In this document: positions 1 through 64,000 of the stretch, piece after piece
Layout of the letters: each line of letters opens with the position of its first letter
How positions within the stretch are numbered: position 1 is the first letter of the stretch
Assembly: GCA_013314735.1 (NCBI GenBank)
Contig: JABUFD010000006.1
Coordinates: 1-64,000 of the forward strand
DNA length: 64,000 nt
Direction: 5' to 3'
DNA from: Anaerolineae bacterium
GTDB lineage: Bacteria > Chloroflexota > Anaerolineae > Anaerolineales > Anaerolineaceae
The notes under the pieces: generated by a model
What the model was told of the DNA's origin: nothing
Database searches by the model: none
What the model saw: the letters and a program-made list of their open reading frames with translations, nothing else
Position numbers and translations under genes: made by a program

Positions 1-111
1 GCCAGTGAACGGATGAACGTGCTTGCCGAGCACGCAGACCCGTTGAAAGCGCACAAACAACACCGGAAACCTGTCCGCCTGTGGCGGCGTTTCCTCAGCC
101 TGTGGCTGTGA
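1..111 (+). CDS. 3' end of an unidentified gene (partial)
   Basis: Frame 1 is open from the window edge to a TGA at 109-111 and encodes 36 residues ending in a basic, tryptophan-rich tail (VRLWRRFLSLWL). A rho-independent terminator follows at once, which is why I read this as the true end of an upstream gene rather than chance. Too little is present to name a family. Confidence 0.4.
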   Translation, partial: ASERMNVLAEHADPLKAHKQHRKPVRLWRRFLSLWL

Positions 112-117
112 ACCCCA

Positions 118-152
118 TCCCCCCCTCTAGATCGGACGGGGGGAATTTTTTA
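118..152 (+). terminator. Rho-independent terminator
   Basis: A C-run (119-125) pairs with a G-run (138-143) and is followed by AATTTTTTATT. It sits a few bases after the stop of the partial gene at the window start. Confidence 0.6.
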
Positions 153-163
153 TTGCAGTATTC

Positions 164-283
164 GAGGCTGTCCCAAACGTCACCTGGTATCGCATTGAAC
201 CGCCATGCATGGCGGTTCAATGCTGAATGTGGGTCCAGGTGTACGGGCGCGGCTTAGCCGCGCTGGATGTTTGGGATAGTCCC
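164..283. repeat. MITE-like palindromic element, copy 1
   Basis: Imperfect terminal inverted repeats, GAGGCTGTCCCAAAC (164-178) and its counterpart GTTTGGGATAGTCCC (269-283), enclose two hairpins. Hairpin A (193-220) has the core AACCGCC...GGCGGTT. Hairpin B (247-263) is GCGCGGCTTAGCCGCGC. The same parts recur at 58.2 kb in the opposite order, with remnants near 28.5, 49.6 and 54.2 kb. There is no coding capacity. The terminal repeats suggest a non-autonomous element mobilised by an IS located elsewhere (inference). Confidence 0.6.
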
Positions 284-301
284 ATGGCTGGATGGGGTGT
301 G

Positions 302-997
302 CTACAGCGAAGGCGCGGGTTCCGCCAGGATCTCCACCAGTTCATCGGCGCACAGCTGGAGCAATTCTTCCATCCACGCGTCTGAAACCTGGTAATGGCC
401 GCCGAAGGAGCCATCGCCGATGCTGGCGCGCACCACGGCGGCGCTGTCGAGGTCATGGTTGATGACGGGCGGCTTGACCCCCGCCGGTACCGGCGCCACG
501 CGCGTGAAGGGGAAATTTTCCATCCAGTTGGCATGCTCCTGCAGCAGGTCGTGGGCCGCGGACCATTGCGCCACGCGCGCCGACTGCCACCACGCGTACC
601 AGCGCGCAGACATCCCCGGCAGCTGGTTGGAAAGCTCGATCAGTTTGGGCTTGACACAGTTGTTGCCGCCGTGCCCGTTGACGATCACAAAGCGCCGGAA
701 GCCGTGCCCGTACAGCGAACGCACCACATCCTCGATCATCGCCACGAAGGTTTCCACCCGCAGCGAGATGCTGCCGGGGTATTGCAGGAAATACGGCGAC
801 ACCCCCAGCGGGAGGATCGGGGCGGACAGCACCCCGCTGCGTTCCTCGGCCAGCTTCACCAGCGCGGCGGGGATCAGGTTGTCGGTTTCCAGGCTGAGGT
901 AGCCGTGCTGTTCGGTGGTGCCCACCGCCAGCAGGATGCGGTCATCGTGTTCCAGGTATGCTGCCACCTGCATCCAGTTCATCTGCGCGAAGTTCAT
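302..997 (-). CDS. Creatininase-family metal-dependent amidohydrolase
   Basis: This 231-residue protein belongs to the creatininase/creatinine amidohydrolase family, cytosolic metal-dependent amidases. Expected metal ligands are visible: E29 and H31 in GTTEQHG, D39 in ETDNL, and H109 in NGHGGNN. I chose the ATG at 997 because AGGAGG lies four bases upstream; a longer open frame has no ribosome site. The length suits the family. The family also contains mycofactocin- and riboflavin-related hydrolases, and no pathway neighbours are present, so the substrate cannot be read from the sequence. It is divergent from the aminotransferase-like gene. Confidence 0.8.
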   Translation of the reverse strand: MNFAQMNWMQVAAYLEHDDRILLAVGTTEQHGYLSLETDNLIPAALVKLAEERSGVLSAPILPLGVSPYFLQYPGSISLRVETFVAMIEDVVRSLYGHGFRRFVIVNGHGGNNCVKPKLIELSNQLPGMSARWYAWWQSARVAQWSAAHDLLQEHANWMENFPFTRVAPVPAGVKPPVINHDLDSAAVVRASIGDGSFGGHYQVSDAWMEELLQLCADELVEILAEPAPSL

Positions 998-1133
998 GCG
1001 GCCTCCTGTGTGAATCGGTTGGTGCGAATGGTTGTTGGTTATCGATCCCATTCTACCCCCGGGCGCAGCAGGGCACTCACTTTCATCTGAAAAAAGACGC
1101 AGTTCGGCACTGCCGTCCACCCCGCGGCGGGAC

Positions 1134-1139
1134 TATAAT
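1134..1139 (+). promoter_or_regulatory. -10 box (TATAAT) for the class V aminotransferase
   Basis: Perfect TATAAT 40 bases before the ATG at 1180. The implied leader of about 35 nt contains AAAGGAG. No good -35 box is visible. Confidence 0.5.
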
Positions 1140-1179
1140 CCAGCACGAACTCAGAAGGAAAAAGGAGAATCCCACCACC

Positions 1180-2346
1180 ATGACTGCATCCCTGCGCGAT
1201 GAATTTTTGCTCGACCCCGAGGTGACCTACCTCAACCACGGTTCATTTGGCGCCTGCCCGCGCGTGGTGTTTGATGCCTACCAGCGCTGGCAGCGCAAAC
1301 TGGAATGGAACCCGAGCGATTTTATCCACCATACCCCCGACTATATGCTCCAGGCGCGCAGCGACCTGGGCGCTTATCTGCACACCGATGCCAACAACCT
1401 GATCTTCTTCCAGAACCCGACCGTGGCCGCCAACATGATCATGCGCAGCCTGGACCTCAAACCGGGCGACGAGATACTCACCTCGAACTATGAATACGGG
1501 GCGATGAACAATGCCTGGGCATTTTACTGCGAGCGCACCGGCGCGAAATATATCCACCAGGAATTCCCGATGCCAGTGCACGATCCGCAGGAATTCGTCG
1601 ACGCCCTGTTCGCCGGGGTGACGGAACGCACCAAAGTGATCTTCTTCAGCCACGTGACTTCCCCCACCGCGATGATCTACCCGGCGGAGGAAATCTGCCG
1701 CCGCGCGCGCGAACTGGGTCTGCTGACCTTCGTGGACGGCGCGCACGCCCCGGCGCAGATCCCGGTGGACCTGGACGCGCTTGGTTGTGATTTCTACGTG
1801 GCGGCCTGCCATAAGTGGATGTGCGCCCCCAAGGGATCGGCGTTTGCCTATGCCGCGCCGGCGCGCCACGCGATGCTGGTGCCGATCGTGATCTCGCCCG
1901 GCTGGAACGGGTGCGGCTTCAACCCGCTGCCGGAGGGGAAATCGGCGCTGGTGCATTACCAGGAATACCAGGGCACGCGCGATGTGTCGGCCTTCCTGGC
2001 GGTGACCGATGCGATCCGCTATATGGAGGCGCAGGATTGGGAAAGCCAGCGCCAGCGCTGCCACGCCCTCGCGCTGGAAACCCGGCGCCGCATCTGCGCC
2101 CTGACCGGGATGGAACCGTTCAGCCCGCCCACATGGGATTTCATCGGGCAGTTTGTGGCGGTGCCGCTGCCGGCCGGCGATCTGGCATCACTCAGCGCGC
2201 GCCTGACGGCGCGCCGCATCGTGGTGCCGGTGTTCCCGTTGGCGCAGGTGGGGTACAACTGCATCCGTGTTTCCTACCAGGCCTACAATGACGAGCGTGA
2301 CATGGAAACCTTGCTGGAGGTGCTGCAGGCCGAATACGCCCGTTGA
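1180..2346 (+). CDS. Class V aminotransferase-like PLP enzyme (isopenicillin-N epimerase/CefD-like)
   Basis: The 388-residue protein has the fold-type I PLP layout of the NifS/CefD group. It opens with YLNHGSFGACP (about 16-26), carries the PLP-ring aspartate D186 in VDGAHAP, and has the Schiff-base lysine K212 in ACHKWMCAPKG. The HK-W motif and N-terminal LNHGS-G are typical of isopenicillin-N-epimerase-like and cysteine-lyase-like members, so a racemase, lyase or desulfurase role is possible. The start follows AAAGGAG by about 12 bases. It stands alone between a creatininase and rnhA, so the context gives no substrate. Confidence 0.8.
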   Translation: MTASLRDEFLLDPEVTYLNHGSFGACPRVVFDAYQRWQRKLEWNPSDFIHHTPDYMLQARSDLGAYLHTDANNLIFFQNPTVAANMIMRSLDLKPGDEILTSNYEYGAMNNAWAFYCERTGAKYIHQEFPMPVHDPQEFVDALFAGVTERTKVIFFSHVTSPTAMIYPAEEICRRARELGLLTFVDGAHAPAQIPVDLDALGCDFYVAACHKWMCAPKGSAFAYAAPARHAMLVPIVISPGWNGCGFNPLPEGKSALVHYQEYQGTRDVSAFLAVTDAIRYMEAQDWESQRQRCHALALETRRRICALTGMEPFSPPTWDFIGQFVAVPLPAGDLASLSARLTARRIVVPVFPLAQVGYNCIRVSYQAYNDERDMETLLEVLQAEYAR

Positions 2347-2387
2347 GCGCACCCGGACAAAGGGAAGGAATCAATCTAACCACGATG

Positions 2388-2402
2388 CTTCGACAGGCTC
2401 AG
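2388..2402 (-). repeat. Dispersed CTGAGCCTGTCGAAG repeat, copy 1
   Basis: The minus strand reads CTGAGCCTGTCGAAG. The same 15-mer is found at 18019 and 19341, with variants in the tandem array at 43.9 kb. The rest of the gap 2347-2591 is AT-richer and has repeat-like phrases (CACGGATGAAT / TTCATCCGCG) but no gene. Confidence 0.6.
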
Positions 2403-2545
2403 CAGCCGGCGCGAATCTTCACGGATGAATAGAAACAAAAAAAAGTATTCATCCGCGTCAATCTGCGCGATTCGCGGTTATAAAAGACAGTATCCACGGA
2501 TAACGCGAATTTTCGTGTGTTAAGAGTCAAAATGATGTGCGGTTT

Positions 2546-2585
2546 GTACCCGCCCTTCCCCAATGGGCGGTGCAGCGGGTACAAT
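2546..2585 (+). promoter_or_regulatory. Hairpin and -10 box directly before rnhA
   Basis: An 8-bp stem GTACCCGC (2546-2553) / GCGGGTAC (2575-2582), with an inner CGCCC/GGGCG pairing, overlaps a TACAAT box at 2580-2585. The box ends six bases before the ATG at 2592. If used, transcription would begin at or near the start codon, so the hairpin would act as DNA rather than RNA. Confidence 0.45.
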
Positions 2586-2591
2586 ACACCC

Positions 2592-3086
2592 ATGAATACC
2601 ATCACCATTTATACTGACGGCTCGAGCATCGGCAACCCGGGACCCGGCGGATGGGGGGCGGTGCTGCTGGCGGAAGGCGCGCGCAAGGAACTCTCCGGCG
2701 GCTACCGCCTGACCACCAACAACCGCATGGAGATGATGGCGGTGATCGAAGCCCTCAGCGCGCTCAAGCGCCCCTGCCAGGTGGACCTCTATTCCGATTC
2801 GAAATACGTGGTCGATGCGATCAACAAGGGCTGGGCCGAAGGCTGGCGCGCCAACCGCTGGAAGCGCGGCAAACAGGGCAAGGCCCTCAACCCCGACCTG
2901 TGGGAACGCCTGCTGGACCTGCTCGCCGTGCACCAGGTGACCTTTCACTGGGTGAAAGGCCATGCCGACACCCCGGAAAACCAGCGCTGTGACCGGCTGG
3001 CGGTGGCGGCTGCCAAAAAGCCCAACCTGCCCGCCGATGCTGGCTACGAAAAAGACGACGAACCCAAAGCGCTGCCCCTGTTTTAG
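2592..3086 (+). CDS. rnhA: Ribonuclease HI
   Basis: RNase HI, which removes RNA from RNA/DNA hybrids such as primers and R-loops. All four catalytic carboxylates are present: D9 (YTDGS), E47 (NNRMEM), D69 (YSDSK) and D134 (RCDRLA). The conserved HWVKGH stretch and the basic W-rich handle (RANRWKRGKQGK) are also visible. At 164 residues it is slightly longer than E. coli RNase HI, with an unstructured C-terminal tail. The ATG was chosen because the enzyme fold starts there. There is no Shine-Dalgarno; the -10 box just upstream suggests a leaderless message. Confidence 0.95.
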   Translation: MNTITIYTDGSSIGNPGPGGWGAVLLAEGARKELSGGYRLTTNNRMEMMAVIEALSALKRPCQVDLYSDSKYVVDAINKGWAEGWRANRWKRGKQGKALNPDLWERLLDLLAVHQVTFHWVKGHADTPENQRCDRLAVAAAKKPNLPADAGYEKDDEPKALPLF

Positions 3087-3151
3087 GCCATCCTGACTCG
3101 CTTAAAATAAGGAAAAATTACCTTAAAATATCATTTTTTATGGCAAAATAC

Positions 3152-3180
3152 TTGCAATTTGCCGGGGAATCATGTAAACT
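3152..3180 (+). promoter_or_regulatory. Sigma-70-type promoter
   Basis: TTGCAA (3152-3157), a 17-base spacer, then TAAACT (3175-3180). Initiation would be near 3187, right at the foot of the terminator hairpin that follows. Confidence 0.55.
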
Positions 3181-3184
3181 AATG

Positions 3185-3234
3185 ATATCGAACGGCAGGG
3201 TGCCCCCCTCACTCTGCGGTTCGATATTTTTTTA
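3185..3234 (+). terminator. Strong rho-independent terminator directly after a promoter
   Basis: Fourteen-base arms (3185-3198 and 3214-3227) pair with one mismatch around a C-rich loop and are followed by seven T residues. It may end rnhA transcription, but its position immediately downstream of a promoter would also give a transcript of only about 45 nt or act as an attenuator for the secreted-protein gene at 3332. Confidence 0.75.
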
Positions 3235-3331
3235 ACCGATTCCTGTGGGTACCCCTACACTGTTTCGATACCTGTCTGCAACAACAGTCGATGACACAAT
3301 TTGATTCAGTTTGTTCCATATGGAGTATTTT

Positions 3332-4030
3332 ATGAAAAAAATGTACCTGTCCTTCCTGAGCCTGGCAGTGCTGGCGGCGTTGTTGTTCCTTCCCCATCCC
3401 CAATCCGTGCAGGCGATCAGTGTGCAGCCGCCGCAGACCCCGGCTGCTGGCAGCTGGGTATGGGCCGATGCGGACGTGACCGGGACGATTGTTCCCCAAT
3501 ACACCCTGGCAGGCGCTACTGCCGATGACTACGCCGTGCTGCAAAGCGCCGGTATCCAGGTCAGCGGTGCCACCCAGATCTGCCATCCCTACCCGGGCGG
3601 AAAAATTGGGTGGACTGCCGAAATCCGCATGCTGACCGCTGGCGGCTGGCAGGCTGTGCCTACCGTGAACCAGTGGGTACCGGATGAGGAAGGTGCCTTT
3701 ATGACCTGTGCCCAGGCCGGTTCTGCGGGCACTTATGCGGTGTTTGGTTACTGGGAGAAGCCCGAAGGCTGGATGGAAGTGGCGGTGTGCGTACCGGAGC
3801 TGCCGGCAGGCGAGTGGGAATATGTTGCCCCGGTGTCGCAGCTGCATATCCTGTTCCCATCCCCACCTTCTCCATTTTCTGCGGCAAATGCGCCTTTCCA
3901 TTGTTCCTACTTGATGGATGGGTGGGTGATGACGGACGATGGATTCATACATTACAACACCATGTATTACATCGGCCATTACTGCACCTGTGAGGACCTG
4001 TACCGGCCGGTGGTATCCGGTGCGCAGTAA
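3332..4030 (+). CDS. Secreted protein, paralogue of the gene at 58.4 kb
   Basis: This 232-residue protein starts with a clear signal peptide (MKKMYLSFLSLAVLAALLFL, probable cleavage after SVQA). The start is set by GGAG seven bases upstream and the Lys-rich n-region. The middle contains ICHPYPGGKIGW, a VPDEEGAFM stretch and GTYAVFGYWEKP. The same order of motifs (ICHPFQGG..GW, MPDEEGTYM, GTYALFGYFDEA) occurs in the protein at 58428-59240. That makes them a two-member family exported by Sec. I do not recognise a named domain or a catalytic signature. A terminator closes the gene, so it is transcribed alone. Confidence 0.7.
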   Translation: MKKMYLSFLSLAVLAALLFLPHPQSVQAISVQPPQTPAAGSWVWADADVTGTIVPQYTLAGATADDYAVLQSAGIQVSGATQICHPYPGGKIGWTAEIRMLTAGGWQAVPTVNQWVPDEEGAFMTCAQAGSAGTYAVFGYWEKPEGWMEVAVCVPELPAGEWEYVAPVSQLHILFPSPPSPFSAANAPFHCSYLMDGWVMTDDGFIHYNTMYYIGHYCTCEDLYRPVVSGAQ

Positions 4031-4055
4031 CAGGGCAAATGGGTTGCATTGATTC

Positions 4056-4087
4056 CGCCCGGAGAGTCACATCTCTCCGGGCGTTTT
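4056..4087 (+). terminator. Rho-independent terminator
   Basis: A perfect 11-bp stem CGCCCGGAGAG / CTCTCCGGGCG with a 6-base loop, then TTTTCTT, 25 bases after the secreted-protein stop codon. Confidence 0.9.
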
Positions 4088-4162
4088 CTTAACCGGGTGA
4101 TTTTTCGATTGCAATGCCTTGCGCCAGGCAAGCGTGCAACAGGTTCAGGGCCAGGGAGCGTA

Positions 4163-5266
4163 TTAGACCCCGGCGGCTTCCTGTTTGCCCGTTTCCTGCG
4201 CAGCAACCCAGGCGTCGAACTCTGCCAGCAGGCGGGCTTTGGTGCCCGGTTCGGCCAGACTGTGTAAAAATGCGTTGCGCGCGATGCGCACCAGGTCGGA
4301 CTTGCCGTAACCAAAATGCTGTGCCAGCACGCGGTATTCCTGGGTGAGATTGGCATTGAACAGCGGGGGGTCATCGGAATTGACGGTAACGATCACGCCG
4401 GCTTCATCCAGCCGGCGGAAGGGATGGTCGGCGTAGGCGGGGTACACCTTGAGCTGGATGTTGCTGGTGGGGCAAATTTCCAGCGGAATGCGCCGCGCCG
4501 CCAGTTCGCGCACCAGGGTGGGGTCTTCCCAGGCGCGCACCCCGTGCCCCACGCGGTCGGCATGCAGCAGGTTGATCGCGTCCCACACGCTCTGCGCGCC
4601 GTCGTTCTCGCCGGCATGCGGCACGCACGGCAGACCGGCGGCCTGGGCGGCATCGAACACGGCGCGGAAGTAGCGTCCCGGCGCGGTCGGCTCATACCCG
4701 CCGATGCCCAGTGCCACCACGCCGTAGTCGCGCCCCTGGAGGGCGTAATCGAGCGTACGGATGCCGGGTTCGGGGTCGTAGCGCAGCATGCCGTTGTCGG
4801 GGAAGCTCAGGTTGCGGGAGATGTCAAACACCCAGCGCATCTCCACCCCGAAATCGGCTTTGGCGCGCTGGCGGCCTTCTTCCAGCCCCAGCAGGATGTC
4901 CTCGATGCGCACGCCCTTGCGCTGGAAATGCACATGCGTGTAGGGGGTGAAGGTCAGTTCGCGGTAGCAGATATTCTGGCGCGCCATATCGGCGCCGTTT
5001 TCATAAGCGATCAGGGCAAAATCCTCGCGCGTGCGCAGCAGGTCCTGGATCACCATGTAAATTTCCAGGAAGGTGCCGAAATCGCGGTAGGAGAACCACT
5101 GGCGCAGCCCGGCGGCATCCCGCGCGGGGAGGCGCTCCTCCATGGCATGGCGCTGCGCCAGGGTCAGCACGGTTTCGGGTTCGATTGCGCCTTCGAGGTG
5201 CACATGCAACTCGGCTTTGGGCAGGGAGTGGATGAAGTGTTCCAGTTCGGGGGTGAGGGGGTCCAT
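4163..5266 (-). CDS. add: Adenosine deaminase family protein
   Basis: A zinc-dependent purine deaminase (adenosine to inosine) of 367 residues. Signature segments appear in order: ELHVHLEGA (zinc histidines), PHAGEN (catalytic Glu), RVGHGVRAWED (zinc His region), EICPTSN, and VNSDDPPLF (zinc and catalytic Asp). The ATG at 5266 has AGGAG at a good distance and lies eight bases after the upstream acetyltransferase stop, so the genes are co-transcribed. Adenine or aminodeoxyfutalosine deaminases share these motifs; adenosine remains the likeliest substrate, but it is not proven. The C-terminus is slightly extended (QETGKQEAAGV). Confidence 0.85.
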   Translation of the reverse strand: MDPLTPELEHFIHSLPKAELHVHLEGAIEPETVLTLAQRHAMEERLPARDAAGLRQWFSYRDFGTFLEIYMVIQDLLRTREDFALIAYENGADMARQNICYRELTFTPYTHVHFQRKGVRIEDILLGLEEGRQRAKADFGVEMRWVFDISRNLSFPDNGMLRYDPEPGIRTLDYALQGRDYGVVALGIGGYEPTAPGRYFRAVFDAAQAAGLPCVPHAGENDGAQSVWDAINLLHADRVGHGVRAWEDPTLVRELAARRIPLEICPTSNIQLKVYPAYADHPFRRLDEAGVIVTVNSDDPPLFNANLTQEYRVLAQHFGYGKSDLVRIARNAFLHSLAEPGTKARLLAEFDAWVAAQETGKQEAAGV

Positions 5267-5273
5267 GATGCTC

Positions 5274-6446
5274 CTAAAACCCGGTGTAGGTGACGTACGA
5301 ATCGGGCGGGAAAATACGCGTGAAACGTTCGGCAGCATCGGCCGCGCAGGGCAGCCCGCCCAGGCGGTGCAGGCGGTTGGCGGTCAGCTGGCCGCCGAGG
5401 GCGTGCGAGAGGTGCCGCGCGTCAAAGCCGATTTCCGGTTCGCGGCCGCTGGCTTCGATCTCCAGCCGGCCGGAGACCGGGGTGAGTTTCCAGGTGCCTT
5501 CGTTCCAGGGGCAGTCGGGGTCAGCCACCCGGATGATGACCGGTTCCGCCGCGAACAGCGGCACGCGTACCCGGCGGCAGAATTCGGGGAAATCCACCAC
5601 GCGCACCATCATGTAGCCGTCCCGGGTACGCCTGGCCTTCCCCGGTTCGGTGATGTAGTATTCCAGCGGAATTTCCGGGTCAACCTCCCACGCAATCCAC
5701 TCGCGCTGGGAACCGAAGCGATGGGTCAGATCCACCAGGGCGGGCAGGCATTCATCACAGCTGAACCAGGTGTGGTGGGCGGCCATCTGTTCCTTGCCGT
5801 CATCGCTGGTGCCAAAATCATATTCAATGAAACCGATCAGCGTACCGCCGCGTTCAAACACGTAGCGGTGCTTATCGTGGTTATCCTGCAAATAGCGGCG
5901 CGTTTCCAGCACGCGCGAACCGAAGCGCGCCATGCTGCGCTGCACCGCCATCACGGCTTCCAGGTCGTTTTCCGGTTGGAATTCGCGGAAGGTGATCCCA
6001 TGCGGCGCGCGCACCGGCTTCAGGTGGCGCGAGGCGAAGCGGTAGGCATGCATCTGGGCGGCATGGGCATAGCCGAATTTTTCGTAAAACGGGAAGCTGA
6101 ACGGCGCCAGGGCTGAGAAAATGATGCCCGCCTGGTGCATGTATTCAAAACAAATGCGGAACAACCCCGCCACCAGGCGTTCGCGGCGGTATTCCGGCAG
6201 GGTGGCCACCCCGCCGATCCCGCCAAAGGTCATTTCCACCCCGCGGATGATGGCCTGGCGGTCTTCGATATTGACCTGGGCTGCCAGCCGGCCATCATCG
6301 AACGCGCCAAAACGGGCCATTCCGGCCTCTTCCTGCGGGTTTTCCTGCGGCGGCTGAGGCTCCGCCTGGTCGGGAATAAATGCTTTCCATTCCAGGTGGG
6401 TGATCTGTTCCCGTGCAACCGGGGGCATTTTTCGGTATTCGATCAT
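5274..6446 (-). CDS. Eis-like GNAT acetyltransferase, copy B
   Basis: 390 residues with the three-part Eis layout. There is an N-terminal GNAT fold (GGIGGVATLPEYRRERLVAGLF is the acetyl-CoA region), a second degenerate GNAT segment, and a C-terminal sterol-carrier-like domain ending in a free carboxylate. Conserved phrases FSALAPFSFPFYEKFGY and WNEGTWKLTPVSGRLEI are shared with the next gene, so this is a tandem duplicate. Eis enzymes acetylate amines, classically aminoglycosides, but most environmental members have unknown substrates. The AAGGAA site precedes the ATG. It is downstream of its twin and upstream of add. Confidence 0.75.
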   Translation of the reverse strand: MIEYRKMPPVAREQITHLEWKAFIPDQAEPQPPQENPQEEAGMARFGAFDDGRLAAQVNIEDRQAIIRGVEMTFGGIGGVATLPEYRRERLVAGLFRICFEYMHQAGIIFSALAPFSFPFYEKFGYAHAAQMHAYRFASRHLKPVRAPHGITFREFQPENDLEAVMAVQRSMARFGSRVLETRRYLQDNHDKHRYVFERGGTLIGFIEYDFGTSDDGKEQMAAHHTWFSCDECLPALVDLTHRFGSQREWIAWEVDPEIPLEYYITEPGKARRTRDGYMMVRVVDFPEFCRRVRVPLFAAEPVIIRVADPDCPWNEGTWKLTPVSGRLEIEASGREPEIGFDARHLSHALGGQLTANRLHRLGGLPCAADAAERFTRIFPPDSYVTYTGF

Positions 6447-6470
6447 GGTGGTTTCCTTTTCATCTACCGC

Positions 6471-7637
6471 CTAAAAGCCGACATACGAAACATAGCTTTC
6501 GGGCGGGAAAATGCGGGTGAAGCGCTCGGCGGCATCCGCCGCGCAGTGCAATCCGCCCAGGCGGTGCAGGCGGTTGGCGGTCAGCAGCCCGCCCACGGCA
6601 TGTGACAGGTGCACCGCGTCGAGCGTGATCTCCGGTTCGCGGCTGCTGGGCTGAATTTCCAGCCGGCCGGAAACCGGCGTCAGTTTCCAGCTGCCTTCGT
6701 TCCACGGGCACAGCGGGTCCACCAGGCGGATGATCACCGGTTCCGCCGCGTACAGCGGCACCTTCACCTGCTGGCAAAATTCTTTGAATTTCACCACGCG
6801 TACCATCATATAACCGGTGCGCTGGCGTTCCGCCTGCCCGGGTTCCTTGATATAGTATTCCAGCGGGACCTCAGGCTCGATGTGCCAGGTGATCTTGCTC
6901 GATTGCGAGGCATAGCGGTAGACCAGATCGACGATGGCGGGGAAGACCTCATCGGTACTGAACCAGGCATCGCATACATTCGCACCGGTTTCATGTTCCC
7001 CCAGGCGCGAAAAGCTGAGCCGCACAAAGCCCCGCACCTGGCCATGCTGCTCCACCACGTAGGGGTGGTCGCCGGGCAATTTTTTCACCGGTTTGAACAC
7101 GCGCGAACCAAAGCGCGCCATGCTGCGCTGGGCCTGCATCACCGCCCCGGCATCGGCCTCGGCATATTCGCGGAAGGTGAAGCCTGCCAGGTGGCGCGGC
7201 GCTTTGAGCTGGTTGGCGGGGAAGGCATAGCGCAGACCCTGTTCGGCATGGGCATAGCCGAATTTTTCATAGAAGGGGTAGCTGAACGGGCCCAGGGCGG
7301 AATAGACCACATCGGCTTCCTGCATATAGGCAAACACCTGGTCAAAAAGGCTGCGCACCAGGCGGTCACGGCGGTATTCGGGCAGGGTGCACACCTCGCC
7401 GATGCCGCCGAAGCTGAGGTGGGCGCCGCGGATGCGGTTCTCGATCGGTTCCTTGACGCACACCATCGCCGCCAGCGTGGAGCCATCGCGCGCCACAAAC
7501 GTGGCCTGGTTGTCGAGCAGCGTGCCTGCCAGCCGGGCGGCTTTTTCCAATGTGTCATGCGGCAGGAACGCCTTCCACATCAGGTGCAGGCGCTCGTCAT
7601 ACAGGCTGTGGGGGTCAATGCGGGTGATCTCGATCAT
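6471..7637 (-). CDS. Eis-like GNAT acetyltransferase, copy A
   Basis: 388 residues, co-linear over its whole length with the protein at 5274-6446. Shared blocks include SFGGIGEVCTLPEYRRDRLVR, YSALGPFSYPFYEKFGYAH, QRSMARFGSRVFK and PLCPWNEGSWKLTPVSGRL. Both end in a TYTGF/SYVGF-like C-terminus, the carboxylate that serves as a general base in Eis. GAAGGAAG precedes the ATG at 7637. With a 24-base gap to the second copy, the pair is clearly a tandem duplication in one operon with add. Divergence across the whole length suggests the duplication is not recent. Confidence 0.75.
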   Translation of the reverse strand: MIEITRIDPHSLYDERLHLMWKAFLPHDTLEKAARLAGTLLDNQATFVARDGSTLAAMVCVKEPIENRIRGAHLSFGGIGEVCTLPEYRRDRLVRSLFDQVFAYMQEADVVYSALGPFSYPFYEKFGYAHAEQGLRYAFPANQLKAPRHLAGFTFREYAEADAGAVMQAQRSMARFGSRVFKPVKKLPGDHPYVVEQHGQVRGFVRLSFSRLGEHETGANVCDAWFSTDEVFPAIVDLVYRYASQSSKITWHIEPEVPLEYYIKEPGQAERQRTGYMMVRVVKFKEFCQQVKVPLYAAEPVIIRLVDPLCPWNEGSWKLTPVSGRLEIQPSSREPEITLDAVHLSHAVGGLLTANRLHRLGGLHCAADAAERFTRIFPPESYVSYVGF

Positions 7638-7709
7638 GGCAGCTTCCTTCTCTCGTGAATCGCAAAGCGTACAGGGAGGATTATATCAGAAGCGGGCCGA
7701 CTGTCAGTG

Positions 7710-7754
7710 AAAAAAAGAACCGCCCAACAACCATACGCAAGGTTGTTGGGCGGT
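7710..7754 (-). terminator. glnA terminator
   Basis: A perfect 14-bp stem (arms 7719-7732 and 7741-7754), followed on the minus strand by TCTTTTTTTC, 20 bases past the glnA stop. Confidence 0.9.
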
Positions 7755-7773
7755 CGCATCACTGGCAGAACGC

Positions 7774-9111
7774 TTACGTGGTTTCGAGGTAGCGGGTGAT
7801 CTCCCAATCCATCACGTGGATGCGGTATTCTTCCCATTCTTCCATCTTGGCGCGGGTGAAGACCTCGAACAGCTCTTCGCCCAGGCCCTCGCGCAGCACT
7901 TTGTCTTTGGCGAGTTCATCGAGGGCTTCCTTGAGTGAACCCGGCAGCTGGGCGATGCCGAGTTTTTTCTTTTCGGCGGCGCTCAGTTCGTAAATGTTGA
8001 TGCTGTTGAGCGGTTTGGGCGGGGTGAGGTTGTTCTCGATTCCGTCCAGCGCGGCGGCGGCCATGGCGGTGAAGGCCAGGTAGGGGTTGCTGGAGGGGTC
8101 CGGGCAGCGCAGTTCGCAGCGCGAGGCGGCGGTCATCCCATCGGTGTAGCGCGGGATGCGGATCAGGGCGGAACGGTTGAGCTGCGCCCAGCCCACGTAC
8201 ACCGGGGCTTCGTAGCCCGGCACGAGGCGCTTATAGGAATTGACGGTGGGCGCCACCACGGCCGCCAGGGCACGGGCGTGCTTGAGCTGCCCGGCGATCA
8301 GCCCGTAGGCGACCGGTGACATGCCGAATTCATCGGCGGCATCGAAGAACAGGTTCCTGCCGCTGGCATCCGAGAAGGACTGGTGGCAGTGCATGCCGGA
8401 ACCATTCACCCCGAACAGGGGTTTGGGCATGAAGGAGGCGGTCAGGCCGTGCTGGGCGGCGATGGCCTTGACCGTGTACTTGAGGGTGAGCACGTTGTCA
8501 GCGGTGCGCAGGGCATCGGCAAAACGGAAGTCGATCTCGTGCTGGCCGCGCGCCACTTCGTGGTGGCCGACCTCGACCTCGAGGCCCATGCTGTCGAGCG
8601 CGCTCATCAACTCGGTGCGCACGCGCACGGCTTCGTCATCGGGGGAGAAATCAAAGTAACTGCCCACATCGTGCGGTACGGGGTGGATGCCGCTGCCGCC
8701 GTTGGGTTTAAAGAGGAAGAACTCCGGTTCGGGGCCGATGTTGTAGGTCCAGCCTTTGGCTTCAAAGCGCTTGAGGATGCGCTTGAGGGCGCCGCGCGGG
8801 TCTTTGGCGGAGGGCTCACCGGCGGGGGTGTAGATGTCGCAGAACACGCGCGCGCGGCGCATGTCGGCCGGCGACCACGGCAGCACGGCGTAGGTATCAG
8901 GATCGGGGATCAGGCGCATGTCGCCTTCCTGGATACGGGCGAAGCCCTCGACCGAGGAACCGTCGAACCAGATGCCGTTCTTCAGTGCGCCTTCCACCTG
9001 CGAGAGCGGGGCATCGACACTTTTGATATTGCCGACAATATCACTGAACTGGAAGGAAACGAATTTAACATGATCAGCTTTACAACGTTCGAGAAACTCT
9101 TTACTATCCAT
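7774..9111 (-). CDS. glnA: Glutamine synthetase, type I
   Basis: Makes glutamine from glutamate, ammonia and ATP. The 445-residue length and family blocks fit GSI-alpha: IWFDGSSVEGF, the metal site GPEPEFFLF, NGSGMHCHQS, and the substrate-binding RCPDPSSNPYLAF. The GSI-beta insertion and the adenylylation-tyrosine context are absent, so control by adenylylation is unlikely. An arginine in EGFARIQEG matches the feedback-sensitive GSI-alpha type. AGGAG precedes the ATG at 9111. It is monocistronic, with its own terminator. The upstream 560 bases hold no gene, and a promoter candidate near 9.65 kb would give a long leader. Confidence 0.97.
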   Translation of the reverse strand: MDSKEFLERCKADHVKFVSFQFSDIVGNIKSVDAPLSQVEGALKNGIWFDGSSVEGFARIQEGDMRLIPDPDTYAVLPWSPADMRRARVFCDIYTPAGEPSAKDPRGALKRILKRFEAKGWTYNIGPEPEFFLFKPNGGSGIHPVPHDVGSYFDFSPDDEAVRVRTELMSALDSMGLEVEVGHHEVARGQHEIDFRFADALRTADNVLTLKYTVKAIAAQHGLTASFMPKPLFGVNGSGMHCHQSFSDASGRNLFFDAADEFGMSPVAYGLIAGQLKHARALAAVVAPTVNSYKRLVPGYEAPVYVGWAQLNRSALIRIPRYTDGMTAASRCELRCPDPSSNPYLAFTAMAAAALDGIENNLTPPKPLNSINIYELSAAEKKKLGIAQLPGSLKEALDELAKDKVLREGLGEELFEVFTRAKMEEWEEYRIHVMDWEITRYLETT

Positions 9112-9434
9112 GCAACAACTCCTAATTGTATTGGAACCGATAAATAAAAAATTTTATTTTGGGGGGAGGGTCTCTGCCGAAACAGGGACCGTTTGATTTT
9201 GAGAAGAGCAAATAAAGAAAAATGACATGCCGGGCATGCCATCGGGGGAAAAGAAAAAATGGGCTGGCTCCTTTCTATGCGAAAAACGGCACAGCGCACA
9301 TGCGTGCCGGTCACTTTGCCGCGATTGTCCCGGCCGTCACCGGCCGGTTTTCGCGCGGCAATTGCGCAAGGAGGAAACGAAGCCCGTGATCAGGCTCCAG
9401 AGGCATCCGCTGATCTACCCGATTTTCCTTAAAA

Positions 9435-9537
9435 CGAATCGCAGATTCGTGAACGAACCATAAGTTCGTTAAAATGAAACGAAGTTTCATTCATGAACCG
9501 AAGATTCATTCATCGTTAGCAATCCCCTCGCGGGGAT
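9435..9537. repeat. Cluster of four to five short tandem hairpins
   Basis: Consecutive short inverted repeats: CGAATC-GCA-GATTCG, AACGAA-N7-TTCGTT, ATGAAAC-GAA-GTTTCAT, an imperfect ATGAACC-GAA-GATTCAT, and ATCCCCTCGCGGGGAT. The arms share GAA/TTC cores, as if derived from one unit. Confidence 0.6.
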
Positions 9538-9638
9538 GAACCTCCACCTCGTCAGCTCCATCCCGCCGGGATCGAGCTGCAGCCGCCATTTCCTTGTATT
9601 CAATTGTGAGGGTGCAAAGGCTTGCGCCTATGGGTTCG

Positions 9639-9668
9639 ATACTATCACAAAGCGCGGCGCCAAGTCAA
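9639..9668 (-). promoter_or_regulatory. Possible distal glnA promoter
   Basis: On the minus strand TTGACT (9668-9663), an 18-base spacer and TAGTAT (9644-9639) precede a glnA leader of about 520 nt. It lies just beyond the stop of the URO-D-like gene. Confidence 0.35.
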
Positions 9669-9676
9669 CCCACTTT

Positions 9677-10780
9677 TTACCAGTTTTTGGCAGTTTGGCG
9701 CACGATCTCCCCCACGCGCCGGAAGCGTTCCAGCGGTACGCCGGGCGGGCAGGAATCGGAATTGGCGAGGATGAAGCCCTGGCGCGGCATGCGTTCGATC
9801 AGGGTGCGGACGTACTCGTCGAACGTGGTGTCATCGAGGGTAAGGAAATGCACCGGTTCGATCCCACCCACCAGGCACTGGCGCGGCCCGATGATGGCGC
9901 GCGCCTCCCACAGTTCCACATCGCCGGTGGGCGGCGGGCTGATCGATTCGATCGCATCCACCGCTTCTTCTGCCATGACCGGCAGGAGCGCTTTCAGGTG
10001 CCCGCAGGCGTGGTGGATCATCAGTTTGCCGGCACTGTGCAGCACCCCGCCCCAGGCATTGATGTGCGGGGCAATGTACTTTTTGAACAGGCGCGGTGAG
10101 ACGTTGGTGGTGGAGGAATCCTCCCACGAGATGAAGGCCTGCGCCGGGGAATCCGCTGCGAGGGTGGCTGCCTGCATGCACTTCTTCTGCATCAGGAACA
10201 GGGTTTCTTCCACTTCCGCCGGGATGTCCTGCAGGTGGTACACCAGCTGCTCGGTGCCCACGTAATGCTCCAGCAGCGCCTGAAAGGGGGTTTTGCCAAA
10301 GGGAGAGATCAGCGGCACGCACAGGCCGTCCTCGCCGACTTCATCGATCTGCGCCTGCACAGCCTCAAAGGCGGGTGCCAGGCGCATTGCCTGCACCAGG
10401 CAGCGCAGGGCGCGGTAATTTTCGGCGGTTTTCACCGGGTGTTCGACAACAAAATGGGTGTCGCCCTCCGGGCTGTAGCGGGTGGCCGTGCGCAGCGTGC
10501 CGCACGGGGTTTCGTGTACCGTCCATTGCAACCCATCCGCGGTGAAATTGCGGACGCGGATCTCCGCCCCGGGGTCAAAGCTGCTTTCAAACGGGGTGAG
10601 GAAACCGCGCAGGAGCGCGTCCGCGCCGATGGCGCGCAGGAAGGCAATCTGCCCCTGGGCGCGGAAGGCGGGCGGTTGGTGCTCCCACCAGTACGCCAGG
10701 AAGGGGCTCCACGGCAGGCGGTCGGTATCTTCGCCGCGCAGGGCGGCCAGCAGGCGTTGGTTGGGGGTCATGGCAGGCAT
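9677..10780 (-). CDS. Uroporphyrinogen decarboxylase/MtaA-like methyltransferase family protein
   Basis: 367 residues with the URO-D barrel pattern (TPNQRLLAALRGEDTDRLPW at the start). It keeps the zinc-site signature of corrinoid:thiol methyltransferases: H-x-C in MIHHACGH and a late cysteine in ANSDSCPPG. That argues for methyl transfer from a cobamide rather than haem decarboxylation. The start lies four bases after the kinase gene stop, with no clear ribosome site, so translation may be coupled. A second in-frame ATG is three codons in. Two distant relatives occur at 23.3 and 28.6 kb. The substrate is unknown. Confidence 0.7.
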   Translation of the reverse strand: MPAMTPNQRLLAALRGEDTDRLPWSPFLAYWWEHQPPAFRAQGQIAFLRAIGADALLRGFLTPFESSFDPGAEIRVRNFTADGLQWTVHETPCGTLRTATRYSPEGDTHFVVEHPVKTAENYRALRCLVQAMRLAPAFEAVQAQIDEVGEDGLCVPLISPFGKTPFQALLEHYVGTEQLVYHLQDIPAEVEETLFLMQKKCMQAATLAADSPAQAFISWEDSSTTNVSPRLFKKYIAPHINAWGGVLHSAGKLMIHHACGHLKALLPVMAEEAVDAIESISPPPTGDVELWEARAIIGPRQCLVGGIEPVHFLTLDDTTFDEYVRTLIERMPRQGFILANSDSCPPGVPLERFRRVGEIVRQTAKNW

Positions 10781-10784
10781 GGTG

Positions 10785-13376
10785 TTAATCGGCGTCCATC
10801 ACGCAGCGGAAACCAAGATAATCCCGAAAGTTGAATGGGTATTCCCGACTGCGCTTCGTGTTTACCATTTGTTCCACAGCGTCATTAAAAGAACCTCCCC
10901 GCACCACCCGGTAATCGCCTGTTATCGATCCCGTAGGATTTGATGCAGAATTTATTGCATAATCGTAGCTACCGTACCAATCCGAAACCCATTCACTTAC
11001 ATTACCTGCCAAATTGACTACCATATACCCACTGGCTCCAGCACCGCGGCTATTAACCGTATCGGCCTGCCCTGAACAACCATCGAAATTTGCCATCTCA
11101 CAACTTGGTTTTTCACTATCCCAGGGATATTGGCCATTATTACCGCTATGCGCCGAGTTTTCCCATTCAGCTTCCGTTGGCAACCTGCCACCAACCCATT
11201 CGCAATAGAATAAAGCCTGATACCAGTTGACATTGACAATTGGAAAGGTGTTATTCATGTTTGCCTTTACATAAGCAGCCATATTCGCGTGATCTTCATT
11301 TTTGGGTAGTGAACATACTTCTGCATTGACACATTCTGCATATTGGGAACTGCTAACTTCAAATTTATCAATCCAATAGGCATCCAGGAAGACTTCATGG
11401 GCGGGTTGTTCATCAGTATTTCCATCATCACTGCCCATGAGGAAACTGCCTGCGGGTACATACATCATTTCCATGCCATCTTGTTCTCGCAGTATACTGG
11501 AGCCAATTCCCAGATCGGTGGCAGGGGTCGCGGTGGGAGTAGGCGTTGCGGTGTTCTGGGGTGTGGGGGTTGATTTGATAGTAAGCACTTCATCACCGCT
11601 CACGTCCTTGGCGCAGCGAAAACTGGTGTTGCCAAAAAAATCCCCGGGGCGTAGTCCGTGCCGGTATGCAGAACCACCGCCCAGGTATTCGCGTATCGAC
11701 TTAAACACGCCTGTTTCCAGCCCACGTGGATTTTTATATGGGCTTTCGTAGTAATAAGACGCATTGTACCAGTCTGATACCCATTCGCTCATTACACCGT
11801 CCAATGAATCACCACAGACAGGTTCATTGCCAACGACACAGGAAGCATCATCATGGATGATCACCTGCGAAGACACAGCTTCATCACGTGCCGCCCGTTC
11901 CCACTCGGCTTCGGTTAACAGCCTGCCACCCGCCCATGCACAGTATGCCTCCGCCTGGAACCAACTGGCATTGCCAACCATGATGTATGTGTAGCTTTCA
12001 TTTTTTACAAAGCCCTGTACCATCCCTTCAAAAGACGGGATCACCTCGCCGGCTTCGCAAGCTCCGGCTTCTATACACAGATTGTATTGTTCCCAGCTGA
12101 TCAGGCGGTAGTCGATCCAATACGCGTCCAGATATACAGGGTGTTCAGGTTTCTGGTCATCAAAACCGTTATCGCTCCCCATGGTGAATTCACCTGCCGG
12201 GACATACATCATCAACATACCGTCCGCCGCACGGGTGAAACTGGAACCGATGCCCAATATTTCCGGTGTGAGGGTCGGGGTGTCGGTGGGTAAACTCGTT
12301 AAAGTTGATGTTTTCGTCGGTTCGACCGTTTCGGTGGGTGCTGCGGGCTGCGTGGTTGCCGCGCTGAGGTGGGTCGCTGGCGGTTGTGTGGGAACTGCCG
12401 GTTCACGCAGTTGCGGGAGAATCCAGAACACCCCCGCGAAAGCGGCAACAACGAGGAAAACAGCAATTCCCGCCAATAAACCACGAAGGTTCCTCTTTTT
12501 CGCCGGTTCCGGTTCCTCGAATGGTTCTGATGGGGTCGCCTCATCCCCCAGGCTGAGTTGGGTTAACACGGCGGCAAACTCCGCCATGGAGGAGAACCGG
12601 TTTTCCGGGTTCAATGCCAGGGCTTTCAGCAACACTTTCTCCACGGAATCCGGCAGGGAAGGGATGAATAGTTTCGGGCGCGGGAGCGGTTCGGTGGCCT
12701 GCATGATGGCGATCGCGGCAGGGGTGTCGGCGTCGTAGGGTTTGCGGCCGGTGATCAATTCGTACAGGATGATGCCCAGGGCGTAGATATCGGTGCGCGA
12801 GCTGACCTGGTTCTTCCATTGTTCCGGCGCCATGTATTGCGGTGTCCCCACGCCAGACCCGGTGCCGGTGAGAGCGGTGGCGTCCTGGTCTTGCATCAAT
12901 TTGGCAATGCCAAAATCCGACAGCATCACGTGCCCTGCCTGGGTGATGAGGATGTTGGCGGGTTTCACATCGCGGTGGATGACACCCTGGGTGTGGGCAT
13001 ACGCCAGGGCTTCGGCAACCGGAACCAGCAGCGCGGCCGCCTGGCGGTAATCGACCGGCTGCCCGGTATATTGTTTCAGTGTACCGCCCGGCAGGTAATC
13101 CATCACCAGGTAGGGCACGCCCTCGAATTCGCCGTAATCATGCACCGGGATGATATTGGGGTGCGAGAGCTTTGCCATCGAGATTGCCTCGCGCTCAAAA
13201 CGGCGGTTCAGCTGGGTATGCTGCTCGGCGGGGATCGCCTCGGTGCGGATCAGTTTGATGGCAACGTGGCGGTTCAGGCGCAGGTCGAACGCGCGGTAGA
13301 CGATCGCCATCCCGCCTTTGCCCAGCGGCTCCAGCACCTGGTAATGATCAATGGTTTTGCCCTCAAAGTTTTGCAT
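10785..13376 (-). CDS. Membrane Ser/Thr protein kinase fused to two FGE-sulfatase domains
   Basis: 863 residues. A Hanks-type kinase domain occupies about 10-275, with the Gly loop LGKGGMAIVYRA, VAIK (K41), HRDVKPAN (D136), DFG (154-156) and YMAPEQW. One TM helix follows at about 299-320, then a Thr/Pro-rich linker. Two FGE-sulfatase (SUMF1-like) domains come next, each beginning MMYVPAG-F-MGSD and containing GGRL-TEAEWE. The second copy retains VVNLAGNVSEWVSDWY and VRGGSF; the first is more degenerate. The topology puts the kinase inside and the FGE domains outside. The ATG at 13376 follows GGAGG; the upstream extension lacks a site. Confidence 0.85.
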   Translation of the reverse strand: MQNFEGKTIDHYQVLEPLGKGGMAIVYRAFDLRLNRHVAIKLIRTEAIPAEQHTQLNRRFEREAISMAKLSHPNIIPVHDYGEFEGVPYLVMDYLPGGTLKQYTGQPVDYRQAAALLVPVAEALAYAHTQGVIHRDVKPANILITQAGHVMLSDFGIAKLMQDQDATALTGTGSGVGTPQYMAPEQWKNQVSSRTDIYALGIILYELITGRKPYDADTPAAIAIMQATEPLPRPKLFIPSLPDSVEKVLLKALALNPENRFSSMAEFAAVLTQLSLGDEATPSEPFEEPEPAKKRNLRGLLAGIAVFLVVAAFAGVFWILPQLREPAVPTQPPATHLSAATTQPAAPTETVEPTKTSTLTSLPTDTPTLTPEILGIGSSFTRAADGMLMMYVPAGEFTMGSDNGFDDQKPEHPVYLDAYWIDYRLISWEQYNLCIEAGACEAGEVIPSFEGMVQGFVKNESYTYIMVGNASWFQAEAYCAWAGGRLLTEAEWERAARDEAVSSQVIIHDDASCVVGNEPVCGDSLDGVMSEWVSDWYNASYYYESPYKNPRGLETGVFKSIREYLGGGSAYRHGLRPGDFFGNTSFRCAKDVSGDEVLTIKSTPTPQNTATPTPTATPATDLGIGSSILREQDGMEMMYVPAGSFLMGSDDGNTDEQPAHEVFLDAYWIDKFEVSSSQYAECVNAEVCSLPKNEDHANMAAYVKANMNNTFPIVNVNWYQALFYCEWVGGRLPTEAEWENSAHSGNNGQYPWDSEKPSCEMANFDGCSGQADTVNSRGAGASGYMVVNLAGNVSEWVSDWYGSYDYAINSASNPTGSITGDYRVVRGGSFNDAVEQMVNTKRSREYPFNFRDYLGFRCVMDAD

Positions 13377-13458
13377 GGAACCCTGACCTCCATTCGTAAC
13401 ACGCCGCCCGGGTTGGTACACGGTAAATGGAACAGCTGGCGAAAATGCGATATGCATG

Positions 13459-13464
13459 ATTATA
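13459..13464 (-). promoter_or_regulatory. -10 box (TATAAT) upstream of the kinase gene
   Basis: Perfect TATAAT on the minus strand about 82 bases before the kinase ATG. No strong -35 is visible. The rest of 13377-13599 holds no gene. Confidence 0.45.
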
Positions 13465-13599
13465 CCGGAAGACCGCATGGTAACATGCTGGTGTTCCGGT
13501 TATTTACAGATCGTCCTGCATCAAACAGGATGCTTCCGTTTAATCCAGGAAGCGAATGGGAGGCGGATATGTACCGATACGCTACTCCCTGCCTGCTTG

Positions 13600-14271
13600 C
13601 TAAAATCCCAGAACCAGGCGAATGAGCGGCAAATTGACAAAGAAATCGTATATCCCGATGCCAATTAACAGAACGCCGCCAATAATGTTAAACATCCTTG
13701 AATGCCGGGCCAACCAGAGGGTGATGGATCGCTGCAAAACACCAGAGATCAGTGATAACGCCAGCAAGGGAAGACCAAACCCAACCCCAAACCATAAAAA
13801 CACATTCAAGCGGCTTAATGCCTCGGCCGATGCCAGGGAGACAGTGAAAATCCCTACCACCAGTGGGCCGGAACAGGGCAATGCAATGGGTCCATAGAAC
13901 AAACCATATACATATGCGTTCAAAAAAGGGTTTTTTAATGCCGGGATCTGAATCTGGGGCAGCGCCTTAAATGGATTTTTATCCAACAAGAGCAACACTC
14001 CCAGGGTCACCAGCAGCAAATCTGCGATTGGGATGATGATCGATAATGCACTTCCAATCGAAATTGACAGGGTGGCAATCACCAATCCCAACACCAACAT
14101 CATGGTTAATACCCCGCCTAAAACAAAAAAGCCCAGAAAATGCTGCCCTTTTCGGTTTTCTCCCGCCACCACACCACTTAAATAGGCAAGGTAACCGGGA
14201 TATAACGGAATGATACAGGGGCTGACACTGGCAAGCAATCCCAGGCTGAGCGAAGTTAATATTGTATCCAT
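13600..14271 (-). CDS. ccdA: CcdA-type thiol:disulfide transmembrane transporter
   Basis: A 223-residue, six-TM protein of the CcdA/short DsbD family, which carries electrons from cytoplasmic thioredoxin to the outside. The two redox cysteines are present: C19 in SVSPCIIPLYPGY (TM1) and C133 in IALPCSGPLVVG (TM4). The ATG at 14271 follows AAAGG. It lies 66 bases downstream of a TlpA-like lipoprotein on the same strand, which is its natural partner. The intergenic gap contains a hairpin (GGCTGCAAA arms, about 14290-14322) without a T-run, possibly adjusting relative expression. Confidence 0.88.
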   Translation of the reverse strand: MDTILTSLSLGLLASVSPCIIPLYPGYLAYLSGVVAGENRKGQHFLGFFVLGGVLTMMLVLGLVIATLSISIGSALSIIIPIADLLLVTLGVLLLLDKNPFKALPQIQIPALKNPFLNAYVYGLFYGPIALPCSGPLVVGIFTVSLASAEALSRLNVFLWFGVGFGLPLLALSLISGVLQRSITLWLARHSRMFNIIGGVLLIGIGIYDFFVNLPLIRLVLGF

Positions 14272-14337
14272 AGGACCTTTCGTCTTTTTTGGCTGCAAAT
14301 GGCCTGCGGTCTTTTGCAGCCAGGTTCAACGCCGGGA

Positions 14338-15015
14338 TTACATCCCCTCAGCCAGGAATGGCGCAATGAATGCCTGCAGGTCTTCCGCACTCTTAACGCC
14401 AAAGGGCATTGCATGAACGCCGCCTTTCCGGTCAATAACAAAGATCGGGGTTGATGGAGGGTTCAGGAAATTGGCACCCAGCAACTGGCTGATTTCGGTA
14501 AGCACTTCCTGGGGTGGAATTGCATAGATCCAATCAAAACCATTGCTTTCCGTGTATCTTTTCAGGTCATCCGCGTTCTCATTCGGGTCCACGTCAAACC
14601 CAATCGAAATCAAATCAGAATCGACACCCAACGTTTCATGCAACAATTTAACCTGGTCTTGTTGCTTCTTGCAGTTGGAACACCACATTGCCAGGTTTTC
14701 AACCAGTACCACTTTTCCCGAAAAATCAGAAATCCTGAAAGTCTCACCGGTATTCACATCGGTAAGGGATGTGTCAAAAAAAGCAGGCGTTATTACCCCA
14801 TCATCGCTCATGGTTGGGGTGGCAGAGGCATCCATATCAGCTGCGGGTGTTTCATTTGAGTCAGCAGCTGTTGCAGCCATCAGGTCATCTGTTTGGGTTT
14901 CCACCGCTGGTTCAACGGGTTGGTTCGCCATCGGGTCCGTTGTGGTTGCTGCCGGTGCGCACGCAGAAAACAGGAACAGCATGATCGCCAGTGAAATGAA
15001 AAATTTCTTAAGCAT
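14338..15015 (-). CDS. TlpA/ResA-like thioredoxin lipoprotein
   Basis: 225 residues. The N-terminus is a lipoprotein signal with lipobox FSAC (C19), followed by a Thr/Ala/Asp-rich tether to about residue 75. A thioredoxin-fold domain then carries the active site MWCSNCKK and the cis-proline loop NPPSTPIFVID. It probably reduces extracytoplasmic disulfides using electrons from the adjacent CcdA. The alanine-rich AMWCSNC context is typical of the AhpC/TSA-Redoxin group. GGAGG precedes the ATG at 15015; a longer frame upstream is spurious. The gene is divergent from rpsB. Confidence 0.85.
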   Translation of the reverse strand: MLKKFFISLAIMLFLFSACAPAATTTDPMANQPVEPAVETQTDDLMAATAADSNETPAADMDASATPTMSDDGVITPAFFDTSLTDVNTGETFRISDFSGKVVLVENLAMWCSNCKKQQDQVKLLHETLGVDSDLISIGFDVDPNENADDLKRYTESNGFDWIYAIPPQEVLTEISQLLGANFLNPPSTPIFVIDRKGGVHAMPFGVKSAEDLQAFIAPFLAEGM

Positions 15016-15295
15016 GAGAGCCTCCGTTTTGGTAGGAACAGGGATATCCGTCAACAATTGCCTGAAACGATGACAACATTTCGATTTCATGGACACAATC
15101 AGCAAGGGATAAGTACATTTTTTACCACATCCATCCCGGCGATGCAAAAAACAATGCCTGCTGCCAGTCTTATCCCCGGGTGGCAGCGGGTTCCTGGCTT
15201 TGGGCAGGGCGTTAACAGCCGGACCGGTGCATGAATATCCTGATTGCCAGTCAATCCATTTGCTGGGCGGGGGTTTATGGTTTATCATCCTGCCA

Positions 15296-15329
15296 GACTT
15301 CGGATGTCTTTAAGACTTCCGAAGTCTTT
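15296..15329. terminator. Hairpin just upstream of the rpsB promoter
   Basis: A 9-bp stem GACTTCGGA (15296-15304) / TCCGAAGTC (15318-15326) followed by TTT. It would stop plus-strand read-through into rpsB. The gap between tlpA and rpsB has no gene. Confidence 0.45.
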
Positions 15330-15340
15330 CCGAGGATTTC

Positions 15341-15369
15341 TTGCATTCTGCCGCACCCTCTGGTATACT
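15341..15369 (+). promoter_or_regulatory. rpsB-tsf promoter
   Basis: TTGCAT (15341-15346), a 17-base spacer and TATACT (15364-15369). The leader of about 110 nt includes a GTTGAA / TTCAAC hairpin (15443-15465) close to the ribosome site, a possible place for S2 autoregulation (inference). Confidence 0.8.
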
Positions 15370-15485
15370 TCACCCGTCAAAAATCATTACACACGCTTCC
15401 GGACCGCTCCCCGCGTGCTGCACGATGCAGTCAAAGGATCGGGTTGAAGGAGGCGGAGGTTCAACGCCAAAAAGGAAAGATAAAT

Positions 15486-16346
15486 ATGGCAGTCGTATCT
15501 ATGAAAGCGCTCCTCGAGAGCGGCGTGCATTTTGGTCATCGCACCAACAAATGGCATCCGAAGATGAAGCAATACATCTTCACCGAACGCAATGGCATCC
15601 ACATCATTGACCTGCAGCAGACCGCGCAGGCGCTGGAAGACATCTACGAAATGGTGCGTGACACCGTAATGGACGGCGGCACGATCATGTTCGTGGGCAC
15701 CAAGCGCCAGGCGCAGGAAACCATCCAGGAAGAAGCCGAACGCTGCGGCATGCCCTACGTCACCGAACGCTGGCTGGGCGGCATGCTCACCAACTGGGCA
15801 ACCATCAAAAAGCGCCTTTCGGAGTTGGAACGGCTGGAAAATATGCAAGAAACCGGCGATATTTACCGCCTCACTAAAAAAGAAGGCCTGATGATCACCC
15901 GTGAGATCGAACGCCTCGAAAGCCGCCTGGGCGGTGTGCGCAATATGAAGACCCTGCCCGACCTGCTGTTCATCGTCGACATCTCCCGTGAAGCCACCGC
16001 CGTGCACGAAGCCAATCTGCGCGATATCCCGGTGGTTGCCATGGTGGACACCAACTGCGACCCCGGCCAGGTGGATTACGTGATCCCCTCCAATGATGAC
16101 GCCATCCGCGCCATCAAGCTGATTGTCGGCAAACTGGCCGATGCCGTGCTGGAAGGCAAGGCAATGATGGAAAAAGACGGCGAACTGGCTGCGGATGAAG
16201 CCGAAGCCTCCGGCCCCATCCGCCCCAAGCGCTCGGTGCGCACGGTGCGCGAAGAGGAAATCAGTGATGAAGACCTCCTGGGCGCCGCCACCCTGGCCAA
16301 GATGACCCGCGCCGGGGAACCCGCCGATTTCGAAGAAGAAGAATAA
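15486..16346 (+). CDS. rpsB: 30S ribosomal protein S2
   Basis: S2 of the small subunit, 286 residues. The diagnostic start [22 protein letters not shown], the RNA-contact region [10 protein letters not shown] and [20 protein letters not shown] are all intact. The ATG was chosen by the family N-terminus and an AAAGGAAA site; the longer open frame covers the leader. The C-terminal ~50 residues are an acidic/basic extension beyond the usual core ([16 protein letters not shown]), as in several Chloroflexota and Actinobacteria. It is first in an rpsB-tsf operon. Confidence 0.97.
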
Positions 16347-16358
16347 TTCCGACCCCGC

Positions 16359-16403
16359 GAAATCCGATTTTGACCAGGCAGCCCCTACGAAAAATCGGAT
16401 TTC
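16359..16403 (+). promoter_or_regulatory. Intercistronic hairpin between rpsB and tsf
   Basis: A perfect 13-bp stem (16359-16371 with 16391-16403) followed by TTCTG rather than a real T-run. This fits partial attenuation or an RNA processing site that lowers tsf expression relative to rpsB. Confidence 0.6.
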
Positions 16404-16443
16404 TTCTGAATACAGGCAAACAAGTAGAACACGAGGAAAAAAA

Positions 16444-17897
<1,454 letters not shown>

Positions 17898-17922
17898 TCC
17901 AAGCCTGTATTCATGTGAACCC

Positions 17923-17957
17923 CACCCCCATGCTGCCGAAGCGTGGGGGTGTTTTTT
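17923..17957 (+). terminator. pyrH terminator
   Basis: An 11-bp stem CACCCCCATGC / GCGTGGGGGTG (one G-T pair), then TTTTTT. Confidence 0.92.
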
Positions 17958-18018
17958 AACAGACCTGTGAAAAGATCAGGAACCATCCCCACCCCAAACG
18001 AGCCCACCCCAACGAGCC

Positions 18019-18033
18019 CTGAGCCTGTCGAAG
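18019..18033 (+). repeat. Dispersed CTGAGCCTGTCGAAG repeat, copy 2
   Basis: Exact 15-mer shared with 2388-2402 (inverted) and 19341-19355. It brackets the PP-loop gene together with copy 3. Confidence 0.7.
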
Positions 18034-18055
18034 GGCGTCCCCCCGCGGATGGCGG

Positions 18056-18061
18056 TATAAT
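18056..18061 (+). promoter_or_regulatory. -10 box (TATAAT) for the PP-loop gene
   Basis: Perfect TATAAT 38 bases before the ATG at 18094. The leader holds AAGGAGG. Confidence 0.5.
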
Positions 18062-18093
18062 GCAACCATTGGATTCCAAGGAGGCCGTACAGG

Positions 18094-19344
18094 ATGATCA
18101 TCGACCAGCCAGCCAGTCAACATGCCGAGGGACGCGTGGTGCTTTCCGCCGCCGTCCAATTTGACCACCCCCGTCCAGGCGACCCGGAGCGCCTGTGGTT
18201 CAGCTACCCCGCAGCGTACGCCCCCCACATCAGCAGTCGCAGCGATGCCTTCCTGATCGCGATGCTGCCGATGGCGATGGCGCGCGGCGAAGCCCTGAGC
18301 GTGCGCGGTGACGTCTCCCCGCGCCTGTTGTTCGGCGCGCGCGATTTCCAGAACGTGTACAGCTACTGGTATCCGGAATACTTCCGCCGGGTGGCGGTCA
18401 ATGCCGAACGCCTGACACCGGCGCCGTACACCCCCCGGGCGGCGGCGGCCGCATTCTCCGGCGGGGTGGATTCGTTTTACACGCTCTGGTCGCACCAACC
18501 GGGACAGTGCGCGGTGCCGCAGATGCAGGTGCGTTATGCCCTGATGCTGACCCGCGCCTATGCCATGCCGCACTCCGCGGCGTATGCCGGGGAGCAGCAG
18601 CTGCTGGACAAATTCGCGCCCCTGCTGGCGGAAATCGGGGTGGACCTGATCGAGGTGCGCAGCAATTGGCGCCAGTTCCGCGACCCGCAGCGTTCGTTCC
18701 TGGCGGATTACGGCACGGAATTGTACGCCGCGGCAGCCGGCCTGGCCCCGCTGCTGCACACGCTCTACCTGGCACAGGGGCTTTCCTACGATGACCTGTA
18801 CCGCGACGGCACCAGCCCGGTCAGCACCCCGCTGCTGCGGACGGAAACGCTCGAGTTCTACGCTCACGGCTGTGAGGCCGGGCGCATCGAGAAACTGCGC
18901 GCCATGCAAGACTGGCAGCCCGCGCTGGATGGCGTGGTGGTGTGCTGGGATGTGGGACGGGCGGATTACACCCGCAACTGCGGCAGCTGTCCCAAATGCC
19001 TGCGCACCCGCATGGCGATCGAAATGGCCGGATTGACCGGCAAGGTATCCACCATGCCGCCGGCTTTCACCGCGCGCGATATCCTGGCGTGGGGGCGCTG
19101 GCTGGAAACCGACCATATCTGGCATTGGGAAATTCTCAAACTGTGCTGGCGGCAGCACCGCGCCCTGCTGGTGCCGGTCATCCTGGCGGTGGCGCTGGGC
19201 CTGCTGCGCGGGCTGCTGAAAAAAATCCTGCCGGCCGGCCTCAAGCGCATCATCTATCGCCGTACCACCCCACCCGCTTTCCGCCACCTGGCGGAATACA
19301 ACCAGGCAGCCAGCACCAACCCCTCCGCGCATAACGAGCCCTGA
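18094..19344 (+). CDS. PP-loop ATPase-like protein with C-terminal hydrophobic tail (unknown function)
   Basis: 416 residues. An N-terminal domain of about 110 residues leads to a PP-loop ATP-pyrophosphatase motif SGGVDS (122-127), as in QueC, ThiI and TilS. A cysteine cluster, NCGSCPKCLR (C296, C299, C302), probably binds zinc as in QueC. The tail has a hydrophobic segment ALLVPVILAVALGLL and a basic end that may anchor the protein. PP-loop enzymes adenylate a carbonyl before amide, nitrile or thio transfer; the substrate here is unknown. The stop codon lies inside a dispersed repeat, so the last residues (AHNEP) may have been altered by repeat insertion. Confidence 0.75.
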   Translation: MIIDQPASQHAEGRVVLSAAVQFDHPRPGDPERLWFSYPAAYAPHISSRSDAFLIAMLPMAMARGEALSVRGDVSPRLLFGARDFQNVYSYWYPEYFRRVAVNAERLTPAPYTPRAAAAAFSGGVDSFYTLWSHQPGQCAVPQMQVRYALMLTRAYAMPHSAAYAGEQQLLDKFAPLLAEIGVDLIEVRSNWRQFRDPQRSFLADYGTELYAAAAGLAPLLHTLYLAQGLSYDDLYRDGTSPVSTPLLRTETLEFYAHGCEAGRIEKLRAMQDWQPALDGVVVCWDVGRADYTRNCGSCPKCLRTRMAIEMAGLTGKVSTMPPAFTARDILAWGRWLETDHIWHWEILKLCWRQHRALLVPVILAVALGLLRGLLKKILPAGLKRIIYRRTTPPAFRHLAEYNQAASTNPSAHNEP

Positions 19345-19355
19345 GCCTGTCGAAG
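19341..19355 (+). repeat. Dispersed CTGAGCCTGTCGAAG repeat, copy 3, overlapping a stop codon
   Basis: The TGA of the PP-loop gene (19342-19344) is bases 2-4 of this repeat. The upstream context GAGCCCTGAGCC is identical to copy 2. Confidence 0.7.
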
Positions 19356-19405
19356 GACGTACCTCCGGGAGGCGGGGCAACTCAAAAACCACCCGCCGGG
19401 AGGGG

Positions 19406-19434
19406 TTGTCAGGTTGTATTTTTCCGTTTACAAT
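19406..19434 (+). promoter_or_regulatory. Promoter for the two-TM protein
   Basis: TTGTCA (19406-19411), a 17-base spacer and TACAAT (19429-19434), 30 bases before the ATG. Confidence 0.75.
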
Positions 19435-19464
19435 TGTATTTTCATGGTGTGAAAGGATCATCGC

Positions 19465-20007
19465 ATGAGTGAAGAACTGAACCGCGATGCGGAAAACGCA
19501 GCGATTGCGCCCCAGGAACCCGATCTCCCTACCCGGCGCGCCAAAGACGCCCTGCCGGTGAAAGCCACATGGCAGGTGATCGTTCTCGGTGTGATGTATT
19601 TTGCGTTGGGCGCATTTCTCACCTGGCTGACCATTTACCTGTTCTTCGGCAGTGAGGAATCGCTCAGCTGGATCTCATGGGTGTTTGCGGTATTCATCGT
19701 ACTCGGCACTTTTTCCGCGTTCTATACCTGCTGGGATGAAGTCCGCCATATTCAGCATGCCTTGCAGCTCGACAAATCCGGTGTCACCGCGCGCGCCCAC
19801 ATCCTCGACCGCTGGACCGACAATTATGCCGATGGCGGTATCCTGACCCGCAAGACGGTCAACCATATCCTGTACACCTACAATGACAACCGTAATTACG
19901 GGAAGCACTCGATCAACAAAGCCGTCTATAAGGCGATGGGCGATGGCGGATGGGTGGAGATTGTCTACCTGCCGGACGCCCCGCACGTTTTCCGCCTCAA
20001 AGGCTAG
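19465..20007 (+). CDS. Two-TM membrane protein (DUF3592-like, tentative)
   Basis: 180 residues. A charged N-terminal tail of about 35 residues leads to two TM helices (VIVLGVMYFALGAFLTWLTIYLFF and ISWVFAVFIVLGTFSAFYTC). A soluble C-terminal half contains LDKSGVTARAHILDRW and VEIVYLPDAPHVFRL. The pattern of TM pair plus a small domain with G-x-V-x-x-x and a final YLP-xxP resembles DUF3592-type proteins, but I cannot confirm this. AAAGGA precedes the ATG. The M3 peptidase follows after 42 bases and may share its promoter. Confidence 0.6.
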   Translation: MSEELNRDAENAAIAPQEPDLPTRRAKDALPVKATWQVIVLGVMYFALGAFLTWLTIYLFFGSEESLSWISWVFAVFIVLGTFSAFYTCWDEVRHIQHALQLDKSGVTARAHILDRWTDNYADGGILTRKTVNHILYTYNDNRNYGKHSINKAVYKAMGDGGWVEIVYLPDAPHVFRLKG

Positions 20008-20049
20008 CCTGCATCCCAACCCATATCATGCAGCGAGGAGACTTCTTTT

Positions 20050-21768
20050 TTGAATAACATCGGCACACAATGGACGGGGGATCAGATTCTTGCGCTTACC
20101 TGGCAGGACCTGGCCCCGTACTACAGAGAACTCAACAATGTCGATCTGACCCCCGACACCCTCGAAGCCTGGCTGGATGCCTGGTCGAACCTGCTCAAGA
20201 TCGAGCGGGAGCTGGAGCACCGCCGCTACATCGCGCCTACCCGCAACACGGCCGATGCCGCTGCCACCCAGGCCTTTGAAGCCTTCCTCAACGAAATCCA
20301 GGTGCAGTACCGCACCGCCAACCAGACCCTCACCGAAAAACTGCTGCAAAGCCAGCTGGAACCGGCCGGCTTTCACCTGACCCTGCACCAACTGCGTACC
20401 CAGGCCGCGCTGTTTAACAAGCAAAACCTGGCCCTGCTCAACGAGCAGGCGCTGCTGGCGGCGGAATATGACCGCATCACCGGCAGCCAGACGGTGGAAT
20501 GGGACGGCAGTGAGAAAACCGTGGCCGAACTCCAACCTTACTATCTTGCAGCCGACCGCGGCGTGCGCGAGGCCGCCTGGCGCCTGAGTTTCGAACGCCA
20601 GTTTGCCGACCGCGAAGCCCTCAACCACCTGTGGGCGCGCCTGATCGACCGCCGCCACCGCATCGCGGTCAACACCGGCCTGCCCACCTTCCGCGATTAC
20701 CGCTGGCTTGAGCTGACCCGCTTTGCCTACAGCCCCGAAGATTGCCTGCGCTTCCACGAAGCGATCCAGGCCGTGGTGGTGCCGGCAGTCAGCCGCCTGT
20801 TGGCGGAACACCAGCAGCGCCTGGGGGTTGAGCGCCTGCGCCCGTGGGACCTGCTGGTGGAATCACTCACTGACCAACCGCTGCGCCCCTACGACCACCC
20901 GGATCAGCTCGATGAGGGCATCCGGCGCATCCTGGGCCAGGTTGACCCTGATTTTGCCGACTATTACCAGCACATGCGTGAAAACGACCTGCTGGACATC
21001 CACAACCGCAACAACAAAGCCACCGGCGGCTACAGTCTCGATTTCCCGATGACAAAGGATGTGTTCGTGTTCCTCAACTGCGTGGGTCTGCACAGCGATG
21101 TGCAGGGCGTGCTGCACGAGAGCGGCCATGCCGTGCACTTCTACGAAACCGCCAACAGCACCTATGCCCGTTATGCCCAGCAGATCGATTCGCCGATGGA
21201 ATTTGCCGAGGTGGCGGCGATGAGCATGGAACTGCTGACCATGCCGTACTGGGGCAAGGACCAAGGCGGATTTTATGACCCGCGTTCGCACCGCATTGCG
21301 GAAATCCAGGCGCTGCGCAGTATCCTCACCTTCCTGCCGTTCATGTCGGTGGTGGACCTGTTCCAGCATTGGGCTTACACCCACCCCGAATCGGCGCGCA
21401 TCGGGGCCAATTGCGACCACAAGTGGAGCGAATTGTGGGACCGCTTTTTGCCGGATGCCGATTGGAGCGGCTTTGAGGATATCAAGGCCACCGGCTGGCA
21501 GCGCAAGATTCACATCTACAGCGACCCGTTCTACTACGTTGAATACGGCCTGGCGCAGCTCGGTGCGCTGCAGGTGTGGCAGAACGCGCGCCGCGACCAT
21601 GACCGCGCGGTTGCCGCGTACCGCAGCAGCCTGGAGCGCGGCGGCAGTGAAGATCTGCGCACGCTCTACCGCCTGGCGGATACCGAGATGATCTTCGACC
21701 GTGAACCGCTGCAGGGTTTGATTGATGATGTGATGGCGCGCATCACGGAGCTGACAGCCAGCCTGTAA
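20050..21768 (+). CDS. M3-family oligoendopeptidase F-like metallopeptidase
   Basis: 572 residues, cytosolic zinc peptidase of the thimet/PepF clan. The zinc site is H356-E-S-G-H360 in LHESGHAVHFYET, and the third ligand region is SPMEFAEVAAMSMELL. Conserved YWLDFP-type context appears as GGYSLDFPMTKDVFVF. Translation appears to start at TTG: AGGAG lies nine bases upstream and no ATG is near. The length suits PepF (about 560-600). It probably degrades signal-peptide or nutritional oligopeptides. A terminator follows. Confidence 0.9.
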   Translation: MNNIGTQWTGDQILALTWQDLAPYYRELNNVDLTPDTLEAWLDAWSNLLKIERELEHRRYIAPTRNTADAAATQAFEAFLNEIQVQYRTANQTLTEKLLQSQLEPAGFHLTLHQLRTQAALFNKQNLALLNEQALLAAEYDRITGSQTVEWDGSEKTVAELQPYYLAADRGVREAAWRLSFERQFADREALNHLWARLIDRRHRIAVNTGLPTFRDYRWLELTRFAYSPEDCLRFHEAIQAVVVPAVSRLLAEHQQRLGVERLRPWDLLVESLTDQPLRPYDHPDQLDEGIRRILGQVDPDFADYYQHMRENDLLDIHNRNNKATGGYSLDFPMTKDVFVFLNCVGLHSDVQGVLHESGHAVHFYETANSTYARYAQQIDSPMEFAEVAAMSMELLTMPYWGKDQGGFYDPRSHRIAEIQALRSILTFLPFMSVVDLFQHWAYTHPESARIGANCDHKWSELWDRFLPDADWSGFEDIKATGWQRKIHIYSDPFYYVEYGLAQLGALQVWQNARRDHDRAVAAYRSSLERGGSEDLRTLYRLADTEMIFDREPLQGLIDDVMARITELTASL

Positions 21769-21796
21769 TTGTTTTTTGAGGTTTTTATTCCCTTTC

Positions 21797-21840
21797 TCCC
21801 GGCACTCGCCCATCTCCCCTTGAGTGCCGGGAACTTTTTA
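21797..21840 (+). terminator. Terminator after the M3 peptidase
   Basis: A perfect 11-bp stem TCCCGGCACTC / GAGTGCCGGGA, then ACTTTTTA. Confidence 0.88.
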
Positions 21841-21874
21841 ACCCATCCGGCTGCGCTGGTGCTGTGCTTTCCAC

Positions 21875-21880
21875 TATAAT
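21875..21880 (+). promoter_or_regulatory. -10 box seven bases before the TPR gene ATG
   Basis: Perfect TATAAT ending seven bases before ATG 21888, with no Shine-Dalgarno between. This predicts a leaderless mRNA. Confidence 0.6.
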
Positions 21881-21887
21881 TAATGCG

Positions 21888-23291
21888 ATGAAGCTCAAGC
21901 TGCTCCTCCCGTTTGTGATCGTGCTGCTGCTGGGACTGATGCCGGTGGACCGCGGCCTGCTGCAGGCACAACGCTGCATGCAGGACCAACGCGCCTGTAT
22001 TCCGGGACAGACACGTGCCGATGCCTGCCGCACGATCCTTACCATGGAACCCTGGCGCACCGACCTGTGGGAAGCCCTGGCGGAGGCGCACTACGATGCC
22101 GGGGAATACAACGCGGCCGTGGATGCCTTTGCGCAGGGGCAGGCGCTCAATGTCCTCACCATTCGCGGCAAAGCCCTGTACGGCAGCGCCCTGGAGGAGG
22201 CCGGGCAGGCGGATGCCGCATTGGCGTGGCACCTGGCGCTGGCGCAGGCGGGGGAATTGCCGCTGGATCAGTACCCGTTGTTGGCGCAGCAATTGCTGGC
22301 GGCGCTGCGGGTTATCGATGCGGAAAGCGCGGCGCAGGCCTGGCTGGCAGCGGACCCCGCCAACCCGCATGCGCTCCTTAACGCCGGGCTGCTGGCGCTG
22401 CTGCGCTCACACGAGGCCGGCCTGGTATTGGTGGAACAGGCCGCCGCGCTCGATGCAGGGTTGGTGCCGCTGGCGCGCTCCCTTTCGGCGGCGGTGGCAC
22501 GCGCACAGCTGGAAAGTGATCCCGCCTACCAGCAGCTGCTGCTGGGACGCGAGGCTGCCAACCTGGGGTATCCGCTGATCGGGGAATTACTGTGCGCCCA
22601 GGCGGTGCAGATCAACCCCGCTTATGCCGAAGCCTGGGCGCTGCTGGGCGAATTGCAGCAGCGCAACGGGCGCGGCGGCCTGGACGCGCTGGAGCAGGCC
22701 CTGGCCCTCGACCCGGAAAGTACCCTGGTGCGTTCCCTGCTGGCGCTGTATTGGCAGCGCCGGGATGATCCCGCCCAGGCGGCAGCAGTATTCGCGCAGC
22801 TGGCGCAAGAACAGCCTGAAACCGCCCTGTGGCAGATCGAAGCGGGGCGCGCCACCGGGCAGGCCGGTGACATCCCCGCCGGATTGGCGCAGCTGGTGGA
22901 GGCCAGCCTGGCATTTCCGGCAGACCTTTCGGTCTGGACGGCGCTGGCGGAATACTGCGCGCTGTACCAGATTGAATTGAACACCTACGGGCTGACGGCC
23001 GCGCGGGAAGCGCTGCGCCAGGCGCCGCAGGACCCGGCTGCCCGTTCAGCAATGGGCGCCGTTCTCTTCAGCCTGGGCGATCTCGAAAGCGCCGCGCGTT
23101 ATTTCCAGCAGGTGTTGGATGCACAGCCGAAAGATACCGGTGCGCTGTACCGCCTGGGGCTGATCGCTGCCCAGCAGGATCGGCTGGATGACGCGCGCTG
23201 GTACTTCAGCCGCGTGCTGGAACTGGCCCCGGCATACGCCGAACTGCACATCCTCGCTGCCCGCAGCCTGGAGGCGCTGGGTGGTTCCTGA
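21888..23291 (+). CDS. Membrane-anchored or secreted TPR-repeat protein
   Basis: 467 residues. A hydrophobic N-terminus (LLLPFVIVLLLGLMPV) acts as a signal peptide or anchor. The rest is a string of tetratricopeptide repeats, seen for example in WRTDLWEALAEAHYDAGEYNAAVDAFAQG, YAEAWALLGELQQRNG and DPAARSAMGAVLFSLGDLESAARYFQQVL. TPR proteins act as assembly scaffolds; no enzymatic motif is seen. The message is probably leaderless. It converges on the URO-D-like gene with a gap of only 12 bases and no terminator between them. Confidence 0.8.
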   Translation: MKLKLLLPFVIVLLLGLMPVDRGLLQAQRCMQDQRACIPGQTRADACRTILTMEPWRTDLWEALAEAHYDAGEYNAAVDAFAQGQALNVLTIRGKALYGSALEEAGQADAALAWHLALAQAGELPLDQYPLLAQQLLAALRVIDAESAAQAWLAADPANPHALLNAGLLALLRSHEAGLVLVEQAAALDAGLVPLARSLSAAVARAQLESDPAYQQLLLGREAANLGYPLIGELLCAQAVQINPAYAEAWALLGELQQRNGRGGLDALEQALALDPESTLVRSLLALYWQRRDDPAQAAAVFAQLAQEQPETALWQIEAGRATGQAGDIPAGLAQLVEASLAFPADLSVWTALAEYCALYQIELNTYGLTAAREALRQAPQDPAARSAMGAVLFSLGDLESAARYFQQVLDAQPKDTGALYRLGLIAAQQDRLDDARWYFSRVLELAPAYAELHILAARSLEALGGS

Positions 23292-23303
23292 ATACCGCCT
23301 GTG

Positions 23304-24422
23304 CTATTGGTGTTCGCGGCACCAGCGGGCGATCATCTTCACCCGCTCGATCGCTTCCAGGCTGTCACAGCCCTGTGGCACCTCATCTGACGCGCCCAGC
23401 ACCAGGCGCGGTGAGAAATAAGCGTGCAGGGTTTCCACGCACTGCACCAGCACCTCGCGCGGCACGTTTGGCAGGAAGTAAATGGCAGGGATGCCGTCCA
23501 GCAGCACCTTGCCGCCGATGGCGTCGCGCATTTCCTCCAATGTCACATCGCCCTGAGGGGTGGGGGTGAGGGCCTCGTAGCCGTCAAACGACATCTGTTT
23601 CAGGTACGGCAGCAGCTGGTGGAAATCACCGTCGATGTGGATGTGGCAGTACATCCCGCCGGCATGCAACTGCGCCAGGCGGCGTTCATAGTAGGGGATG
23701 TAATAGCGTTCGAAATAGCGCGGCGAAAGCAGTGCCTGGTGCAGGTTCTCGCCGATATTGATGATGCGGGCACGGCCGTAGTCAGCCAGCTGCTGGTAAA
23801 GCTGGTCTGACAGCACGTCGACCTGGTCAAAGATGCGCTCCATCTCCTCCCGCCGGTCGTGCAGCAGGTAGGTCAGTGGCAGCAGCTCCGACCAGGATTG
23901 CGCCATCGCCTGGTACGGCGACTTGGGCAGGTAAAACTGCGGTTCGCCCAGGTCGCCCATGTAGGTCTCGCCGATCTCGAATTTTTCGATGCTGAATTCG
24001 TAGTGCATGTGGTCCAGCAGCCAGCGGAAGGCGGGCAAATCCTGGGCGGATTTCACCATGAACTCGGTCTGGCGCCAGAAACCATCATCGGTAAAGCGGA
24101 ATTCCTCCGACAGCTCGCCGTGCGGGGTATACAGTGTGCGCACGCGCTGGATGGCATCCCCGCTGTTTGTGATCCGCACCTGCGGATCAAAGCGCAGCTC
24201 GATCGGTGATTCCGGCGGGGTGTAGTCCATCAGGTAGCGCATCGAAACATTCAGTTCGCGGTGCAGGTCGCGCAGGTCCATCTGCTGGTAGGCGGGTGGC
24301 AGGTCCATCCCGCCGTGCATGCGCTTGTACCCGATCCACGAGGTGATGCGCGGCTGGAAAAAGACATGCGGGTTGGGTGCCCCGCTGAACACGTTCAGGT
24401 TCATTTCCCGAAAGCTGGCCAT
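23304..24422 (-). CDS. URO-D/MtaA-like protein, divergent member
   Basis: 372 residues, with the URO-D barrel recognisable in the second half (LYQQLADYGRARIINIGENLHQALLSPRYFERYYIPYYE). The metal-site region is altered: HIHIDGDFHQLL replaces H-x-C, though a late cysteine is present in GASDEVPQGCD. A methyltransferase or a lyase with a different metal site is possible. AAGGAG precedes the ATG at 24422. It is the last gene of the cbiM-cbiQ-cbiO-fur run, 85 bases after fur. Cobalt uptake next to a possible corrinoid enzyme makes functional sense, but this is inference. Confidence 0.6.
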   Translation of the reverse strand: MASFREMNLNVFSGAPNPHVFFQPRITSWIGYKRMHGGMDLPPAYQQMDLRDLHRELNVSMRYLMDYTPPESPIELRFDPQVRITNSGDAIQRVRTLYTPHGELSEEFRFTDDGFWRQTEFMVKSAQDLPAFRWLLDHMHYEFSIEKFEIGETYMGDLGEPQFYLPKSPYQAMAQSWSELLPLTYLLHDRREEMERIFDQVDVLSDQLYQQLADYGRARIINIGENLHQALLSPRYFERYYIPYYERRLAQLHAGGMYCHIHIDGDFHQLLPYLKQMSFDGYEALTPTPQGDVTLEEMRDAIGGKVLLDGIPAIYFLPNVPREVLVQCVETLHAYFSPRLVLGASDEVPQGCDSLEAIERVKMIARWCREHQ

Positions 24423-24507
24423 GGTTATACTCTCCTTATTCAGCTGTCATTTCACCCATTAACTGTAGCATGAAACCCGGGAAGCGGCGGGAAATGAAAA
24501 CAAATGG

Positions 24508-24948
24508 TCAGCCTGCGGTTGAATCTTTTTCGCGGCAGCCCTGGCAGATGCCCTGGAAGGTGAGTTCGGTGGGGTCGACGGTGAAATGGTGCCGGGCGGC
24601 AAAGCCGTCCAGCAGGGGCTGGGCTTCGGCCAGCGGCACGCTGAAGATTTTGCCGCACTGGCTGCACAGCAGATGCACATGCGGTTCATCCAGCCCGACA
24701 TGCTCGTAATAATTGATGCCCTGGGCGTTGACGACCGACACCAGGCCGAATTGCTGGAACAGGTCCAGCGTGCGGTAGACGGTGGAAAGGTCGAGCACAT
24801 TGCAATCCCGTGCGGCGCGTTCGTAGATGGTTTCGACGGTGACCGGCTCGTGCGACGCGTGCATCGCTTTCAGCACCGCTTCGCGCTGGTGGGTCATGCG
24901 CAGGCCGTGCTGCTTGAGGGTTTTGCGGAACAATTCTTCACACGACAT
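24508..24948 (-). CDS. Fur-family metalloregulator
   Basis: 146 residues: a winged-helix N-terminal domain (GLRMTHQREAVLKAM, LDLSTVYRTLDLF recognition helix) and a C-terminal dimer/metal domain. The latter has HVHLLC and two C-x-x-C zinc pairs, CSQCGK and CQGCRE. The GNAT-like C-terminal HHFTV matches Fur/Zur/PerR folds. The ATG at 24948 has AGGAGG eight bases upstream; the frame extends further but has no site. It is co-directional with and directly after cbiMQO, so it may be a Co/Ni (Nur-like) or Zn sensor. A matching palindrome lies in the cbiM promoter. Confidence 0.85.
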   Translation of the reverse strand: MSCEELFRKTLKQHGLRMTHQREAVLKAMHASHEPVTVETIYERAARDCNVLDLSTVYRTLDLFQQFGLVSVVNAQGINYYEHVGLDEPHVHLLCSQCGKIFSVPLAEAQPLLDGFAARHHFTVDPTELTFQGICQGCREKDSTAG

Positions 24949-25001
24949 GGGGTTGGCCTCCTGGGGTGATTGTAACACAAACCTGCCGGACAACCGCGGG
25001 G

Positions 25002-25706
25002 TTACAGCAGACCGTTCTCGTACAGGAGCGGTTCGTTGTCCAGCAATTGCGCGGTGGGCCCGTCAGCGCTGAGGGTGCCCTGTTTGAGGATCAGCATGCG
25101 CGGGCACAGGCGGCGCGCCAGGTCGAGGTCGTGGGTGGCAATCAGCATCGTCTGGGGCAGGCGCTGCAGCAGTTCGATCAATTCGCGCCGCGCGCGCGGG
25201 TCCAGCCCGGCGGTGGGCTCATCAAACACGAGCATCTCCGGGCGCATCGAGAGCACGGTGGCGATCGCAATGCGTTTCTTTTCGCCGCCGCTGAGGTGGT
25301 AGGAACTGCGTTTTTCATACCCGCCCATCCCCACCGCGGCGAGGGCTTCCGCCACGCGCTGTGCCACCACGTCCCGCGGCAGCCCCTGGTAGGTCGGCCC
25401 ATAGGCAACATCTTCATCTACATGCGGGGAGAACAACTGGTCATCGGGGTTCTGGAACACCAGCCCCACCAGGGCGCGCACGCGCCCGGTATTTTTCCTG
25501 TCCAGCGGCAATCCGGCGATGGTAATGCTGCCCTGGGCGGCGGTGAACACCCCGTTCAGGTGCAGCAGCAGGGTGGATTTTCCCGCGCCGTTGCTGCCCA
25601 CCAGTGCGGCCTTTTCGCCGGCGTTCAGGGTGAGGTCGATCCCGCGCAGGGCTTCCCGGCCGTCGGGGTAGCGGTAAGAAAGTCCGCGGATTTCCACCAG
25701 GCTCAC
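25002..25706 (-). CDS. cbiO: ECF transporter ATPase component CbiO/NikO
   Basis: 234-residue ABC ATPase powering cobalt/nickel import. Walker A GSNGAGKST, Q-loop FQNPDDQLFS, signature LSGGEKKR, Walker B MLVFDEPTAGLDP and the H-loop ATHD are all canonical. FQNPDDQ is typical of ECF ATPases. Translation starts at GTG, overlapping the cbiQ stop as GTGA, so the two are translationally coupled. Only one ATPase gene is present, so it should work as a homodimer. Confidence 0.93.
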   Translation of the reverse strand: MSLVEIRGLSYRYPDGREALRGIDLTLNAGEKAALVGSNGAGKSTLLLHLNGVFTAAQGSITIAGLPLDRKNTGRVRALVGLVFQNPDDQLFSPHVDEDVAYGPTYQGLPRDVVAQRVAEALAAVGMGGYEKRSSYHLSGGEKKRIAIATVLSMRPEMLVFDEPTAGLDPRARRELIELLQRLPQTMLIATHDLDLARRLCPRMLILKQGTLSADGPTAQLLDNEPLLYENGLL

Positions 25707-26497
25707 GGCAACCCTCCCGTAAACAGGGCAAACAGCAGGAAGAACAATATCAGCAGCAGGGCGCCAGCCAGCACCAGCAAATCTTGCGGACTGAGACCTT
25801 TGCGCTCAGGGTCGGGCAGCTGGCCGTCATAGCCGCGCGAAAGCATGGCGGCATACACGCGGTCAGCGCGCTCCATCGAGCGCAGCAGCAGGCTGCCCGC
25901 CATTCCGCCGGTAACCCGTGCGCGCCAGGCGATCCCGCCGCCGCCGCGCGCACCGTCCGGCGAGGCCGCGCTGCGGCTGGTACGGGCGTGCATCAGGCTG
26001 AGGGCTTCCGCGCGGATCACGGACAGGTAACGCCACATCAGGCTGAGGATGGCGATGAAGACGCGCGGGGTGCGCAGGCGCTGGAAGGCCAGCAGCAGCA
26101 CCGGCACCGGCGTACTTTCCGCCAACAGCAGTGCCGCCAGCATTGAAATCCACGCTTTGGCGCCAATGCTGGCAAAGCGGATCAGGCCGGGCTGGCTGAT
26201 CCACAGCGTCCATCCGCCCAGGTGCAGCGGCAGGCGTATCCCGGGGGCGGTGAATAGCAGCGGCAGCGCCGAAAGGATGAATAACAGGCCCAGCAGGGAA
26301 CGCCGCAGCAGGCTGCGCAGGTCAGTCCCCGCGGCAATCGCCGCTGAAAGCACCAGGCACAGGAACAGGAAATACGCCGCCCACGCGCCAAACGGGCTGA
26401 GGCTGAGCGCAAGAATAAACGCAAGGGTGAAAATGATCTTCACCCTTGCGTCCAGCTGCTGCAATGGATGGCCGGTACCAGACGGATGATCGGGCAT
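25703..26497 (-). CDS. cbiQ: ECF transporter T component CbiQ/NikQ
   Basis: 264-residue membrane coupling protein with about six TM helices. The coupling motif ERADRVYAAMLSRGYDG (the A-R-G helix that docks on the ATPase) is intact, as is the N-terminal LDARVKIIFTLAFI. It sits between cbiM and cbiO with short spacing and overlaps cbiO by four bases. Confidence 0.9.
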   Translation of the reverse strand: MPDHPSGTGHPLQQLDARVKIIFTLAFILALSLSPFGAWAAYFLFLCLVLSAAIAAGTDLRSLLRRSLLGLLFILSALPLLFTAPGIRLPLHLGGWTLWISQPGLIRFASIGAKAWISMLAALLLAESTPVPVLLLAFQRLRTPRVFIAILSLMWRYLSVIRAEALSLMHARTSRSAASPDGARGGGGIAWRARVTGGMAGSLLLRSMERADRVYAAMLSRGYDGQLPDPERKGLSPQDLLVLAGALLLILFFLLFALFTGGLP

Positions 26498-26520
26498 GGC
26501 CGTATTATATCAAATCCAGG

Positions 26521-27468
26521 TCAGGCATTCTGGCGTTTGCGGCTGCGGGCTGTCAGGTAGGCGACGCCGAACACGAGGGCGGCGCCGATGATGCCGGCCA
26601 GGATGGTGGCGAGAGCTTCACTGCTGACGCCGGGCACCACGTAATCGGGGATGATGTTGAACAGGGCATCCCTGGCGGTATCCAGGAACCCCTTCTGTTC
26701 CGCCACCCATTCCAGCCCATCCGGGTGGCTGGAAGCCAGCGGGGATAGCACCGCCAGGGCAACGGTCAATATTGCGCCGGCAACCAGGATACCGGTGGTA
26801 CCCCTGGTTTTCTCCGCGGTGGGCAGCACCAGGTCTTTGCGGGTGGCGCTGACAAAGGCCAGCGCGCCGAGGGTGATCAATCCTTCCCCGATCCCGATCA
26901 GGGCGTGGATCGCCCCCATGGCGGGCACAGCGATGTTGGCAGGAGAAGTACCGGAAAGCGCCAGCTGCAGGCCGCAGGCGAGTGATGCGATGAAGATCGA
27001 AGCCCAGGCGGCGGCAAAACCGGAAACCAGCACATTCAGCGGTTCCTTTTTTACCAGCTTCATTACCAGGCGGTAGACGGCATACGCCACGGCTGTGCCC
27101 AGGATGGCCATATTGAAAATGTTCGCGCCCAGTGCCAGCAGGCCGCCGTCCTGGAATACCAGTGCCTGCACGGAAACCACGGTGGTCATCACCAGCACCG
27201 AAGCCCACGGACCGAGCAGGATGGTGGCCAGCGCGGCACCCAGCAGGTGGCCGGATGTGCCGCCGGTGACGCTGAAGTTGAGCATCTGGCCAGCGAAAAT
27301 GGCCGCGGCGAGAATCCCCATCAGGGGAACCTGCTTTTCATCCAGCGATTGGCTCGTTTTGCGGACGGCCAGGGCAATCACGGCCAGGGAGACCAGCCAG
27401 AGAACAATCGATACCAGGGTGGAAAGGAAACCATCAGGGATGTGCATTGGGGCGGGTGCGTACAGCAT
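26521..27468 (-). CDS. cbiM: Cobalt/nickel ECF substrate-binding component CbiM fused to a PDGLE (CbiN-like) domain
   Basis: 315 residues. The CbiM/NikM half carries MHIPDGFLS and NFSVTGGTSGHLLGAALA, the metal-binding core. After a linker (about 215-235) the C-terminal part holds HPDGLEWVAE and a final TM, the PDGLE domain that replaces a separate CbiN. Start choice matters. The ATG at 27468 has a good GGAGG but adds MLYAPAP before MHIPDG, whereas CbiM needs a free Met-His N-terminus for metal. An ATG at 27447 would give that but lacks a ribosome site. Co versus Ni cannot be told from sequence. Confidence 0.9.
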   Translation of the reverse strand: MLYAPAPMHIPDGFLSTLVSIVLWLVSLAVIALAVRKTSQSLDEKQVPLMGILAAAIFAGQMLNFSVTGGTSGHLLGAALATILLGPWASVLVMTTVVSVQALVFQDGGLLALGANIFNMAILGTAVAYAVYRLVMKLVKKEPLNVLVSGFAAAWASIFIASLACGLQLALSGTSPANIAVPAMGAIHALIGIGEGLITLGALAFVSATRKDLVLPTAEKTRGTTGILVAGAILTVALAVLSPLASSHPDGLEWVAEQKGFLDTARDALFNIIPDYVVPGVSSEALATILAGIIGAALVFGVAYLTARSRKRQNA

Positions 27469-27504
27469 AAAGAAATCCTCCGTTGAATTGTGTTATCACG
27501 GAGG

Positions 27505-27545
27505 ATTATACTGCAAATATTCTTTATTGCAAATAATTGCAATAA
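27505..27545 (-). promoter_or_regulatory. Metal-responsive promoter-operator of the cbiMQO-fur operon
   Basis: On the minus strand TATAAT (27510-27505) lies 16-17 bases from a TTTGCA/TTGCAA -35 box. That box sits inside a perfect 9-bp inverted repeat, TTATTGCAA (27524-27532) / TTGCAATAA (27537-27545), separated by four bases. A further TGCAAATA half-site overlaps the spacer. Binding here would block RNA polymerase. A second inverted repeat (AATCCTCCGT 27474-27483 / ACGGAGGATT 27498-27507) covers the cbiM ribosome site. Confidence 0.7.
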
Positions 27546-27559
27546 GTGAAAGCGCGATT

Positions 27560-27994
27560 CTATTGCGCGGCGGTAAAGGTCAGCACATCGCCGTCATCGA
27601 GGGTGATCCACAGCTCGCTGCGGCTGATCTCGTAGCTTATCGCGCGGGAGAGGGCGTCGAGGTAACGGCTTTCCTGTTCCATCACGCCTTCGGGATCCAT
27701 GCAATACATTTCTGTCATAAACAGGTTGTCGAAGCTAAGCTTCTCCCCTTGCAGGGTGTATTCGCCGCCGTAGGAATTGCAGGCGCTGCCGCCGGCCTGC
27801 CCGTCTTCAAAGGTGAGGCTGATGGCGGTATCTTCGATCAGGCTGGATTTGCCGATGAATTTCAACTCCCACACCGTACCGGCCAGCGGATCACCGGTTG
27901 GCGCGCATGCTTGCAGCACCAGCAATCCCCCGAACACCAGACCGGCAAACATCAGGTAAAAAAACCATTTTTCTTTCTTCTCTTCTCGGACCAT
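27560..27994 (-). CDS. META-domain lipoprotein
   Basis: 144 residues. The basic N-terminus and hydrophobic stretch end in lipobox VLQAC (about residue 30). A META/HslJ-like domain follows: GTVWELKFIG, GGSACNSYGGEYTLQGEKLSF and MTEMYCMDPEGVMEQESRYLDAL. META proteins are envelope proteins associated with motility or heat/novobiocin resistance in other species; the role here is unknown. AAAGGA precedes the ATG at 27994. It stands alone on the far side of the cbi promoter region, transcribed towards it. Confidence 0.8.
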   Translation of the reverse strand: MVREEKKEKWFFYLMFAGLVFGGLLVLQACAPTGDPLAGTVWELKFIGKSSLIEDTAISLTFEDGQAGGSACNSYGGEYTLQGEKLSFDNLFMTEMYCMDPEGVMEQESRYLDALSRAISYEISRSELWITLDDGDVLTFTAAQ

Positions 27995-28115
27995 CTTCTT
28001 TTCCTTTCACTACATTCCGGTAATTGGATAACGCCGAACCCGGGTATAAAGTTCCCCCGCAGAAGATGCATATAAGGATGCAAGGGGAATGCCATGATGC
28101 TGCGCGCGGGTGGCA

Positions 28116-28450
28116 GTTCAGGAGTGTAACATCCGCCATTCCCAACGTTAACCACCGCGGCGCGCCTTTGGCGTTCCGGCCATTCATTTCACACATACTC
28201 TCGCCATCCCATCCCGGAGGGAGGCAGTTGGGTCACGAGCGCAAGCGGCGTCAGGTCCTCCCTCCGGGATGGAGCCCTCCCTTCGGGATGGAAGTTCGGG
28301 AGTGTAGCATTTGCCATTGCCAACCTTCACTGCCGTGGCCTGACTTTTACGTTCCGGCCATTCATTTCACACGTATTCTCGCCATCCCATCCCTTCGGGA
28401 TGGAGGTTCGGGAGTGTAACGCCAGCACATGCCAGCATTAACCACCGCGG
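28116..28450. repeat. Intergenic repeat array (GTTCGGGAGTGTAAC family)
   Basis: Repeated blocks: GTTCRGGAGTGTARC at 28116, 28294 and 28406; TTCCGGCCATTCATTTCACAC at 28174 and 28352; CGCCATCCCATCCC at 28202 and 28380, the last with self-complementary CCCTTCGGG. CCACCGCGG occurs at both ends. An inverted relative lies at 33.6-33.8 kb. No gene is seen in 27995-28572. Confidence 0.65.
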
Positions 28451-28480
28451 TTAAGCCGGTCCCCTGCATATGGTAGAAAT

Positions 28481-28546
28481 CATGAATCGAACCGCCAAAT
28501 TGTTGGCGGTTCGATGGTCTTTCAGAACACTTTTGGGACAGTCCCT
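28481..28546. repeat. MITE-like element remnant, copy 2
   Basis: Hairpin A (ATCGAACCGCC...GGCGGTTCGAT) and one terminal repeat, ACTTTTGGGACAGTCCC, remain. Hairpin B and the left end are missing. Confidence 0.55.
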
Positions 28547-28572
28547 TTGTTGTTGGTTCGATTTCGTGTGTG

Positions 28573-29529
28573 CTACCCGGGGTAGTTGCCTTCCTTGCGC
28601 CAGATATCGAGCATCAGCTCGTAGCGTGAAAGTTTCATGCCGGTGTAAACGCAGTTGGAGGTGGAGAAGATGTAGCCGTAGCCGGGCATGCCATTCTGCA
28701 GGCAGTAGCGCACCGAGGCAGACGCCTCCGCTTCCGTGCCGGTATCCAGCAGGCCGCAGTTCACGTTCCCGATCAATGCCACGCGGTCGCCGTACACACG
28801 CTTGACCTCGGCGATATCCACGCCCGCCTGGGGATCGAGCGAGTGCAGCGCGTGGGGGTTGGCCTCCACCAGCTGGTCGATGATCGGCATGATGTTGCCG
28901 TCGGTGTGCTTGACGGCGTAAAGGCCCATCTCGCGGTAAGCGGCGATGGTCTGCGCCAGGTAGGGGGTGATGAATTTGCGGAACTGGCGCGGGCTGAGGA
29001 ACGGGCCGCTGTTGTAGCAGTAGTCGGCGCACATGAAAAAGCCGTCGAGCTGGCCGTGCTCGCGCGCCTTGCGCGCCATCTCCAGCGCACGGTCCACGCG
29101 GCGCTGGGCTTCATCCATCAGGCCCTGGGGATCATCCGCCATGCGGTAGGCAAATTCCGCCATGTGTTCGCCGTCTGGCAGCGAATAGGTGGGGTCGCCG
29201 TGGGTGCCGAGGAAATAGGTATCGCCCGAGATATCGCGGATGGCATCCAGCAGACGCAGGAAATCATCCAGGGTGGGCATGGTGGGCTGCACAAAGATGG
29301 CGCTGTGCTCATAGCGCCGGGCAATATCCACATACAATTGCGCCACGTCGCGGATTTGCAGATCACGCTCTTTGGCCTCCATCTGATCCCACTGGCTGTA
29401 GCGGCGGTGTTCCGGGTGCATTTTGCCAAATGCTTCCATCGTCAGGTAGAACACCAGCTCAAAGGTCGGCACGCGCCCGGTGATCGGCTTTCGATCCAGC
29501 GCCGCCATAAAACGTTCACGTTCTTTCAT
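28573..29529 (-). CDS. URO-D-like protein, third member
   Basis: 318 residues with URO-D landmarks: KERERFMAALDRKPITGRVPTFE at the start and SPRQFRKFITPYLAQTIAAYREMG. The metal-site region reads KHTDGNIMPII, with Asp in place of the Cys of the methyltransferases, followed later by STSNCVYTGM. This H-x-D...C pattern suggests a different ligand set. The ATG at 29529 follows AAGGAG by eight bases; a GTG three codons upstream is less likely. It diverges from hsp20. The substrate is unknown. Confidence 0.65.
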   Translation of the reverse strand: MKERERFMAALDRKPITGRVPTFELVFYLTMEAFGKMHPEHRRYSQWDQMEAKERDLQIRDVAQLYVDIARRYEHSAIFVQPTMPTLDDFLRLLDAIRDISGDTYFLGTHGDPTYSLPDGEHMAEFAYRMADDPQGLMDEAQRRVDRALEMARKAREHGQLDGFFMCADYCYNSGPFLSPRQFRKFITPYLAQTIAAYREMGLYAVKHTDGNIMPIIDQLVEANPHALHSLDPQAGVDIAEVKRVYGDRVALIGNVNCGLLDTGTEAEASASVRYCLQNGMPGYGYIFSTSNCVYTGMKLSRYELMLDIWRKEGNYPG

Positions 29530-29687
29530 GGTACACACTCCTTTTTTCCAGAAAATACACCGATTAACATTTTTTCGATGGATTTCTTATTCTTGGTTAA
29601 TATTTTACTAGCAAAGCTCTAATAATGGGGAGGTATATTAAAGTTACTGAAGGAATAAAACCCATTGATATAGTTAAGGAGGTATGT

Positions 29688-30119
29688 ATGTTCCGAAACT
29701 TTAATTCTGTGTACAGCGAAATGGAAAAGATGCAGCGTGAGATGGACCGCATGTTCCGGCGGCTGTCGGCCCCTGGCTTTCGTGTGGCGGCGGGTTTCCC
29801 GGCGATCAACACCTGGGTGGACGGCGACAAGGTTTTGATGACGGCGGAACTGCCCGGCATTGAGCGCGGCGACATCGAGCTTTCGGTGGAAGGCGACATG
29901 CTGACCATCTCCGGCGAGCGCAAGGCGCTGGAACTGCCGGAAGGCGCCCGCTACCACCGCCAGGAGCGCGGCTGCGGTAAATTCACCCGCGTGACGCAGC
30001 TCCCATACCAGATTGACCCCAAGAAAGTGGAAGCCCGCATGCACGATGGCATCCTCGAGATCAAACTCGAACGCGCCGAAGCGGACAAGCCGCGCAAGAT
30101 CAAGGTCATCGAAGGGTAA
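29688..30119 (+). CDS. Hsp20/alpha-crystallin small heat-shock protein
   Basis: 143 residues. The alpha-crystallin domain spans about 37-140 with the expected ELPGIERGDIELSVEGDMLTISGER and GILEIKLER. The N-terminal arm MFRNFNSVYSEMEKMQREMDRMF is amphipathic, as needed for oligomer assembly. AAGGAGG lies five bases before the ATG; upstream in-frame codons lack a site. It is followed by a second hsp20 68 bases later. No CIRCE element is visible in the AT-rich 160-base upstream gap. Confidence 0.93.
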   Translation: MFRNFNSVYSEMEKMQREMDRMFRRLSAPGFRVAAGFPAINTWVDGDKVLMTAELPGIERGDIELSVEGDMLTISGERKALELPEGARYHRQERGCGKFTRVTQLPYQIDPKKVEARMHDGILEIKLERAEADKPRKIKVIEG

Positions 30120-30187
30120 TTGCACCCCGTTGTTGGATTGGATTGAGAACCGAAAGACGAAAAGAGTTGTAAAGTAAGGAGGCTGTT

Positions 30188-30595
30188 ATGGCTGACAATC
30201 AAAATCTCGAACCTGTAAAGGAAGAAGTGGAACTGACCGAAGGTGTGGAACGCACCCGGCCGCGGCGCGTATTTGTGCCCCGCGCGAGCATCTATGAAAC
30301 CGGTGGTGAGATCGTGGTGCTGGTGGATATGCCCGGCGTAACCCCTGACAACATTGATATTACCCTCGAAAAGAACGAACTCAAGATCAATGGCTACATC
30401 AATGAGATGGAACCTGAGGGCTATTCCCTGATCTACAGCGAGTACGGTGTGGGCGATTACGAACGCAGCTTCGTGGTGCCGAATGACATCGACCGCAACA
30501 AGATCCAGGCGAAGATGAAGAACGGTGTGCTGGAACTGCGCCTGGTACGCGCGGAAGAATTCCAGGCCCGCAAGATCGAAGTGCTGAAAGGATAA
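30188..30595 (+). CDS. Hsp20-family protein, second copy
   Basis: 135 residues, only moderately similar to its neighbour. The domain keeps VLVDMPGVTPDNIDITLEKNELKI and GVLELRLVRAE but has an acidic N-terminal tail instead of the hydrophobic arm, and lacks the usual IxI/V tail. It may form hetero-oligomers with the first copy. AAGGAGG precedes the ATG. The pair forms one operon. A GC-rich hairpin follows at 30683. Confidence 0.9.
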   Translation: MADNQNLEPVKEEVELTEGVERTRPRRVFVPRASIYETGGEIVVLVDMPGVTPDNIDITLEKNELKINGYINEMEPEGYSLIYSEYGVGDYERSFVVPNDIDRNKIQAKMKNGVLELRLVRAEEFQARKIEVLKG

Positions 30596-30682
30596 TCCCG
30601 CAGGGTTTCGCCCTGTGAATGAACCAGACATCTGTCAAAAAAATTCGAAAATCCTGATTCTTCTCTCCCTTTTCTAACCCCT

Positions 30683-30707
30683 GCCCGCCTGTCCTGATCC
30701 GGCGGGC
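30683..30707. terminator. GC-rich hairpin after the hsp20 pair
   Basis: GCCCGCC (30683-30689) pairs with GGCGGGC (30701-30707). There is only a short TTT downstream, so termination is uncertain. Confidence 0.35.
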
Positions 30708-30771
30708 GGGTGGCTTTAAAGGGGTGGTTGTGGGAACCATTGACCCTGTATCTCTTCCCATCCCGGCATGC

Positions 30772-30777
30772 TATAAT
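30772..30777 (+). promoter_or_regulatory. -10 box (TATAAT) for the large membrane protein gene
   Basis: Perfect TATAAT about 100 bases before ATG 30878. No good -35. Confidence 0.4.
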
Positions 30778-30877
30778 CAGGCTATCACAGAAGAGCCGTC
30801 CATCCTGCCTCCGCCGCACCTCTTTTCAGCACCACCGCCGTTTGTGACCGTACCGATAGCAAGCAAGGAGTCTGGCA

Positions 30878-33586
30878 ATGAAAGCGAGAACGCTGTGGTT
30901 TTTCCGCGTATTGAGTGTGCTGCTGGCGGCGGCGATCAGCTATGGCCTGTGGTCCGCCAACCTGGTGCCGTTTTCGGTGTTCAATCCTGCACCAGAAAAG
31001 GCTGCGGTACCTGCCGCTGACGGTGAAGCTGATGCTGATACTGACGCTGACGACACAGACGACGCCGATGGCACAGACGACGCCGATGGCGCGGCAGAGG
31101 AAACCGGAGGCGAACGCACGCGGCCCAACCCGGTTTTGCCTGCCGGCGGCGCGGCGCAGGCGGCAGAGGGCGAAGGGGAGGACCCGGAAGCCGATGCTGG
31201 TGCTGATCCCGAAGCCGCGGGGATTGACCCCGCCCTGCTGAAAATCTGGCACAGCCGTATCCTCCCGATCCGCTTCCGGACGGAAAACCAGCAGGAAACC
31301 ATCACGCTGCACCTGCTCAACCTCAGCAGCGAGGCGATGGCATTGCAATTCTTCCTCACCGGGGCGGAAGCCTGCGGGGCTGCTGCCGACAGCCTGTGCG
31401 CGGGGATCGCACCCGCGGAGGCGGTGCTGGAAGCGAAATCGGAAGCCAGCGTGGTGCTGACGGTCGATGGCGGCCGTTTCCAACAGCCGCCGGAGGATGC
31501 GAAATTGAGTGTGCTGGTGCTGCTCGATGACAAAGTGCAGACGGTTGATTTTTCGCTGGTATACCGCATCGCTGACGGCCAGCGCATCGGGCTGTTGCTG
31601 CGCGAGAACCCCGGCAGCGCCGTGCTGCAGCTGGCAGTTTTCCTGCTGCTGACCGTGCTGCTGGCGATTTTGCTGATGTGGAAGGTGTTCCCTTATTTCT
31701 TCCCGCGCGTCTACCGCGTGCTGATCCTGAACAAGAAGGAGAAGAAGGACAAGGAAGAGGATGAAGACCCCAACGCGGAGCTATGGGAATTGTTCATGAG
31801 CGAATTTATCAACCTGCAGCAATCCTCCAGCACCCCCATCCAGCCAATTCCCCTGCCGGAAAACGTCGAACTGGAAGCTGAGATCGGCAGCGGTGATGAA
31901 CGGGTAAAAACCATCCTGCAGCTGATCAACCTGGTGATGCCCAAACGCGGCTATACCCTCTCGATGAAAACGGTGGAGTCGAAGGAAAAGGGCACCGGGC
32001 TGATCCTGAACCTGACCCAGAATGAAAAAGGACAGATCATCGCCACCCAGACCTTCTGGTCGAGTGAATACAAGCTGGAGAAGGCACAGGCGGATGTGAA
32101 AAAGAAGACCGAGGAGGATGCGGAGGAAGGCGAAACCAGCACTGATACCGGCGGCGCCGACAACAAGCCGGACCTGGACCTGTACCGCAACCTGATGACA
32201 CCGGCGATCCTGTGGACGATCCAGGTGTACAACAAGCACATTAACATGGGCAAGGCCGCGCGTGAAGCGCGCAAGGCGCTCGATGAGGACCAGTGGAAGA
32301 GCCAGGCGATGGCAGTGCTGGGGCGTGCGGTGTGGACCAAAGACGTCCGCAAGGCAAAGCAGCTGTACGCCGAAGCCCTGATGACCGATCCGGCGAATGG
32401 GATCGCGCTCGCCGGCCTGGGCAGAATCTGGCTGGAAGAGGCGCAGCAGGTGCTGGAACAAAAACCCGTCACCCCGCAGACGCTGGAAGAATCCGCCCGC
32501 CGGCTGCGCTTTGGGCTGGATTTCCTGCGCGGCGCGCGTGACAGCGCGGGACCGGCAGACTCGGTGCATTATGCCGCCGGGTACAATGCGGTGGTGGGCC
32601 AGCTCTACCAGCTTTCGGGGCACAACGGCGGCCCTGCGAACGGCCAGCCATTGATGCAGGAGCTGGATGGCCTGCTGGCGCAGGCACGCGGCCTGCTGTG
32701 CGGCGGCAAACGCCAGCCGAAGATCAGCCCCAAGTTCCGCACCTACCTGGAGCGGTTTGTCCCGCTGGCGACGATCGTCCGCTACAGCATCCGCCTGGCG
32801 GATGCTCCGCCGCCCGCTGCGGATGAGATCAAGCAACTGGTGACTGACCTGGCAGCAGCGCTGGATACCCCGCCTTGTGGCGCGCCTGCACAGCGACCAT
32901 CCCCGGCGAATCCGTTGAATTGCCGGGTGGACCTGAATTACCGCGTGCAGTACAACTACGCCTGTTTCTTCAGCCGCTGCTATGCCCTGACCGGCACGAT
33001 CGATTATGCCGATGCGGCGCTGCGCTACCTGGCGCTGGCGTTAAGCCACGGCGGCGGTCTGTTGCAATATGCGCGGATTGACCCTTCGCTGATGCCGCTG
33101 CATGACGACACAAACCCGGCCTTGCAGGCGCGCTTTGAGGATCTTACCGCTGAATCGGCAAGCGATTCAGCGCCTGAGCCAACGGGCAAACCCGAGCCGG
33201 CGGCAGGAAAGCGCACGGTGGGGCAGCTGCCCGGTATCACCGCGGCACAGGTGGCATGCCTGGCGAAGCGCAAGATCAGCATGATGGACCACCTGCTGCT
33301 ATTTGCCGGTGATGCCAACAACCGCGCCCTGCTGATCGAGGAATGCGCGCTGGATGAGGAGCAGTTCACTTTGTGGCTCAACCTGTGTGACCTGACGCGG
33401 GTGGAGGGTCTGACGGTGGAAGACGCGCTGCGGCTGGAAAGTTATGGCAAGGTGGATACAGTACGCGAGCTGGTTCGGCGCAATGCCGAATCCCTCTACC
33501 AGGCGGTGCACGGCCTGGTGCCGCAGGATCGGCTGGCGGGGTGGATTGAGGCGGCGAAGGCGCTCCTGCCCGCGCCGCAGCGCTGA
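30878..33586 (+). CDS. Large two-TM protein with TPR-like and C-terminal DUF4332/HhH-like region
   Basis: 902 residues. An N-terminal signal anchor (VLSVLLAAAISYGLW) leads to an Asp/Thr/Ala low-complexity tract (about 47-72) and an extracellular domain. A TM helix sits at about 247-272 (LAVFLLLTVLLAILLMW). A cytoplasmic Lys/Glu-rich segment follows, then helical TPR-like repeats from about 440. The last hundred residues (about 780-885) resemble a paired helix-hairpin-helix DUF4332 domain: LPGITAAQVACLAKRKISMMDHLLL and DLTRVEGLTVEDALRLESYGKVDTVREL. A scaffold linking the outside to cytoplasmic partners is plausible, not shown. GGAG precedes the ATG. Confidence 0.65.
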   Translation: MKARTLWFFRVLSVLLAAAISYGLWSANLVPFSVFNPAPEKAAVPAADGEADADTDADDTDDADGTDDADGAAEETGGERTRPNPVLPAGGAAQAAEGEGEDPEADAGADPEAAGIDPALLKIWHSRILPIRFRTENQQETITLHLLNLSSEAMALQFFLTGAEACGAAADSLCAGIAPAEAVLEAKSEASVVLTVDGGRFQQPPEDAKLSVLVLLDDKVQTVDFSLVYRIADGQRIGLLLRENPGSAVLQLAVFLLLTVLLAILLMWKVFPYFFPRVYRVLILNKKEKKDKEEDEDPNAELWELFMSEFINLQQSSSTPIQPIPLPENVELEAEIGSGDERVKTILQLINLVMPKRGYTLSMKTVESKEKGTGLILNLTQNEKGQIIATQTFWSSEYKLEKAQADVKKKTEEDAEEGETSTDTGGADNKPDLDLYRNLMTPAILWTIQVYNKHINMGKAAREARKALDEDQWKSQAMAVLGRAVWTKDVRKAKQLYAEALMTDPANGIALAGLGRIWLEEAQQVLEQKPVTPQTLEESARRLRFGLDFLRGARDSAGPADSVHYAAGYNAVVGQLYQLSGHNGGPANGQPLMQELDGLLAQARGLLCGGKRQPKISPKFRTYLERFVPLATIVRYSIRLADAPPPAADEIKQLVTDLAAALDTPPCGAPAQRPSPANPLNCRVDLNYRVQYNYACFFSRCYALTGTIDYADAALRYLALALSHGGGLLQYARIDPSLMPLHDDTNPALQARFEDLTAESASDSAPEPTGKPEPAAGKRTVGQLPGITAAQVACLAKRKISMMDHLLLFAGDANNRALLIEECALDEEQFTLWLNLCDLTRVEGLTVEDALRLESYGKVDTVRELVRRNAESLYQAVHGLVPQDRLAGWIEAAKALLPAPQR

Positions 33587-33599
33587 GGCGGGATGGTAG

Positions 33600-33830
33600 G
33601 TGTAAGTTTGAATCGCATGTGTGGAACATCACCAATACGCCGCGGTTGTTAACGCTGGCATTGTGAATGTTACACTCCTGAGCCTCCATCCCGGAGGCAG
33701 GTAACGAGGTCACGAACACAAGTGGCGTCAGTCCCTGCCTCCGGGATGGGATGGCTGGGGTAATTTTGAAATGGGAGTGTGGAACATCAGCCCCGCGGCA
33801 GTCAGTAACTCCGCCGCGGGGCATGGATTA
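33600..33830. repeat. Intergenic repeat, inverted relative of the 28 kb array
   Basis: Contains TGTTACACTCCTGAGCC, CATCCCGGAGGCAGG, GGTCACGAACACAAGTGGCG and CCTGCCTCCGGGATGG, which mirror the 28.1-28.45 kb blocks. CCTGCCTCCGGGATG is the complement of CATCCCGGAGGCAGG, so the unit can fold into a long hairpin. No gene lies between 33587 and 33832. Confidence 0.6.
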
Positions 33831-33832
33831 TC

Positions 33833-36800
33833 TTAAGGGGCTGGTGTGCTGATCTCGATCAGCGAGTAGGCGGTCCAGCGGCCGAAGTTGCGGCCGTTCT
33901 TGGCGCGCACATGCCACTGGTACTCGCCGATCGCCAGCTCGGGGTCGACCGCCCAGGTGCAGGTGCCGCCGCTGCAGAACAGCGCATCGGACACCAGGGT
34001 GTTTTGCACCAGGTTGCCGGACAAATCGCGGATCTGCAGCAGGTACATGGTGGCGCCGGTGATATCGCCCCATTGCAGTGTGGGTGAGAGATCAAACGTC
34101 ACGCTGCCGGAAGGCGGGGAAATGATCCATGTGCGTTCCAGCTGGGTGTAGGTCAGGGTGCGCAGGGCAGACCAATCACTCTGCACCCCGCCCAGGCGGG
34201 AACGTACCTGCCAATCATAACTGCCGAAGTTGCTTTCGAGGTCAAACGGCAGGCGGTAGGAACACAGCGTGTCATCGCAGCTGCCGCCGGTGATCACCGA
34301 AAACAGCAGGCTGTCATCCAGGCCGTACACTGCCAGCTCGTAGCTGCCGGCATCCTGCACCTTGTACCATTTGAAGGTCGGGCGTCCGCCGTAGATGATC
34401 CCATCCACACCGGGGCTGCGCAGGGCGGGGGTGCCCAGCACGGTGAAGCGCCGCTCCGTGCTCCACTCGCTGATATTGCCGTCCAGGCTGCCGCGCACAC
34501 GCCACAACATGCCGCGGTAGGGCAGGCCGCTCAGCGTCAGCGAACACCCATCCACCCCGCACGATGCGGCCGGGAGGCGTTCTTCAACCAGGATGGAATA
34601 ATCGAGGCCGCGCACCTGCAGCAGGTAATTGTCCGCCGGTTCGCCGGGCTGCCAGGTGAAGGTGACTTCGTCAAGGGTTGTGACAAAATTATTGGCGGGC
34701 ACGGTTGAGGCCGGGGCAGGCACCTGAATATAGGTGAAACCGCGCCACCCCGACCACGGGCTGACGGTGCCGCCGCGCACCGCGCGCATCTGCCACTGGT
34801 AAGCGCCGTATTGCTGCGGCAGGCTTTCCGCCAGCTGGTGGGCGCAGTCTGGCGCGCACGCCAGGCCATTGAGCAGGATCAGGCTGAGATCGGGGGCCTG
34901 CAATTGCAGGTCGTAGCTTTCAGCGTTGGGCAGGCTCTCCCAGGTGAAGGCCGGGCGGTCGATATAAAACGCATCCGCCGCGGCAGGGGTCAGCAGTACG
35001 GGGCCTTCTGCCCACTGGGTGAAGCCCCACCACGGGCTCCAGTACCCCCAGTTGGCGCCGTTGAAGCCGCGCACATGCCAGGTGTATTCGCCGGTGGCCA
35101 GGGCATCGGGAATCTGGAAGGTGCAGGTGCCGTCTGTGCAGGCATCATAGGGGGAATACCCCTGAAACACCAGGACGTTCAGGCTGTCGCGCACCTGCAG
35201 CAGGTAGCGCAGGGCGCCGTCACTCTCGCTCCACTGGAAGGTGGGACGGGGATTGCCGGCGGCGCCGCTCTCGGCCGGGGCCAACATCAGCGGGGCGGCA
35301 ATGCGGGTGTAGGTGAAGGTTTGCCATGGGCTGAATGCGCTGCCCTGCACGGCATCCTCACCCTTGATGTGCCACTGGTAAGCGCCGTAATTGGCAGCCA
35401 GGTCGGTGGGCAGGGTGTACTGGCACAACGCGCCGCCACAGACCTCCGTGCCGTCGAAAACGGTATCTACAATCAGGCTGCCGCCGGGATCTTTCACCTG
35501 GAGGTGAAAATCGACCATCCAGCCGGCGGGTTCCCACTGGAAGGTGGGGGTGCCGTCATACAACACCGCATCTACGGCCGGGGCGATCGGCGTGGGCGGG
35601 GTGAGGCCAAAGTTGGCGGTGAGGGCGCGGTCACTGGTGAGGGTGATGGTGTAGGGGTTCTGGTCCGAGAGAATCACGCTGTCTTCCTCCCAGCTGGCCA
35701 GGCTGTACCCGGTATCCCCCACGCCGGTCAGCAGCACCTCGGTGCCGTGGGCAAAGCCGTCCGGGTCGCCTTCCCAGGTGAGGGCGCAGTTGTAGCCGGG
35801 GCTGACGCTCCCCACGGTGGTGGTCACACTGCCGTTATCAGCGTAAATATCCAGCTCGTAACAGCGCACCAGGAAACTGGCTGTCAGCACACGGTCCTGC
35901 GTGACCGTGACAGTGTAGGGGTTCTCCTGGCTGAGGAGGGTATCATCCTCCAGCCAGCCCCAGAAATCGTAGCCGCTGTCAGCGGCGGCGGTGAGTTCCA
36001 CGCTGGTATTGTAGGTATAGCCGTCCGGGTCGCCTACTCCATCGAGGGCACAATTGTAGGCGGTGCCGCGGGTGACCTGTCCATTGGTATCGGTGATCTC
36101 GAGTTCGTAGCAGTCCTGCGAGAAATAGGCGCTGACGGCGCGGTCACTTTGCATGGTGATGGTGTAGGGGTTGTCGGTCGATAGCACCGCATCATCTTCC
36201 GACCAATCTCCGAAGCTGTAGCCGGCATCGGGTGTGCCCTGCAGCATTACCTGGGTGCCGTACAGGTAGCCGTCATTGTCCCCACCGCTGGTTGCGCAGT
36301 TGAAGCCAGGTTCGAACCCCGCCACAGATTGCGCCACCGTGCCGTGGTCGGTGTAGATGGTGAGGGTGTAACAATCCTGGCTGATATTGGCTGTGAGGGC
36401 ACGGTCGGCGGTGATGGATATGGTGTAGGGATTCTCGGTGGAAAGGGAGGTGCTGTTTTCCTCCCAATCCTCGAAGCTGTACCCGGCATCGGGGAGGGCG
36501 GTCAGTTCAATACTGGTGTTGTAGGCATAGCCGTCATTTTCACCGCCGCTGGTGGAGCAATTATAGGCGGGATCACGCTCCACGCTTCCATTGGCCACAA
36601 AGATACTGAGGGTAAAGCAATCCTGCGAGAAGTTGGCAGTAAGGGCGCGGTCTGCATCCATCGTGATGGTATAGGGATTGGCCGCGGAGAGCGAAGCGCT
36701 GTCCTCTTCCCAGTCGACGAAACTGTAACCCGCGTCCGGCACGGCGGTCAGTTCCACCTCGGTGCCGTCGTAGTAGCCGTTGTTTTCGACCCCGCTGGCG

Positions 36801-38014
36801 ATGCAGTTGTAAGCCGGGTCGCGTTCCACACTGCCGTTGTCGGCATACAGGGTGAGGGTGTGGCAGGCATCCTCCGTAAAATTGGCAGTGATGTAACGGT
36901 TGGCGTCCATCGTGACCGTGTAGGGATTGGCGGCGGAGAGCGAGGCACTGTCCTCCTCCCAGTCCGCAAAGGTGTAGTGGGCATCCGCTGTTGCGGTCAG
37001 CTCCACCTCGGTGCCGTCGTAGTAGCCGTTGTTTGTTTCCCCACTGGTGGCACAGTTGTAGGCCGGGTCGCGCTCCACGCTGCCGTTGTCGGCATACAGG
37101 GTGAGGGTGTAGCAGGAATCCTCCGCGAAATTGGCAGTGATGTAACGGTTGGCGTCCATCGTGACCGTGTAGGGGTTGGCGGCGGAGAGTGAAGCACTGT
37201 CCTCCTCCCAGTCGACAAAACCGTAGTTGGTGTCCGGCACGGCGGTCAGCTCCACCTCGGTGCCGTTGTAGTAGCCGTTATTTGTTTCACCGCTGGTGGC
37301 ACAGTTGTAGGCCGGGTCACGGTCAACGCTGCCGTTGTCGGCATACAGGGTGAGGGTGTGGCAGGCTTTCTCCGTGAAATTGGCAGTGATGGCCCGGTCG
37401 GCGTCCATCGTGATCGTGTAGGGATTATCCGTGGATAGCGAACTGTCATCCTCCTCCCAATCGACAAAATCGTAATTGGCGTCCGGTACGGCGGTCAGTT
37501 CCACCTCGGTGCCGTCGTAGTAGCCGTTGAGTTCGATTCCGCTGGCGATGCAGTTGTAGGCCGGGTCGCGCTCCACGCTGCCGTTGACTGCGGTGAGATC
37601 CAGCGTGCGGCAGGCAAGGGGTGCAAACACCGCGGTCAGGGCGTAATCGCGGTCAGCCACGGTGAATGACAGGGATGATTGAAATGGGTTGGCCCATAGA
37701 ATCGGCAATCCCCCCTCCTGCCAGGAACCAAAGCCGTAGCCTCCAGCCGGTGTTGCTGTGAGGGTCAGGTATGTGCCTTCCAGGTAGCCGTCAAAGGCCG
37801 GGCCGTAAACCATGCAGTTGGGGGGTTGGTTGACCTGGATGATACCGCTCAGCGCGGGATCAACAAAGGTTTCCACCAGCCAGCAATCACCGGGTCCCAG
37901 CGGCGGCACGGGCGGTTCGCCGGCTGGAATGCGGCTGGCAGCGGCAGTGCCATATACCAGGCCAATGGACAGGAATACCAGTAAAAATGCAGCAGGGATC
38001 CATTTCTTCAACAT
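33833..38014 (-). CDS. Giant secreted protein: nine InlB-type B-repeats and six Fn3-like modules
   Basis: 1393 residues, opening with a signal peptide (MLKKWIPAAFLLVFLSIGLV, cleavage near TAAAS). From about 44 to 800 there are nine B-repeats of 82-93 residues. Each has Y-DGTEVELTAVPDA-Y-F-DWEED, NPYTITMDADRA-TANF and paired cysteines. The first is divergent, and repeats 2-5 are nearly identical. From about 800 to the end come six ~97-residue Fn3-like modules with P-F-W, LLQVRD, a C-x(3-6)-C pair and Y-WHVR. There is no sortase signal or C-terminal TM. AGGAGG sits eight bases before the ATG. It heads a four-gene family and probably mediates surface binding. Confidence 0.8.
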   Translation of the reverse strand: MLKKWIPAAFLLVFLSIGLVYGTAAASRIPAGEPPVPPLGPGDCWLVETFVDPALSGIIQVNQPPNCMVYGPAFDGYLEGTYLTLTATPAGGYGFGSWQEGGLPILWANPFQSSLSFTVADRDYALTAVFAPLACRTLDLTAVNGSVERDPAYNCIASGIELNGYYDGTEVELTAVPDANYDFVDWEEDDSSLSTDNPYTITMDADRAITANFTEKACHTLTLYADNGSVDRDPAYNCATSGETNNGYYNGTEVELTAVPDTNYGFVDWEEDSASLSAANPYTVTMDANRYITANFAEDSCYTLTLYADNGSVERDPAYNCATSGETNNGYYDGTEVELTATADAHYTFADWEEDSASLSAANPYTVTMDANRYITANFTEDACHTLTLYADNGSVERDPAYNCIASGVENNGYYDGTEVELTAVPDAGYSFVDWEEDSASLSAANPYTITMDADRALTANFSQDCFTLSIFVANGSVERDPAYNCSTSGGENDGYAYNTSIELTALPDAGYSFEDWEENSTSLSTENPYTISITADRALTANISQDCYTLTIYTDHGTVAQSVAGFEPGFNCATSGGDNDGYLYGTQVMLQGTPDAGYSFGDWSEDDAVLSTDNPYTITMQSDRAVSAYFSQDCYELEITDTNGQVTRGTAYNCALDGVGDPDGYTYNTSVELTAAADSGYDFWGWLEDDTLLSQENPYTVTVTQDRVLTASFLVRCYELDIYADNGSVTTTVGSVSPGYNCALTWEGDPDGFAHGTEVLLTGVGDTGYSLASWEEDSVILSDQNPYTITLTSDRALTANFGLTPPTPIAPAVDAVLYDGTPTFQWEPAGWMVDFHLQVKDPGGSLIVDTVFDGTEVCGGALCQYTLPTDLAANYGAYQWHIKGEDAVQGSAFSPWQTFTYTRIAAPLMLAPAESGAAGNPRPTFQWSESDGALRYLLQVRDSLNVLVFQGYSPYDACTDGTCTFQIPDALATGEYTWHVRGFNGANWGYWSPWWGFTQWAEGPVLLTPAAADAFYIDRPAFTWESLPNAESYDLQLQAPDLSLILLNGLACAPDCAHQLAESLPQQYGAYQWQMRAVRGGTVSPWSGWRGFTYIQVPAPASTVPANNFVTTLDEVTFTWQPGEPADNYLLQVRGLDYSILVEERLPAASCGVDGCSLTLSGLPYRGMLWRVRGSLDGNISEWSTERRFTVLGTPALRSPGVDGIIYGGRPTFKWYKVQDAGSYELAVYGLDDSLLFSVITGGSCDDTLCSYRLPFDLESNFGSYDWQVRSRLGGVQSDWSALRTLTYTQLERTWIISPPSGSVTFDLSPTLQWGDITGATMYLLQIRDLSGNLVQNTLVSDALFCSGGTCTWAVDPELAIGEYQWHVRAKNGRNFGRWTAYSLIEISTPAP

Positions 38015-38219
38015 CGATCGTTCCTCCTGAGACCCATTATGGTGCCATCTATCGTATATCATTGGTATCCCCGGCAGCACGAGAAGTGCTGATCATCCTG
38101 CCAACAGGTCTGTCTGCCCGGGATTCTATGTTCGATTGTAGCACAATGTGCGGTGTGGAGGAATAAAGTGGAAGGGCGGTTCGGTGTGTCTCCTGCGGGT
38201 GTTTTACAACGGGAAGGCC

Positions 38220-39221
38220 TTACTTGTCGGTGGTGAAGCTCCACCATGCGGACCAGTAGCCAAAGTTGCGCCCATTCTTGCCGCGCACATGCCAGCTGTA
38301 GGTGCCGGTGTCCGGCAGGGCTTCCGTGGTCTGGGTTTCGCAGGTCAGGCTGGTGCAGGCGGCTGCCGCGCTGACCACTTCTTCGATCACCACCGTACCG
38401 CTGGTGTTGCGGATTTGCAGCTGGTATTCCTCTGCCCCATCCACCACGCTCCAACCGAACATCGGCCGGTCGGTGAAAAGGCCGCCCTGACCGTTGGCGG
38501 GCGTGTTTTGCAGTACAGCTGCAATGCGGGTGTAAATAAAATTGCGCCAGGTTGTCCAGGTGGAATAGAAACCGCCGTTTTTGGCCTGCACCTGCCAGCT
38601 ATACAGGCCGTAATCTGTGCCGAGGTCAAACGGCAGCGGGAATTCACACAACCCGCCGGGGGTTTTGCACACCGCGCACGGCAGCAGTTCATCCACCAGC
38701 AGGATGCCCAGCGCGTCTTTTACGCGCACCCGGTATTCGATGGCGTAATCGACCGGGGACCATTGCAGGATGGGGGTGCTCTGAAAGACTGCCGCGTTGG
38801 CACCGGGCGATTGCAGCGATGGTGTTTGCAGGCTGACCGTGCCGATGGTCAGGTTCCACCACACGGACCAGGCGCCTTTTTCGCTGTCGGTGCGGCTGAG
38901 GACATGCCATTTGTAGTCATCGTGGCTGAGCGTGACCGGTGATGGAATGGTGCATTCCACCGCGTTGCAGCGTGCTGCGGCACTGTAGGTGTTTTTCACG
39001 ATGACGGCATTGGTGTAGCGGTCCTTGATCTCGAAGGTATACTTGGTGGCGCCCGTTACCGGCTGCCACTGAAAGGTCGGGGTGGTATCCGCCGTGATCA
39101 GGTTGCGCTGGGGAACCAGCAACAGGGGAGCATCCAGCGCAGCCGGTGCGTCAAATCCGGTCAACAGCAACGCAACAACCAGCGCCGCAAGCAACAGCCA
39201 GGGGTACAATTTGTATCTCAT
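38220..39221 (-). CDS. Secreted protein with three Fn3-like modules
   Basis: 333 residues. A signal peptide or anchor (LYPWLLLAALVVALLLTGF) is followed by three Fn3-like modules. The first carries TPTFQWQPVTGATKYTFEIKD, ARCNAVECTIPSP and YKWHVL. The second carries LLPCAVCKTPGGLCEF, with extra cysteines. The third ends in WHVRGKNGRNFGYWSAWWSF. The N-terminal module matches those of the next two genes, and the last resembles the final modules of the 1393- and 568-residue proteins. GGAGGG precedes ATG 39221. No catalytic motif is seen. Confidence 0.75.
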   Translation of the reverse strand: MRYKLYPWLLLAALVVALLLTGFDAPAALDAPLLLVPQRNLITADTTPTFQWQPVTGATKYTFEIKDRYTNAVIVKNTYSAAARCNAVECTIPSPVTLSHDDYKWHVLSRTDSEKGAWSVWWNLTIGTVSLQTPSLQSPGANAAVFQSTPILQWSPVDYAIEYRVRVKDALGILLVDELLPCAVCKTPGGLCEFPLPFDLGTDYGLYSWQVQAKNGGFYSTWTTWRNFIYTRIAAVLQNTPANGQGGLFTDRPMFGWSVVDGAEEYQLQIRNTSGTVVIEEVVSAAAACTSLTCETQTTEALPDTGTYSWHVRGKNGRNFGYWSAWWSFTTDK

Positions 39222-39403
39222 ACAGTCCCTCCCAGGGTGAACAGGTGAAATCCAGCATACAAGGGAATGGGGGTGCGGTGAGTCCGGCTGCCATGCGGGC
39301 TGAATTGCGCGCGGGAGCAATGGCTGGATATTTCTATTATAGTACCACCGGCGGAATTTGAGTGCATCAAACACGCAGCCTGCCGTTGTGAATATTCATC
39401 AAA

Positions 39404-39431
39404 ACAGGGTCAACCGAACGGCTGACCCTGT
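39404..39431 (-). terminator. Terminator after the 568-residue secreted protein
   Basis: ACAGGGTCA (39404-39412) pairs with TGACCCTGT (39423-39431). On the minus strand TTTTG follows. Confidence 0.6.
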
Positions 39432-39454
39432 AGTTGTTGTTGTATGCCCCGGGT

Positions 39455-41161
39455 TTATTCGCCCGGCAGGAAGAGTTCCATGCTGGCCGGGAGGGCGGCT
39501 TCCTTGCCCGTGACGGCGGTGAGTGTGTTCACCTGCCCGGCGGCGGGCATGAATTGCGGCAGGGCTGCCGAAGCGCTGCTATAATCGGCATCATATACCT
39601 GCACCCAATCCACCTCAACGATGTGGCTGGTATCTTCATACGAGATCACATCCACCGCGAACAGGCCGCTGCTGTAGGCCGGATCAAGGTTTGTGACGGT
39701 TCCGACCGCTACACTGCTCGTGGCACCCTGCGCAGTGAAGCGCATGCTCATCGTGCTGCCGTTGACATTGATTGAGTAGATGTTATAAGCAGAAATATTC
39801 CCGGCAATGGTAACCTCATCCTCCCCCGGAATGGTCTGCCACCCCAGGGTGGGACTATATTTCCAGAAGCGGAAGGTGATGGTATTCTGCGCGAAGGAAA
39901 CCACATCCACGGTATACGCCTGTACCAGGTTGCCGCTGCCGTCAAATTGGGCACGGTAATACAGGCTGAAGCCGGTGCCGGGCTGGGCGCCGCTGGTGCG
40001 CATGAACGTGTTCATCATGCCATCGGTAAATACCAGGTTCAGGTAAGTGGTGGCGCAGGAATAATCACAGGTGCCGTGGGTGCCGGTGTAAATGCCATTG
40101 ATCACGGACCAGGTATTGTCCGGGTCGATCCAATCGGAGGTTTCGCTGCCAAAGCCGTAGAAGTAATCGGCGGGTTCGATGATCAGGTCGCGGTAGGCTG
40201 TCCAGCGCCCGAAGTTGCGCCCGTTTTTGGCGCGCACATGCCAGATATAACTGTCATCTGCCAGGCCGGGATCGATCTCCCAGCCGCAGGTGCTGCCGTC
40301 GCAAAAATCCGCGTCACTCACCAGATGTTGGATGATGAGCGCGTCGGTGCTGGCGCGGCGTACCTGCACCAGGTACATGGTGGCGCCGGTGATATCACCC
40401 CATTCCACCAGGGGGGAACCGTCCTGGGTGGAATATCCATCCGAGGGGCTGATCAGCCAGGTGCGTGCCAGCTGGGTGTAGGTGAAGGTACGGGTAACAC
40501 TCCAATCGCTGAGAGCGGCGCCATCGAGCGCCTGCACGCGCCACTGGTAATCACCGTAGTTGCTGGCAAGGTCATACGGAATACGGAAGCACCAGTACGG
40601 GGCACAATCAGTGCCGGTGGTGTTCCAGGTATCGAGCACGGTGCCGGAGCCGTTCATCATTTGCACATTGTAACGGGTGGCATTTTCCACCGGGTACCAT
40701 TTAAAGGTGGGCCGTCCGCCGTAGACGATGGCGTTCGCGCCTGGTGAGCGCAGGATGGGGGTATCGAGGCTGAAATCCGCCACGGTGAAGGTGCTGTAGG
40801 TGCTCCATGTTCCCATGATGGCACCGTTATACGCCACCACGTGCCATTTGTAGGCGTCGGGATCGAGGGTGAGGGGGGACGGGATGGTGCAGGTGGAGGC
40901 ATCACAGCGCGCGGCGGCATCGTAGGTGTTCTTGGCAACCACGCTGTTATCAGAAACCTTTTTCAGTTCGAAGGTATAACTGTCAGCGCCGGACGCCACC
41001 TGCCAGGTGAAATCGGGGGTGGTATCGCCGGTGGTTGATCCGTGGGCCGGGCTCAGCAGCACAGGAATGCCGACCACGTCGGCAAAAACCGTACCGGAAA
41101 CGGCCACGGCAGCCAATACGACTGACGCCAAAACGAGAATGAATAATTTTTTGGTGTTCAT
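39455..41161 (-). CDS. Secreted protein: three Fn3-like modules plus a LamG/concanavalin-like C-terminal domain
   Basis: 568 residues with a signal peptide (LFILVLASVVLAAVAVSGTVFA). Three Fn3-like modules run to about residue 350. Module 1 has DFTWQVASGADSYTFELKK and ARCDASTCTIPSP. Module 3 has WGDITGATMYLVQVR and WHVRAKNGRNFGRWTAY, the latter shared almost exactly with the giant protein. The last ~200 residues (FGSETSDWIDPDNTW..., VVSFAQNTITFRFWKYS, VEVDWVQVYD) look like a beta-sandwich laminin-G/glycan-binding fold. AAAGGA precedes the ATG at 41161; the frame extends upstream without support. Confidence 0.75.
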   Translation of the reverse strand: MNTKKLFILVLASVVLAAVAVSGTVFADVVGIPVLLSPAHGSTTGDTTPDFTWQVASGADSYTFELKKVSDNSVVAKNTYDAAARCDASTCTIPSPLTLDPDAYKWHVVAYNGAIMGTWSTYSTFTVADFSLDTPILRSPGANAIVYGGRPTFKWYPVENATRYNVQMMNGSGTVLDTWNTTGTDCAPYWCFRIPYDLASNYGDYQWRVQALDGAALSDWSVTRTFTYTQLARTWLISPSDGYSTQDGSPLVEWGDITGATMYLVQVRRASTDALIIQHLVSDADFCDGSTCGWEIDPGLADDSYIWHVRAKNGRNFGRWTAYRDLIIEPADYFYGFGSETSDWIDPDNTWSVINGIYTGTHGTCDYSCATTYLNLVFTDGMMNTFMRTSGAQPGTGFSLYYRAQFDGSGNLVQAYTVDVVSFAQNTITFRFWKYSPTLGWQTIPGEDEVTIAGNISAYNIYSINVNGSTMSMRFTAQGATSSVAVGTVTNLDPAYSSGLFAVDVISYEDTSHIVEVDWVQVYDADYSSASAALPQFMPAAGQVNTLTAVTGKEAALPASMELFLPGE

Positions 41162-41370
41162 CTGGTTGTCCTTTACCGAGTGTGAATGCTGCCGCAGCAA
41201 GGAGGAAGTCTGTGTTGGTTGGATGGAATAACTGTCAAAGAAGGATGCGCTGATGGGCAAATTCACCATTTTGTCCGGCTCCATCATAACATGAAACCCG
41301 GCGGAAAATTGCCGTGCTGAATATTCTGTTAGTCACCTTGCAAGATTGAAATGCGCCTGTTGCGGGGTGT

Positions 41371-41778
41371 TTACTGGATGGTCAGGGTGCGGTACTCACT
41401 CCACGCGGTTTGCAGTTCGCCAATCCAGGCTACCACATGCCATTTGTACTCACCGGGCGCCAGTTCCTGGGGGGCGGGGATTTTACAGGCACTCTCATCG
41501 CAGCGTGCTTCCGCGTTATAGGTTTTCTTGGCAATCACGCTGTTATCGGCGGTGCTTTTAATTTCAAACGTGTATTTGGTGGCGCCGACCACGGCAGACC
41601 ACTGGAACTGGGGATCTGTTTTGCCGGTGGTTTTGTCGTCTTCCGGCACCAACAGGATCGGCGCTGGCAGGTCCAAACCTTGCGGGGCTGCCTTCTCGGG
41701 TTTTGCACCGCAGGCAGTGAGCAGCATGGCGCTGAGGAGGACCAACAGGGCTACCATCACAATCGTTTTCTTTTTCAT
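41371..41778 (-). CDS. Lipoprotein with a single Fn3-like module
   Basis: 135 residues. Lipobox LTAC (C23) follows a classical signal; then a short linker and one module: DPQFQWSAVVGATKYTFEIKS, ARCDESACKIPAP and YKWHVVAW. It is the minimal member of the family in this region and is nearly identical in pattern to module 1 of the two preceding secreted proteins, so it could be the membrane-anchored partner or the ancestral unit. AAGGAG precedes the ATG; a TATAAT is 35 bases upstream. Confidence 0.82.
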   Translation of the reverse strand: MKKKTIVMVALLVLLSAMLLTACGAKPEKAAPQGLDLPAPILLVPEDDKTTGKTDPQFQWSAVVGATKYTFEIKSTADNSVIAKKTYNAEARCDESACKIPAPQELAPGEYKWHVVAWIGELQTAWSEYRTLTIQ

Positions 41779-41812
41779 CGCATTTTCTCCTTAAACGAAA
41801 ATCGATACTACC

Positions 41813-41818
41813 ATTATA
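41813..41818 (-). promoter_or_regulatory. -10 box for the lipoprotein gene
   Basis: Minus-strand TATAAT, 35 bases upstream of the lipoprotein ATG. Confidence 0.5.
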
Positions 41819-41946
41819 GTGGTTTTCTAAAAAAAAGTGCAGCGGCACTCTCCATGATGCATGTTCCATTCCAACCCCATGCGAAAAAATCGGAGCGGCG
41901 GTGGAAATTTAACAAATTGCCTGCCTGAAAAGGCCGTTGAAGCGTG

Positions 41947-41952
41947 TATAAT
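41947..41952 (+). promoter_or_regulatory. -10 box for the beta-solenoid gene
   Basis: TATAAT, 71 bases upstream of ATG 42024, which has its own AAGGAG. Confidence 0.4.
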
Positions 41953-42023
41953 CAGAAGTACAATGCCAATATATGTTGAATGATTTGAAAACGAAAACGA
42001 AAATGTTCAAAAGGAGCAAACCA

Positions 42024-42590
42024 ATGACCGAAGAAATTCAAATTCCAGCGGAAAATCTCGAAGAGGAAGGCGCGGAAACCCATGAAGAGATCGAATGGGA
42101 AATGGAAGAAGCTGAACTCAACGAAGGCATGGCGCAAAGCGTGATTGCCAAGCATGTTACCATCAATGCCGGGGGCGCGCAGCATATCGAAGCCGAGACC
42201 GTCGATATCCAGCAGGGGGCGGCCGCCCAGGTGGAAGCGGAAACTGTTACCGTTTCCAACGGTGCGATCGGCGTGGTGAAGGCGCAGACCGTCACCCTGA
42301 TGCAGGGCGCGGTGGGCGTGATCGGCGCGGAAATTGTCAGCGCGGATGCGGTGCAAAGCCTGGTGCTGGGCACCGGTGACCTGAAGATGAATGGCGACAT
42401 CCGTGCCGGTATCATGGGCGTGGGCGATGTGGAAGCCGATTCGGTTTCCGCCTTTTTCCTGGCTGCCGGTGATGTGCATGCCGAAGAAGTGAAATCCGTG
42501 TTCACCCCCATCACCGCCGCGGCGGCGGGAGCGGCCGGCGGACTGGTGTTCGCCCTGCTGTCACTCCTGTTCCGCAAACACCGAAAATAA
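42024..42590 (+). CDS. Beta-solenoid-like protein with a C-terminal membrane helix
   Basis: 188 residues. An acidic N-terminus (about 1-35) is followed by a string of short repeats of the form A-x-T-V-x-(I/L)-x-Q/N-G-A (HIEAETVDIQQGAAAQVE, AETVTVSNGAIGVVK, AQTVTLMQGAVGVIG). This periodicity is typical of a right-handed beta-helix, as in bactofilins or hexapeptide proteins. The end has a TM helix (ITAAAAGAAGGLVFALLSLLF) and basic RKHRK, giving a tail-anchored protein with a cytoplasmic solenoid or the reverse. AAGGAG precedes the ATG. No named family is recognised. Confidence 0.65.
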   Translation: MTEEIQIPAENLEEEGAETHEEIEWEMEEAELNEGMAQSVIAKHVTINAGGAQHIEAETVDIQQGAAAQVEAETVTVSNGAIGVVKAQTVTLMQGAVGVIGAEIVSADAVQSLVLGTGDLKMNGDIRAGIMGVGDVEADSVSAFFLAAGDVHAEEVKSVFTPITAAAAGAAGGLVFALLSLLFRKHRK

Positions 42591-42604
42591 GTGAAAATGG
42601 CAGG

Positions 42605-42633
42605 TTGGCGATTCGGAAAAAACCAGCTATACT
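42605..42633 (+). promoter_or_regulatory. Promoter of the candidate small RNA
   Basis: TTGGCG (42605-42610), a 17-base spacer and TATACT (42628-42633), just after the beta-solenoid gene. Confidence 0.55.
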
Positions 42634-42639
42634 GCCAAT

Positions 42640-42750
42640 AGCATTCAAAGCATTTGTGCCTCGCCAAATTGGATGCGAAGAAAACGACGAACGCGAATCC
42701 AATTTGAGACCCATGCGCCCGGTTCACTCGCCGGGCGCATGCTGTTTAAT
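42640..42750 (+). ncRNA. Candidate small RNA with two hairpins
   Basis: Starts at the promoter above. Hairpin 1 pairs CAAATTGGA (42665-42673) with TCCAATTTG (42698-42706) around a purine-rich loop. Hairpin 2 is a perfect 10-bp stem ATGCGCCCGG / CCGGGCGCAT (42713-42740) followed by GCTGTTTAATT, a terminator. No ORF with a ribosome site is inside. It could instead be read-through termination of the upstream gene. Confidence 0.45.
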
Positions 42751-42787
42751 TCCCCGACGCGCATTCGAAATGCATTTCAGAAACTGG

Positions 42788-42793
42788 TACAAT
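42788..42793 (+). promoter_or_regulatory. -10 box seven bases before the L,D-transpeptidase ATG
   Basis: TACAAT ending seven bases upstream of ATG 42801, with no Shine-Dalgarno, so the message is probably leaderless. Confidence 0.5.
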
Positions 42794-42800
42794 GGTGCCT

Positions 42801-43949
42801 ATGAAAGTACGCGCATTGTTCTGGCTGTGTTTGAGTTTCCTGGCCGGGTTGGGGTTCCTGTTTGCGGCGCCGCAAACTGTTTCGGCGGCGGATGACCCCA
42901 TCCTGCCGATCTGCCTGCCGGATGCCTACCTGTACGACCCGCAGGACTGCCTGCCGCTGGGACCATCGCAGACACTGACCGAACTGGCGCAGGATGGGAT
43001 CCGCCTGCCGGAGCCGCCCCTGCCGATGCACCGCACACCGTACGCGTACAGTTACGTTGATTACCAGTACATCAAGGTCACCACCGAAGGGGCGATCAAT
43101 GTGTATGATTCCCTGGCGGGGGCGGTGGCGGATTCCCCGCTGCGCAGCATGCCGGGTGGGTTCCGCTACTTTTCCTACTCGCAGCGCCAGGAACCGCCTG
43201 AAGGCATCTATTACCAGGTGAAGACCACCGAATGGGTGTGGGGCGGGGATGTTTCCCGCGTGAGTGCCCCCAATTACCAGGGTCTGGTATTTGACCGCAC
43301 CCCGCTGCTCGATTTTGCTTTTATCATCGAAACCCAGACCGACGGCTATAGCGCCCCCGGTTACAATCAACCGCTGAGCGGGAATGTCTTCCGCCGCTTC
43401 GACCTGGCGTATGTCTACGAGGAAACCACCCTGGCGGATGGCATCTGGTACCGGGTGGGGGTCAATGACTGGCTGCCCAAGCGGGTAATCGCCGTGGCGC
43501 ATGTCAATCCCGTTCCGCCCGAAGGCGTGGACAACGGGCGCTGGGTGGAGATTGACCTGTTCCAGCAGGTGCTGATGGTGTATGAGAACCAGCAACTGGT
43601 GTTTGCCACCCTGGTATCCACCGGTGTGGCGCCGTTTTACACCCAGCCCGGGCTGTTCCAGATCTATGAGCGCAAGCAAACCGAGGATATGACCACCAGC
43701 GACCCGAGCGACTTTTACTATCTCGAAGATGTGCCCTGGACGCAGTATTTTGACCAGGCGCGCGCGCTGCACGGCATCTACTGGCACCCGTGGCTGGGGT
43801 ACAACAACTCGCACGGCTGTGTCAACCTCTCGATTGCGGACGCGCGCTGGCTGTGGGAATGGGCCGACAATGGCGATTGGGTGTACGTGTGGGATCCCTC
43901 CGGCGAAACCCCCACCGACCCATCGCTGTACTCCGCCGGTGGTCCCTGA
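42801..43949 (+). CDS. L,D-transpeptidase (YkuD family)
   Basis: 382 residues, exported (LFWLCLSFLAGLGFLFAAP signal, cleavage near VSA). The catalytic domain is at the end: HGIYWHPWLGYNNSHGCVNLS, with nucleophile C340 and its histidine H338. The substrate-side motif IDLFQQVLMVYENQQLVFATLVSTG precedes it. The N-terminal two-thirds has repeated SH3-like or WGG-rich segments (TEWVWGGDVSRV, NDWLPKRVI). It makes 3-3 crosslinks in peptidoglycan or attaches proteins to it. The stop codon falls in the first unit of a 24-bp tandem repeat, so the last residues (SAGGP) are repeat-encoded. Confidence 0.88.
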   Translation: MKVRALFWLCLSFLAGLGFLFAAPQTVSAADDPILPICLPDAYLYDPQDCLPLGPSQTLTELAQDGIRLPEPPLPMHRTPYAYSYVDYQYIKVTTEGAINVYDSLAGAVADSPLRSMPGGFRYFSYSQRQEPPEGIYYQVKTTEWVWGGDVSRVSAPNYQGLVFDRTPLLDFAFIIETQTDGYSAPGYNQPLSGNVFRRFDLAYVYEETTLADGIWYRVGVNDWLPKRVIAVAHVNPVPPEGVDNGRWVEIDLFQQVLMVYENQQLVFATLVSTGVAPFYTQPGLFQIYERKQTEDMTTSDPSDFYYLEDVPWTQYFDQARALHGIYWHPWLGYNNSHGCVNLSIADARWLWEWADNGDWVYVWDPSGETPTDPSLYSAGGP

Positions 43950-44033
43950 GCAACGTCGAAGGGTGGTCCCTGAGCAACGTCGAAGGGTGGTCCCTGAGCA
44001 ACGTCGAAGGGTGGTCCCTGAGTCTGTCGAGAC
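43938..44033 (+). repeat. 24-bp tandem repeat, three perfect copies plus one diverged
   Basis: The unit begins GGTGGTCCCTGAGC and ends GTCGAAG. Copies are at 43938, 43962 and 43986, with a diverged fourth at 44010 ending CTGTCGAGAC. It resembles the CTGAGCCTGTCGAAG repeat with CC changed to AA. The first copy contains the stop codon of the L,D-transpeptidase. Confidence 0.9.
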
Positions 44034-44057
44034 GCACCAACCATCGAAGGTCAGCCC

Positions 44058-46313
44058 TCAACGCAGCCCGATATTGTCCAGTGTAACCATCCCTGATTCA
44101 CTTTGATCGAACACAAAGCGGATCTCGTGCAGTGTGCCGCAATCGAAGGCCGGGTTTTGCGCGGCAAACCACGCCAGCGGGATTTCATAATGGCTGGGAA
44201 TCACCTCGGATTGCGGGAAGGGTGTCATCCAGTCCATTTTTCCCAGGCGGCCCGGAATGGGCAGCGGAAGAGGTTCAATCGCGCCCAGGCGCAGTGCGGC
44301 CACATTCCCCTGCCCGTCAATCACTTGCACGGTAAGGTCCAGCGCTTGCGTGCGAGGTTCAGCCAACGGTTTTACTGTCTGCGGATCCAGGTTGGCATCC
44401 GCCATGGAGAAAACCAGGGTGCTTTCCGTGCTGACTGGCGGGTAGTTTTCGCTGAAAACGAAGGTGTAGTGCGTTTCCTGCGCCGGCAATGTCCAACCCA
44501 GGTGGACGGCGTGGTTTCCAAAACCGCCGTATTTGGATTGCACTTCCTGTTCCTGCCATACTGTTAATCCTTCAGATTCAATCTTTGCCCCGGGCAGGCT
44601 TGCGGTGGAATAGTCCATGTCTTCTTCATAGGTGCTGATGAGGGTGGTGCGGCTGTCGCCATACAGGGATACCAGCATCACATCCGGCAGCCAGCTTTGG
44701 ATCGTGCGGGGATCCTGGAAGATGCTGCGGTAAGCATCCTCACCATGCAGGCTGGCTTCCAGGAAAGCACTGATGCTGACGCTGGCAATCTGCTCCTGCT
44801 CCGCCGCGGGCATCAACTGCGACAGGTTGAACAGGCGCATGACCGGTTCAAATAGATCCTTGCGTCCCCAGCTGCTGTTAAATTGCCCGTGGTTGGCGCC
44901 GCCGAGATACCATGCGGCCTTAAAATGATCCTCGCCATCCTGCCAGGCAAGACGTTGATAGGTTTGCAGCCCCATAAAAGTGAATACGTCCATATCCTGG
45001 GCACCATGCAGCACGAGATAATCGACATCGGCTACGGGGATACGTTGTCCGCGCGGTTCAAACTGTCCATCCACCGGGGCAAGCCCCACCAGGGCGCGGA
45101 TGTTGAAATCGAAATCAAATGGGATGGTTCCGTCATCAGGATGGCAGGGCAGCCGGTTGAAGAGCGCGGCGCTCGTGATGGCTTCACCCCCACGTGAATG
45201 CCCGATCAGGGCAATCCGGTCCAGGTCAACTTTCCCGTGGAAGGGATTGCCGCTCTCGCCATTCCAGCTTTCCCATACTGCCAGATGCTGCAACAGCAGC
45301 CATCCGCGCAGATCATTCTCACCATCGATATCATTCACCACCAGCAAATCCAACAGCGGTGACATATTGATGAAGTTTTCATCCACCGATACCACGATGA
45401 ATCCACGGCTGGCCAGCAATTCACCCAGGTAGGCATACCCGCCTTCTGAGGCATCTTCCATCATATGCTGGCCATGGACAAACAATACCAGCGGGAATGT
45501 CCCATCTTCCTGCGGATACCATACCTGGCCGTTGAGCGGCAATTGGTCAAGCCCAAAGCCCCAATATCGTTCCCGCAGCCTGCCCCAGTTTTCGATCAGG
45601 CCGGTGCCGTCCACGCTGTTCGTGCGCAAGCCGGCACCGCTGCCATATGCGGGGCGGCGTTGGTCTGTTCCGCTGCCATAGGTCAGGGTGGCTACAGTAT
45701 ACCCGCCTGGCAGTGCCGGATTGGTGAGGCCATATGGCATGGGAAGGCTGCGCCCGGAGGCGGGGAATGAGGCCTGCTCTCGCGGCGGCTGCCCGTTATT
45801 TAAAATCCAGACCCCAGCCAGAATGAGCGCTGTACCACTGATCAGCAATCCTGCCAGGAAGATCACACGGTGGTTTTTCCTGGTTGCCTTGCCCGGTTTG
45901 CCGACCAGGACTGCCAGCAGTGCCCCCACCACTGAAGCCAGGATCAGCAAGGCAAACGATACCGCCACAATGCCAATCGCAATCGAAACAGCAACCATCG
46001 CCATGAAAGCAACTGCCGGCAGGATCGACAAAAGGATTCGCAGGAAGCGGCCTGGCAGCAAGGCGATCAGTTTGAGTAGCGCCGTAAGGATCAAAGCGAA
46101 CAATGCCGAAAGCAGGCTGAAACCGGCGAAACCGATCAACCAGCGCAATGGCCCCGCATACCCGAAGGCACCGTATGAAAATGAAGCGATGATTACCACC
46201 GCCATGACCAGTGCGCCAATTTCCGCGCCGCGCCAGGCAACATTGGGGCGGAACAGTTCCGCTGCTTTGCGCGCGAACTCGCCCATGGCTTGTTTGTTGA
46301 ATTGAAGTTTCAT
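44058..46313 (-). CDS. Polytopic membrane protein with alpha/beta-hydrolase domain
   Basis: 751 residues. Five or so TM helices fill the first 170 residues. An extracytoplasmic alpha/beta hydrolase follows, with oxyanion region LVLFVHGQH (about 276-283), nucleophile S373 in GHSRGG, a likely Asp in VLHGAQDMDVF, and His in GGANHGQFN. A beta-sandwich-like tail of about 200 residues ends the protein. The HGQ and GHSRGG motifs resemble PAF-acetylhydrolase, dienelactone and cutinase-like esterases. The start follows GGGAGGG. The substrate is unknown. Confidence 0.75.
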   Translation of the reverse strand: MKLQFNKQAMGEFARKAAELFRPNVAWRGAEIGALVMAVVIIASFSYGAFGYAGPLRWLIGFAGFSLLSALFALILTALLKLIALLPGRFLRILLSILPAVAFMAMVAVSIAIGIVAVSFALLILASVVGALLAVLVGKPGKATRKNHRVIFLAGLLISGTALILAGVWILNNGQPPREQASFPASGRSLPMPYGLTNPALPGGYTVATLTYGSGTDQRRPAYGSGAGLRTNSVDGTGLIENWGRLRERYWGFGLDQLPLNGQVWYPQEDGTFPLVLFVHGQHMMEDASEGGYAYLGELLASRGFIVVSVDENFINMSPLLDLLVVNDIDGENDLRGWLLLQHLAVWESWNGESGNPFHGKVDLDRIALIGHSRGGEAITSAALFNRLPCHPDDGTIPFDFDFNIRALVGLAPVDGQFEPRGQRIPVADVDYLVLHGAQDMDVFTFMGLQTYQRLAWQDGEDHFKAAWYLGGANHGQFNSSWGRKDLFEPVMRLFNLSQLMPAAEQEQIASVSISAFLEASLHGEDAYRSIFQDPRTIQSWLPDVMLVSLYGDSRTTLISTYEEDMDYSTASLPGAKIESEGLTVWQEQEVQSKYGGFGNHAVHLGWTLPAQETHYTFVFSENYPPVSTESTLVFSMADANLDPQTVKPLAEPRTQALDLTVQVIDGQGNVAALRLGAIEPLPLPIPGRLGKMDWMTPFPQSEVIPSHYEIPLAWFAAQNPAFDCGTLHEIRFVFDQSESGMVTLDNIGLR

Positions 46314-46336
46314 CCCTCATCCCTCCCAAGATGGTT

Positions 46337-46366
46337 ATTGTATTGACAATTGCAAACAATTATAAT
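46337..46366. promoter_or_regulatory. Overlapping divergent promoter signals
   Basis: On the minus strand TACAAT (46342-46337) could serve the hydrolase gene. On the plus strand TTGTAT (46338-46343), 17 bases and TATAAT (46361-46366) form a second promoter pointing into a gene-free stretch and then antisense to the transporter gene. A GCAAAG/CTTTGC hairpin lies at about 46393-46414. Confidence 0.4.
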
Positions 46367-46515
46367 ACGCCAGAAATGCCACAGCGTTGCAAAGGGTGCT
46401 CCCGCTTTGCATGGGATTAGCCGCACCTGGTGTTTCCCCTCAACAAATTCGAGGAATCTACAACAAGGCGGTTCAGAACAGATTGAAGAATGGAACGTCA
46501 GTTCCCTGACTGCTG

Positions 46516-47589
46516 CTATGCAGAATGACGATGGCGGTGGTGTAGATCAGGAAGATGGGGATGGGTGTGTTCTTCTTCGGTATGCTGATGGGGATGTGAG
46601 TGCGCTTTGTCGGCAGCCATAACTGACGGGTGTGCATGTGAATGGTGTCCATCATCGTGGCGGTGCCAGTGTTCGTGCTGCAGCGCCGCATGCCGATGCA
46701 CATGGCCGTGGTCTTCGTTCAACATCAAAACTGTGCCTGCCGCCACTAACGGCAGCGACAGGAGGAACAGCAGTCCGGGCATATCGCGGAACAGGAGGAA
46801 CGAAAGCGTGATCCCTGCCAGTGGCGCGGTGGCAAACAATGCGCTGGTGCGCGCTGCCCCCAACCCGCGCATGGCACGGATGAAGAGTGTGATACTCAGC
46901 CCATAGCTCAGGCTGCCCAGCAGCATTGCGCCAAGGATCACGGGCAAAGCCGGCAATGTGCTGCCAGTCAGGAATGCCAATCCGAGTGAAAAAGTCCCGG
47001 CGGCCAATCCTTTGATCATCACAATGCTCAGCGGATCCTTGGCGGAGATATTGCGGGTGAAGTTGTTGTCCAACCCCCAAAAGACACAGGCTCCCAATAC
47101 GCCCAGTGAACCGAGGGTCATGCCCCATCCCCCATGTGGGTCGAAGGACAGCAGGATGCTGGCAGCCGTCATGAGCAGGATCGCCAGCCAGGCGCGCCTG
47201 CCGACGGCTTCTCCGAATATGGCTGCGGCGATCAGGGTGGTGGCAACCCCTTCAAAGTTTAACAGGAGTGAGGCACTGGCTGCGGGAGCCGCGCGAAGCC
47301 CAAACAGGAGCAGGATCGGGGCAATCACCCCGCCGGCGAGGCTGGCACCAGCCAGCCACGGCAAATCAGATTTCTGCAAGGGTGCTTCCTGCTGGGCTCC
47401 ATCCGTCTTCCGGCGGCGCAGGCGTTGAAAGAGCCATACCCCCAGGCCGCTGCCCAGGTACAGGAATGCCGCCAGGGGGATCGGATCAACATCACCCAGC
47501 AGGACCTTGGCCAGCGGCGCACTGGCACCAAACAACAGGGCGGCGGCCAGTGCCTGGAAAAACGGGAGTGCGGAAAGGCGTTGTTTCAT
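46516..47589 (-). CDS. EamA/DMT-type transporter with a histidine-rich tail
   Basis: 357 residues. Ten TM helices in two EamA repeats (AALLFGASAPLAKVLLG, SASLLLNFEGVATTLIAAAIFGE, FWGLDNNFTRNIS, ARTSALFATAPLAGITLSFLLF). The last ~65 residues hold 23 histidines, mostly as HxH (HGHVHRH, HSHPHQH, HTHPH, HHRHRH). Such tails bind Ni, Co or Zn in carriers and chaperones. DMT proteins usually move organic solutes, so metal export or sensing is an inference. The ATG at 47589 lacks a Shine-Dalgarno; a five-codon ORF (MVNYR) stops at TGATG and could couple translation. Confidence 0.78.
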   Translation of the reverse strand: MKQRLSALPFFQALAAALLFGASAPLAKVLLGDVDPIPLAAFLYLGSGLGVWLFQRLRRRKTDGAQQEAPLQKSDLPWLAGASLAGGVIAPILLLFGLRAAPAASASLLLNFEGVATTLIAAAIFGEAVGRRAWLAILLMTAASILLSFDPHGGWGMTLGSLGVLGACVFWGLDNNFTRNISAKDPLSIVMIKGLAAGTFSLGLAFLTGSTLPALPVILGAMLLGSLSYGLSITLFIRAMRGLGAARTSALFATAPLAGITLSFLLFRDMPGLLFLLSLPLVAAGTVLMLNEDHGHVHRHAALQHEHWHRHDDGHHSHAHPSVMAADKAHSHPHQHTEEEHTHPHLPDLHHRHRHSA

Positions 47590-47642
47590 CAACGGTAGTT
47601 TACCATGCAGCGATGCGACATGACGCGAATCGGTGAATCGTA

Positions 47643-48635
47643 TCAACCCAGCCCGATGATCGGCGGGCTGGTGAGGATCATCTCCTTCCACATCGCGCGC
47701 GCTTCGGGGTTCTGCGCCAGCCAGTCCTGCATCACAGTGAACAGCAAAGTGCGCCGATAGGCAATGAACAGGTCCAATTGGTCGACCCAGAAGTTCGCCA
47801 GCGGCTGTTCCTCGCGGTAACCCGCCAGGAACGGATCGAGGAAGGCATCCACCGGCGCACGGCTCACCAATGGACGTTCCATCCCGCCGGATTGTGAAAA
47901 CAACACCGCCTGCAGGGCGATGGCGATATCGGTCATGAACCAGTGGTAATTCGCCACATCGAAGTCCAGCAAGGTCAGGTGCGTTCCATCAAAGAGCAGG
48001 TTCTCGGCATGGGGATCATTGTGGATGAAGCCAAAACAGCTGCGGTCGCGCGGCAGGGCCTCGAGGTCACGGCGCAGGGCAGCCCAGGCAGCTTTAACAT
48101 CGTCATCGCGGCACCAGTCATAGAAATTCTGCCATTCCGCCAACCAGCCCAGGATGGCGTGATCACCGGTTTCATCGGTGTACACAGACCTTTCCCAGGT
48201 GGGGTATTCCTGGCTGAGTGCGTGCATGCGCCCGATCAGGCGTCCCCATTCGCAGTAGAGGGCGGCATCCCATTTGACATTGCGCAGCGTGCGCCCGGCA
48301 GCACGCGCCATGCGGTAGGCGGTAAAGCATATATCGCCGTGTTGCACTGTGCGGTGGAAGCTGCCATCCTGGTTCGGCAGCGGGTAAACAATGCGTACGC
48401 CGCGTTCACCGACAAAATGCACAAACCGGAGGCGTTCTTCCAGCACTGCCGCTGCAGCGCGGTCATCGGCTTGCAATGCCAGGATTTTTACCAACGGCGC
48501 GCTGTCATCACCCTGCACGTGATAGATTACCCCATCACTGTCTTCACGCCCACCGGCAAAGTATACCAGCGTGCCTTGCGCCAGGCCATACACCTGCGCC
48601 AACGCATTCACAACCTGTTCCGGTACCGCAATCAT
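47643..48635 (-). CDS. Aminoglycoside phosphotransferase/choline-kinase-like protein (APH family)
   Basis: 330 residues. The catalytic loop FIHNDPHAENLLFDG and the metal-binding LTLLDFDVA mark the APH fold (PF01636). The N-terminal lobe has GREDSDGVIYHVQGDDSAPLVKILAL. Natural substrates range from aminoglycosides to homoserine and fructosamine. Without close relatives, resistance should not be assumed. AGGAGG lies seven bases before ATG 48635; longer frames lack support. A nucleotidyltransferase gene precedes it 95 bases upstream on the same strand. Confidence 0.75.
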   Translation of the reverse strand: MIAVPEQVVNALAQVYGLAQGTLVYFAGGREDSDGVIYHVQGDDSAPLVKILALQADDRAAAAVLEERLRFVHFVGERGVRIVYPLPNQDGSFHRTVQHGDICFTAYRMARAAGRTLRNVKWDAALYCEWGRLIGRMHALSQEYPTWERSVYTDETGDHAILGWLAEWQNFYDWCRDDDVKAAWAALRRDLEALPRDRSCFGFIHNDPHAENLLFDGTHLTLLDFDVANYHWFMTDIAIALQAVLFSQSGGMERPLVSRAPVDAFLDPFLAGYREEQPLANFWVDQLDLFIAYRRTLLFTVMQDWLAQNPEARAMWKEMILTSPPIIGLG

Positions 48636-48730
48636 CAATGTTCCTCCTGCTGTTTTCGTTCTCCACAGACGATTATCCCACACCAGGGGGCTGATGCACA
48701 ATAGGTAGTAATGACCGGCTGGGGCAGGTT

Positions 48731-49513
48731 TCAGGAGATTTCCGCGCAAGCGGCGAGAACGGTTTGTAACAAGCGCACTGTGGCTTTTGCCCGTCGGACA
48801 GGATGCCTTGGGGTGCAGGCCTGGCCGCCGCCGCGCAGCTGAAGTGCTTCCTTAATCAGCGGGTGCCACTCCGCATCCATCCGCGCCAGGCCAAAAGCCC
48901 CTGCACCTTCCTTGGTGATCACGCCGCCTTCCGCCAGGGTGTACCATTGGCGCAGTATGCCCAGCACCGACCACTGCACGCCCCAATCTGTCAACAGCAT
49001 CACAAAGCGCAGCGGGTGGGTGGTCCACGGCTGCCAATATACCTGCTGGTTGCGGCGCACCCATGCCCGGAGGTCTTCAGCTGAGGGCTGTTGGTGACCG
49101 AGCTGGGGTGTTTCTGCCAACAGGGAAATCCGCTGCCGTGAAAAAATCCATTCACTGACCGGGTCCGGCGCGAAGGGCTCACACAGGCGCAGCCGCCCAT
49201 CGTGGGCCTCAAACCCCGCGCTGACAGCGCCGTTCTCGACCACGATGTAACTGATTTCCAGTTTACGGCGCGGGAAGGCCTGTGCCAGGCGGCGGTGGAT
49301 GGTTTGCAGGGCTGCCAGTTCCGGTGCGGCAGGCGGGTACGCCAGTTCCGCCAACACGTCAACGTCGCTGAAGCGCGGGTTGAAACCGCCCAGCGCGACC
49401 GAACCAAGGATATCGAAGGTGCGCAGCAGGCCGGGCAGGTGCGTATCAATTTGCTGGAAATATCCCGTCAGCAGCGGGTGCAATTCGTTGGAAAGGCGAT
49501 CAGGAAACACCAT
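48731..49513 (-). CDS. Nucleotidyltransferase-like protein (AadA-type)
   Basis: 260 residues. The nucleotidyltransferase signature ILGSVALGGFNPRFSDVDVLAEL supplies G-S and D-x-D for metal. The C-terminal half is helical (WVRRNQQVYWQPW, LLTDWGVQWSVLGILRQWYTL), the arrangement of aminoglycoside adenylyltransferases. It could adenylylate a small molecule. Next to an APH-like gene it might be half of a detoxification pair, but that is inference. The ATG at 49513 follows GAAGGG. Confidence 0.7.
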   Translation of the reverse strand: MVFPDRLSNELHPLLTGYFQQIDTHLPGLLRTFDILGSVALGGFNPRFSDVDVLAELAYPPAAPELAALQTIHRRLAQAFPRRKLEISYIVVENGAVSAGFEAHDGRLRLCEPFAPDPVSEWIFSRQRISLLAETPQLGHQQPSAEDLRAWVRRNQQVYWQPWTTHPLRFVMLLTDWGVQWSVLGILRQWYTLAEGGVITKEGAGAFGLARMDAEWHPLIKEALQLRGGGQACTPRHPVRRAKATVRLLQTVLAACAEIS

Positions 49514-49581
49514 GGCGGAACCCTTCGGGAATGATGTGTACGGGTTTAGCATACCCCAGTTTTCTTTACAGAAGCTGCCAT

Positions 49582-49646
49582 TACCCGCACGATTCTTGTG
49601 CGGGTAGCGCCGTTAAAACAATCGAACCGCCCATGGGCGGTTCGAT
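49582..49646 (-). terminator. Two hairpins after the ABC operon (one MITE-like)
   Basis: TACCCGCAC...GTGCGGGTA (49582-49606, 9 bp) and ATCGAACCGCCCATGGGCGGTTCGAT-type palindrome (49621-49646). On the minus strand the second is followed by TGTTTTA, so it can terminate the ABC transcript. Its core is hairpin A of the MITE-like family. Confidence 0.5.
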
Positions 49647-49674
49647 GGAATATTGATACCGGATTTCACACCAT

Positions 49675-51540
49675 TCAGTTGAGCACAAGCCCCAGTTCTT
49701 CCTGGGTTTTGCCTTTGAACTGGCTGATGTAGAGGTTGTAGTAGAAGCCTTTCTGCGCCAGGAGTTCATCGTGCGTGCCGCGCTCGATCACCTCGCCGCC
49801 GTTGATCACCAGCACCTGGTCGGCGTTGCGGATCGTGCTCAGGCGGTGGGCGATGACGAAGGCGGTGCGCCCTTCCATCAGCCGCAGCAGGGCTTCCTGG
49901 ATATGCTTTTCGGTGCGCGTGTCCACCGAGCTGGTGGCTTCGTCCAGGATCAGAATCTTGGGGTTGGCCAGGATGGCGCGCGCGATTGAAAGCAGCTGGC
50001 GCTGCCCCTGCGAAAGGTTGCTGCCGCGCTCAGACAGCTGGGTCTGGTAGCCTTCCGGCAGGCGGTGAATGAAGGTTTCGGCGTTCGCCAGGCGGGCGGC
50101 CTGGTACACTTCCTCATCGGTGGCTTCCAGCCGGCCGTAGCGGATGTTTTCCATCACCGTGCCGGAAAAGAGGAAGTTGTCCTGCAGCACAATCCCCAGG
50201 CTGCGGCGCAGGTCATCCACTTTGAGGGTCTTGATCTCATCCCCATCGATGTAGATCGTGCCGCCGTTGACATCATAGAAGCGCGAGAGCAGGTTGATGG
50301 TGGTGGTTTTGCCCGCGCCGGTGGGACCCACCAGGGCGATCGTCTGCCCGGGCAGGGCGTGCATATTGACCTGTTTCATCACCGGCACACCGTCCACATA
50401 TGAGAAATCTACGTGGTCGAACACCACTTCACCCTTCAGGTCGTCAATCGGCTTGGCATCCGGCAGGTCGGTCAGGTCGGGGGCGGTATCGAGCACCTTG
50501 AAGACGCGTTCCGCACCGGCCAGCGCCGATTGGAGCGAGTTGTACAGCTCCGACAGCGAACGCAGCGGGTCGGTGAAGCGCTGCACATAGCTGACGAAGG
50601 TGGCGATCAACCCCACACTGACCCCGCCGATGCCGCTGACGGCCAGCCAGCCGCCAATGCCCATCACCACGGCCACATCCATGTTGCTCATGATGTTCAT
50701 CAGGGGCATCAGCACCATCGAGATTGCCAGGGCACGGATGCTGACATCGCGCACTTCGCGGTTGGCATTCACAAAGCCGTCCATCGCCGAGCGGTTCTGG
50801 CGGAAGATCTTCACCGCGCGCTGCCCGGAAATGGTCTCTTCCATCACCGCGTTCAGCGCGCCGGTGGTGGACTGCATTTTGCGGAAATTCTTGCGCGACA
50901 TCATCGCGATGCGCGTGGTGACCAGGAACATGATCGGGGTGACGATCATCGAGGCCAGCGTGAGCCACAGGTTGAGGGAGAGCATCACCACCACCACCCC
51001 CACCACGGTCAACAAGTTGCCGATCAGCTGGGTGACGTTCTGTGAAATGGCGCGGTTGATGGCGTCAATATCGTTGGTGAGGCGACTCATCAGGTCGCCG
51101 ACCTGGTTCTGGTCAAAATACTTGAGTGAAAGGGTTTGCAGGTGGTCAAACAGCTGCTTGCGCAGTTGCTTGAGCATGCCCTGCGAAACGCCGGCCATGA
51201 TATAGGAAGCGATGAACTGCAGCAGGGAACTGCCGAAAAATACCGCCAGCATCAGCAGGGCGATCCGCCCCAGGCCGTCGATATTGCCCACATTGATGAA
51301 CTGGTCAATTGCCTGCCCCAGCAGGATCGGGTTGATCAGTCCCAACAGGGTATAGCCGATCACCAGGAACACGGTGACAACCAGGGCAGCGGTGTGCTTT
51401 TTGAAATAGGAAAACAGGCGGCGCGTGGTTTGTTTGAAATCCTTCACGCTCTCAATCGGCATGCCGCCCGGGCCGCGCCCGGGGCCGGGACCGCGCCGCG
51501 GTGAAGAAGAACTGCGTGAGTCTCTGGATGCAGTTGTCAT
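49675..51540 (-). CDS. ABC exporter subunit with consensus ATP site residues
   Basis: 621 residues. A Gly/Pro/Arg-rich N-terminal tail precedes six TM helices, then an ATPase domain: Walker A GPTGAGKTT, Walker B ILILDEATSSVD with catalytic Glu, H-loop IAHRLST. The signature is altered to LSQGQRQL. It pairs with the upstream gene, whose domain has the opposite pattern, making an asymmetric heterodimer like BmrCD or TM287/288. The ATG overlaps the partner stop (ATGA), so translation is coupled. Probably a multidrug or lipid exporter. Confidence 0.9.
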   Translation of the reverse strand: MTTASRDSRSSSSPRRGPGPGRGPGGMPIESVKDFKQTTRRLFSYFKKHTAALVVTVFLVIGYTLLGLINPILLGQAIDQFINVGNIDGLGRIALLMLAVFFGSSLLQFIASYIMAGVSQGMLKQLRKQLFDHLQTLSLKYFDQNQVGDLMSRLTNDIDAINRAISQNVTQLIGNLLTVVGVVVVMLSLNLWLTLASMIVTPIMFLVTTRIAMMSRKNFRKMQSTTGALNAVMEETISGQRAVKIFRQNRSAMDGFVNANREVRDVSIRALAISMVLMPLMNIMSNMDVAVVMGIGGWLAVSGIGGVSVGLIATFVSYVQRFTDPLRSLSELYNSLQSALAGAERVFKVLDTAPDLTDLPDAKPIDDLKGEVVFDHVDFSYVDGVPVMKQVNMHALPGQTIALVGPTGAGKTTTINLLSRFYDVNGGTIYIDGDEIKTLKVDDLRRSLGIVLQDNFLFSGTVMENIRYGRLEATDEEVYQAARLANAETFIHRLPEGYQTQLSERGSNLSQGQRQLLSIARAILANPKILILDEATSSVDTRTEKHIQEALLRLMEGRTAFVIAHRLSTIRNADQVLVINGGEVIERGTHDELLAQKGFYYNLYISQFKGKTQEELGLVLN

Positions 51541-53300
51541 TGAACCATCCCTCCATTTCCAAGCTGGGAATCATAAATGTCGCGGTAGACATCACAACGT
51601 TCCATCAATTCCTTGTGGTTGCCGATCGAGCACACCTCTCCGTCTTCGAGGACGATGATCTTGTCGGCGGCCAGTACGGTGCTGATGCGCTGGGCGATGA
51701 TGAAACTGGTGCGGCCTTTGAGCACCTGGGCCATTTCCTCCTGGATGCGCGCCTCGGTATCCACATCCACCGCGCTGGTGCTGTCATCCAGGATCAGGAT
51801 GGCGGGGTCCATGCACACCGCACGGGCAATGGAAACACGCTGTTTCTGCCCGCCCGAAAGGTTGGCGCCGCGCTCGCCCACATGGTAGTCATAGCCTTCC
51901 TCGAAGCTGTTGATGAATTCCTCCGCCTGCGCCACGCGTGCCGCCTGTTGAATTTCTTCATCGCTGGCATCGGGACGGCCGTAGCGGATATTTTCGGCAA
52001 TCGTGCCGCTGAACAGGATCGCTTCCTGCAGGGCAATACCGATCTGCGCCTGGAGCGATTCCTGGGTGACGCTGCGCACGTCAATCCCATCGATCAGCAC
52101 CTGCCCGGCGGTGACATCATACAGGCGCGGGATCAGGTTCACCAGGCTGGTTTTGCCGGAACCGGTGGCGCCGAGGATGGCGACGGTTTCGCCGGGGTTA
52201 ACGGTGAAGTTGATGTTCTTCAGCACCGGGTCGCCGTGGGCGAGATCGCCGTTTTCCGCCACACTGCGGTAGGAGAAATTCACATTACGGAACTCCACCG
52301 CGCCTTTGATGGCTGGCATGGCCTGCGCGTCAGCGCTATCGGTGATTTCCAGCGGGGCATCCAGCACTTTGAGAATGCGTTTGGCCGAAGCGCCGGCGGC
52401 GGCAAGCATGCCGATGATCATGGCCAGGAACAGGAGCGGGAAAGAAACCATGCCGAGGTAGTTCATGAATGCCACCAGGGCACCCAGGCTGAGGCTGCCA
52501 TCGGCCACGCGGATACCGCCGAAATAGATCACGATCACTGTGCCGATGTTGAGGATGAAGAACATCAGCGGGAACAGGCCGCCCATCAGCCGGCCGGTGG
52601 TAACATTCAGCCGGGCATAATCCTCATTGGCGGCGTCAAAGCGCTGACTTTCGTGCTTCTGGCGCACAAAGGCCTTCACCACACGCACGCCGGAGAGATT
52701 CTCCTGCAGCACAGTGTTGAGTTTGTCCATCTTCTGCTGCACGGTGGTGAACAGTTTTTGCATGCGGGGAACGATGAACACCATGATCGCGACCACCACA
52801 CCCATCAGGATCAGGATGCGGAAGCCGAGGTAGGTGCTGGTGCGGAAGATCATCACCAGCGCGCCGACCATCATCAGCGGGGCGCGGGTGGCAATCCGCA
52901 ACAGCATACGGAAGGCCATTTCCACCAGGTTGAGGTCGCTGGTGAGGTTGACCAGCAGTTCGCCGGTGCCGAGGTGGTCGAGGTTGCCGAAGGACAGGGC
53001 CTGGATCTTGCGGAAGAGGGCTTCACGCAGGTCGTGGCTGAAGCGGGAGGAAGCCACAATCGAGGCGGTGGAGTTGACGATCGCAAACACCGCGGAAAGC
53101 AGTGAAGCCCCCAGCATCAGCAGGGCGGTGTTGATCACCACCGTCAGGTTGCCGGCATTGATACCCTGGTCGATGGCACGCTGGCTGAGGCGCGGGATGA
53201 ACAGGTCAAACACGACCATGACTATCAGCGTCACGATCGAGAGCAGCACCATTTTCCAGTAAGGCTTCAGATAACGACTGATTTTGGACAAAGCGCCCAT
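51537..53300 (-). CDS. ABC exporter subunit with degenerate catalytic residues
   Basis: 587 residues, six TM helices and an ATPase domain. Walker A GATGSGKTS and signature LSGGQKQR are canonical, but Walker B ends ILILDDSTSAVD (Asp for the catalytic Glu) and the H-loop is IAQRIST (Gln for His). This is the inactive-site subunit of a heterodimeric exporter; the neighbouring gene supplies the active residues. AAAGGAG sits about 12 bases before the ATG. A MarR gene precedes it by 28 bases, so the three genes form one operon. Confidence 0.9.
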   Translation of the reverse strand: MGALSKISRYLKPYWKMVLLSIVTLIVMVVFDLFIPRLSQRAIDQGINAGNLTVVINTALLMLGASLLSAVFAIVNSTASIVASSRFSHDLREALFRKIQALSFGNLDHLGTGELLVNLTSDLNLVEMAFRMLLRIATRAPLMMVGALVMIFRTSTYLGFRILILMGVVVAIMVFIVPRMQKLFTTVQQKMDKLNTVLQENLSGVRVVKAFVRQKHESQRFDAANEDYARLNVTTGRLMGGLFPLMFFILNIGTVIVIYFGGIRVADGSLSLGALVAFMNYLGMVSFPLLFLAMIIGMLAAAGASAKRILKVLDAPLEITDSADAQAMPAIKGAVEFRNVNFSYRSVAENGDLAHGDPVLKNINFTVNPGETVAILGATGSGKTSLVNLIPRLYDVTAGQVLIDGIDVRSVTQESLQAQIGIALQEAILFSGTIAENIRYGRPDASDEEIQQAARVAQAEEFINSFEEGYDYHVGERGANLSGGQKQRVSIARAVCMDPAILILDDSTSAVDVDTEARIQEEMAQVLKGRTSFIIAQRISTVLAADKIIVLEDGEVCSIGNHKELMERCDVYRDIYDSQLGNGGMVQ

Positions 53301-53328
53301 AAAAATGAATTCTCCTTTTAAATAAATA

Positions 53329-53817
53329 TTACGGCCGGCCGGGCAGTTGTTCGCGCAGCTGCTGCGGCAGTCCGGTTTCTTCGGTGTTCAATTTGAGCAG
53401 GATGTGCTGGAGGGTATCGAGATCAGCATCCGTGAGCGCGCTCAGCCGGTTTTCCACCGCGGTGCGGTGCGCGCGGCGGGCAGCGGCGATCTTCTGGCGG
53501 CCGGCTTCGGTCAGCACGGCCACCACCACGCGGCGGTCCTGGGCCGAGCGCTGGCGTTCCACCAGGCCGTCTTTTTCGAGGTTGTCGATCACGAGGGTCA
53601 TGTTACCGGGGGAGCGCTGGATTTTCTCGCTGATCTCGCTCAACGGCATGCCTTCGTTGTGTTCCAATGCCATCAAGGTGTAGAATTGCGAAGGGGTTAA
53701 TTCGCCGTAGCAGCCTTCGTTGTGCAGGGATTGCACAATCTGCCGACCGGTGTGGGTCAGCAGCAGGAAGGTGGCCAGCGGTTTTCCCATTTCTTCAAGG
53801 GAGGGGTGGTGATCCAA
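53329..53817 (-). CDS. MarR-family regulator of the ABC exporter operon
   Basis: About 162 residues. The winged helix-turn-helix is plain: LTPSQFYTLMALEHNEGMPLSEISEKIQRSPGNMTLVIDNLEKDGLVERQRSAQDRRVVVAVLT. I favour a TTG start at 53817 because AGGAG lies six bases upstream; a more distal TTG at 53859 has none, and an ATG at 53790 is weak. MarR repressors commonly respond to the drug their operon exports. An AT-rich repeat upstream is the probable operator. Confidence 0.85.
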   Translation of the reverse strand: MDHHPSLEEMGKPLATFLLLTHTGRQIVQSLHNEGCYGELTPSQFYTLMALEHNEGMPLSEISEKIQRSPGNMTLVIDNLEKDGLVERQRSAQDRRVVVAVLTEAGRQKIAAARRAHRTAVENRLSALTDADLDTLQHILLKLNTEETGLPQQLREQLPGRP

Positions 53818-53859
53818 ACGTTTCTCCTTTCCGGTTTCCCGAATATGTTTCAATGTCAA

Positions 53860-53882
53860 AATATATCGGGCTGAAATATATC
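53860..53882 (-). promoter_or_regulatory. Probable MarR operator
   Basis: AATATATC occurs twice (53860-53867 and 53875-53882); the ATATAT cores also form an inverted repeat across nine bases, upstream of marR. The next ~370 bases (53883-54253) contain no gene I can support. Confidence 0.4.
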
Positions 53883-54203
53883 ACATCGAAATGGGGATGT
53901 CAAGGGGGAATTTCGGCCGTGCCAGGGTGGAACGGCGAAGCATGTCCACCCTGGAATGGAGCGCCAGGGCTGCCTTGCGTCTCTCGGCGAAACCTGGAAT
54001 CAAAGTCCGTTGGGTGAGGGACGGTGCTGACATATTGCTGGTGTTTGTCATACAGCTGGAGTGCATGGCAGAATTGCGTATCCCGAATTCCACGTAAGCA
54101 CGCGCGCTCGCCAATTTTTCGGGTATAACGTGCGCTCTGGATAACCAGGAGGCTGTAGAAAAAATCAGGAAATGGAGCAATTCTCTTTTTTTTCGGAGAA
54201 AAC

Positions 54204-54215
54204 GGGGCTGTCCCA
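54204..54215 (+). repeat. Solo MITE-like terminal repeat
   Basis: GGGGCTGTCCCA matches the left end of the element at 58.2 kb; no partner end or hairpins are nearby. Confidence 0.35.
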
Positions 54216-54253
54216 TGGTCAAAGGCACCCATTTCACGAACCCGAACTGACGT

Positions 54254-54259
54254 TATAAT
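54254..54259 (+). promoter_or_regulatory. -10 box six bases before an ATG
   Basis: TATAAT ending six bases before ATG 54266; no Shine-Dalgarno, so a leaderless message is likely. Confidence 0.55.
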
Positions 54260-54265
54260 AGCCTC

Positions 54266-54985
54266 ATGGAACAACCGCCCGATTCCCACATCGGAACGCT
54301 CAACGAAGGCTCGCTGCATGCCGCGCTCAAGCAAACCCTGCGCCAGCCCGGCGACATGCTGGAGGTGAAGGTTGACGGCAGCTTCATCGACATCGTGCGC
54401 GGCGAGACCCTGATCGAGATCCAGACGCGCTCGTTTGCCAGCATGCGCCGCAAGCTCGATAAACTGCTGGCGCTCGGCCACCCGATCCGCCTCTACCACC
54501 CGGTCGCACTGCGCAAGTGGATCGTGCGCGAAGACCGGCAGGGAACGTTCCTCAGCCGGCGCAAATCGCCGCGCAAGGGCAGTGCCTTCGATGTGTTTGA
54601 TGAACTGCTCTCGCTGCGTGATGCCGCCGCCCACTCCAACTTTGCGCTGCACCTGCTGCTGGTGGAAGTGGAGGAAGTGTGGCGTAATGACGGCAAAGGC
54701 AGCTGGCGCAAAAAATACTGGTCGGTGGTTGATCACCGCCTGCTGCGGGTGGCGGAGGAAGTGGTGTTCCGCACGCCGCGCGATTACCTGGCACTGCTCC
54801 CGGCAGCATTGCTGGAACAACCCTTTACCAACGCCGACCTGGCAAAAGCGGCCGGCTGCGGTCGGCGCCTGGCCGGCAAAACCACCTACGCCTTGCAGGC
54901 GATGGGCGTGCTGCAGCGGGTGGGCACCCGCCAGCGTTACCACCTGTTCGCGGTGGAGCCAGGAGAGGAAACGGAAAAAGGGTGA
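54266..54985 (+). CDS. Nuclease-like (PD-(D/E)xK-type) protein with C-terminal winged helix, unknown
   Basis: 239 residues. The first 80 residues contain GSFIDIVRGETLIEIQT, in which D42 and E51-x-Q53 follow the spacing of a PD-(D/E)xK core, with Lys replaced by Gln. A leading Glu in LNEGSLHAAL and a basic helix RRKLDKLLALGHP complete the pattern. The last ~55 residues look like a winged helix: FTNADLAKAAGCGRRLAGKTTYALQAMGVLQRVG. A DNA-binding nuclease or repair protein is a fair guess; activity is unproven. There are no related neighbours. Confidence 0.55.
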   Translation: MEQPPDSHIGTLNEGSLHAALKQTLRQPGDMLEVKVDGSFIDIVRGETLIEIQTRSFASMRRKLDKLLALGHPIRLYHPVALRKWIVREDRQGTFLSRRKSPRKGSAFDVFDELLSLRDAAAHSNFALHLLLVEVEEVWRNDGKGSWRKKYWSVVDHRLLRVAEEVVFRTPRDYLALLPAALLEQPFTNADLAKAAGCGRRLAGKTTYALQAMGVLQRVGTRQRYHLFAVEPGEETEKG

Positions 54986-55007
54986 GCGCCATCCGCGGAT
55001 GGCGCTC
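54984..55007. terminator. Perfect 24-bp palindrome over a stop codon
   Basis: GAGCGCCATCCG and its exact complement, overlapping the TGA of the preceding gene. There is no T-run on either side, so it is more likely a REP-like palindrome than an efficient terminator. Confidence 0.45.
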
Positions 55008-55048
55008 AATGTAGATGCATGATTCGTTGCCGTTGCTTTGCCAAACTG

Positions 55049-55204
55049 TTACAGCCATAAAATACTGGCGATGCGCTGCATGATTTTCTGCAAGGCGGCG
55101 CCGCGTTTGCGCTTGCGGCAGGGGGGTTCTTCGCGCCAGCGGTACGCCGCCCGGCGTTCATTGACATAGGCATGCACCGCCTGGACATCCCACGGGTTTT
55201 GCAT
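55049..55204 (-). CDS. Small basic protein, 51 residues
   Basis: ATG at 55204, TAA at 55051-55049. The product begins MQNPWDVQAVHAYVNERRAA, has a Lys/Arg block CRKRKRG, and ends QRIASILWL. AAAGGAG lies six bases before the ATG, a near-ideal site. Predicted mostly helical with a hydrophobic end. It sits between two unrelated genes; 55205-55374 upstream holds only GC-rich hairpins. I do not recognise a family, so this rests on start signals alone. Confidence 0.5.
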   Translation of the reverse strand: MQNPWDVQAVHAYVNERRAAYRWREEPPCRKRKRGAALQKIMQRIASILWL

Positions 55205-55374
55205 CGCTTTCTCCTTTCCCAGCCCTGAAAACAGGATTCTGTTCCAGGGCGGCCTGGCCTCCCCGGGGTCTTCCAGGTCCCGGGGAAGCGCGGCCTGTGT
55301 TCCGCACCGGTCAGCACGCTTGTGTGCCGCCGGGGTTCCTTTTCGTTCCTTCCGCCAAAACAGCCTGTCCGCTG

Positions 55375-56175
55375 TTAGAATTCAATCCCGCGCACGATCT
55401 CGTCGATGTAATCCTGTGGGAGGAAAGGGGCGAGCCGTCCCAGGTTGTGGAGGACCCATTCCTGGTCGGGGGTTTTCTTGATCAGCCGGACCAGGTCCTT
55501 GCGGCCGATGAAGGGGGCCAGGCGCACGACGAATTCGGGGTCGATCTCGCCGTTGATGACCTTGTCGATGGCGGCGGAGAGGGTTTCACGGCTGACGAAC
55601 GGCGCCAGGCTTTCGAGGATGTGGTAGTTTTCGAGGTCGTTCTTTTGCAGGTACTCGGAAAACTTTTCATCGAGCACTTCGCGGCTCATGAAAGGGGCCA
55701 TCTGCATCAGCAGGCGCAGCTTGGGGTCGCGGACACGGGCATGGCGGCTGCGGTGGCCGTGGTGATGTGGGCGGTGCCAGCGGTGTTCGCGGTCCCAATC
55801 CTGATCGTCTTCCTCTTCATCCTCCCCGTCATCTTCGTCCTCATCTTCCTCTTCGTCTTCCTCGTCCTCTTCATCCTCCTCATCTTCTTCGAATTCATCC
55901 GCTTCGTCTTCCTCGGCGGGTTCCTCCTGGCGGCGGTTGAAGAGCATGGTATTGACGCGCAGGTCTTCGGGGGCGGGGTTGAGCAGGCGGTCGACGGTGA
56001 CGCCGAACAGGCGCGAGAGCGCCACGAGGGTTTCCACGTCGGGGGCGGATTCACCCTTTTCCCACTTGGAAACCGCCTGGTGGCTGACGCCCAGCTGGCG
56101 CGCCAGCTGGCGCTGGGTCCAGCCGCGTTTTTGCCGCAGCGATGCGATGGCGGATCCGATTAATTTGTTATCCAT
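55375..56175 (-). CDS. XRE-family regulator with polyacidic linker and APF repeats
   Basis: 266 residues. An N-terminal HTH (GWTQRQLARQLGVSHQAVSKWEKG, about 18-41) is followed by a nearly pure Glu/Asp stretch (84-130), a short His-rich block (HHHGHRSRH, about 137-145), and four repeats with APF-(M/V/I/L) cores (LMQMAPFMSREVLDEKF, LAPFVSRETLSAAI, LAPFIGRKDLVRLI, LAPFLPQDYIDEIV). The repeats resemble short helical pairs. AAGGAG precedes the ATG. Two palindromes in the promoter suggest autoregulation. The effector is unknown. Confidence 0.82.
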   Translation of the reverse strand: MDNKLIGSAIASLRQKRGWTQRQLARQLGVSHQAVSKWEKGESAPDVETLVALSRLFGVTVDRLLNPAPEDLRVNTMLFNRRQEEPAEEDEADEFEEDEEDEEDEEDEEEDEDEDDGEDEEEDDQDWDREHRWHRPHHHGHRSRHARVRDPKLRLLMQMAPFMSREVLDEKFSEYLQKNDLENYHILESLAPFVSRETLSAAIDKVINGEIDPEFVVRLAPFIGRKDLVRLIKKTPDQEWVLHNLGRLAPFLPQDYIDEIVRGIEF

Positions 56176-56204
56176 GTGAATTTCTCCTTTATTTTCGCTT
56201 CTTG

Positions 56205-56242
56205 ACTATAAGTAGAATTCTACTTACAGTTGAATTCTACTG
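56205..56242 (-). promoter_or_regulatory. Promoter with two operator palindromes for the XRE gene
   Basis: A perfect 18-bp palindrome TAAGTAGAATTCTACTTA (56209-56226) is followed directly by an imperfect copy CAGTTGAATTCTACTG (56227-56242). Minus-strand TATAGT (56210-56205) overlaps the first, so bound repressor would cover the promoter. Confidence 0.7.
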
Positions 56243-56350
56243 CTTAACCAGGTGTTTGTCAAGAGGTATTCGGGGCGGTACACGGCGGTATCTCCACACC
56301 CCTGCCGGCTGGTGCATGGCGGTGTTTCATTGGCCCTGATTGCCCAAAAC

Positions 56351-56387
56351 AAAACCGCAAGGCGGGGGCTCCCGGCCTTGCGGTTTT
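56351..56387 (-). terminator. Terminator of the glycosidase gene
   Basis: A perfect 13-bp stem AAAACCGCAAGGC / GCCTTGCGGTTTT; on the minus strand TTTTGTTTTGGG completes it. It is also usable in the plus direction. Confidence 0.85.
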
Positions 56388-56410
56388 ATGGATGGGTTGA
56401 TTACGGTAGT

Positions 56411-57862
56411 TTATACTGTCAGTATCGCCACGCCGAAGGCCGGCAGGCGGAAGGTTTCATGCCCCAGTGTTTCTTCCCGGATCGGGCCGCCGGCGCTTTC
56501 CAGGTCGACCACAGCGGCACGGGCGCCGCTGAAACCGGGCACTTGCAGCAGCAGGTCATGGTCGCGTTTATTGACCAGCAGCAGCTTGCGGCTGCCGTCG
56601 GTGCCGCGGAAGGCCTGCGCCAGCGAATAGGGATTATTGCTGCCGCTTTTCACCACCGCGTCCTGCGGGCTGAGGCGGGTTTTGAGCAGCTCCAGCACGC
56701 GCAGACGGGCATTGGGCGCACCGCTGTTCCAGTCCACCATTGTTACGCTGGGGAACTGGGTGGGGTAGCCCACCAGCTGGCTCTCGCCGGCAATCTCGAT
56801 CCCCAGCTGTGCCAGGTGGGCGAAGACATAGGCATACACCGCCCCCGCCAGGTTCCAGTAGGCATCGGGGATGGGGGCGGCCACGTGGCCGGGGGTGCCC
56901 TGCAGCCCGTCATCGGCGCGGATCACGCCGATCTCGTTGACCGTGGTCCGGGTGGCAGGTGAAAGGCGCTTGCGCATCGATTCGATGTAACGGGCGGTGT
57001 TGATGAAGCCGTTCGCCTGGGCGAAATAGGTGTGCTGTTCCACCGCCAGGGTTTCATCGATCGCCGGGGAGGCGTAGAAGTGATAGCTGATCATATCGAG
57101 CGGGATGCCGGGCTTGTGGTTGGCGGGATTGAGGAAATATTCGAAGAATTCCGGGTTAAGGGAGGGCATGGCGGCGGAGATGCCGACGAACTTGATCTCC
57201 GGGTCCACCGCGCGGATCGCCTCGACGATGGCGTCGTAGCGTTCGGTGTAGGCTTTGGGGGTGGTGTCATGCTCAAAGTCGGGCTCGTTGAGTACCTCCC
57301 AGAAATGTACCTTGTAATGGTGGCCGCTTTCATGCCACACGCCGGATTCATCGGTAAAACCGCCCCTGGTATACCAGGAAACCAGGCGCGCGAAATAATC
57401 CGCCACTTCCTTCAGCGAGGGATCGCGCAGCTCGGTGCCCACCTGGTAATTCCAGATCACCTGGTCGGGGTCATCGGGGTAGGGTACGGTGCGGTCAGCC
57501 TTGAACATCCACGGCGGGATGGTGCTGAAATTGAGCATGATCGGGTGGCCTTTGGTGGCTTCGAGGAAATCCACTGTGAAGCCGTCGACATGCTCAAAAT
57601 TCCAGCTGGTTTTGCCGTTCTCCGGCGGGTAGAGTTCGGCGATGGCGTAATGCGGATACGGGAACCACGGCACAAAGCGCACGTAATCGGCGCCGAGTTT
57701 GCGCAGTTCCTCAAACGCGCGGTCGTGGATATCCGATCCGCGCTTTAATTTGGGGTTGACCACCACCTGCAGGGTGGGCACTGTGGTTGTGGGCTGTAAA
57801 ACGGTGTCCCAAGCGATGCTGGGCGGGGTATGGGTCAGGTCGAGTGGGGTTTTATCATTCAT
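56411..57862 (-). CDS. GH39-like glycoside hydrolase (clan GH-A)
   Basis: 483 residues with no signal peptide, so probably cytoplasmic. The acid/base motif HFWEVLNEPDFEHDT and the nucleophile region TTVNEIGVIRADD fit a clan GH-A retaining barrel such as beta-xylosidase or iduronidase-like GH39. The C-terminal ~110 residues form a beta-sandwich (KLLLVNKRDHDLLLQVPG). The ATG at 57862 has GGAGG nine bases upstream. The substrate cannot be assigned. The gene is monocistronic with clear promoter and terminator. Confidence 0.72.
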   Translation of the reverse strand: MNDKTPLDLTHTPPSIAWDTVLQPTTTVPTLQVVVNPKLKRGSDIHDRAFEELRKLGADYVRFVPWFPYPHYAIAELYPPENGKTSWNFEHVDGFTVDFLEATKGHPIMLNFSTIPPWMFKADRTVPYPDDPDQVIWNYQVGTELRDPSLKEVADYFARLVSWYTRGGFTDESGVWHESGHHYKVHFWEVLNEPDFEHDTTPKAYTERYDAIVEAIRAVDPEIKFVGISAAMPSLNPEFFEYFLNPANHKPGIPLDMISYHFYASPAIDETLAVEQHTYFAQANGFINTARYIESMRKRLSPATRTTVNEIGVIRADDGLQGTPGHVAAPIPDAYWNLAGAVYAYVFAHLAQLGIEIAGESQLVGYPTQFPSVTMVDWNSGAPNARLRVLELLKTRLSPQDAVVKSGSNNPYSLAQAFRGTDGSRKLLLVNKRDHDLLLQVPGFSGARAAVVDLESAGGPIREETLGHETFRLPAFGVAILTV

Positions 57863-57899
57863 TTCAGGGTCCTCCGGGGGGCAATGAATAAGTAAGTTA

Positions 57900-57928
57900 A
57901 TTATAATAAAAAACATCAATAAACCGCA
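57900..57928 (-). promoter_or_regulatory. Promoter of the glycosidase gene
   Basis: TTGCGG (57928-57923), a 17-base spacer, and TATAAT (57905-57900) on the minus strand. Confidence 0.75.
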
Positions 57929-57987
57929 AGGGGGATGACCACGATTTTCATTTTGTTTTTCACCCGTACTACCCTGTTAAAAATCCA

Positions 57988-58015
57988 GAGAGCCGACTTG
58001 TCCGGATCGGCTCTC
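57988..58015. terminator. Hairpin in the 57.9-58.4 kb gap
   Basis: GAGAGCCGA (57988-57996) pairs with TCGGCTCTC (58007-58015). On the minus strand TGGATTTTTA follows, so it may end transcription from the 58.4 kb gene. On the plus strand AAGGAGGAG and a 22-codon ORF (ATG at 58040, MFTNTILHVKRWPY...) follow, which I rate weak. Confidence 0.4.
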
Positions 58016-58200
58016 ATAAGGAGGAGAAGAAGAAAAATTATGTTTACAAACACAATCTTACACGTTAAACGGTGGCCTTACTTGACGGTTTCTATACATC
58101 CGTATTAGGGAAAATTTAAATTAACACGGCAGTTTGCGTGTGCCACAAAAGCGCAGCGCGGCTGCGCGGGACGCCTGCCTCTGCCCCCGAATTAAACAAT

Positions 58201-58327
58201 GAAGGGGCTGTCCCAAAAGTCCAGTGCGGCTGAGCCGCGCACCTACATCTGGGCTTAAATTAAGAATCGAACCGCCAGATCTGGCGGTTCGATGGTTTTA
58301 CAGGTGACTTTTGGGACAGCCTCTTCC
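58201..58327. repeat. MITE-like element, most complete copy
   Basis: Terminal repeats of 21 bp (58201-58221 and 58307-58327) match at 20 positions around the core GGCTGTCCCAAAAGTC. Inside are hairpin B (GCGGCTGAGCCGC) and hairpin A (ATCGAACCGCC...GGCGGTTCGAT), in reverse order to copy 1. About 127 bp, non-coding. Confidence 0.75.
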
Positions 58328-58427
58328 AAGAATTATCGATAGACTTGCGGGGTGGCGCCTGCGCCCTGATGGCGTCAGGCATAACCACACGGTGGATGGA
58401 GATCATCCTGCCTGGGACGGGCTCTAC

Positions 58428-59240
58428 TTACTGCGGTTTGGGTGTGGCAGACGGGAAGAATAGATCCATATAGGTGACATCCGAATCCCACGCCAGCACG
58501 GTGGAACAACCGCCGGTGCTGACCTTTACCAACCGGACGAAACTCGGGTCTGGCAGCTCGTCGTACACGTAATCGGTGAAGGTGGCATAAATATCGCCGT
58601 CATACCACGAAACGGTGCTCCCGCTTTGCGGGATACCAAATCCGGCAATGGGATAAGCACCCACAATCTCATAAGTCACGGTTTCACCAAGCGGGAACTC
58701 GCCGTCCGCTCCCAGGTAGACCTCCAGCGAATAGCCGACCGGCCAGGGGTAAGTGGAGCCATGCCACCAGGAATAGATCATCCAGTCTTCGTAATCGCAT
58801 ACGCTCTCATCGAAGGCCGCCTTGGGGGCACGGGCTTCATCGAAGTAACCGAACAGGGCATAGGTGCCCCAGCCGGGTGCCGTGGCACAGGCCATGTAGG
58901 TGCCTTCCTCATCGGGCATCCAGCCCTGGGTGGTGGTGACGGGTTCCCATTGCTTTCCCACCAGGACACGGATGTCCGCCACCCAGCCGTCCTGCCCACC
59001 CTGGAAGGGGTGGCAGATGTGTTCGGGATTGCGCACCCACACGCCGGTGGTGTCCATGGGCACCAGCCAGTTGGGGTAGGTGGTCCCCGAAAAATCAACG
59101 GGTACCGGCGTGCCGCCGGTCCAGGCACCGCCAGCCACGGGATCAGACGGCGGGATAAAAATGGCAGAAACGCTGCCCGGTACGTTCACCAATACCAGCA
59201 CCAGCGCGGCGGCCAGCACAACAAGCCAGAGTTTTTTCAT
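58428..59240 (-). CDS. Secreted protein, paralogue of the gene at 3.3 kb
   Basis: 270 residues. Signal peptide LWLVVLAAALVLVLVNVPGSVSA. The shared region reads ICHPFQGGQDGWVADIRVL, GWMPDEEGTYMACAT and GTYALFGYFDEA, parallel to the 232-residue protein at 3332. The C-terminal part differs (YSWWHGSTYPWPVGYSLEVYLG, STVSWYDGDIYATFTDY). Four or more cysteines suggest disulfides outside the cell. AAGGAG precedes ATG 59240. No known domain is recognised. Confidence 0.7.
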   Translation of the reverse strand: MKKLWLVVLAAALVLVLVNVPGSVSAIFIPPSDPVAGGAWTGGTPVPVDFSGTTYPNWLVPMDTTGVWVRNPEHICHPFQGGQDGWVADIRVLVGKQWEPVTTTQGWMPDEEGTYMACATAPGWGTYALFGYFDEARAPKAAFDESVCDYEDWMIYSWWHGSTYPWPVGYSLEVYLGADGEFPLGETVTYEIVGAYPIAGFGIPQSGSTVSWYDGDIYATFTDYVYDELPDPSFVRLVKVSTGGCSTVLAWDSDVTYMDLFFPSATPKPQ

Positions 59241-59366
59241 CAGGATTCTCCTTGGTTGAATAAAAAGGATAATGATAACAATGTAGCATGAATCAACTTC
59301 GCCTGTCAATATTGAAAGGGGTAGGTTTTTCATTTTTCAGCTGCCTGGCCGGAGCCGCCCGGCGGC

Positions 59367-59395
59367 TTGCCCTGGGTGCTGTTACCCGCTACAAT
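59367..59395 (+). promoter_or_regulatory. Promoter of the MFS gene, seven bases before the ATG
   Basis: TTGCCC (59367-59372), 17-base spacer, TACAAT (59390-59395), ATG at 59403. Predicts a leaderless mRNA. Confidence 0.65.
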
Positions 59396-59402
59396 CAAGC
59401 CC

Positions 59403-60581
59403 ATGCCAGAAAAAAATCGCCGTGTGCAACTTGCCTTTTACGTGATTTGCATCTTTGTGTATTGGGCTTCGCTCTACTTTTATGTTCCCACCCTGTCCAC
59501 CTATGCCGAGGATGTCACCCACGACCTTTCGGTGGTGGGGGTGATCGTTTCAATGTACGGCCTGTGGCAGGCGGTGGCGCGCTACCCGCTGGGCATTCTC
59601 AGTGACCTGGTGGGGCGACGCAAGCCGTTCATTTTAATCGGGCTGCTATTGGGGGCGGTGGGGGCGCTGGTGATGCTCAAGGCACAGGGCGCGCCGGGGC
59701 TGATCATCGGGCGCGGCATCACCGGTCTGGCGGCTGCCACCTGGGTGCTGCTGATGGTAGGGTTCTCCTCGCTGCTCCCGCCCGAAAGCGCGGTGCAGGC
59801 GGCCGCAGTGCTGAACATCGTCAACGCCTTCGGACGCACGCTGGCCACCGGCATCACCGGCATGCTCAACCAGGCTGGCGGTTATGGGCTGGCCTTCAAG
59901 GTAGCGATCGGCGCCAGTATCCTTTCGGCATTGTTGTTCCTGCCGGTGCGCGATCCTGTCCGTCCGCGGCGCAAGCCCGACTTGCGCGCGCTGGCGCGCC
60001 TGAGCACCCGCCCGGATGTGCTGATCCCATCGCTGGTCGCGGCGATTGTGCAGTTTGCCTCGTGGGCGGCGGTGTTCGGGTTCCTGCCGATCATCGCGCG
60101 TGCTTTCGGGGCCAATGACAACCAGCTCAGCCTGATGTCGATGCTCAATATCCTGGTGGGGATCGGCGGGAATTTCCTGATCACGCTCCTTGTGCGGCGC
60201 ACCGGCAACAAGCCGGTACTGCTGGTGGGCATCAGCCTGATCGGGGCGGCAATGGCGATGATCGCGGTGGCCAATGCGCTGTGGATGCTGTTTGCCGCCA
60301 CGATGATCCTGGGACTGGGCTGGGTTTCGATCTCGACCCTGATGGGACTTTCCATCCGCTATGTGCGCGAGGAAGACCGTTCCACCGCGATGGGCTTGCA
60401 CCAGTCGATCTACGGTTTTGGCATGTTCTTTGGGCCGTACCTGAGCGGTTATATGGCTGAAGCCTGGGGGGTGCAGTCGATGTTCTGGGTATTGATGGCG
60501 GTGGTGCTGCTGGGCGGTTACGCGGGCACCTTTGTGATCAGCCGCGTGGAACGCCGGCTGGTGGCACAACACGGTCGTTAA
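59403..60581 (+). CDS. Major facilitator superfamily transporter
   Basis: 392 residues and twelve predicted TM helices. The loop 2-3 motif A is present as GILSDLVGRRKPFILIG, and the mirror loop as LLVRRTGNKPVLLVG. The N-terminus (RRVQLAFYVICIFVYWASLYFYVPTLSTYAED) matches the YcxA/sugar or drug-efflux-like proton antiporters. No substrate is assignable. Its stop codon overlaps that of the convergent glycosyltransferase gene by three bases (TTAA). Confidence 0.85.
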   Translation: MPEKNRRVQLAFYVICIFVYWASLYFYVPTLSTYAEDVTHDLSVVGVIVSMYGLWQAVARYPLGILSDLVGRRKPFILIGLLLGAVGALVMLKAQGAPGLIIGRGITGLAAATWVLLMVGFSSLLPPESAVQAAAVLNIVNAFGRTLATGITGMLNQAGGYGLAFKVAIGASILSALLFLPVRDPVRPRRKPDLRALARLSTRPDVLIPSLVAAIVQFASWAAVFGFLPIIARAFGANDNQLSLMSMLNILVGIGGNFLITLLVRRTGNKPVLLVGISLIGAAMAMIAVANALWMLFAATMILGLGWVSISTLMGLSIRYVREEDRSTAMGLHQSIYGFGMFFGPYLSGYMAEAWGVQSMFWVLMAVVLLGGYAGTFVISRVERRLVAQHGR

Positions 60582-61840
60582 GCGGAATTCACACTGTTGA
60601 TGATGATCTGCGCGGCGGTTTCCGTGCCGTGTTCCGTTTGAATTTGTTCCCCCAATGCTTTTGCCGCAGCGTGAATTTCTTTCCTTCCGGCGGTTTGGAT
60701 CGCCAATGCCAGTGTTTCAACAGTCAGTTTCTTTCGCGGAATGGGCTTCGGACCCACGCCAAGGTCATACACGCGTTGTCCCCAGCCTGGCGTATCGTTG
60801 CCGTGGCTGATGATGATGCTCGGGACGCCGGAGCGTAACCCGGCGGCGGTGGTGCCGGCCCCGCCGTGGTGGACAACTGCGGCCATGCGCGGGAACAGCC
60901 AGGCATGCGGGGCGCTTTCCAGCATGTAGATCTCCTGGGGCGGGGCATCCATATTTGACATCGCGTTCCAGCCTGTTGCCAGCACACCGCGTTTCCCAGC
61001 ACGCCGGACGGCATCGATCACCAGACTGGTGGTCTGTTGGGCCTGCTCCGGGTTACCGATGCTGCCAAACCCGACATAAACCGGGGCATCCCCCGCTGCC
61101 AGGAAATCCAGTAAATCGGGCGGGGGTGTCCACCCTTTTTCTTCCTCCAGGAACCAGAAGCCGGTATTGTACACATGCTCCGGCCAGTCATGCGGCCTGG
61201 GGAAGACAAAATTACTGCACGCAGTGATGGTGGGCTGGCGCCGGGTGTGCTGCCGGGGGAAGGGGCAGCCAAAATTGTCGGGCAGGCGGTGGAATTTCTC
61301 CTGCCAGTATTGCTTCATATTGCCAGCGGAAGCGAACCAGAAAATTTGCTCCAGGATAGTAAAGGTAAATTTGTTGAATGACTTGCCGAGGTTTGGTTTG
61401 CCATAAAAGATGAGCGAAGAAAATTCCGTGGTGGGGGTCATTGGCAGGTAGGGCGCAAAAATGGCAGGAATACCCAGCTCCTGGGCGGCAAAAAAGCCAA
61501 TGGACGCGCCGGGGTGGTACACGATGGCATCCACGCCAAGGCAGGCATTGTAAAAATCGTCCTGCAGGTCATACGCCAGCGATTTAAGCTGGTTGAAACT
61601 CAGCAGCATCTTCAGGGGATTGTCCGCTTTGACCGCCGCTTTCCCGGCTGCCCCCGCGGTGATCCGGGTGATATCGCCCCGCACCGGGAAGAATTCCAGG
61701 CCAGATTGGGTAATGAGCTGCCTGAACACGGAAAATGTAGCGATGCGTACAGCGCAGCCTGCATTTTTCAATGCGACACCCAGTGCAATGTAGGGCTGGA
61801 CATCACCCCGCGAACCGGCGGCCAGGATGGTGATTTTCAT
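60578..61840 (-). CDS. Glycosyltransferase family 1/28-like (UGT-type)
   Basis: 420 residues, GT-B fold. N-terminal MKITILAAGSRGDVQPYIALG is typical of sterol, macrolide and glycopeptide glycosyltransferases. The donor site has VYVGFGSIGNPEQ, AAVVHHGGAGTTAAGLRSGVPSIII and a following D/N-TPGW. Probably transfers a sugar to a lipid or a small hydrophobic acceptor. AGGAG precedes the ATG at 61840. It begins one base after the marR stop, so the pair is an operon. Confidence 0.85.
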   Translation of the reverse strand: MKITILAAGSRGDVQPYIALGVALKNAGCAVRIATFSVFRQLITQSGLEFFPVRGDITRITAGAAGKAAVKADNPLKMLLSFNQLKSLAYDLQDDFYNACLGVDAIVYHPGASIGFFAAQELGIPAIFAPYLPMTPTTEFSSLIFYGKPNLGKSFNKFTFTILEQIFWFASAGNMKQYWQEKFHRLPDNFGCPFPRQHTRRQPTITACSNFVFPRPHDWPEHVYNTGFWFLEEEKGWTPPPDLLDFLAAGDAPVYVGFGSIGNPEQAQQTTSLVIDAVRRAGKRGVLATGWNAMSNMDAPPQEIYMLESAPHAWLFPRMAAVVHHGGAGTTAAGLRSGVPSIIISHGNDTPGWGQRVYDLGVGPKPIPRKKLTVETLALAIQTAGRKEIHAAAKALGEQIQTEHGTETAAQIIINSVNSA

Positions 61841-61841
61841 G

Positions 61842-62315
61842 TTATTGCTCCTGTGAGGGTGGATTGGTTGATTGTGGGTTGATGCCTGTGTTCTGCGCAA
61901 AGAGTGTTACCAGTTTGGTGAGGATCGCAGTCAGGTTGTGCGCTTCCTGTTCGCTGAGCGCGCTGCGGATAAAATCACCATACCGCTGCAATGCGGCATA
62001 TTTCGCTGAGACCAGCGCCTGCGCGTTGTCGGTCAAACTGAGATGCACCACGCGCCTGTCCTCGGTGGAGGGGGTTTTGAGCACGTATCCCATGCCGGCG
62101 AGTTTGTTGATCCCGGCGGTCACCGAGGCACGGGTGATGGCAAGGTGTTCGGCCAGTTCGCTGGCGGTGGGTCGGCCGAGGGTGTGGATGGCGTCAATGT
62201 AATGCAACTGGGAAATGGTCAATTTGCCCATCCCGGCGTTTTCGCCGAGTTGTGCCTGCATCGCTTTCAGGGATGTATCGAGGGTATCAATAAATTGCAG
62301 CAGTACGGTTTCCAT
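61842..62315 (-). CDS. MarR-family regulator of the glycosyltransferase
   Basis: 157 residues. The winged helix reads LTISQLHYIDAIHTLGRPTASELAEHLAITRASVTAGINKLAGMGYVLKTPSTEDRRVVHLSLT, the standard MarR layout, flanked by dimer helices. It is probably an autorepressor: a perfect palindrome overlaps its promoter. Co-transcription with a glycosyltransferase suggests control by a phenolic or antibiotic ligand that the enzyme modifies (inference). Confidence 0.9.
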   Translation of the reverse strand: METVLLQFIDTLDTSLKAMQAQLGENAGMGKLTISQLHYIDAIHTLGRPTASELAEHLAITRASVTAGINKLAGMGYVLKTPSTEDRRVVHLSLTDNAQALVSAKYAALQRYGDFIRSALSEQEAHNLTAILTKLVTLFAQNTGINPQSTNPPSQEQ

Positions 62316-62327
62316 ACAATACTCTCT

Positions 62328-62352
62328 ATAATTAGTTTATCAAACTAATTAT
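62328..62352 (-). promoter_or_regulatory. MarR operator, perfect inverted repeat
   Basis: ATAATTAGTTT (62328-62338) and AAACTAATTAT (62342-62352) around ATC. On the minus strand TTCATA-N17-TAATTA overlaps it. Confidence 0.75.
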
Positions 62353-62654
62353 ATGAATTTAATCGATGATGTCAATGCCGGTAAAGGAATGGCTCCCTCC
62401 TGTTTTCTGCGAGCCAGCATGGAATTCTAATTCCAACGGGCAGTGCACAAGTTTTTTAATCAACAGGTTACGATTCGCAGCCTTTATCGATTCACGGTGA
62501 AACCAGTTGCCCCATTCATGCCAACCTGCATCAATCAAAACAGGCCCGGGTATGAAACCCGTAAAATCCGGTTCATTGGTGGGTTAACAGGCAAATGCGA
62601 AGCGTGGCAATCAGCACAGCTCATGTTGGAACCGCCATGCGAATCAGAAATACC
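62353..62654. other. Gene-free spacer between marR and the trpS leader
   Basis: No supported ORF. A short palindrome TGGAATTCTAATTCCA lies at 62420-62435; otherwise no structure is seen. Confidence 0.5.
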
Positions 62655-62683
62655 TTGACCATCCACCTTCACAATCGTATAAT
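62655..62683 (+). promoter_or_regulatory. trpS promoter
   Basis: TTGACC (62655-62660), 17-base spacer and TATAAT (62678-62683). Start expected near 62690, giving a leader of about 275 nt. Confidence 0.85.
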
Positions 62684-62689
62684 AAAGCT

Positions 62690-62948
62690 ACATTACAATA
62701 CACATTCCGGCGTTGAAAGGGAAGAGTATCCTTTGCGCTGGCGGTACAGAGAGCGGGAACGGCAAACGATTGCCAACGGTGAGACCCCGCGCGCGCAGCA
62801 GAGGAGAATGGACCCTGGAGTTGGAACGGTTTCGCCCCCGATACCGGGCACTGAGAGAAGGTTTTCCTCCAAAAAAAACCTTAATCAGGGTGGCACCGCG
62901 GACCAATCCATTGCGTTCGTCCCTGTATGTGGACGAACGATTTTGTTT
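62690..62948 (+). promoter_or_regulatory. T-box riboswitch controlling trpS
   Basis: The T-box sequence AGGGTGGCACCGCGG is at 62887-62901. Stem I is readable: GGG (62719-62721) pairs with CCC (62813-62815), and TCCTTTGC (62729-62736) with GCAGAGGA (62798-62805). They enclose a specifier loop with AGTA on the 5' side and GAATGGA on the 3' side, so the codon is TGG (62809-62811), tryptophan. The terminator is CGTTCGTCC (62914-62922) / GGACGAACG (62931-62939) then ATTTTGTTT. The competing antiterminator pairs AGGG with CCCT (62921-62924). Uncharged tRNA-Trp should permit read-through. Confidence 0.95.
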
Positions 62949-62965
62949 AACAAGGAGAAGAAGCA

Positions 62966-63970
62966 ATGAGCGACAAAAAAGGCAGAGTATTTTCCGGCGC
63001 ACGCCCCACCGGGCGGCAGCACCTTGGCAATTATTTCGGCGCGATCCAGAATTACGTGGCATTGCAGCAGGATTATGATTGCGTCTACTGCATCGTGGAT
63101 GTGCACGCCCTCACCACGATGGAGACCACCGAGAACATCCGGCAGAACACGCTCGAAATGGCGCTGGATTGGCTCGCCGCGGGGATTGACCCTGCCCAAT
63201 CCATCCTGTTTGTGCAGTCGCATGTGCCCCAGGTGCTGGAACTGCACACCTATCTCTCGATGGTATCCCCCCTGGGCAAACTGAGCGAATTGCCCAACTT
63301 CAAGGAAGAGGTCAAGAACCACCCCAACAATGTCAACTACGGCCTGCTCGGGTACCCCGTGCTGATGACGTCGGACATTGTGCTGTACAAGACCAACGTG
63401 GTGCCGGTGGGCGTCGACCAGCAGTCGCACCTCGAATTCGCCCGTGAAACGGTGCGCAGCTTCAACTACCGTTACCAGACCGATGTGTTGATTGAGCCGC
63501 AGATGAAACTGACCGCCTTCCCCAAAATTTTAGGCACGGACGGCAAAGCCAAGATGTCCAAGAGCCTCGACAACCACATCGAAATGGCCTCCACCCCGGA
63601 GGAAACCACCCAGCGCGTGATGAGCATGCTGACCGATCCGCAGCGCCTGCGCCGCACCGACCCCGGTGACCCGGACGTGTGTAATGTGTACTCCCTGCAC
63701 AAGATCTTCAGCAAGCCGGAAGATGTGGAACGCATCAACCGAGAATGCCGCACAGCCGAGATCGGTTGTGTACAGTGCAAGCGCCTGCTGGCGGAGAACA
63801 TCAACAGCTACTTTGCCCCCTACCGCGAAAAGCGCGCTGCCCTGGAAGAGAAGGAAGACGAAGTATGGGACATCCTGGCTGATGGGGCGAAACGCGCCAG
63901 TGCGATCGCCGAACAGACAATGATCGAAGTGCGCGACGCAATCGGCCTGGCACCGCGCCAACGGGCTTAA
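62966..63970 (+). CDS. trpS: Tryptophanyl-tRNA synthetase
   Basis: Charges tRNA-Trp; 334 residues, a class Ic synthetase. The HIGH-like motif is PTGRQHLGNYFGA and the KMSKS motif is KAKMSKSLDN. Trp-pocket elements YCIVDVHALTT and MTSDIVLYKTNVVPVGVDQQSHLEFAR are intact. AAGGAG lies before the ATG, directly after the T-box terminator. It is the only apparent gene of the transcript inside the window; about 30 bases follow. Confidence 0.97.
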   Translation: MSDKKGRVFSGARPTGRQHLGNYFGAIQNYVALQQDYDCVYCIVDVHALTTMETTENIRQNTLEMALDWLAAGIDPAQSILFVQSHVPQVLELHTYLSMVSPLGKLSELPNFKEEVKNHPNNVNYGLLGYPVLMTSDIVLYKTNVVPVGVDQQSHLEFARETVRSFNYRYQTDVLIEPQMKLTAFPKILGTDGKAKMSKSLDNHIEMASTPEETTQRVMSMLTDPQRLRRTDPGDPDVCNVYSLHKIFSKPEDVERINRECRTAEIGCVQCKRLLAENINSYFAPYREKRAALEEKEDEVWDILADGAKRASAIAEQTMIEVRDAIGLAPRQRA

Positions 63971-64000
63971 GCCGCATGCGCGCCGTTATCCAGCGGGTAT

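Follow-up and report, generated by a model that had tools for sequence, protein, structure and literature searches.

An exchangeable C-terminal tail of three Fn3 modules on varied exported proteins of an Anaerolineaceae bacterium: a candidate surface-retention element

Introduction

In SLH triplets, three small modules follow one another at one terminus of exported proteins whose cargo varies, and bacterial secreted proteins often contain Fn3 modules as accessory domains or spacers. The T9SS C-terminal domain of Bacteroidota (Por_Secre_tail) is a beta-sandwich carried by otherwise unrelated exported proteins. GlyGly-CTERM/rhombosortase systems serve about a dozen secreted proteins per genome, including extracellular nuclease, M6 peptidase, and serine proteases, that are usually homologous only in the C-terminal region (PMC3237569). 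GlyGly-CTERM, PEP-CTERM, LPXTG, and MYXO-CTERM signals are each built from a short motif, a transmembrane helix, and a basic end. In Chloroflexota, the identity of the outer layers is unclear, the envelope being layered without a recognised outer membrane (PMC13319060).

Here, we analyze a C-terminal tail of three modules (M1-M2-M3, M3 being the last) found in an Anaerolineaceae bacterium. It resembles the T9SS domain as a C-terminal beta-sandwich element on otherwise unrelated exported proteins, the SLH triplet as three small modules in a row on varied cargo, and, in fold and tandem arrangement, the Fn3 arrays (PF00041 and relatives) seen in proteins that bacteria secrete; its cargo types overlap with those of GlyGly-CTERM. 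Unlike the T9SS domain, it comprises three Fn3 domains, each module having its own Cys pair, and occurs in a genome without Omp85 or T9SS tail-domain matches. In contrast to CTERM and LPXTG signals, it has no C-terminal helix and spans ~300 aa of folded modules. It differs from SLH triplets in fold, in a genome without an SLH match, and from PF00041 arrays in scoring below the Pfam fn3 domain cut-off and in its position-typed modules, conserved Cys pair, and M3 FG loop. For Anaerolineales and Chloroflexi, the literature searched contained no paper on tails of the Fn3 or sorting kind, although such work may exist elsewhere.

Results and Discussion

The window is the whole stretch of DNA analyzed, 64,000 nucleotides of contig JABUFD010000006.1, from a 4.09 Mb genome in 13 contigs that is 95.5% complete. 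The original prediction described four adjacent minus-strand genes encoding exported proteins with 6, 3, 3, and 1 copies of a cysteine-paired, Fn3-like module, read as a local surface system. We seeded a module HMM with the single module of the lipoprotein and iterated it over ORFs of the window, other loci of the same genome, and a same-genus genome, where it converged on 64 modules in 21 ORFs (two genomes of the genus). The predicted counts were recovered in ORFs 33833-38080, 38220-39374, 39455-41287, and 41371-41778, all minus, with domain E-values of 1e-17 to 5e-33; no match at E<0.01 was obtained in 420 shuffled copies of the module proteins. The Cys pair is likewise present, in 60-61 of the 64 modules across both genomes. 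Signal peptides are clear in the cluster products, and the 135-aa product has a lipobox. The features of the cluster are as follows, with modules assigned by the module HMM and position profiles.

33833..38080, minus: gene 1, 1415-aa exported protein, nine InlB-type repeats then six modules, the last ending 7 aa before the stop; likely start ~38014
35609..37789, minus: gene 1, nine divergent InlB B-repeats (PF18998; nine Pfam matches, E 5.5e-96)
35312..35596, minus: gene 1 module 1, M2-like
35018..35293, minus: gene 1 module 2, M3-like; inner, partial copy of the tail order
34733..35002, minus: gene 1 module 3, M2-like
34442..34714, minus: gene 1 module 4, weakly M1
34151..34429, minus: gene 1 module 5, M2 of the terminal tail
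33857..34129, minus: gene 1 module 6, M3 of the terminal tail, contains WHVRAKNGRNFGRWTAY
38220..39374, minus: gene 2, 384-aa ORF, signal peptide and M1-M2-M3 only, a tail without cargo; likely start ~39221
38847..39128, minus: gene 2 M1
38535..38822, minus: gene 2 M2
38232..38513, minus: gene 2 M3
39455..41287, minus: gene 3, 610-aa ORF, signal peptide, M1-M2-M3, C-terminal lectin/LamG-like domain; likely start ~41161
40784..41065, minus: gene 3 M1; Fn3 fold in model
40481..40759, minus: gene 3 M2; also from structure model
40184..40459, minus: gene 3 M3; also from structure model
39578..40183, minus: gene 3 ConA/LamG-like domain (Pfam of relatives; structure model weak)
41371..41778, minus: gene 4, 135-aa lipoprotein, lipobox LTAC, one M1 module
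41380..41661, minus: gene 4 M1 module

Two details of the prediction did not hold. Module 1, described as nearly the same in three products, is only 50-54% identical among them, and the final module, assigned to two products, belongs to a single type shared by all three multi-module products (63% identity between two, 41% for the 38220 product). A divergently oriented gene next to that of the lipoprotein (41973-42590) encodes a 205-aa protein that is rich in short degenerate repeats, has a hydrophobic C-terminal stretch, and lacks a significant match in Pfam.

We then compared modules by their position in the protein. Clustering places the third-last, second-last, and last modules largely in three groups. 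With leave-one-out profiles trained without the tested protein and its closest kin, all 18 last modules were called M3, all 18 second-last modules M2, and all 15 third-last modules M1 (51/51 calls in total). In 12 of the 18 proteins, only 2-7 residues separate the end of M3 from the stop, and in the other six a lectin-like domain follows it. The lone module of the lipoprotein is typed M1 in both genomes of the genus.

The three modules of gene 3 were confidently modeled as seven-stranded Fn3 sandwiches (pLDDT ~75-96), and among solved structures the three-module model is closest to Fn3 triplets, fibronectin included (Foldseek E 6.6e-12 to FnIII 10-12; Z 13.3 to fibronectin FnIII 12-14). None of the four window proteins gave a Pfam fn3 (PF00041) match, and other tail proteins score 16-18 bits against a cut-off of 25. 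One protein (L059) has a 33.7-bit fn3 match, in which no stretch passes alone and the best part lies outside the modules. A PDB sequence search returned nothing significant, and NCBIfam yielded no tail model, giving for the tail only matches far below cut-off (LIC11435 family). The modules thus have an Fn3 fold, yet form their own position-typed subfamily rather than a set of unrelated generic Fn3 domains, the outcome that had been named as fatal to the prediction.

Within M3, conservation peaks in strand F and the FG loop, with a mean pairwise identity of 0.70 each compared to 0.46 for M3 as a whole. The loop is near-invariant (NGRNFGRW); the corresponding values for the FG loop are 0.33 in M1 and 0.31 in M2. 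In the tenth Fn3 domain of fibronectin the FG loop carries the RGD ligand site, a parallel only and not evidence. Part of this conservation could stem from recent gene conversion rather than ligand binding.

These data bear on a reading in which the modules are ordinary Fn3 spacers or accessory domains, alike through duplication and gene conversion only, and have no common partner. The plain Fn3 fold, the arrays of varying length in relatives, and the evident gene conversion agree with it, and the general role of Fn3 modules as spacers counts against retention. Nevertheless, we regard it as fairly unlikely: module order is fixed in all 51 calls, as is the end position, the M3 FG loop is among the best conserved parts although dispensable for a spacer, and the bare exported tail of gene 2 has no cargo to space.

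Four further tail proteins of the genome share the lectin-like domain of gene 3, which is also present in the same-genus MAG. The LamG-like domain of the original prediction is real in kind, since relatives pass PF06439; matches in the genome itself are sub-threshold. A model built from three sequences resembles ConA-like lectins and CBM66 at low confidence (core pLDDT only ~70). Because this model is weak, the assignment to the ConA/LamG kind rests mainly on the Pfam matches of relatives.

A genome search with the lipoprotein detected the module on contigs C4, C5, C6, C8, C9, and C10. The M2-M3 profile retrieves 14 genes at E<=8e-73, three of them in the window, and the remaining 11 lie on C5, C6, C8, C9, and C10. 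Eleven of the 14 tail proteins have N-terminal cargo, two have only a lectin-like domain behind the tail, and one is bare. By Pfam and NCBIfam, the enzymatic cargo consists of two subtilases, one M12B-like metalloprotease, and one M6-like metalloprotease; the others are two DUF285 proteins, a PD40 propeller protein with a second one resembling it, one FG-GAP and one lamin-tail-domain protein, and the product of gene 1 with its InlB repeats. In the same-genus MAG SpSt-1165, the proteins with tails include an ExeM/NucH nuclease besides M6, subtilase, and lamin-tail proteins. All 14 tail proteins have Sec or lipoprotein signal peptides, and one full-tail protein (L065) is a lipoprotein. The tail is optional, as only two of the six subtilases of the genome have it. 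Outside tails, a module-like domain occurs within a protein with many hydrophobic, membrane-type stretches (L066:2937-5810).

With the same tail encoded by another 11 genes outside this contig, a four-gene system is too narrow a reading; the cluster is a local concentration within a genome-wide, dispersed family. That the genes form a self-contained surface system, with the lipoprotein anchoring the three other products, is very unlikely. They are adjacent, on one strand, and share module types, and the lipoprotein module is kept in the same-genus genome at 52% identity. Most tail genes nevertheless lie elsewhere, the gaps from stop to likely start among the four genes are 205-233 nt, and in the same-genus genome (69% complete, short contigs) the lipoprotein gene sits among other neighbors, so that cluster conservation fails in part. 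By eye, no neighbor gene is common to the tail genes that could represent dedicated machinery, a YkuD lead aside. A YkuD L,D-transpeptidase gene (window 42792-43949) adjoins the cluster, and a homologue in the same-genus MAG (L070:4907-6115, 65% identical) lies ~2 kb from a different tail gene. This proximity could be chance or a link to wall attachment.

We next compared tails with the bodies that carry them. The two subtilases have bodies 63% alike and tails 46% alike, and the tail of subtilase B is 69% like that of an M6 protease in the other genome. The two DUF285 proteins are 57% alike in body and 61% in tail; DUF285a and the M6 protein have unrelated bodies and tails 82% alike, and the tail of DUF285b is 95% like that of a neighboring propeller-like protein. 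An M2-M3 tree joins the DUF285a tail with the M6 protease tail (support 98/95) and the DUF285b tail with that of its neighbor (100/100). Relatedness among tails therefore follows gene location or other cargo rather than homology of the cargo. At the DNA level, DUF285b and its neighbor share 600 bp at 91.7% identity, from the M1/M2 border to the stop, and no other likeness in their coding regions at the search threshold. This likeness is due to cassette exchange or gene conversion with its border at the domain junction. M1-M2-M3 is thus an exchangeable C-terminal tail of three disulphide-type Fn3 modules that passes between genes as a cassette. The duplication and shuffling of homologous modules proposed originally is borne out, with an exchangeable, surface-type part on exported products with different partners.

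Two kinds of repeat occur near tail genes. The first is a MITE-like element of 116-120 bp with inverted ends GAGGCTGTCCCAAAAGTC...GACTTTTGGGACAGCCCC, two inner hairpins, and a strong fold (z -5.3). It has 14 near-full copies in the genome; five of them are found 9-132 bp past the stop of a tail gene, where a uniform model would predict 0.01. The second is a 159-bp tandem repeat with 72 matches in many scattered arrays; it flanks three tail genes and has many copies elsewhere.

164-283, 28440-28547, and 58204-58323: MITE-like element copies, window
L059:4689-4808, L063:5248-5367, L063:7116-7235, L064:8177-8296, and L067:5927-6046: MITE-like element copies, other loci
28116-28450 and 33686-33773: 159-bp tandem repeat arrays, window
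L060:6306-7101, L061:2842-3479, L061:4168-4671, and L067:2670-3266: 159-bp tandem repeat arrays, other loci

Such repeats may aid recombination in tail exchange, or may have travelled with it.

Among the 147 genomes of the family searched, the M2-M3 tail proper occurs in two genomes of one genus only, with profile E-values of <=8e-73 for full tails in the genus and 1.7e-28 for the best match outside it. Single-protein searches of named genomes gave no matches, and the M2-M3 alignment matched MAG SpSt-1165 only. Relatives in other genera and in another family of the order (G039) have diverged module arrays, of varying length, that end within 10 residues of the stop in 19/26 ORFs; several of the remaining ORFs have a domain matching PF06439 after the last module. 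The Cys pair is a lineage trait, being frequent in G016, G026, G033, and G094 and rare or absent in G005, G007, G012, G021, and G039.

A G039 locus (L118:2942-14000) parallels the window cluster, with four adjacent genes of two to three related modules each. Three of these end in three-module tails that are 58-69% alike on bodies without detectable likeness, and the fourth has two such modules near its N terminus. In G143 (L100 and L101, C1:1426000-1462000), three very large proteins have 8-module C-terminal tails, with the last two modules 81-89% alike and bodies 42-59% alike.

Finally, we searched for known anchoring and sorting systems. The genome contains no SLH match (controls positive in four), no Omp85 match at 95.5% completeness (controls positive in seven), and no Por_Secre_tail match (control positive only in Bacteroides, below cut-off); Por_Secre_tail was also absent from the Pfam and NCBIfam scans. 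No tail protein has the C-terminal transmembrane helix of LPXTG/CTERM signals (best C-terminal 19-mer hydropathy <=1.54), and the single LPxTG string, found in gene 2, falls within M3 and is not followed by a helix. We therefore reject membership of the tail in the T9SS CTD, SLH, or CTERM/LPXTG classes. Two sortase-family matches in the genome mean that another anchor route may operate.

We also considered that the tail is a secretion signal that is recognized and cleaved. A C-terminal beta-sandwich on unrelated cargo is what the T9SS offers as precedent (PMC4804311). With no Omp85 or Por_Secre_tail match in the genome, a phylum described as lacking BAM (PMC13319060), and a tail of three domains that a lectin-like domain sometimes follows, this is extremely improbable.

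Many unrelated exported proteins of this genome, among at least 14 that carry the tail, are homologous only in the C-terminal region, as is characteristic of sorting or retention tails. Given a tail without membrane helix or LPXTG signal and a genome without matches to SLH, Omp85, or the T9SS tail domain, non-covalent, receptor-bound retention appears to fit best. On balance, we consider it probable that M1-M2-M3 is a surface-retention tail that functions like SLH triplets or GlyGly-CTERM tags while belonging to neither, the retention function and receptor being what we infer. Tail proteins would exit by the Sec route and then fold, and the tail, chiefly M2-M3 with the M3 FG loop, would bind one common component of the outer cell layer, for example a glycan or a protein of the coat. 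This binding would keep the proteases and nuclease, as well as propellers and adhesin-like repeats, on display at the surface. M1 may serve as a more variable spacer, the lectin-like domain may add a second contact in some proteins, and the lipoprotein would keep a lone M1 at the membrane. A binding place is plausible, as Chloroflexota, described without an outer membrane, can have a protein layer of unknown composition.

The serious rivals to retention are plain accessory-domain duplication and outward-facing adhesion, in which the tail, as an adhesive or substrate-binding unit, would direct secreted enzymes to particles, biofilm matrix, or other cells instead of the surface of the producing cell. 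InlB, DUF285, and FG-GAP repeats are frequent in adhesins, which, with the degradative cargos and the glycan binding suggested by the lectin-like domain, speaks for adhesion. We judge it unlikely all the same, as one tail occurs on cargos with different substrates (DNA, protein), and L065, with its full tail, and the M1 protein are lipoproteins and so already on their own membrane.

Conclusions

The M1-M2-M3 tail is a clear example of folded domains whose evolution is decoupled from that of their cargo. More tentatively, it may belong to a Chloroflexota surface-sorting system in which a triple Fn3 tail, read by a dedicated putative envelope receptor, decides which exported proteins stay, with related genera using their own diverged tails and cassettes recombining between genes, possibly aided by neighboring intergenic repeats. 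For Chloroflexota, with their layered envelope and no recognised outer membrane (PMC13319060), the common tail would offer a handle on how proteins are kept at the surface, one that predicts part of the surface proteome of the genus from sequence and provides a bait for the receptor.
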